In this document: piece by piece, positions 1-23,955 of the stretch
Numbering within the stretch: the stretch's first letter is position 1
Layout of the letters: each line of letters starts with the position of its first letter
Virus record (IMG/VR): IMGVR_UViG_3300006990_000159
Coordinates: 1 to 23,955 of that record
From: a virus
Length of the DNA: 23,955 nt
Strand: one strand, 5' to 3'
The notes under the pieces: model-generated
The model's database searches: none
What the model was told of the DNA's origin: nothing
What the model saw: only the letters and a program-made list of their open reading frames with translations
Made by a program: the position numbers and the translations under genes

Positions 1-5
1 CCATT

Positions 6-206
6 ATGGTACATAGAAAGAAAGAATCAAATACTATTTACACAATCAACGCTCTAAACAGATTGATTAGTGATTTAAATGGGGGTGTTCAGGATAAAAC
101 ATATCAAGTCAATTGGAATGACTATCGTAACTCAGTAATCCTAACCGATGGTGAAGGATACAAAATTATGGGTACTAAATTATTCAGAATAGTTGATGTT
201 AATTAA
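6..206 (+). CDS. Small hypothetical protein (66 aa)
   Basis: I do not recognise this protein. It is short, charged and soluble-looking, with no signal peptide, membrane segment or cysteine motif. The C-terminal half (around residues 38-64) alternates hydrophobic and polar residues, as expected for a small beta-rich fold, and ends in KLFRIVDVN. The start is the first ATG in the window; because only five bases precede it, a longer N-terminus beginning outside the window cannot be excluded. No promoter is visible upstream within the window, so it is probably the last or next-to-last gene of a unit entering from the left. It is followed after 22 bases by a tiny cysteine-rich gene. Confidence 0.55.
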   Translation: MVHRKKESNTIYTINALNRLISDLNGGVQDKTYQVNWNDYRNSVILTDGEGYKIMGTKLFRIVDVN

Positions 207-228
207 AAAATTTTAATATTTATAGTAT

Positions 229-324
229 ATGAGAGAATGTAACTGTAAAGAGTGTATTTGTGAATCAAAAGTAGAGTGTGGCTCGACTTGTGGTTCGAAC
301 AACCAATGTAATTGTTGTAAATAA
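229..324 (+). CDS. Tiny cysteine-rich, metallothionein-like peptide (31 aa)
   Basis: This short open frame encodes 31 residues of which nine are cysteine (positions 4, 6, 9, 11, 17, 21, 27, 29 and 30), in C-x-C, C-x2-C and C-x-C-C arrangements. There is almost no hydrophobic content, so it cannot fold round a normal core; such composition is what is seen in metallothioneins and other metal-thiolate peptides. That functional reading is inference from composition only, and I recognise no family. The frame opens with ATG 22 bases after the preceding stop and closes with TAA just before a promoter, so it fits neatly between neighbouring elements. A chance open frame with nine TGT codons in 31 is unlikely, but its small size keeps confidence moderate. 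An alternative is a small zinc-binding inhibitor of a host protein. Confidence 0.5.
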   Translation: MRECNCKECICESKVECGSTCGSNNQCNCCK

Positions 325-325
325 A

Positions 326-357
326 TTTGGTAGTTTAAAATATTTTTTGTATATTGT
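326..357 (+). promoter_or_regulatory. Promoter P1, Bacteroidota type (weaker match)
   Basis: A TTTGG box begins at 326 and a TATATTGT box lies at 350-357, with 20 bases between TTTG and TATA. The layout matches the other seven sites here, but the downstream box lacks the usual final TTTG or TTAG. It lies 88 bases upstream of P2, so it would give a longer gp32 transcript or a short separate RNA. Confidence 0.5.
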
Positions 358-364
358 AACCAAA

Positions 365-394
365 TCAACACTTGGGATTAAATAGTGGTGTTGA
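365..394 (+). other. Inverted repeat between promoters P1 and P2
   Basis: A perfect 7-base dyad (TCAACAC at 365-371, GTGTTGA at 388-394) encloses a 16-base loop. It begins just after the expected start of P1 transcripts and ends before P2. It could form a hairpin in P1 RNA or be a protein-binding site on DNA. No T-run follows, so it is not a standard terminator. Confidence 0.35.
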
Positions 395-413
395 AATAAA
401 AAGTGAAATATAA

Positions 414-445
414 TTTGGAAGTTTGAAAAAACTTTCGTATATTTG
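414..445 (+). promoter_or_regulatory. Promoter P2, Bacteroidota type, for gp32-uvsX-exonuclease
   Basis: TTTG at 414-417 and TATATTTG at 438-445 are separated by 20 bases. This is a full match to the known Bacteroidota primary sigma pattern (-33 TTTG, -7 TAnnTTTG). Transcription should start near 449, giving a leader of about 36 bases before the gp32 ATG. Confidence 0.85.
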
Positions 446-450
446 TTTAA

Positions 451-484
451 ATAATAATTAATAATAACTAAAAAAAGGTAAATT
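451..484 (+). promoter_or_regulatory. gp32 leader: A/T-only tract plus Shine-Dalgarno-like AAAAAAGG
   Basis: The leader is almost purely A and T, unlikely to fold, and ends in AAAAAAGG (471-478) six bases before the ATG. Bases 451-470 match 14091-14110 in the sliding clamp leader at 18 of 20 positions. In T4, gp32 represses its own translation by binding an unstructured A/U-rich leader; a similar circuit here is inference. The purine-rich ribosome site is notable because most genes in this window lack one. Confidence 0.5.
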
Positions 485-1273
485 ATGGCAATTGACTTAA
501 ATGCAATCCGAAACCGTCTGGACAGTTTACAGACGAAAACTACAAAAACTGACAATTTGTGGAAACCAAAACCTGGTAAACAACAAGTAAGAATCGTTCC
601 TTACGTTCACAATCCATCAAATCCATTTATCGAACTATTTTTCCACTACAACTTTGGTGGTAAGAATATTCTTTCACCTCAAACACATGGTGAGGCAGAC
701 CCATTAGTGGAGTTCGCTGACCAATTGAAATCGACTGGTGATAGAAACGATTGGAATCTTTCAAAACAACTTACTCCTAAAATGAGAACTTATGTTCCTG
801 TATTAGTAAGAGGTGAGGAATCTGAAGGAATCAAATTTTGGGGATTTGGTAAAACTGTGTATCAAGAACTACTTGCTTTCTTTGCAGACCCAGATTATGG
901 TGATTTAACAGACCCAACAAATGGTAGAGATATCACTGTTGAGTTTAAAACTGCTAAAGAGTTAGGGAAAAACTATCCTGAAACTTATATCAGAGTTAAA
1001 CCGAACCAAACTCCAATTACTGAAGATAAAAGTGTTTTAGAATTGGTAAAAGACCAAATTGAACTTCCTAATATGTTTAAGAAATATACATATGATGATA
1101 TGAAGGGATTATTGGAAACTTGGATGGAAACTGGTTCAGTTGGTGAAGATAATAAGGAAGAGGAAGCTCAACCTACTCAAAACACTACTCAACCAACACC
1201 AGCACCGGCTGCTGTAGGTAATTCAACTAATACAGATGTAAAAGACGCATTTGAAGATTTATTCAATAATTAA
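485..1273 (+). CDS. 32: Single-stranded DNA binding protein, T4 gp32-like
   Basis: Coats single-stranded DNA at the replication fork and during recombination and recruits partner enzymes. The 262-residue product has a basic N-terminal arm (residues 1-35), a central OB-fold-like DNA-binding region of the gp32 type (about 35-200, including FFHYNFGG near 57-64), a Gln/Pro/Thr-rich linker (about 222-247) and a short acidic tail ending DAFEDLFNN, the usual partner-binding tip of phage SSBs. No cysteine occurs anywhere, so the zinc ribbon of T4 gp32 is absent. Length is slightly below T4 gp32 (301 residues). The ATG has a good purine-rich ribosome site and sits about 36 bases after the predicted P2 start. 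It is followed after 13 bases by uvsX, the recombinase that T4 gp32 works with. Confidence 0.85.
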   Translation: MAIDLNAIRNRLDSLQTKTTKTDNLWKPKPGKQQVRIVPYVHNPSNPFIELFFHYNFGGKNILSPQTHGEADPLVEFADQLKSTGDRNDWNLSKQLTPKMRTYVPVLVRGEESEGIKFWGFGKTVYQELLAFFADPDYGDLTDPTNGRDITVEFKTAKELGKNYPETYIRVKPNQTPITEDKSVLELVKDQIELPNMFKKYTYDDMKGLLETWMETGSVGEDNKEEEAQPTQNTTQPTPAPAAVGNSTNTDVKDAFEDLFNN

Positions 1274-1286
1274 AAACTAAGTTACT

Positions 1287-2411
1287 ATGGCTAAAACAAA
1301 TCGAGATGAATTATCATCGATTTTAGCAGATAACCTGAACAAAAAGTTCAAAGGACAATCGAAAGTAGCTTACTTCCTTGATGGCTCCGAACAGACACCC
1401 ACCGACTTAACTGAGTGGGTGTCTACAGGAGATGATATGTTAGATTTAGCTATATCGAATCGACCAAATGGTGGATTTCCTGTTGGAAGGATTGTTGAGG
1501 TTACGGGACTAGAAGCGAGTGGTAAATCTCTGTTATCAGCACATACATTAGCAAATACTCAGAAGAAGGGTGGTTTGGCAGTGTATATTGATACAGAGAA
1601 CGCAATCAATCAAGAATTCTTAGAAGCATTAGGTGTTGATACTCAAAAGTTACTTTATGTACCTTTAGAAGCAGTAGAAGATATCTTTGATGCTATGGAT
1701 TCAATTATCGAATCAATTAGAAAATCCGATAATAATAGATTGGTAACAATAGTAGTTGACTCTGTAGCGGCAGCAACAACTAAAGTAGAGTTAGCAGCTG
1801 ATTATGACCAAGCTGGTTATGCTACTCAAAAAGCAATCATTATCTCAAAAGCAATGAGAAAGATTACAAATCTTATTGGTAGAGAGAGAATATTGGTTGT
1901 ATTTACAAATCAACTTAGAGTTAGAATGGGAGTATCATTTGGAGACCCTTACACTACATCAGGTGGAAAAGCATTAGGTTTTCACGCATCTTGTAGATTG
2001 AGAATGAAACAAATGGGTAAACTCAATTCTAAAGTAGGGGGTGTTGACCAGACTGTTGGTATTAAGACTAGAGTTCAAGTTATTAAGAACAGAATGGGCC
2101 CACCACTAAGAGCAGTTGATTTTGAAATCTACTTTGATAGAGGTATCGATAGATATGGTTCGTGGTTAAACACTATGAAAACATATAAGTTGGTAACAGT
2201 AAGTGGTGCTTGGTATACTTGGGTTGATGAATCAACTGGAGAAGAGATTAAATTCCAAGCAAAAGGTTTTACTAAAATCTTAGAAGATAGACCAGAGGTA
2301 AAGGAACAAATGTATAAACAAATCTGTGATGCATATATCTTAGGATACAAAGAAGCAACTGAGAATGCAAATACAGATACAACAAAGCTAGATGAAGGAC
2401 ACGAAATCTAA
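1287..2411 (+). CDS. uvsX: RecA-like recombinase UvsX
   Basis: ATP-dependent strand-exchange protein that forms filaments on single-stranded DNA and drives recombination-dependent replication and repair. The 374-residue product has a RecA core: Walker A GLEASGKS at 74-81, YIDTENAI near 99-106, Walker B VTIVVDS near 152-158, and a DNA-binding loop region around 205-240 with FTNQLRVRMGVSFGDP followed by TTSGGKAL. Length is close to T4 UvsX (391). The start is the ATG 13 bases after gp32, and the short spacing implies one transcript with it. The 3' end overlaps the longest possible version of the exonuclease gene by 20 bases. The RecA-fold assignment is secure; choosing UvsX over bacterial RecA rests on length and the T4-like neighbourhood. 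Confidence 0.88.
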   Translation: MAKTNRDELSSILADNLNKKFKGQSKVAYFLDGSEQTPTDLTEWVSTGDDMLDLAISNRPNGGFPVGRIVEVTGLEASGKSLLSAHTLANTQKKGGLAVYIDTENAINQEFLEALGVDTQKLLYVPLEAVEDIFDAMDSIIESIRKSDNNRLVTIVVDSVAAATTKVELAADYDQAGYATQKAIIISKAMRKITNLIGRERILVVFTNQLRVRMGVSFGDPYTTSGGKALGFHASCRLRMKQMGKLNSKVGGVDQTVGIKTRVQVIKNRMGPPLRAVDFEIYFDRGIDRYGSWLNTMKTYKLVTVSGAWYTWVDESTGEEIKFQAKGFTKILEDRPEVKEQMYKQICDAYILGYKEATENANTDTTKLDEGHEI

Positions 2412-3432
2412 TTACAAAGAAATGTTTAATAAATTATCAGAAACTCCCAAAAGGAATGTTAATGATAAAGTTATGATTGTAGATGGATTGAATTTGTTCA
2501 TCAGATGTTTTGGAGCAGTTCCAACTCTGAATGATGATGGAGAACACGTCGGTGGGGTAACAGGTTGTCTGTTATCCCTCGGCGCTCTTATCCGTAAGAA
2601 CAAACCAACTAGAGTGTTGGTAGTTTTTGATGGAAAGGGTGGTTCGACACGTAGAAAGAAAATGTATAAGGGATACAAAGAAGGTAGAACAGGATTAACT
2701 AAAGTTAATAGATTGGTTGGGTATGAAGATTTAGAAGACCAAGCAGAATCTATGAAACGTAACTTTAATACGTTAATCAAATACTTAGAGTTCTTACCTG
2801 TTGATTTGTGTTACATTGATTACATTGAAGCAGATGATATTATGGCATACGCTGCCAAACATATATTTAAAAAAGAAGTTATGATAATTTCCTCTGATAA
2901 GGATTTCTTACAATTGGTAGATGATAGAATTTCAGTATATCTACCAACTAAGAAGAAACTTATGCACAAAGAGGATGTAAAAGAGTTATATGGAGTTCCA
3001 TCAAAAAACTTAGTATATTATAGAATTTTTGATGGTGATAAATCCGATAATATTCCTGGCGTAAGGGGTATCGGACCAAAAACACTAATAAACAAATTAG
3101 ATTTCCTTCAATCGGATGGATTAACATTAGATACCTTATTTGAAAGGGTATCTCAATTGGATGATGAGAAACTGAAAAACAAAATATTGGAACATACCGA
3201 TACTTTGAAATTAAATTACGATTTAATGCAGTTATCAGACCCAATAATGGGTTCAGCGATTACATCAAATGTACGAAATATCATTGATTCACCAATCAAC
3301 GGGTTAAATTCTTTTGGATTCAAAAAAGAGTTTATGGTTGATAAACTTTACACTGCGTTTAAGAATGTAGAAACGTGGTTGGTAAACACTTGGGGTGATT
3401 TGGATAAATATTCCAAACAAACCAGAAAATAA
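2392..3432 (+). CDS. rnh: FEN-family 5'-3' exonuclease (T4 RNase H-like)
   Basis: Structure-specific 5' nuclease expected to remove RNA primers and flaps from lagging-strand fragments. In the 346-residue product the metal-binding acids of the family are all visible: VDG (Asp31), VFDG (Asp80), EADD (147-150), SSDKD (Asp169, Asp171) and GDKSDN (Asp216, Asp219), followed by a helix-hairpin-helix IPGVRGIGPKT (221-231). The arch region carries the expected basic cluster (TRRKKMYKGYK, 86-96). Two starts are possible: ATG 2392, overlapping uvsX by 20 bases, or ATG 2422, ten bases after the uvsX stop and matching residue 11. No ribosome site decides between them. The rnh symbol follows T4 usage and is less certain than the family. 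Confidence 0.82.
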   Translation: MKDTKSNYKEMFNKLSETPKRNVNDKVMIVDGLNLFIRCFGAVPTLNDDGEHVGGVTGCLLSLGALIRKNKPTRVLVVFDGKGGSTRRKKMYKGYKEGRTGLTKVNRLVGYEDLEDQAESMKRNFNTLIKYLEFLPVDLCYIDYIEADDIMAYAAKHIFKKEVMIISSDKDFLQLVDDRISVYLPTKKKLMHKEDVKELYGVPSKNLVYYRIFDGDKSDNIPGVRGIGPKTLINKLDFLQSDGLTLDTLFERVSQLDDEKLKNKILEHTDTLKLNYDLMQLSDPIMGSAITSNVRNIIDSPINGLNSFGFKKEFMVDKLYTAFKNVETWLVNTWGDLDKYSKQTRK

Positions 3433-3464
3433 TTTGGTAGTTACAATAAAAATTCGTATATTTG
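3433..3464 (+). promoter_or_regulatory. Promoter P3, Bacteroidota type, for gp41 and the nrd block
   Basis: TTTG at 3433-3436 begins immediately after the exonuclease stop, and TATATTTG lies at 3457-3464, with 20 bases between. The helicase ATG is at 3471, only six bases after the box, so a transcript from here would have almost no leader. Confidence 0.85.
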
Positions 3465-3470
3465 AAAAAT

Positions 3471-4829
3471 ATGGATAAATTCGGAAACAAATTTGGTACG
3501 TCATTTCAGATAAAGATACTCTCATCTCTATTATCAGATAGGATATTCTTACAACAAATGTATGATATCCTTAAACCTGAGATGTTTGATTCAGATGCTA
3601 ATGAGTGGATAGTAACAAAAACATTATCTCACTTTGATAACTTTTCACAACTACCTACATTAGATGTGTTTAAAAACGAAGTAGATAAGGTTGAGAGAGA
3701 TGTTCTCAAACAATCTATAGTAGATAACCTAAAGCAAGTTTGGCATGGCTTAGAATCAGATGATTTAGAGTACGTTAAAGAACAATCTTTAGAGTTCTGT
3801 AAAAATCAAACTTTCAAAAATGCTATCTTAGAATCAGTAGATTTATTAAGTGATGGTAAATTCGATGTAATTAAATCGAAGATTGATAATGCTATGAAAG
3901 CAGGACAAGATACTGATGTTGGACACGAATACAAAGAAAACATTATTGAAAGATACGAATCTACTGTTAGAGATGTTATTCCTTGTGGTTGGCCTGTTAT
4001 AGATGAATTAGTAGATGGTGGTTTTGGTAAAGGTGAATTGATAATATTTGCAGCTCCACCGGGTATTGGTAAATCTTGGGCATTGGTGAATGTTGGTATG
4101 GCAGCTGCTAAATCTGGTAAGACTGTAATTCATTATACATTAGAATTAAATGAGGGATATGTAGGACAGAGATACGATTCAGTATTGACTGGAATACCCG
4201 TACCTAAACTTAAATTTGAATTAGATGAAGTACGAAACCAAGTAGAGAAACTAAGTGGTGATATTGTTGTGAAACATTGGCCAACTAAATCTGCTGGATT
4301 GAATACTATGAGAGCATCTTTGGATAAACTTAAATTGCAAGGTAAAACTCCTGATTTGATTATAGTAGATTACGCTGATTTGTTAAAAGGTAATAGTAGA
4401 AAAGAACGACACGAAGAATTAGAAGAGATTGTTGAAGGATTGAGAGGTATTGCAGGTGAATACGAAGTTCCGTTATTTACAGCATCTCAGATTAATCGTA
4501 GTGGAGCTGAAGCAGATGTTATTACTGGTACTTCTATAGCTGGTTCATTCTCAAAACTGATGACTGCAGATTTTGTAGTATCACTTAGTAGGAAGATTGA
4601 GGATAAATTAGCAGGTACAGGTAGATGGCACGTAATAAAAAATAGATTTGGACCTGATGGAATGACTTTACCTTCAAAAGCTAATATGAGTACAGGTAGG
4701 ATTGATATCTATTCGGATGACTCCATTGATGGTAAAAAAACACAAGGTGATATGAACAAAGGGGAGACTTTAGTAAGAAAGAATTTGTTACAAAAATATA
4801 ATGAAATGAATAAAGATATTGATTTTTAA
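3471..4829 (+). CDS. 41: Replicative DNA helicase, DnaB/T4 gp41-like
   Basis: Hexameric 5'-3' helicase that unwinds DNA at the fork. The 452-residue product has an N-terminal helical domain (about 1-120) opening with FGNKFGTSFQ, characteristic of phage gp41 relatives, and a C-terminal RecF/DnaB-type ATPase: Walker A APPGIGKSW at 195-203, the catalytic glutamate in HYTLELNE near 221-228, and Walker B IIVDYADLL at 297-305. FTASQINRSG (around 366-376) matches DnaB motif H3/H4. The reading frame extends upstream to a TTG at 3462, but that codon lies inside the promoter's -7 box, so ATG 3471 is preferred; the FGTSF motif rules out a later start. No primase (gp61) is seen in this window. Confidence 0.88.
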   Translation: MDKFGNKFGTSFQIKILSSLLSDRIFLQQMYDILKPEMFDSDANEWIVTKTLSHFDNFSQLPTLDVFKNEVDKVERDVLKQSIVDNLKQVWHGLESDDLEYVKEQSLEFCKNQTFKNAILESVDLLSDGKFDVIKSKIDNAMKAGQDTDVGHEYKENIIERYESTVRDVIPCGWPVIDELVDGGFGKGELIIFAAPPGIGKSWALVNVGMAAAKSGKTVIHYTLELNEGYVGQRYDSVLTGIPVPKLKFELDEVRNQVEKLSGDIVVKHWPTKSAGLNTMRASLDKLKLQGKTPDLIIVDYADLLKGNSRKERHEELEEIVEGLRGIAGEYEVPLFTASQINRSGAEADVITGTSIAGSFSKLMTADFVVSLSRKIEDKLAGTGRWHVIKNRFGPDGMTLPSKANMSTGRIDIYSDDSIDGKKTQGDMNKGETLVRKNLLQKYNEMNKDIDF

Positions 4830-4883
4830 ACCATATATATTATAACCCAGCGGAACGAAATTAAAACAATAAAAGGCAAAAAT

Positions 4884-5879
4884 ATGACACAGTTATTTAC
4901 AGAAAGAGTACCATTCAAACCATTTGAATATCCAATTTATTACACCGAAGGGTGGTTAAAACAAGCACAAGCATTTTGGTTACATACTGAGATACCAATG
5001 CAAGGTGATTTGAAAGATTGGAACGAAAATCTGAATAAATCAGAGAAACATTTGGTTGGAAATATCCTTTTAGGATTTGCTCAAACTGAATGTGCTGTAT
5101 CTGATTATTGGACAACAATGGTAACCAAATGGTTTCCTAAACACGAAATCAAACAAATGGCGATGATGTTTGGTTCTCAAGAAACAATACACGCCACAGC
5201 TTACTCATATCTAAACGAATCATTAGGTTTAGAAGATTTTGAGGCTTTCCTACACGAACCTGCGATTGCAGAAAAATTTGAATTCCTAACCGCTACCTCT
5301 GCTGATTGGACTCACGAGGATTTACAGAAGAATCCTATTGCGAGAAAAGAAGTAGCCCGTTCATTAGCGATATTCTCAGCATTTGCAGAAGGTGTATCTT
5401 TATATAGTAGTTTTGCAGTCCTGTATTCTTTTCAGATGAGAAATCTTCTGAAAGGAATTGGGCAGCAAATGAAATGGAGTGTAAGGGATGAATCACTACA
5501 TTCTAAAATGGGATGTCAGTTATTTAGAGAGATGTGTAATGAATATCCAGAACTTCATAGTGAAGTTAAAGATGATGTACATCAAGCAGCTAAGTATATG
5601 ATTGAGATGGAACATAAGTTCATTGATATGATATTTGAGCAAGGTGATTTGGAAAATCTAAAATCCGATAATCTAAAAGAATTTATCTCTAAAAGAGGTA
5701 ATGAGAAATTAAAAGAATTAGGTTACGAACCTACATTTAAGTTTGATGATACCAAAGCATCTAATTTAGATTGGTTCTACCATTTAACTGGTGGAACAAC
5801 ACATACAGATTTCTTCGCAGTAAGACCTACAGATTACTCTAAGGCAAACGAAGGTGAAGATTTCAACGATATTTGGTAA
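4884..5879 (+). CDS. nrdB: Class I ribonucleotide reductase, small (radical) subunit
   Basis: Houses the dimetal centre that generates the radical used by NrdA to reduce ribonucleotides. The 331-residue product has the ferritin-like ligands in the right spacing: E69, E100 and H103 (QETIHATAY), E169 and E203 with H206 (RDESLHS). Tyr107 occupies the place of the radical tyrosine (Tyr122 in E. coli). The first ligand is Glu where E. coli NrdB has Asp84, counted from the identical 31-residue spacing to the next Glu. The C-terminus ends EDFNDIW, the type of acidic-hydrophobic tail that docks on the large subunit. There is a 54-base AT-rich spacer after gp41 with no clear promoter, so it is likely read from P3. 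MazG and nrdA follow directly. Confidence 0.9.
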   Translation: MTQLFTERVPFKPFEYPIYYTEGWLKQAQAFWLHTEIPMQGDLKDWNENLNKSEKHLVGNILLGFAQTECAVSDYWTTMVTKWFPKHEIKQMAMMFGSQETIHATAYSYLNESLGLEDFEAFLHEPAIAEKFEFLTATSADWTHEDLQKNPIARKEVARSLAIFSAFAEGVSLYSSFAVLYSFQMRNLLKGIGQQMKWSVRDESLHSKMGCQLFREMCNEYPELHSEVKDDVHQAAKYMIEMEHKFIDMIFEQGDLENLKSDNLKEFISKRGNEKLKELGYEPTFKFDDTKASNLDWFYHLTGGTTHTDFFAVRPTDYSKANEGEDFNDIW

Positions 5880-5903
5880 AATAATAATAAAAAAAAATAA
5901 GTT

Positions 5904-6206
5904 ATGACAGATTTTGATAAATTGATTACAAACGTAATCGGATGGGCAGATGATAAAGGTATCTTAGTAAAAGATAACGCCCCCAAGCAGATGTTAAAAG
6001 TTTTGGAAGAAGTCGGTGAAACTGCCGGAGCTCTCCTTAAAGATGATAAAGCTGAGATAGTAGATGGAATCGGAGATTCTTTCGTTACATTAATTATCTT
6101 ATCAATGCAGTTAGGATTACATCCTTCAGAATGCTTAGAAGCTGCATGGAATGAAATTAAAGATAGAAAAGGGAAAACTCAAAATGGAGTGTTTATAAAA
6201 GAATGA
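5904..6206 (+). CDS. MazG-like NTP pyrophosphohydrolase
   Basis: Small all-alpha NTP pyrophosphohydrolase, expected to hydrolyse a (d)NTP to the monophosphate and pyrophosphate. In 100 residues the Mg-binding pattern is visible: LEEVGE (about 33-38) in the first helix and EIVDGIGDSFV (about 51-61) in the second, the EExxE...ExxD layout of the family. Single-domain length fits phage MazG homologues. It ends four bases into nrdA and starts 24 bases after nrdB, so it is coupled to the reductase genes. Its role may be to adjust nucleotide pools, to remove a nucleotide that competes with a modified base, or to affect host (p)ppGpp signalling; the sequence does not choose among these. Confidence 0.75.
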   Translation: MTDFDKLITNVIGWADDKGILVKDNAPKQMLKVLEEVGETAGALLKDDKAEIVDGIGDSFVTLIILSMQLGLHPSECLEAAWNEIKDRKGKTQNGVFIKE

Positions 6207-7975
6207 AAAACTTTGGAGCTGAATTTGATTGGGAAATAGACGTAGATTTTCCATCTTGGGCAAACACAGAAATCTACGTTAAGACAATATCAAAGGGGTA
6301 TTTATTGGAAGGTGAAAAACCTAAAGATGCTTATTGGAGAGTAGCAACTACAGCTGCTCGAAGATTGGGTAAACCTCAAATGGCAACAAAGTTCTTCGAT
6401 TACATTTGGAAGGGTTGGTTAAACCTAGCAACACCTGTTTTATCAAACACTGGTACTGATAGAGGATTACCAATCAGTTGTTTCGGAATCGATGTAGCTG
6501 ATTCAATCCAAGATATTGGTACTAAGAATTTAGAGATGATGTTACTCGCTAAGCATGGTGGTGGAGTAGGTGTTGGTTTGAATATGATTCGACCAGCAGG
6601 TTCTAATATTACACAAAACGGAACATCCGATGGTGTTGTTCCATTCGCTAAGATTTACGATTCTACTATTCTAGCTACCAATCAAGGTAGTGTACGAAGA
6701 GGGGCAGCATCAGTTAACCTCAACATTGAACATGATGATTTTGATGAGTGGATTGAAATCAGAGAACCTAAAGGTGATGTAAACAGACAATGTTTGAATT
6801 TACATCAATGTGTGGTTGTTGGTGATAAGTTTATGAGAAGGTTAGAAGATGGTGATTCAGAAGCTCGTAGAAAATGGGGTAAAGTACTTCAGAAACGTAA
6901 AGCAACTGGTGAACCATATGTGATGTACAAAGGTAACATCAACAAAGCAAACCCAGATATGTATAAGGATAATGGATTGAAAGTTCATATGACTAACATT
7001 TGTTCTGAGATTACATTACATACAGATGAATCACATTCATTCGTTTGTTGTTTATCTTCACTTAATCTATCAAAGTACGATGAGTGGAAACATACCGATT
7101 TAATCTATACTGCAACTTGGTTCTTAGATGGTATCTTATCAGAGTTCTTACAAAGAGCTAAGAATATGAGAGGATTCGAAAACGCAGTACGTTCAGCAGA
7201 AAAGGGTAGAGCATTAGGATTAGGTGTATTAGGATGGCATACATATTTACAACAAAAAGGTATTCCATTTGATTCACTACCAGCTCAGTTTGAAACTCGT
7301 AGAATCTTTTCACAATTAAAGATTGAATCTGAAAGAGCAAGTAGAGATATGGGTGCGGAATTAGGTGAACCATTATGGTGTAAAGATAGTGGTATGAGAA
7401 ATACTCACCTAAGAGCAGTTGCTCCAACTGTATCCAACTCTAAGTTAGCAGGTAACGTTTCACCAGGTATAGAACCTTGGGCGGCAAACGTATTTACCGA
7501 ACAAACTGCAAAAGGTACTTTCATTAGAAAGAATAGAGAATTAGAAAAAGCACTTAGAAAAGCAGGTATCAATACAAAAGATACTTGGGATAAGATTATG
7601 GCAGATGGTGGTTCAGTACAAGATATCAAAGAATTAGATAATTGGGTATATTGTGATGGTAAACTAACTAAGGTAGATGGTGAAATAGATACTACTAAGT
7701 GTGATAAGGTAAAAGATGTATTTAAAACATTCAAAGAGATTAATCAATTAGAATTGGTTAGACAGGCTGGTGTTAGGCAACAATACATAGACCAATCAGT
7801 TTCACTAAACCTAGCATTCCCATCAGAGGCAACTCCGAAGTGGATGAATACGGTTCATATGGAAGCATGGAAGCAGGGTGTAAAAACATTATATTATACC
7901 AGAACTGAATCAGTTCTTAGGGGAGATATCGCTCAACAAGCTATGGACCCAGATTGTTTAAGTTGTGATGGATAA
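6203..7975 (+). CDS. nrdA: Class I ribonucleotide reductase, large (catalytic) subunit
   Basis: Reduces ribonucleoside diphosphates to deoxy forms together with NrdB. Key residues are present: redox pair C93 (ISCFG) and C282 or C283 (FVCCLSS), active-site N265-x-C267-x-E269 (NICSE), the radical-transfer pair Y564-Y565 (YYTRTES) and a C-terminal CLSC (585-588) that passes electrons from thioredoxin or glutaredoxin. At 590 residues it is much shorter than E. coli NrdA (761): the catalytic C93 corresponds to E. coli C225, so the N-terminal ATP-cone that senses dATP is missing. The enzyme should therefore lack overall dATP feedback inhibition, which suits a phage. It overlaps mazG by four bases and the following CxxC gene by eight. 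Confidence 0.9.
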   Translation: MKNFGAEFDWEIDVDFPSWANTEIYVKTISKGYLLEGEKPKDAYWRVATTAARRLGKPQMATKFFDYIWKGWLNLATPVLSNTGTDRGLPISCFGIDVADSIQDIGTKNLEMMLLAKHGGGVGVGLNMIRPAGSNITQNGTSDGVVPFAKIYDSTILATNQGSVRRGAASVNLNIEHDDFDEWIEIREPKGDVNRQCLNLHQCVVVGDKFMRRLEDGDSEARRKWGKVLQKRKATGEPYVMYKGNINKANPDMYKDNGLKVHMTNICSEITLHTDESHSFVCCLSSLNLSKYDEWKHTDLIYTATWFLDGILSEFLQRAKNMRGFENAVRSAEKGRALGLGVLGWHTYLQQKGIPFDSLPAQFETRRIFSQLKIESERASRDMGAELGEPLWCKDSGMRNTHLRAVAPTVSNSKLAGNVSPGIEPWAANVFTEQTAKGTFIRKNRELEKALRKAGINTKDTWDKIMADGGSVQDIKELDNWVYCDGKLTKVDGEIDTTKCDKVKDVFKTFKEINQLELVRQAGVRQQYIDQSVSLNLAFPSEATPKWMNTVHMEAWKQGVKTLYYTRTESVLRGDIAQQAMDPDCLSCDG

Positions 7976-8081
7976 TAATTTTAAAAAGATATGTAAACGA
8001 TGTGGGAAGGAAATCCCAATCAGTTTACCAATATCAAATAGTTGTTTAGATTGTTTAATTAAAAGGAGTAAGAAAAAATGA
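7968..8081 (+). CDS. Tiny zinc-ribbon-like protein between nrdA and thioredoxin (37 aa)
   Basis: A 37-residue frame with two CxxC knuckles, CKRC (9-12) and CLDC (26-29), which is the minimal layout of a zinc ribbon. It is basic at both ends (KK near 6-7 and RSKKK at the C-terminus). Its ATG overlaps the nrdA stop region by eight bases and its TGA overlaps the thioredoxin ATG as ATGA, so it is exactly fitted between two real genes and is probably translationally coupled to both. I recognise no family and infer no function beyond metal binding; a redox role next to nrdA and thioredoxin is possible but unproven. Confidence 0.6.
   Translation: MDNNFKKICKRCGKEIPISLPISNSCLDCLIKRSKKK
8062..8077 (+). 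promoter_or_regulatory. Shine-Dalgarno site for thioredoxin
   Basis: AAAGGAG (8062-8068) stands nine bases before the thioredoxin ATG. It is the clearest Shine-Dalgarno match in the window; most other genes here have only A-rich leaders. Confidence 0.5.
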
Positions 8082-8317
8082 AGTATTTGTATTTCTCAGC
8101 CCAATGGTGTGGTCCGTGTAAAACATTAGGACCAATAATGAATGAGGTATCATCTCATATTGAAGTAGAAAAAATAGATGTAGATTTAGATTATGAAAAA
8201 GCACAAAAATACGGAGTTAGGAATATTCCAACAGTTGTGTTAGTAGACGGTGTTACAGAAGTTAAACGATTTATTGGTGTTCAACCACAACAAAATTACA
8301 TTAATGCAGTAAAATAA
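8078..8317 (+). CDS. Thioredoxin-like protein
   Basis: Small dithiol reductant of 79 residues with the canonical active site WCGPCK at 10-15 directly after the first beta strand (KYLYFSAQ). The cis-proline follows at about residue 47 in NIPTVVLV, as the fold requires. It is shorter than E. coli thioredoxin (109 residues), lacking the N-terminal helix and strand, as many phage forms do. Placed last in the nrd block, it most likely re-reduces the C-terminal CxxC of NrdA. Its ATG overlaps the preceding gene's stop (ATGA) and has a good ribosome site. The next promoter box begins two bases after its stop. Confidence 0.88.
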   Translation: MKYLYFSAQWCGPCKTLGPIMNEVSSHIEVEKIDVDLDYEKAQKYGVRNIPTVVLVDGVTEVKRFIGVQPQQNYINAVK

Positions 8318-8318
8318 A

Positions 8319-8350
8319 TTTGGATAATTGAAAAAAAAGTTGTATATTAG
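8319..8350 (+). promoter_or_regulatory. Promoter P4, Bacteroidota type, for HTH and mom-like genes
   Basis: TTTGG begins at 8319 and TATATTAG lies at 8343-8350, with 20 bases between the TTTG and TATA boxes. Predicted transcription starts near 8354, about 22 bases before the ATG at 8376. Confidence 0.8.
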
Positions 8351-8375
8351 TAATAAGTTACGAAATCGTAAGCGT

Positions 8376-8579
8376 ATGGCATTAAGAGGTGAATCACATC
8401 CACAACATAAATTAACTGAAGAACAAGTTTACACAATACGAAAACTATGGAAAGTAGGGCATCGTAATGTTAGAGTGTTGGCAAGAAACAATGGAGTTTC
8501 ACCTGCTAACATCCGTAGAATAGTTAAGAATGAAACGTGGACACATCTCTTAGTAGGTGATTTCGATAAATATCAGTAA
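8376..8579 (+). CDS. Small helix-turn-helix protein (67 aa)
   Basis: A 67-residue protein with the pattern GESHPQHKLTEEQV..IRKLW (about 5-24) followed by a helix-turn-helix, VLARNNGVSPANIRRIVKNETW (about 33-54). This layout is familiar as the DNA-binding tail of phage HNH and other homing endonucleases, where G..HP.AKLTE..V precedes an HTH, but no HNH nuclease domain is present. It may be a small regulator of the modification genes that follow, or the leftover tail of a lost homing endonuclease. The frame is open back to a TTG at 8328, but that lies inside promoter P4, so ATG 8376 is preferred. Its stop overlaps the next ATG by one base, which implies translational coupling. Confidence 0.6.
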   Translation: MALRGESHPQHKLTEEQVYTIRKLWKVGHRNVRVLARNNGVSPANIRRIVKNETWTHLLVGDFDKYQ

Positions 8580-9337
8580 TGAAGGAAGTAGGGAAGAATT
8601 ATTGTGATACATCAAAATTATCAATAAGAAAGATTTCCAAATCCGTAGCAAAAGATATAGTGATAAAGAATCACTATTCCCATCTATGGACTAAGGTATC
8701 TTACGCTATTGGGTTGTATATTGAAGATGATTCACATCAGTTTTTCAACACTTCAGAAAAACTTATTGGTGTTGCTTGTTATGGAGACCCAATCGGAAGA
8801 TTGAGTGGTCAATCAATTACACCTTTATTAGATAGAACTGAAGTATTAGAATTAGTTAGAGTATTTGTATTTGATGATTATGGTTCAAATATAGAGAGTT
8901 GGTTCTTAGGTAAAACCTTTCAATGGTTAAGAGAGAACGCATCACATATCAAAGGATTGATATCATACTCAGACCCTAAAGAGGGGCACAACGGAACTAT
9001 CTATCAAGCAACGAATTGGATTTATCAAGGTGATAAGTTACGATTCAACGATAGTTGGAGTTTTAAGTTTAGTGAAGATGGGGAATGGCAGCATGGGAGA
9101 ACGATATTTCCATATTATGGTACTAACGACCCAAAGAAAATCCAACAACAGATTGATAAACCATTTTGGATTCGTAAAGAACCTCGTAAACATCGATATG
9201 TTTACATTCTTGCAAAGGGTGGTGAAAGAAGGAAGTTACTTAAAACATTAAAACATCCAACTTTACCATATCCAAAAAATGAAAACGAAATAGAATTAGA
9301 AATTAAAAAATTAGAACCAATTGAAAGAAGAAGGTAA
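8579..9337 (+). CDS. Mom-like DNA modification protein, copy 1
   Basis: Resembles the Mom family, GNAT-fold enzymes named after phage Mu Mom, which converts adenine in DNA to N6-(methylcarbamoyl)adenine and so blocks restriction. In the 252-residue product the family layout is visible: IVIKNHYSH (27-35), KLIGVACYG (61-69), ELVRVFVFDD (91-100), GSNIESWFLGKTFQWL (102-117), then SYSDPKEGH (129-137) and YQATNWIYQG (142-151). Copy 2 aligns without gaps through the first 150 residues at about 54% identity (81 of 150, counted by hand). It starts on an ATG overlapping the HTH gene's stop and ends 17 bases inside copy 2. Family membership is fairly clear; the actual chemical group added, donor and target sequence are unknown. 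Confidence 0.72.
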   Translation: MKEVGKNYCDTSKLSIRKISKSVAKDIVIKNHYSHLWTKVSYAIGLYIEDDSHQFFNTSEKLIGVACYGDPIGRLSGQSITPLLDRTEVLELVRVFVFDDYGSNIESWFLGKTFQWLRENASHIKGLISYSDPKEGHNGTIYQATNWIYQGDKLRFNDSWSFKFSEDGEWQHGRTIFPYYGTNDPKKIQQQIDKPFWIRKEPRKHRYVYILAKGGERRKLLKTLKHPTLPYPKNENEIELEIKKLEPIERRR

Positions 9338-10124
9338 ACATTATTGTGATTCCACTAAAGTTAGTGTAGCACCAATAGCTAAATCAATAGCAAAAGATAT
9401 AATCGTAAAGAAACATTATACCCACGCATGGACATCTTGTCGATACGCATTGGGTGTATATTATCAAACTGATGAAGTTGATGTATTCGGTAATTCTCAG
9501 AAATTAATTGGTGTAGCAATCTATGGGTTTCCAGTCGGAGCAAAAGCACCCACATCAGTATGTGATGGATTAACAAAAGATAATATATTAGAATTAACTC
9601 GCTTATACTTAGATGATGGGTATGGTTCTAATATAGAAAGTTGTGCATTGGGTAAAACATTCCAATGGATTAGAGATAACGATAAAAACATCAAAGTATT
9701 ATTATCATATGCTGATAACGGACAAGGACACGTTGGTGGTATTTACAAAGCAACTAATTGGATATATCAGGGGTTATCAACTGATATAGCACTTATGCCT
9801 AATTGGGGTATCTCACTATCCAAAGACCCGTATGATTGGATTCATAGTAGAACTGTTTATAATCTATGGGGTAGTGGTAATTTAGAACATCTTCGTAGAG
9901 AGATTGGTAAAGAAGGACATACTGAGTTTTGGAGAAGAGAAGAACCACCAAAGCATCGATACATCCAAATTATAGCTCAGAATAAAAAAGAGAAAAAGGA
10001 TTTATATAAAAGGTTAAAACACGAAACTAAACCTTATCCTAAAACAGCATCTGATTACAATACAGATATTGTACACCATACCACCTATGCACCAGAAGAA
10101 TCTAATGAAATAAATTTTTGGTAA
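9321..10124 (+). CDS. Mom-like DNA modification protein, copy 2 (TTG start)
   Basis: A 267-residue paralogue of the preceding gene with the same Mom-type motifs: IIVKKHYTH (27-35), KLIGVAIYG (61-69), ELTRLYLDDG (91-100), GSNIESCALGKTFQWI (102-117), SYADNGQGH (129-137) and YKATNWIYQG (142-151). The ELTRL form here is closer to the family pattern than copy 1's ELVRV. It begins at a TTG 17 bases before copy 1 ends; the start is supported because the N-termini of the two copies align residue for residue (MKEEGKHYCD and MKEVGKNYCD). A weak start inside the upstream gene suggests coupled, lower-level synthesis. After residue 152 the copies diverge, and this one has an extra acidic C-terminal tail ending NEINFW. 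Two diverged copies might recognise different target sequences or form a heterodimer. Confidence 0.72.
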   Translation: MKEEGKHYCDSTKVSVAPIAKSIAKDIIVKKHYTHAWTSCRYALGVYYQTDEVDVFGNSQKLIGVAIYGFPVGAKAPTSVCDGLTKDNILELTRLYLDDGYGSNIESCALGKTFQWIRDNDKNIKVLLSYADNGQGHVGGIYKATNWIYQGLSTDIALMPNWGISLSKDPYDWIHSRTVYNLWGSGNLEHLRREIGKEGHTEFWRREEPPKHRYIQIIAQNKKEKKDLYKRLKHETKPYPKTASDYNTDIVHHTTYAPEESNEINFW

Positions 10125-10128
10125 ATAA

Positions 10129-10160
10129 TTTGGTGGTTATAAATAATTTTTGTATATTAG
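10129..10160 (+). promoter_or_regulatory. Promoter P5, Bacteroidota type, for glycosyltransferase and polymerase
   Basis: TTTGG begins at 10129, four bases after the Mom copy 2 stop, and TATATTAG lies at 10153-10160 with 20 bases between. Predicted start is near 10164, about 20 bases before the ATG. Confidence 0.8.
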
Positions 10161-10183
10161 TAAGTATAAATAAATAATAAAGT

Positions 10184-11527
10184 ATGAGTAAGTTTTTTAC
10201 AGACCCAACTGCATCAAAGGAATATAAGTTTAGATGTTTGATATATCCAAACATCACATTTCAGAAAGATTTTTATAAAGATAGTTTTTATATCATAATG
10301 TCAAATATCCTAAAACATTTGACCAAACTTAGACCTGATATACATTTTACTATATTAACTCCAGAAATAATGCCTGGCTTTCAATATGAAAGTGTTGAAC
10401 AGGTTTTATTCAAATGGCCTACTTATCCAAATGAAATGCGCCAACACTTTGATACATTCGCTATAAAGAAGGTAACTGATTATAAAACAAAAGATTGGGA
10501 TTTTGTGTATAGTTACCTACCCGAACATACTTTACTTTTAGAAAATCACTTTTATAATACAACAAATCAAAGACCTGTATTCTTTGGATATAGTCCATAT
10601 ATTGAAATTCCAAAAACAACAAAGTATGATTCAAGCTTATTGAGAAACCATTATGCTGGGTTGATGTCTATGAACACTTGTGGAGTAACTTCAGAAGCAG
10701 TTAAAGATACAATTATTGAAAATGCTAAATTGTGTTTGCCAGATTCTGATATTGAGAAACTTAAAGATATTATACTAGCAATGCCAAGAGGATGGGATAA
10801 TGTAGAGGGGCCAAGAAAAGAAGCTCAAACAGACCCAAAGATTATTGTGTTTAATCATAGGGCTAACTCATATAAAAGTTATGATTGGTTTTTACTTCAA
10901 ATGGATGAACTTTGGAAGAAACGTAAAGATTTTAAAGTGTGGGTGCCTTTAGCAGATACACAAGATAGAGAATATATCTATAATGATAAATTTGATAGAC
11001 AGGGGTATTTTACCGAACTATCAAAGTGTTGGGTTGGTGTTTGTGGTCAATCACATCATACAGGTTGGGCTAATTCAGCAGCTGATGGTATGGCGGTGGG
11101 TGTTCCATATGTTTTCTATGATGCTGAATATTACTCACTATATAGTGAAGATGCTGGGTTATATTTTAAAACCGATACGGAATTCCAAACTATGATTAAC
11201 AATGTATTGGATGATACGTCTTTAAGAAACGAATATTCAGAGAAGTGTAGAATTTTAGGTGAAAAGAACTCATATGAAGCTATTGTTAAAAAACACTATG
11301 CACCAAACTTTGTTCAAGCAGAATCTAAATTAAAAATGGTTGGTGAAGATGCTGATGGTTATAAGAGAATTGTAGAGTATATAAAAAAGGTAAAAAGTGT
11401 ATCCAAAGCTAATTTATTATCTTATCTAAATTGGGGAAAGGGTATCCCATTTAATATCTACAGAAACAGATTAAGAACACATCCAAATATCAGATTGACT
11501 AAATCTGGATATGAGTGGATTAATTAA
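10184..11527 (+). CDS. GT-B-like glycosyltransferase with C-terminal winged-helix-like domain
   Basis: The 447-residue product looks like a two-lobed GT-B glycosyltransferase. The N-terminal lobe (about 15-200) has strands such as WDFVYSYLP (105-113); the C-terminal lobe (about 218-370) opens with KIIVFNHRANSYKSYDWF and holds CWVGVCGQSHHTGWANSAADGMAVGVPYV (two stretches, 282-291 and 292-310), which resembles the nucleotide-sugar site of the fold. Residues 391-447 form a separate basic unit (SKANLLSYLNWG, then YRNRLRTHPNI) that reads like a winged helix, suggesting DNA binding. It lies 10 bases upstream of the DNA polymerase under one promoter. That context and the possible DNA-binding tail suggest a DNA-base glycosyltransferase, but this is inference, and a protein or surface-glycan target is possible. 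Confidence 0.6.
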   Translation: MSKFFTDPTASKEYKFRCLIYPNITFQKDFYKDSFYIIMSNILKHLTKLRPDIHFTILTPEIMPGFQYESVEQVLFKWPTYPNEMRQHFDTFAIKKVTDYKTKDWDFVYSYLPEHTLLLENHFYNTTNQRPVFFGYSPYIEIPKTTKYDSSLLRNHYAGLMSMNTCGVTSEAVKDTIIENAKLCLPDSDIEKLKDIILAMPRGWDNVEGPRKEAQTDPKIIVFNHRANSYKSYDWFLLQMDELWKKRKDFKVWVPLADTQDREYIYNDKFDRQGYFTELSKCWVGVCGQSHHTGWANSAADGMAVGVPYVFYDAEYYSLYSEDAGLYFKTDTEFQTMINNVLDDTSLRNEYSEKCRILGEKNSYEAIVKKHYAPNFVQAESKLKMVGEDADGYKRIVEYIKKVKSVSKANLLSYLNWGKGIPFNIYRNRLRTHPNIRLTKSGYEWIN

Positions 11528-11537
11528 ATAGTACTAT

Positions 11538-14054
11538 ATGTATCAAAATGTATATTATGAAAAAGAAGGTGGTATCTTCCATTGTTGGGATGATAGAAAG
11601 GGTTATTTCACATCTAAATATAGAAATTATGCCTATGTAAAGGATGGTAATGGTTCTCATGAATCAATTCACGGAGATAGATTAAAGAAGATTAACTTTT
11701 GGAAAAACGAAGATAATCTCAAACTATACGAATCCGATGTGAATGAAATGACTCGTTTCTTAATCGACCAGTATGGGGATTCCGATGAGGTATCTGATGG
11801 GCATGTTGTAATGACATTTGATATTGAGGTTGAGATGAATAGTGGATTGCCGGATACAGATAAGGCTGAGAACACAATGACTTCTGTGGCATTCCACGAT
11901 TCAGCTACCAATGATTATTATGTATATGTACTAAGTGAGGGTGAAGAGATAAACAAAACTATCAAAGGAGCTAGGGTTCGTTCATTTAGAACTGAAGAAG
12001 ATATGTTGGTAGCATTTCTAAATGCTTGGGAAGAGATTTCACCAACTATTATTACGGGATGGAATATTGATTTCTTTGATGTTACATATCTCTACAATAG
12101 ATTGAAAAGAGTATTAGGTACTAAACAAGCAAACAGATTATCACCAATCGGTAAAGTTCATTGGAACAAATATCGTAAGAGATATCTAATCGCTGGAGTA
12201 TCTGCATTAGATTACATCGCTCTTTATAAAAACTTTACATATACCCAACTTCCAAATTACAGATTAGATACAGTAGCTCAAAAAGAGTTGAGTAGGGGTA
12301 AGATTGAGTATGAAGGAAACCTTGACCAATTATTCAGAGATGATATTGAGAAGTTTTGTGAGTATAACTTAGTTGATGTTGAGTTGGTAGTGGATATGGA
12401 TAGGAAACTACAATTCATTGATTTAGCTAGAGCAATCTGTCATGCAGGCCACGTTTTCTATGAGGATTTCTTATTCTCATCGAAATGGTTAGAAGGGGCT
12501 ATTCTTACATTCCTTAGAAGGAGTGGTAGGGTAGCTCCCAACAAACCTCAACGTATGGGTAAAAATGCCGATGGTTCTGATGGTGAAGAAAAGTTTACTG
12601 GTGCATATGTAAAACAACCAAAGCCAGGTCTTTACAAATGGGTTTATGATTTGGATTTAACATCACTATACCCATCAATCATTATGAGTATCAATATCTC
12701 ACCTGAAACTAAGATTGGTAAGGTAAAAGGTTATACTGCTGAATCACATATGAAAAGTGAGATGGATTCTTACACTATTGTAGATGATAATGGTAGAGAA
12801 TCGAAATCAATGCCAAAAGAGAACTTTGTTAACTTTATTGAACAACAGAAACTATCGATAGCATCCAATGGGGTGTTGTATTCGCAAGATAGAGTTGGTA
12901 TTATACCTGAGATACTTAATGTATGGTTCGATAAAAGGGTAGAGTATAAAGACCAAATGAAGAAGTTTGGTAAAGCTGGTAATGATGAGAAGTATAAGTT
13001 TTTTGCTCAAAGACAGTTGGTACAAAAGATTATGTTGAATTCCCTTTACGGAGTATTGGGATTACCATCATTCAGATTCTATGATGTTGATAACGCAGAA
13101 GCAGTAACACTTACAGGTCAAACTGTAATTAAAACTACTGAGATGATTGCTAATCAATACTATAGTAAAAACATTGGTGAAACTAAGGATTACAACATAT
13201 ATGTTGATACTGATTCTGTATTCTATGAAGCAGCTCCTTTGGTAAAAGCTCGTAATCCTAAAATTGATGTAACATCAGATGAACAAATGATTCCAGCTAT
13301 TTTGGAAGTAGCGCAAGAAGTTGAGAAACATATCAACAAAGTTTATGATTCGATGGCATTAAAAATGTTTAATATCCATTCACATAGATTTGATATCAAA
13401 CAAGAAACTATCGCTAAGGGTGGGTTTTGGGTATCTAAGAAACGATACGCTCAATGGATTATCAATGATAATACTGTAGATTGTGATAAGTTAGATGTAA
13501 AAGGGTTGGATGTAAAACGTTCATCATTCCCAACTTACTTTAAAGAAGTTATGAGTACTGTGTTGATGGATATTCTAAAGGATGAGAGTAAAGATAAAAT
13601 TGATGAGTATATTCTTAGAAAGAAAGATGAGATGGAAAAAACAAACTTTATCGATATAGCTAAGAACTCAGCAGTTAAAGGTATGAGTAAGTACACATTT
13701 AAGAATCAAGCATTGGGAGAGTTTATGAAAGGAACACCAGCGCATGTTAAAGCAGCACTTACTTACAATCAACTATTAAAATATTTCAAAGCAGCTTACA
13801 AATATGAACCAATGAAAGATGGTGATAAGATTAAGTGGGTGTATTTGAAACCTAATCCATTAGGATTAGACTCCGTTGGGTTGACGGGATATAACGACCC
13901 AAAACAAATTTTGGATTTGGTAGAACAACATATAGATTATGATTTAATTTGGCAAAAAGAGTTAGAGAATAAGTTAGATGATTTCTATAAAGCTATGAGT
14001 TGGGAGAAACCAAATCCGAATTTAGCTAAGGCATCACAATTTTTTGGATTTTAA
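11538..14054 (+). CDS. 43: Family B DNA polymerase, T4 gp43-like
   Basis: Replicative polymerase with 3'-5' proofreading. The 838-residue product has all family motifs. Exonuclease: Exo I FDIEVE (D95, E97), Exo II GWNIDFFD (174-181) and Exo III EYNLVD (Y276, D280). Polymerase: motif A DLTSLYPSI (D373), motif B KIMLNSLYG (497-505) and motif C YVDTDS (D557, D559). Length is slightly under T4 gp43 (898). The C-terminus ends ASQFFGF, of the type that binds the sliding clamp. The ATG follows the glycosyltransferase stop after ten bases; that spacer is itself a perfect palindrome, ATAGTACTAT. No intein or split is seen. Confidence 0.93.
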   Translation: MYQNVYYEKEGGIFHCWDDRKGYFTSKYRNYAYVKDGNGSHESIHGDRLKKINFWKNEDNLKLYESDVNEMTRFLIDQYGDSDEVSDGHVVMTFDIEVEMNSGLPDTDKAENTMTSVAFHDSATNDYYVYVLSEGEEINKTIKGARVRSFRTEEDMLVAFLNAWEEISPTIITGWNIDFFDVTYLYNRLKRVLGTKQANRLSPIGKVHWNKYRKRYLIAGVSALDYIALYKNFTYTQLPNYRLDTVAQKELSRGKIEYEGNLDQLFRDDIEKFCEYNLVDVELVVDMDRKLQFIDLARAICHAGHVFYEDFLFSSKWLEGAILTFLRRSGRVAPNKPQRMGKNADGSDGEEKFTGAYVKQPKPGLYKWVYDLDLTSLYPSIIMSINISPETKIGKVKGYTAESHMKSEMDSYTIVDDNGRESKSMPKENFVNFIEQQKLSIASNGVLYSQDRVGIIPEILNVWFDKRVEYKDQMKKFGKAGNDEKYKFFAQRQLVQKIMLNSLYGVLGLPSFRFYDVDNAEAVTLTGQTVIKTTEMIANQYYSKNIGETKDYNIYVDTDSVFYEAAPLVKARNPKIDVTSDEQMIPAILEVAQEVEKHINKVYDSMALKMFNIHSHRFDIKQETIAKGGFWVSKKRYAQWIINDNTVDCDKLDVKGLDVKRSSFPTYFKEVMSTVLMDILKDESKDKIDEYILRKKDEMEKTNFIDIAKNSAVKGMSKYTFKNQALGEFMKGTPAHVKAALTYNQLLKYFKAAYKYEPMKDGDKIKWVYLKPNPLGLDSVGLTGYNDPKQILDLVEQHIDYDLIWQKELENKLDDFYKAMSWEKPNPNLAKASQFFGF

Positions 14055-14086
14055 TTTGGATAATTCAAAAAGTTTTTGTATATTTG
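14055..14086 (+). promoter_or_regulatory. Promoter P6, Bacteroidota type, for the clamp and clamp-loader unit
   Basis: TTTG at 14055-14058 begins directly after the polymerase stop, and TATATTTG lies at 14079-14086, with 20 bases between. Predicted start is near 14090, about 27 bases before the clamp ATG. Confidence 0.85.
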
Positions 14087-14090
14087 TGTA

Positions 14091-14116
14091 ACAATAATTA
14101 ATAATAAGTAAAATTT
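14091..14116 (+). promoter_or_regulatory. A/T-rich clamp leader shared with the gp32 leader
   Basis: Bases 14091-14110 match 451-470 of the gp32 leader at 18 of 20 positions (core AATAATTAATAATAA). Both occupy the same place between a TATATTTG box and a start codon. This could be a translational enhancer or a common binding site for a regulatory protein such as gp32 itself. Confidence 0.4.
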
Positions 14117-14812
14117 ATGAAGAAAGCAAGTCTTGAACAGTTCATTAACCGATATAATCTCGGTGGTGAAGTAGAATCGGTAAAGATTACCTCTACTGAT
14201 TCAGAAATGAAGGTAAGTTTTATCTCAGATGATAAAACATTACTTGGGGAAGTAACTTCGAAAGAAGGAGAATTTCCAAATGGTGAGTTTGGTGTTTATA
14301 CAACATCACAACTTAAAGCACTCTTAGGAGTATTAGAATCATCTATGGATGTTGATTCAACAGAATCTTATATTAAGTTTTCTGATAAAGGAACTTCTGT
14401 AAACTATATGTTAGCAGATTTATCTGTTATTCCTGTAGTACCAGATTTGAAAGCAGTTCCACCGATGAATGTACAAATCACATTAGATGATGATTTTACA
14501 TCTAAGTTCATCAAATCTAAAGGAGCTCTTAGTGAATCTGATACTTTTACATTCGAATGTAAAGGTGGTAAGGGAGAGATTATCTTAGGGTACTCATCAA
14601 TCAACACAAACAGAATTTCTATGAAAGTAGAATGTAAATGTGATGGAGATGTATCACCTATATCATTCTCAGCTAAATATTTGAAAGAGATTTTGAATGC
14701 TAATAGAGGTTCTAAATCAGCTAACCTACAGATTTCATCGCAGGGATTAGCAAACATCGAATTTGAGAAGGATAATTTAACATCTAAGTATTACTTAGTA
14801 GAGATAAAGTAA
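14117..14812 (+). CDS. 45: Sliding clamp, T4 gp45-like
   Basis: Ring-shaped processivity factor that tethers the polymerase to DNA and, in T4, also activates late transcription. The 231-residue product matches the length of T4 gp45 (228) and shows its pattern of two similar alpha/beta repeats: residues 1-110 (with TTSQLKALLGVLE near 61-73) and 115-231 (with FSAKYLKEILNA near 184-195), ending in a strand KYYLVEIK. No catalytic motif is expected. Placement between polymerase and clamp loader supports the call. The gene starts on an ATG within an A/T-rich leader and is followed after four bases by the DruA-like gene, with gp44 and gp62 further downstream in the same apparent unit. Confidence 0.85.
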   Translation: MKKASLEQFINRYNLGGEVESVKITSTDSEMKVSFISDDKTLLGEVTSKEGEFPNGEFGVYTTSQLKALLGVLESSMDVDSTESYIKFSDKGTSVNYMLADLSVIPVVPDLKAVPPMNVQITLDDDFTSKFIKSKGALSESDTFTFECKGGKGEIILGYSSINTNRISMKVECKCDGDVSPISFSAKYLKEILNANRGSKSANLQISSQGLANIEFEKDNLTSKYYLVEIK

Positions 14813-14816
14813 GTAT

Positions 14817-16025
14817 ATGAATTTTTGGGATACAGAGCCGGCTAAACCAGTATTTGATTACGATACTCAGAGAAAAGAGTTAATCGAAAATATGGATTAC
14901 CTTGCAGCAATGACTGTTGAAGAACAAACACTTTACAAAAAGTGGGTTGAGTTGCAAGAACCTAATATGATTAGAGATAAATCTTTGATTTCTGAATTGT
15001 ATGATACACAATGGATGCCGAAAGATATTAATAATTTGGAACAAACTATCAAAGAGATTGAAGAGTTAGAACCATATGTTGAAATCTTAGATGACCCCAA
15101 AGAATCTACTAAGTGGACTTATGTTAGAAAGATGATTCACACTATGGGATTTACCGCTAATCCTGGTCGTAACGTTAAGATTAATGTTAAAGATAGGAAG
15201 AGTGGTAAACTCTTAGGACAGATTTCATTAGCATCCGATGTAACATCAATGGCAGTTAGAGATAACTACATTGGGTGGAGTAAGGATAATAAGTTTAAAG
15301 ATGGAAAACTGAATCATACTACAATAGCATCTACAATTGTATGTACTCAACCATTAGGATATAATTTTTTAGGTGGGAAGTTGGTTGCTATGATGACTAC
15401 TGTTCCTGAAGTTAGAAACCTTTGGAAAGAAAAGTATGGGCAAACTCTAATCGCAGTTGGTACAACATCGTTATATGGAATACATTCTCAGTACAATGGT
15501 ATTCCACATTTCAAAACACTCGGAGAATCCGCTGGTAAAATATCTTTGAAACCTGATGATAAGTTCTATGAACCTTGGCATCAATGGATTAAAGAAAACA
15601 GAGCAGAGTGGTACGAAACTGCTATTACGAATGAAAGAATCCGTAATGGTAAGAGTATGGGTGTAGCAAGTGGGCCTGTGAGTGGTATCAAACAAAAGAT
15701 TCTTGGACAGATATTCAAAGAATGTGGTATCAAACAATCAGAGTATCATCATGGTTTTAAAAGAGGTGTATATCTCGCTATGATGTATGAGAATGGACCT
15801 GAGTATCTTCGTAAGGAGATTGAAGAGGATGAGTTGGTGATGAAAAAGAAGTTTACTGAAGGTGTTGATTATATTAATCGATGGTGGAAGAAGAAGGCTA
15901 TCAAACGATACACTAAACTACATTCAGAAGGTAGATTGAAACCAGAACATCTGTTTTATATAGATGCTATTGGTATGAGTTGGGAACAAATGAAAGCTAA
16001 ATATTTAAAAGAAGTCGGAAGATAA
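14817..16025 (+). CDS. DruA-like (DUF4338) protein
   Basis: The 402-residue product carries the core of the DUF4338 family, best known from DruA of the Druantia anti-phage system. The similarity is concentrated in residues 131-241: KLLGQISLASDV (131-142), VRDNYIGW (147-154), a middle stretch with TIVCTQPLGYNFLGGKL in place of the family's FLILP..V.NLAS, then W..KYG (203-208), a TTSLYG stretch (216-221) and HFKTLGESAGK (231-241). The flanking helical regions are not familiar. Biochemical function of the family is unsettled. No DruE-type helicase or other Druantia gene is nearby; instead it sits between clamp and clamp-loader genes, four bases after gp45 and overlapping gp44 by one base. A replication or DNA-processing role, or counter-defence, is therefore more likely here than a Druantia defence system. 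Confidence 0.65.
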   Translation: MNFWDTEPAKPVFDYDTQRKELIENMDYLAAMTVEEQTLYKKWVELQEPNMIRDKSLISELYDTQWMPKDINNLEQTIKEIEELEPYVEILDDPKESTKWTYVRKMIHTMGFTANPGRNVKINVKDRKSGKLLGQISLASDVTSMAVRDNYIGWSKDNKFKDGKLNHTTIASTIVCTQPLGYNFLGGKLVAMMTTVPEVRNLWKEKYGQTLIAVGTTSLYGIHSQYNGIPHFKTLGESAGKISLKPDDKFYEPWHQWIKENRAEWYETAITNERIRNGKSMGVASGPVSGIKQKILGQIFKECGIKQSEYHHGFKRGVYLAMMYENGPEYLRKEIEEDELVMKKKFTEGVDYINRWWKKKAIKRYTKLHSEGRLKPEHLFYIDAIGMSWEQMKAKYLKEVGR

Positions 16026-16954
16026 TGAATAATACAGAAAATACATTGTGGGTTGAGAAATACAGACCCGATACATTAGAAGGGTATGTTGGTAATGAAC
16101 ATATCTTACAGAAAGTAAAAATCTATATAGAGAATGAGGATGTACCCCATCTACTCTTATATGGACAAGCTGGTACGGGTAAAACCACATTAGCTAAAAT
16201 CATTACAAACCAAATTGATTGTGATGTTATGTACATTAATGCATCTGATGAAAACTCAGTAGATGCAGTTAGGGATAAGATTAGAGGGTTCGCATCTTCT
16301 ATGGGATTCCGTAAGTGGAAAGTGGTTATATTAGATGAATCTGATTACTTAACACCAAATGCACAGGCAGCACTTCGTAATCTGATGGAAACATTCTCAA
16401 AAACTACTAGGTTTATTTTGACTTGTAACTATGTAGAGAAAGTGATTGACCCGATTCAGAGTAGATGTCAAACATTTGGAATTACACCACCATCTAAGAA
16501 AGAGGTGGCTATGAGATTAAAGGATATCTTAGATAAAGAAGAAGTTAAATACGAAATGAGTGATTTAGCAATCTTAGTAAATAGTGGATATCCTGATATT
16601 CGTAGAGTTCTAAATGCAGGACAACGACAGGTTATTAAGGGTGAACTAATGATTGATAAAACATCAACGATTCAAGCAAACTATATGGATGAAGTATTAA
16701 CACTACTTAAATCAAATGGGGGTGTAAAGGATATCTTTACATCTGTTAGAAAAGTGATAGCTGATTCAAAGGTTAAAGATTTTACACCATTTTACAGATT
16801 TATGTATGATAATGTAGATGATTACGCAAATGGTAAAGTGGGTAATACCATACTGAAGATTGCAGATGGACAGTATAAAGATGCATCTGTAGTAGATAAG
16901 GAGATTAATATTATGGCTATGATGCTAGAAATAATAATCGATATAAAACAATAA
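16025..16954 (+). CDS. 44: Clamp loader large (ATPase) subunit, T4 gp44-like
   Basis: AAA+ ATPase that opens and loads the gp45 clamp at primer ends. The 309-residue product has WVEKYRP (9-15), the RFC-family signature, Walker A GQAGTGKT (47-54), Walker B VVILDESD (100-107), sensor 1 in FILTCNY (130-136) and the arginine-finger motif SRC (146-148). Length matches T4 gp44 (319). The ATG overlaps the DruA-like stop by one base (TAATG). The partner subunit gp62 lies about 470 bases downstream, separated by two small genes, whereas in T4 the two are adjacent. Confidence 0.9.
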   Translation: MNNTENTLWVEKYRPDTLEGYVGNEHILQKVKIYIENEDVPHLLLYGQAGTGKTTLAKIITNQIDCDVMYINASDENSVDAVRDKIRGFASSMGFRKWKVVILDESDYLTPNAQAALRNLMETFSKTTRFILTCNYVEKVIDPIQSRCQTFGITPPSKKEVAMRLKDILDKEEVKYEMSDLAILVNSGYPDIRRVLNAGQRQVIKGELMIDKTSTIQANYMDEVLTLLKSNGGVKDIFTSVRKVIADSKVKDFTPFYRFMYDNVDDYANGKVGNTILKIADGQYKDASVVDKEINIMAMMLEIIIDIKQ

Positions 16955-16965
16955 TTAATTTAAAA

Positions 16966-16977
16966 AAGGAAAACGTT
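16966..16977 (+). promoter_or_regulatory. Shine-Dalgarno-like site for the H1-like gene
   Basis: A purine run AAAAAAGGAAAA lies just upstream of the ATG at 16978. It resembles the site in front of gp32 and suggests strong translation, as expected for an abundant DNA-coating protein. Confidence 0.4.
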
Positions 16978-17148
16978 ATGGCAACATCACAACAATTATT
17001 CGAACAGATAAAAGATTTATTTGTAGAATTTGAAACAGAACACAATGGTACAACTAAAGCATCTAAAGGTAGAGCTAGGAAAGCTATTGGTGAAATCAAA
17101 AAATTAGTAACAGATTACAGAAAAGTATCAGTAGAAGAGAACAAGTAA
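16978..17148 (+). CDS. Histone H1/Hc1-like DNA-binding protein (56 aa)
   Basis: A 56-residue protein with an acidic-neutral N-terminal helix (LFEQIKDLFVEFETE, 7-21) and a basic second helix, KGRARKAIGEIKKLVTDYRK (30-49), followed by VSVEENK. This arrangement, and especially the RARKA..EI.KL...RKVSVE string, matches the small histone H1-like proteins common in Flavobacteria and other Bacteroidota, which bind and bundle DNA. It is unusual in a T4-like replication operon and is probably acquired from a host. It could compact phage DNA, displace host nucleoid proteins or mimic the host protein. It has a good ribosome site, lies 23 bases after gp44 and two bases before the next gene. Two equal-length helices and no insertions argue that it is intact. 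Confidence 0.7.
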   Translation: MATSQQLFEQIKDLFVEFETEHNGTTKASKGRARKAIGEIKKLVTDYRKVSVEENK

Positions 17149-17150
17149 TT

Positions 17151-17426
17151 ATGGGAAAAGGTAAAGGTAAAGGAAGAGTGATTGGTATGGGTGGTAACCC
17201 ACAACAACCACCACAAGCCCAAATGAAATTAGACCCAACAAAACTTCCAACAGTTAGTTGTGAGAATTGTGATTCTATCTTTTGGGAAGAAGTAACAATG
17301 TTTAAAGAAGTTCCAGCGGTTCAATCACCGAATGGGCAAAAATCAATGTTACCGATTCCTGTAGTTAGATGTGCAGAGTGTGGGCATGTATCGGAGAAGT
17401 TTTTACCTAAAGAATTACTACCTTAA
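17151..17426 (+). CDS. Zinc-ribbon protein (91 aa)
   Basis: The product has a Gly/Lys-rich start (MGKGKGKGRV), a Gln/Pro linker (18-24), and then two CxxC knuckles, CENC (37-40) and CAEC (74-77), spaced 33 residues apart with beta-like segments between, as in a zinc ribbon. The second knuckle is followed by GHVSEKFLPKEL. Zinc-ribbon proteins of this style occur next to clamp-loader genes in marine T4-like phages in my general recollection, but I cannot name a function. It could be a transcription or replication accessory factor acting through protein or nucleic-acid contact. It starts two bases after the H1-like gene and its stop overlaps the gp62 ATG by one base. Confidence 0.6.
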   Translation: MGKGKGKGRVIGMGGNPQQPPQAQMKLDPTKLPTVSCENCDSIFWEEVTMFKEVPAVQSPNGQKSMLPIPVVRCAECGHVSEKFLPKELLP

Positions 17427-17881
17427 TGGCGAAGAAATCAGAAAATACTGTGAAAGCTAAGACTATCTTTCAACATCTGAGTGGTATAAAGGAGAAGAAA
17501 GAATCTTGGACATCTCTATCGGATATGGACAAGAAATCTTTCTCACCTTTTATCATTAATAGATGGTTGAGTATGAATTTAGATTTGTTACCTATTGTAA
17601 ATATATTACAAAAGTACACAATCGGATTCCTATCAGCTAGAGATGTATATAAAGTATATTTGGATTTTTTACCAAAAAAGAAAACATTTGATAAATACAT
17701 CAAAGGTAGTAAATCGAGTAAGTATAACAAAGAATGTTTAGAGTATCTATCACAATGGTATGGAGTATCTCAAAGAGAGGTTACTGATTATTTAGAAATC
17801 CTATCAAACGATGATGTGATAAATATCCTAATGAAATATGGTTTAACGGAAAAAGAATCAAAAAAATTATTAAAAAAATGA
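17426..17881 (+). CDS. 62: Clamp loader small subunit, T4 gp62-like
   Basis: The non-ATPase partner of gp44 in the phage clamp loader. The 151-residue product has the family pattern F.HLSGIKEKK near the N-terminus (16-26), then SFSPFIINRWLSMNLDLLPIVN in two parts (around 38-59), which corresponds to the conserved PF.(I/V)NR.LS...D...VN segment of gp62 relatives. The C-terminal half is helical and basic and ends LTEKESKKLLKK. T4 gp62 is a little longer (187). It overlaps the zinc-ribbon stop by one base and the next gene by four, so translation is likely coupled. The family is poorly conserved, but the motif and the location downstream of gp44 support the call. Confidence 0.72.
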   Translation: MAKKSENTVKAKTIFQHLSGIKEKKESWTSLSDMDKKSFSPFIINRWLSMNLDLLPIVNILQKYTIGFLSARDVYKVYLDFLPKKKTFDKYIKGSKSSKYNKECLEYLSQWYGVSQREVTDYLEILSNDDVINILMKYGLTEKESKKLLKK

Positions 17882-18180
17882 GCGAAAATTTAGAAACAAT
17901 GATGACGGGTTCAGATAACCCAAATCAATTAGAATTAGATTTAAACTTTGAAAATGACCCATCATATTGGAATTTCAGAGTTTGTAAGTATAAAGATGAA
18001 AGTGGTACTGATGTGTATGGAATACATGAGGTTCAATATAATGTAGAAAACAAAATTGTAGGATATGGTGAATATCCAACAGAAGTTTTTGGTAACAATA
18101 TAGATGACCTAAAAACAGGTGTAGAAAAACTACAAGACGCATTTAAAAAGGATGTATTGGATTTACCTATAACAGAATAA
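17878..18180 (+). CDS. Hypothetical acidic phage protein (100 aa)
   Basis: I recognise no named domain. The product is acidic, with a central segment SYWNFRVCKYKDESGTDVYGIHEVQY (two parts, about 28-53) and GYGEYPTEVFG (about 60-70), then a helix (DDLKTGVEKLQDAFKKDVL). A short beta-rich unit with W-N-R-V...YGIHEV and a downstream helix occurs as a small conserved protein of unknown function in T4-like phages of marine bacteria, from my general recollection. It overlaps gp62 by four bases (ATGA) and is followed one base later by the Nmad1-like gene, so it belongs to the clamp-loader unit. No signal peptide or membrane segment is present. Confidence 0.6.
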   Translation: MSENLETMMTGSDNPNQLELDLNFENDPSYWNFRVCKYKDESGTDVYGIHEVQYNVENKIVGYGEYPTEVFGNNIDDLKTGVEKLQDAFKKDVLDLPITE

Positions 18181-18181
18181 T

Positions 18182-18592
18182 ATGGCAGAAATACTAAGAG
18201 AAGCAAAATCGAAAGTAGTCCATAATGGTGAACGTACTATAACCAAAAACAAAGAAGAAAATGCAATTCAATATTGTGAAAGATTGTATCCTGAAACTAC
18301 AAAGGAATTCAAAAAGATATTGGATGAGATGTATGTAACCTTTTGTAAGAAACAAAGGAACTACGGACCAGGTAATATCTCAGTTGGAACTAATTTAGAA
18401 TCTGATGAGGATATTAAATTATCCTTAGTTGGATTATGGTTCAGAAAAAACGATAAAATACAACGATTAAAACAATTAGTTGTATTAGGACAGCCGGATG
18501 AGGTTGGTGAGAATATCCAAGATACTTATGAAGATTTATCAGTATATGGAATTATATCTCAAATAGTCCAAAGAAAAAAGTGGGCTAAATAA
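18182..18592 (+). CDS. Nmad1/DUF1599-like protein (nucleotide modification associated)
   Basis: The 136-residue product fits the DUF1599 family, renamed nucleotide modification associated domain 1 because its genes often accompany DNA base hypermodification enzymes. Visible features are KKQRNYGPGNIS (56-67), LWFRKNDKIQRLKQL (85-99) and the acidic helix NIQDTYEDLSVYGII (111-125), equivalent to the family's YG...., R..DK..RL and E...DT..DLA.Y patterns. The family's reaction is not established; the acidic, all-helical pattern resembles nucleotide pyrophosphatases. It lies one base after the previous gene and ends the clamp-loader unit, just before a small hairpin and promoter P7. Its presence with Mom-like and glycosyltransferase genes supports a base-modification programme. 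Confidence 0.68.
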   Translation: MAEILREAKSKVVHNGERTITKNKEENAIQYCERLYPETTKEFKKILDEMYVTFCKKQRNYGPGNISVGTNLESDEDIKLSLVGLWFRKNDKIQRLKQLVVLGQPDEVGENIQDTYEDLSVYGIISQIVQRKKWAK

Positions 18593-18611
18593 TTGTTAAA
18601 AATTAACAATT
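18591..18611 (+). terminator. Perfect AT-rich hairpin at the end of the clamp-loader unit
   Basis: AATTGTTAA (18591-18599) and TTAACAATT (18603-18611) form a 9-base stem with a 3-base loop, overlapping the stop codon of the Nmad1-like gene. It sits at a unit boundary 15 bases before P7. There is no good T-run after it and the stem has one G-C pair per arm, so it may be a weak terminator, an mRNA 3' end, or an operator. Confidence 0.3.
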
Positions 18612-18625
18612 TAATAACATTAAAA

Positions 18626-18657
18626 TTTGGTAAATACAGTAATTTTTCGTATATTAG
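18626..18657 (+). promoter_or_regulatory. Promoter P7, Bacteroidota type, for nuclease to GT4 genes
   Basis: TTTGG begins at 18626 and TATATTAG lies at 18650-18657, with 20 bases between. Predicted start is near 18661, about 21 bases before the nuclease ATG. Confidence 0.8.
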
Positions 18658-18681
18658 TACTGTAATAATAGATATAATTGT

Positions 18682-19629
18682 ATGAAAGAATCAAAGATAA
18701 GTAACGTATTTACCTTTGGGGTCAAAGAACCTCAACCCAATGATGTTAAGGTATCATATTCTCAATATACAATGTATGCCAACTGCCCACATCAATGGAA
18801 GTTGAATTATATGGATGGTAATCGTTCATTTGACCCATCCATACATTTGGTATTTGGTACTGCTATGCACGAAGTTCTGCAAGAGTGGTTAGATACATTG
18901 TACAACAACTCTATTGATGAGGCTGCTAAATTGGATTTAGGTAAGATGTTATACGAACATATGGTTACTGAATACAAAAAGATGAGAGAACAGACTGGAG
19001 TAGAATTCAGTAACTCATCTCAGATGGAAGAGTTCTTAGAGGATGGTATCGCTATACTCAATGAGGTTACTAAGAATAGAGTTGATTACTTCAATACCCG
19101 TCATATGAATTTGGTGGCTATTGAATTACCAATATACTCTAAAGCATTAGATTCTCACAATGTATATATGAGAGGATTCTTAGATTTAGTATTCGAAGAT
19201 ACATACGAAAACAAACTACAGATTTGGGATATCAAAACATCTACTAATGGGTGGAACAAATATCAAAAAGCTGATAAAACCAAAACAGCACAATTGGTGT
19301 TGTATAAGAAGTTCCTATCAGAACAATTCGGATATCCATTGGATAGAATCAGTACAAAATATTTTATCGTAAAACGTAGGTTGATGGAAGGTATGATGTT
19401 CGCTCAGAAGAGAGTACAAACATTTGAACCTGCTAGTGGTAAACCTACCTTAAATAAGATTACTAAGAGTTTCGAAGATTTTGTTAGGAACGCATTCAAT
19501 GAGGATGGTTCATACAAAACAGATTCAGAGTTCCCAGCTATGGCAGGTAAGAACAATAAGAATTGTAAGTGGTGTCCATTCAAAAACGATTTTGATAGTT
19601 GTCCCAAAGAAAATAGACATAAAGTATGA
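18682..19629 (+). CDS. PD-(D/E)XK nuclease with 4Fe-4S cluster, Cas4/RecB-like
   Basis: A DNA exonuclease of the RecB/AddB/Cas4 group. In the 315-residue product: SYSQYTMYANCPHQWKLNY (25-43), FGTAMHEVLQEWL (58-70) with catalytic H63, E148 after a helix, GFLDLVF with D168, IWDIKTST with D183 and K185, and Q204 in QLVLYKKF (204-211). Four cysteines, C35, C295, C298 and C307 (CKWC and SC), are placed as in AddB and Cas4, where they bind an iron-sulphur cluster joining the two ends. It heads the P7 unit and overlaps the transglycosylase gene by four bases. Likely roles are host DNA degradation or recombination end-processing. No CRISPR array or cas gene is present, so a Cas4 acquisition role is not supported. 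Confidence 0.82.
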   Translation: MKESKISNVFTFGVKEPQPNDVKVSYSQYTMYANCPHQWKLNYMDGNRSFDPSIHLVFGTAMHEVLQEWLDTLYNNSIDEAAKLDLGKMLYEHMVTEYKKMREQTGVEFSNSSQMEEFLEDGIAILNEVTKNRVDYFNTRHMNLVAIELPIYSKALDSHNVYMRGFLDLVFEDTYENKLQIWDIKTSTNGWNKYQKADKTKTAQLVLYKKFLSEQFGYPLDRISTKYFIVKRRLMEGMMFAQKRVQTFEPASGKPTLNKITKSFEDFVRNAFNEDGSYKTDSEFPAMAGKNNKNCKWCPFKNDFDSCPKENRHKV

Positions 19630-20159
19630 GAAAGTTAATGTTATTATTACTACCTGTTTCATTTGGAATGGGTGGTACACAAACACAACCAATTTCAGTT
19701 GAACCATTAGAACCAACTAAGATTGAGGTGAAAGTAGTTGAACCCACATTCGTAAAACCAACATATACCTTAGATGTTAACCCATTGATTCAAGCGATGA
19801 TTATGGTAGAAAGTGAGGGTAATGATTCTGCTTATCATAAAGGAGAAAAAGCAGCAGGTTGTTTACAAATCAGACCTATTATGGTTAGAGAAGTAAATCG
19901 CATATTAGAGATTCAGAAATCTGATTTAGAATATACATTAGAGGATAGATGGAGTAGAGAGAAATCGATTGAAATGTTTCACATCGTAAATGGTTATCAC
20001 AATAAAAATAGTACATATGAAGAAATCGCAAGAGCTTGGAATGGTGGTCCGAACTGGTTTAAGAAAAGTCTTACAAAAAGATATTGGAAACGGGTACAAA
20101 AGCAACTTAAAAAACAACAAAAAAATGAACGTAGCAATACTGAGTTCACCAAAGTATGA
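19626..20159 (+). CDS. Exported lytic transglycosylase (SLT-like)
   Basis: A peptidoglycan-cleaving enzyme with an N-terminal signal: MRKLMLLLLPVSFGMGG (1-17) has a short basic start and hydrophobic run. A Pro/Val-rich linker (18-50) follows, then a lysozyme-like domain: IMVESEGN (59-66) with the likely catalytic Glu62, AAGCLQI (76-82), and ARAWNGGP (135-142), equivalent to the SLT pattern ES...GL.QI...A.YN.GP. The basic tail (150-170) may bind the wall or nucleic acid. Its start overlaps the nuclease stop by four bases (ATGA) and its end overlaps the SLOG-like gene by 35 bases. In T4-like phages, wall hydrolases are normally found elsewhere, so placement beside replication genes is odd. It may act in lysis or in wall remodelling. 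Confidence 0.75.
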   Translation: MRKLMLLLLPVSFGMGGTQTQPISVEPLEPTKIEVKVVEPTFVKPTYTLDVNPLIQAMIMVESEGNDSAYHKGEKAAGCLQIRPIMVREVNRILEIQKSDLEYTLEDRWSREKSIEMFHIVNGYHNKNSTYEEIARAWNGGPNWFKKSLTKRYWKRVQKQLKKQQKNERSNTEFTKV

Positions 20160-20520
20160 GAACGTTAGAAAATTAAGAGAGTTTCTTTTTAACATCAAAG
20201 AGAAAATGGGAACGGATGTTAATATTATAACGAGAGGTAATAAAGATGGTGGTGAAAAATATATAAGAAAATACGCAATAGAGTTTGGATTTAGATACAC
20301 AGAATATAACCCAGCCCATACAGTTAGAAACTTATATAGTGGAATGAGTGATGAATATTATTCCAAACCATTTCATCCAACCCAAACGCTACATCAGTAT
20401 GATTGTGTTGTGAAACACGCAGATAAGTTTTTTTACTTTGGTGGTATTAAACCATCGGAACAAAAACACTTTGAAAAATTGTTAGTAAGATTTGGAAAAA
20501 AAGTGAATTATATAAATTAA
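20125..20520 (+). CDS. SLOG-like (DprA/YspA-type Rossmann) protein
   Basis: A 131-residue Rossmann-like protein: strand MNVAILSS (1-8), helix YENVRKLREFLFNIKE, strand VNIITRGNKDGGEKYIRKYAIEFG (two parts, 32-55) and a final FYFGGIKPSEQKHFEKLLVRFGKKVNYI (103-130 in two parts). The GG.....A...G pattern and the late FGG...S turn recall the SLOG superfamily and DUF2493/YspA, which bind nucleotides or nucleotide-derived ligands. The frame is open back to 19990, but ATG 20125 starts right on the first strand, so it is preferred; it overlaps the transglycosylase by 35 bases. SLOG proteins range from DNA uptake factors to defence sensors, so the function here is open. Confidence concerns the family rather than the role. 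Confidence 0.58.
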   Translation: MNVAILSSPKYENVRKLREFLFNIKEKMGTDVNIITRGNKDGGEKYIRKYAIEFGFRYTEYNPAHTVRNLYSGMSDEYYSKPFHPTQTLHQYDCVVKHADKFFYFGGIKPSEQKHFEKLLVRFGKKVNYIN

Positions 20521-20551
20521 TTATTATATTTATTACAAAAGAAAACAAGTT

Positions 20552-21952
20552 ATGAGTAAAGAAAATAAGAAACCTCTTATACTTCTGTTATCAGATGATT
20601 TAAGGTTACATAGTGGTATCGCTACTATGTCTAAGGAGATGGTACTCCATACAGCACATAAATATGATTGGTTACAAGTTGGAGCAGCGGTGAAACATCC
20701 TGATGAGGGTAAGTTTTTCGATGTATCTGATGATGTAAATGAAGAATTGGGAATAGACCACGCATCTGTTAGAATCATTCCCCAAAGTGGATATGGTAAT
20801 CAAGACTTAATTAGACAGATTCTAATTAATGAAGATGTGAAAGCTATATTACACTTTACAGACCCACGTTTTTGGGGATGGTTGTATGCTATGGAAGATG
20901 AGATTCGTAAGCATGTTCCAATATTATATCTAAACATTTGGGATGATTTGCCAGACCCGATGTGGAACGCTCCATTCTATGGAAGTTGTGATTTACTTAT
21001 GAGTATCTCAAAACAAACATATGGTATCAATAAGAGGGTGATGGAGAAGTATGGTGAACACTATGATGATTGGCAGATGAAATATGTACCACATGGTGTA
21101 TCAGAGAAGTTCAAACCAATTTTCAATACACTTGATGGTAAGGAAAAGATTCAGAGAATGAGACAAAGACTAGGGATTCCTACTTATAAAGATTTTATTC
21201 TACTATGGAATAATCGTAACATTAGAAGAAAAAGTCCTGGTGATGTAATATTGGCATACAAAGAATTTTGTGATACTCTAACAAAAGATGAAGCTAAGAA
21301 TTGTTTATTATTATTACATACACAACCTGTAGATGAAAACGGAACTAATCTTGTAGAAGTGATTGAAAATGTTTGTCCCGATTACGATATACAATTTACC
21401 AATAATCAGTTCAGTACAAAAGAATTAAATACATTGTATAACTTAGCAGATGTAAATCTAAATATTGCATCCAACGAAGGTTTTGGATTGGCGAGTTGTG
21501 AGGCAGTAAATGCAGGAACTCCAATAATTGTTAATGTTACAGGTGGATTACAAGACCAATGTAACTTTACTATTGATGGTAAATATATAACTGCTGATGA
21601 ATACATTGAGATTGGTTCATTACATAATAGAAAAAAGTTACCACAAAATTTAAGTTGGGGTAGTTGGGTAAATCCTGTATGGCCATCTAATCGTTCATTA
21701 CAAGGTTCACCACCAACACCATACATTTTCGATGATAGATGTTCTTATGAGGATGTGGCAAAAGCAATTAGACAGTGGTATGATACATCACCAGATAGAA
21801 GGATTGAATGTGGATTGGAAGGTTCGGAGTGGATGAAATCAAAAGAAGCTGGTATGAGTGCTAAGAATATGGGTGAGAGATATATCGATGCAATTGATGG
21901 GGTATTTAAGAATTGGAAACCAAAAACAGAATTAGTATTATGGAAAGTATAA
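20552..21952 (+). CDS. GT4-family glycosyltransferase A
   Basis: Transfers a sugar from a nucleotide donor to an unknown acceptor. The 466-residue product has the GT-B layout: an N-terminal lobe starting KPLILLLSDDLRLHSGIATMSKEM (two parts, 7-30), then a C-terminal lobe from FILLWNNRNIRRKSPGDVI (215-233) to the donor-site signature NEGFGLASCEAVNAGTP (308-324), with E309 and E317 forming the EX7E motif. It is one of two similar genes in tandem; the SG..... N-terminal turn recurs in the next protein. It follows a 31-base AT-rich gap and overlaps the next gene by 13 bases. Acceptors could be DNA, virion proteins or host surface glycans; nothing in the sequence decides. Confidence 0.8.
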   Translation: MSKENKKPLILLLSDDLRLHSGIATMSKEMVLHTAHKYDWLQVGAAVKHPDEGKFFDVSDDVNEELGIDHASVRIIPQSGYGNQDLIRQILINEDVKAILHFTDPRFWGWLYAMEDEIRKHVPILYLNIWDDLPDPMWNAPFYGSCDLLMSISKQTYGINKRVMEKYGEHYDDWQMKYVPHGVSEKFKPIFNTLDGKEKIQRMRQRLGIPTYKDFILLWNNRNIRRKSPGDVILAYKEFCDTLTKDEAKNCLLLLHTQPVDENGTNLVEVIENVCPDYDIQFTNNQFSTKELNTLYNLADVNLNIASNEGFGLASCEAVNAGTPIIVNVTGGLQDQCNFTIDGKYITADEYIEIGSLHNRKKLPQNLSWGSWVNPVWPSNRSLQGSPPTPYIFDDRCSYEDVAKAIRQWYDTSPDRRIECGLEGSEWMKSKEAGMSAKNMGERYIDAIDGVFKNWKPKTELVLWKV

Positions 21953-23271
21953 AGAAAACGTGTATAGTTAGTTGTCCAATATCCACTAGAAGTGGGTATG
22001 GTTCAAGAAGTAGAGATTTTGTAAGAGCTCTGATATTAGCAAGACCAGATTGGGATATTCAGATTCTATCTCAGAGATGGGGTCAGACTCCAATGGATGC
22101 TCTTAAAGTTGGTAAAGATGATGATTTATTAAATAGAATACTAATTCCACAAGGTAATGAGGCAAAACCAAACGTATGGGTTCAGATTACAGTTCCAAAC
22201 GAATTTCAACCTGTAGGTGAATATAACATTGGTGTAACTGCTGGTGTTGAAACAACTGTAATGCCACCTGAGTGTTTAGAGGGTATGAATCGTATGGATA
22301 AAGTTCTTATCTCATCTAATTTTGGAAAACAATGTGCTGAAAATACTGTATTTGATAAAAAGGATGAATCAACTAAAAAAGTAGTGGGTACTTTAAGATG
22401 TGAAAAACCTGTTGAAGTATTATTTGAAGGTTATGATACCAAAATATATGATAATAAAGCTCCATCAGAACCAAGAATTAATGATACATTATCTAAGATT
22501 AGTGAATCATTTTGTTTCTTATTCGTAGGGCATTGGTTAAAAGGTGATTTTGAGCAAGATAGAAAAAATGTAAGTGGATTGATTTGGACATTCTTACAAG
22601 CGTTCAAAGGTAAGAAGAACCTACCAGCATTGATTCTAAAGACGAGTGCGGGTGGTACATCATTACCAGATAGAGATAGAATTAGAAGAATTATCAAAGA
22701 TATTAGAAATAGATTAGATGGCAGATTACCAAACATATATCTATTACATTCTGATTTAACGGATAAAGAAATGAATGCACTTTACAATCACCCAAAGGTG
22801 AAAGCGCATGTTTCATTTACGAGAGGTGAGGGATTTGGTAGACCTTTATTGGAAGCAACAATTAGTGGTAAACCAATGGTAGTATCAGCATGGAGTGGTC
22901 ATATGGATTTCTTAAATCCTGATTATGTTTCTTGTATTACAGGTAAGATGGATGACGTACATAAAACTGCAGCTGATAAGTTCTTATTAAAAGAATCACA
23001 ATGGTTTACAATTGATTATTCAGTAGCTGGTGGTACTATGAAAGATATTTATAAGAACTATAAACCATACTTAGAGAAATCACGTAAACATAGACAGTAC
23101 ACAAAAGAAAGATTTACATTTGAAAAAATGGTAGAGTTGTTAGATACTTATTTAAAAGATGCAGATAGTAAACCCCAAACAGTTGGGCTATCACTACCTA
23201 AACTTAAAAAAGTAAATAAGAACGTTGAACCACCAAAGGTGAGTTTACCTAAACTAAAGAAAGTTAAATAG
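21940..23271 (+). CDS. GT4-family glycosyltransferase B with basic repeat tail
   Basis: A second GT-B enzyme, 443 residues from ATG 21940. The N-terminal lobe starts KKTCIVSCPISTRSGYGSRSRD (5-26 in two parts), and the C-terminal lobe has FLFVGHWLKGDFEQDRKNV (193-211) and TRGEGFGRPLLEATISGKP (294-312), with E297 and E305 forming the EX7E motif. The frame is open back to 21913, but the start 27 bases later fits better: it leaves only a 13-base overlap with GT A and begins just before the first strand. The C-terminal tail contains SLPKLKKV twice (418-425 and 435-442), written with different codons. The stop shares one base with the GTG start of the next gene. Confidence 0.8.
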   Translation: MESIKKTCIVSCPISTRSGYGSRSRDFVRALILARPDWDIQILSQRWGQTPMDALKVGKDDDLLNRILIPQGNEAKPNVWVQITVPNEFQPVGEYNIGVTAGVETTVMPPECLEGMNRMDKVLISSNFGKQCAENTVFDKKDESTKKVVGTLRCEKPVEVLFEGYDTKIYDNKAPSEPRINDTLSKISESFCFLFVGHWLKGDFEQDRKNVSGLIWTFLQAFKGKKNLPALILKTSAGGTSLPDRDRIRRIIKDIRNRLDGRLPNIYLLHSDLTDKEMNALYNHPKVKAHVSFTRGEGFGRPLLEATISGKPMVVSAWSGHMDFLNPDYVSCITGKMDDVHKTAADKFLLKESQWFTIDYSVAGGTMKDIYKNYKPYLEKSRKHRQYTKERFTFEKMVELLDTYLKDADSKPQTVGLSLPKLKKVNKNVEPPKVSLPKLKKVK

Positions 23272-23777
23272 TGGGATATTATAATACACATTTAAGAAAA
23301 ACATCAGACCAGACCGGAATTAGTAAATCTAAAATTGAACGGGGTATGGTGATTAAGTGTAAATACCAACGAAAAGATAAGGTATTGAAACCATATCTTA
23401 TTTTTGTATTACAACCTAAATGGCCAAACACAACAAAAGGTAAACTGCATGGATTATCATTAGATAATATACCACCAGGTAAGTTTTTAGAAATCGCAGA
23501 AATCTATGAAGAAATCATATCAGTATCTCCAAAGGTAAAAAAATTAGATTTACCTAAGATTAAAATTAATGAGGCCTCTAAAACATTTTATACTTCTGAA
23601 ATTAAAACTGAAAAACAATTAACAGCAGCTTATAGAACATTTAATTTATTAGAACTAAGTTCTATTATGGCGGTTAATTACGATTGGGGTAGGTTTGATA
23701 TGATTGATACAAGAGAAAAGAGAAGAAAGATAGAAGAAGAAGCTAGGGAACGTAGAGATAACAACGTAACTAACTGA
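23271..23777 (+). CDS. Hypothetical protein with GTG start (168 aa)
   Basis: I recognise no named domain. The product has a basic start (residues 1-30), a strand-rich centre with PYLIFVLQPKW (41-51) and KLHGLSLDNIPPGKF (58-72), a short KLDLPKIKI (91-99) that echoes the SLPKLKKV repeats of the preceding glycosyltransferase, an YRTFNLLELSSIMAVNYDWGRFD region (121-143 in two parts) and a charged helical tail (147-163). The start is GTG sharing one base with the upstream stop; the next candidate is ATG at 23346, which would cut 25 residues. Small proteins with KLHGLSLD-type cores occur in T4-like marine phages, from my general recollection, with unknown function. Tight coupling to the glycosyltransferase suggests joint action. 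Confidence 0.6.
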   Translation: MGYYNTHLRKTSDQTGISKSKIERGMVIKCKYQRKDKVLKPYLIFVLQPKWPNTTKGKLHGLSLDNIPPGKFLEIAEIYEEIISVSPKVKKLDLPKIKINEASKTFYTSEIKTEKQLTAAYRTFNLLELSSIMAVNYDWGRFDMIDTREKRRKIEEEARERRDNNVTN

Positions 23778-23785
23778 TAATCAGT
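23773..23785 (+). other. Near-perfect palindrome at the 3' end of the P7 unit
   Basis: ACTGATAATCAGT is a 6-base dyad with a one-base centre, overlapping the stop codon. A 6-base outer pair, CTAACT (23770-23775) and AGTTAG (23787-23792), allows an alternative hairpin. It could be an operator or mRNA end. Between it and P8 I see nothing else. Confidence 0.3.
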
Positions 23786-23831
23786 AAGTTAGCTGTGATA
23801 GTGAACACGATTGAAAATAATCTCTATAATG

Positions 23832-23863
23832 TTTGTTTTTTAGAACATTTTTTTGTATATTAG
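23832..23863 (+). promoter_or_regulatory. Promoter P8, Bacteroidota type, for the last gene
   Basis: TTTG at 23832-23835 and TATATTAG at 23856-23863 are separated by 20 bases. The upstream box lacks the second G found at most other sites. Predicted start is near 23867, about 15 bases before the ATG. Confidence 0.75.
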
Positions 23864-23881
23864 TATCATTAATAAAACATT

Positions 23882-23955
23882 ATGAAAATTAGTTACGCAG
23901 TTACAGTATGTAATGAGTTTGTAGAAATACAAAAACTCATACCATTCCTTTTGAA
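23882..23955 (+). CDS. Partial gene, start resembles GT2 glycosyltransferase
   Basis: Only 24 residues are in the window before it ends. They read MKISYAVTVCNE followed by FVEIQKLIPFLL, which is the usual opening of a GT-A family 2 glycosyltransferase: a first beta strand ending in a (T/V)xCNE turn that contacts the nucleotide, then a helix. The gene has its own promoter, P8, 15 to 20 bases upstream. If correct, this would be the fourth glycosyltransferase in the window and the first of the GT-A type. The call rests on a short stretch and should be treated as a suggestion. Confidence 0.5.
   Translation, partial: MKISYAVTVCNEFVEIQKLIPFLL

Follow-up and report, generated by a model that had tools for sequence, protein, structure and literature searches.

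A tandem pair of Mom-family genes behind a small HTH gene, conserved across uncultivated aquatic phages

Results

Gene organization and promoters of the locus

The window analyzed here is an entire IMG/VR fragment of 23,955 bases. Three closely packed genes on its plus strand encode a small HTH protein of 67 aa (8376–8579, ATG start), the Mom-family (GNAT-type) DNA modification enzyme MomA of 252 aa (8579–9337, ATG start), and a second Mom-family enzyme of 267 aa, the core copy MomB (9321–10124). The HTH stop and the MomA start share the bases TAATG, while the last 17 bases of momA are also the first 17 of momB, which starts at a TTG within the momA 3′ end. Also on the plus strand are GT1 (10184–11527), a GT4-like glycosyltransferase, and a DruA homolog (14817–16025), both discussed below.

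The motif TTTG-N20-TATATTWG, with an exactly fixed spacing, has seven exact matches in the window compared to 0.02 expected from shuffled sequence. These sites precede ssb, dnaB, hth, GT1, the clamp gene, the gene at 18682 and the right-hand end. We take the motif to fit the Bacteroidota promoter consensus TTTG/TANNTTTG. Because of this fit, and because Flavobacterium phages are among the nearest isolate replication cores, the host of the virus is probably a member of the Bacteroidota. A T4 late-promoter scan of the window for TATAAATA showed no enrichment, and sigma-70 and terminator scans gave matches at chance level or below. The site ahead of hth, TTTG-N20-TATATTAG (8319–8350, plus strand), was assigned by exact motif match and site alignment, and the element recurs upstream of hth in many relatives. 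A second exact match, TTTG-N20-TATATTAG (10129–10160, plus strand), marks the start of the GT–polB unit. No promoter was detected between hth, momA and momB, nor between the GT gene and polB. This supports a single HTH–momA–momB unit with its own promoter, from which the GT gene is set apart by the second promoter, and upholds both units proposed in the initial annotation, that of HTH with the two Moms and that of GT with polB.

An alternative, longer start for the HTH protein, TTG at 8328, would cross the promoter. The ORF is weakly HTH-like by Pfam and resembles the HTH modules of homing endonucleases, again weakly (HEase in PADLOC, 2e-4; phrog_517 and phrog_59, 5e-5). Nearly all relatives carry hth upstream of mom, directly adjoining it in most, and its dN/dS among relatives is ~0.01–0.16. 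The small HTH protein originally placed with the Mom pair does adjoin momA and is conserved in relatives. Searches of Pfam and PHROG with this ORF returned no zinc-finger match. The protein may have a regulatory role analogous to that of Com, the zinc-finger protein through which Mu controls mom translation.

MomA and MomB are intact members of the Mom family

Both proteins cover positions 2–202 of the 202 in the Pfam Mom domain, PF25680, with E-values of 6e-45 for MomA and 5e-45 for MomB (153.7 and 154 bits against a cut-off of 27.1). Both also match phrog_1384, “Mom-like DNA modification protein”. In a single-sequence search, the solved Mu Mom structure (PDB 8bv8, “methylcarbamoylase mom”) was matched by MomA (7e-10) and MomB (4e-6). 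The profile search named as a possible refutation of the initial proposal places both proteins inside the family rather than outside Mom/GNAT, and comparison with Mu Mom connects both to it at the sequence level. Mu Mom protects phage DNA against restriction (PMC6483171), and its product is N6-methylcarbamoyladenine (PMC8281217).

MomA and MomB are 46% identical across 250 aa (E 5e-79), and the 81 gap-free identities first counted by hand in the 150 N-terminal residues are exact when the MomB TTG start is read as Met. A 10-member Mom alignment, containing the proteins of Mu, HGTV-1, Aeromonas AS-zj and Polaribacter P12002L, was used to define family-invariant columns. All of these residues (H32, Y33, G64, E91, L92, R94, N104, S129, D132, G139, Y142, A144, N146 and G151) are intact in both MomA and MomB. 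Comparison of the A and B groups shows 61 positions that carry the same residue in both at 90% conservation or more, and 12 that are fixed differently. The latter include residues right after the HY motif (V40/S41 in A, C40/R41 in B), in the SY[S/A]D motif (S131 in A, A131 in B) and in the 157–162 loop. A common core with differing neighbors fits two active enzymes with distinct substrate contacts.

Distribution and evolution of the pair

Viral contigs were scanned with MomA, MomB and the family alignment, with up to 80 loci taken per scan, and at least 136 non-redundant Mom loci were listed; the set reflects the choice of queries and consists of their relatives rather than a random sample. 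The A+B arrangement accounts for 69 of the 136 listed loci (52 flanked, 17 at contig ends), and the pair is real and conserved. Fourteen of the 136 are complete, flanked loci with B only. Flanked loci with A only are limited, among those listed, to L163 and L164, which both branch at the base of the A clade; two additional Moms are present on the L164 contig. Triple Mom tandems occur in L153, L154 and L156, and in L111. Two Moms are present on each of three large contigs (252,603, 245,436 and 213,601 bp) and MomB only on another (238,219 bp). In about one third of A+B loci, small genes lie between A and B, often with a separate promoter for B. The Mom pair with HTH in front is conserved across many uncultivated aquatic phages. 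Each of 299 Mom-bearing records in an isolate-phage collection has Mom in one place and none has two Moms, and no description of tandem Mom paralogs was found in the literature searched, which agrees with the initial view that the arrangement was undescribed. Some other phages carry deeper, shorter Mom paralogs at a separate location.

The Mom tree, a quick search with some long branches, resolved a MomA clade (34 rows) with moderate support (SH-aLRT 84) and a MomB clade (41 rows, SH-aLRT 95). Several single-Mom lineages sit nearest B. Tree and synteny together show that the A and B clades recur together over deeply diverged phages. MomA, MomB and HTH are under purifying selection, with dN/dS mostly 0.07–0.15. 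Mom alleles move between phages, and hth, momA and momB form an exchangeable module: compared to the window, momA of L014 is 92% identical but its flanks 75–82%, and L020 shows 87% for momA and 80% for momB but 43% for dnaB. Protein distances of the three genes correlate with each other at 0.53–0.57 and with those of the adjacent nrd genes at 0.11–0.34, whereas the subunit pair nrdA–nrdB reaches 0.87. These correlations point to a cassette; they give no evidence for an obligate complex.

L049, otherwise ~96% identical to the window phage, has a clean form without momA, and because its junction sits within the conserved first codons, momA can be gained or lost when the paired 5′ ends recombine. 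MomB starts with TTG, within a conserved ATTAGAACCAATTGAAAG stretch, in 40 of 47 overlapping tandems and with ATG in 43 of 44 cases where it is not overlapped by A, a count that leaves out seven further rows with misplaced starts. Because the weak start codon sits inside the upstream gene, the sequence suggests translational coupling of momA and momB, possibly with reduced MomB synthesis.

The downstream glycosyltransferase occupies a variable slot

Profile search, AlphaFold2 and Foldseek all contributed to the assignment of GT1. Its AlphaFold2 model (pLDDT 77) has a GT-B fold and matches GT4 enzymes in Foldseek with an E-value of 3e-13; the nearest are the retaining GT4 enzymes MshA, PimA and BshA, with the phage HY126 GT further down the list. 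A PDB sequence search with the GT1 profile gave no significant match. The C-terminal 60 residues are modeled as helix-helix-helix-strand-strand, and this optional tail (~residues 390–447) is predicted to be winged-helix-like. The GT-B-like fold and the tail, the latter as a prediction, are both as initially proposed, but nothing was found that ties GT1 to DNA, as its description as a DNA-linked enzyme had implied.

GT4-like GTs are found in the mom–polB interval of most relatives, and the slot is hypervariable, with 25–34% identity to GT1 where flanking genes are 75–97% identical. Some relatives have no GT beside Mom. The winged-helix-like tail is restricted to the closest kin of the window and L109/L158 and is lacking in the GT of most relatives. 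The momB–polB slot often holds other genes, including DGQHR-motif proteins, a DNA methylase and, by eye, ParB-like proteins; among the proteins encoded between momB and GT, Pfam assigned none confidently to a family except the DNA methylase in L109. With its own promoter and hypervariable slot, GT1 does not appear to be co-inherited with Mom. It is probably a separate, swappable gene outside the Mom cassette.

A DruA homolog is linked to Mom

The protein at 14817–16025 matches PF14236 (DUF4338) at 2e-21 (76.8 bits against a cut-off of 27) and DruA in PADLOC at 2e-16. Foldseek with its model returned GNAT and acyl-homoserine-lactone synthase structures at a weak E of ~0.01, and almost all of its top 50 PDB structure matches are GNAT or acyltransferase folds, also at weak E. 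A PDB sequence search with the DruA profile gave no significant match. The initial Mom finding omits this gene and its linkage to Mom. DUF4338 has already been called GNAT (PMC10853773) and DruA-like phage proteins have been described (PMC12774648); for the DruA–Mom linkage, no description was found in the literature searched.

Of 34 long relatives, 29 carry DruA, 28 with matches above the cut-off, and the protein is kept at 62–82% identity even where polB is at 50–55%. In L097, L102, L105, L106, L107 and L112, a largely freshwater clade judging by inferred habitat, druA directly follows momB. L162 and L195 have a small DruA between hth and mom, with a homologous segment in L108, and in L184 a small DruA overlaps a Mom gene (PF14236 2e-5 and a weak PF25680 match of 0.013, both below curated cut-offs). 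When the profiles of small DruA and Mom were compared, the match had P 2.4e-5 and scored above every one of 60 column shuffles and 60 block shuffles (42.0 compared to 36.2 for the top block shuffle), with most of the score in one shared block, G-x-x-Y-x-A-x-N-W-x-x-x-G. Direct hhalign of the window-type DruA against Mom was not significant, so the link comes from the small versions only. N6/N4 methylases were above cut-off in 2 of 20 long relatives and are not a general Mom partner.

DruA is a candidate functional partner of Mom. We tentatively put forward a broader and rather speculative reading, in which GNAT cassettes for DNA hypermodification are paired, as two or three Moms or as Mom with a small DruA related to it, encoded by genes that overlap or adjoin, each member giving a different adenine modification or acting in a different context. 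Under this reading, DruA could be a DNA acyltransferase related to Mom or a reader of modified DNA. The linkage offers a concrete hypothesis for the role of the Druantia protein DruA.

Discussion

A model for the Mom cassette

We favor, by a modest degree of confidence, an anti-restriction adenine-modification cassette in which two Mom enzymes differ in target choice, with B as the core and A as an add-on. HTH–momA–momB would be a self-contained DNA-modification cassette of large T4-like Bacteroidota phages, transcribed from its dedicated promoter as a single message. The HTH protein, in a position comparable to that of Mu Com, may regulate the unit or target the enzymes. From their family membership, MomA and MomB would act as intact GNAT enzymes, modifying adenines of the phage DNA with an acyl-type group and thereby blocking host restriction enzymes; the group would most likely be N6-methylcarbamoyl, the one that Mu Mom adds. 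MomB would be the core enzyme, able to work alone in many phages. MomA would be an old paralog that the core clade keeps only where MomB is present and whose translation is coupled to that of MomB; its different target context (or acyl group) would widen the set of blocked sites. The A/B difference could instead lie in acyl donor, timing or partner. To our knowledge, Mu Mom is the sole member of the family to have been studied closely; because Mom proteins besides that of Mu are mostly uncharacterized, the modified base or group may differ from Mu's.

A MomA–MomB heterodimer that replaces the Mu homodimer, one subunit catalyzing or recognizing DNA for the other, is the strongest competing explanation, though an unlikely one. 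The solved Mu Mom entry contains two chains and is regarded as a homodimer, the overlap with its TTG start suggests coupled synthesis, and in the core clade MomA never occurs without MomB among the loci listed. However, MomB alone is common and intact, the A+B loci with B apart from A often give B its own promoter, and the A–B distance correlation (0.57) is far below that of nrdA–nrdB. Both proteins also keep every invariant residue.

That the second copy serves dose only, with MomA and MomB functionally redundant, seems improbable. The two share a family and a conserved core, and clean loss of A recurs, L049 being one example. Yet they have diverged by 54% with strong purifying selection on each, they carry distinctly fixed residues, and the pair persists over deep divergence, whereas dosage copies normally remain similar or decay. 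We give equally little weight to one or both Moms acting on RNA, nucleotides or host DNA instead of phage DNA. GNAT-fold proteins have many substrates, and related phages have three to four Mom/DruA-type paralogs, but the genes sit within the replication core and the characterized function of Mom is on phage DNA (PMC6483171).

A sugar hypermodification island, in which GT1 glycosylates the Mom product or another base, is very improbable: GT1 adjoins momB, sits with polB in one unit and carries the predicted tail, and most relatives have a GT4-like enzyme between mom and polB, but its promoter is separate, its slot is hypervariable, empty or parted from Mom by other genes, its tail is mostly missing, its nearest folds are the ordinary MshA, BshA and PimA, and we know of no obvious sugar acceptor in methylcarbamoyl. 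GT1 was rejected as a sugar arm on these grounds, and with it the further sugar step initially suggested.

As an old conserved pair, MomA and MomB provide a natural comparison for site or donor selection in the Mom family, and the loci are a source of marine and freshwater phage enzymes to test against restriction.

Comparison with known systems

Mu com–mom (8bv8, PF25680, phrog_1384) has the same Mom invariant residues as the window and, as in the window, a small nucleic-acid-binding protein gene directly upstream that overlaps mom. Mu has one Mom, whereas the window group has two or three paralogs; the upstream protein is the zinc-finger Com in Mu and an HTH protein here; and, unlike com–mom, the window Moms lie within a T4-like replication core. 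The closest isolate Mom, 47% identical to MomA, is that of the Bacteroidota phage Polaribacter P12002L. It has CR at 40–41, as does MomB, but it is a single Mom adjoining a DNA methyltransferase gene in another type of genome (48.7 kb). Jumbo-phage Moms (PMC7824862) also belong to large phages but are fused to REase domains, whereas the window pair has no nuclease fusion. Among the isolates, Flavobacterium phage immuto has the replication core nearest to that of the window, with a similar ssb–recA–exo–DnaB–nrd order; it lacks Mom at the corresponding place and instead has a QueC-type 7-deazaguanine gene.

Druantia DruA (DUF4338) has the same Pfam family and GNAT fold as the protein at 14817–16025, as do the GNAT domain fused to DndF (PMC10853773) and the DruA-like proteins of Synechococcus phages (PMC12774648). 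No Druantia helicase was noticed beside the gene in the window and, unlike its Druantia counterpart, the window DruA is a phage core gene linked to Mom.

Genomic context of Mom in related phages

A highly conserved core gene of phages of the window's type encodes a homologue of DruA, the Druantia protein family DUF4338 (window 14817-16025; comparison locus L097, 8833-10056, each locus having its own coordinates). Small versions of this homologue occur in L162 (4270-5001), L195 (4265-5029) and L184 (5882-6490). In relatives, Mom genes are adjoined or overlapped by such small versions, which resemble Mom in sequence. Mom itself is present as three tandem genes in L153 (4992-7252) and L111 (6735-8792). 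One Mom sits between the clamp and clamp loader genes in L173, L176 and L184, and a second, short and deeply diverged, lies about 2 kb downstream (in L173, 3331-4095 and 6306-6935).

The interval between momB and the glycosyltransferase gene holds large genes in relatives, variable between loci (L030, 9715-11232; L051, 8952-10472; L012, 4717-6693; L072, 8908-10668; L070, 10510-11784), and no confident Pfam family was found for these five. Some contain a DGQHR motif and, judged by eye, are DndB/ParB-like; the large genes are possibly restriction or regulatory partners of Mom. Two further GT4-like glycosyltransferases of the window, GT2 and GT3 (phrog_2170), are arranged in tandem (20552-23271).

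Seven copies of a TTTG-N20-TATATTWG promoter with fixed spacing are found in the window (414-445, 3433-3464, 8319-8350, 10129-10160, 14055-14086, 18626-18657 and 23832-23863). The motif is common across relatives and points to a Bacteroidota host. In the related core of an isolate, Flavobacterium phage immuto, QueC (7-deazaguanine; L121, 18607-19488) stands in place of Mom, which may reflect an exchange of modification strategy.
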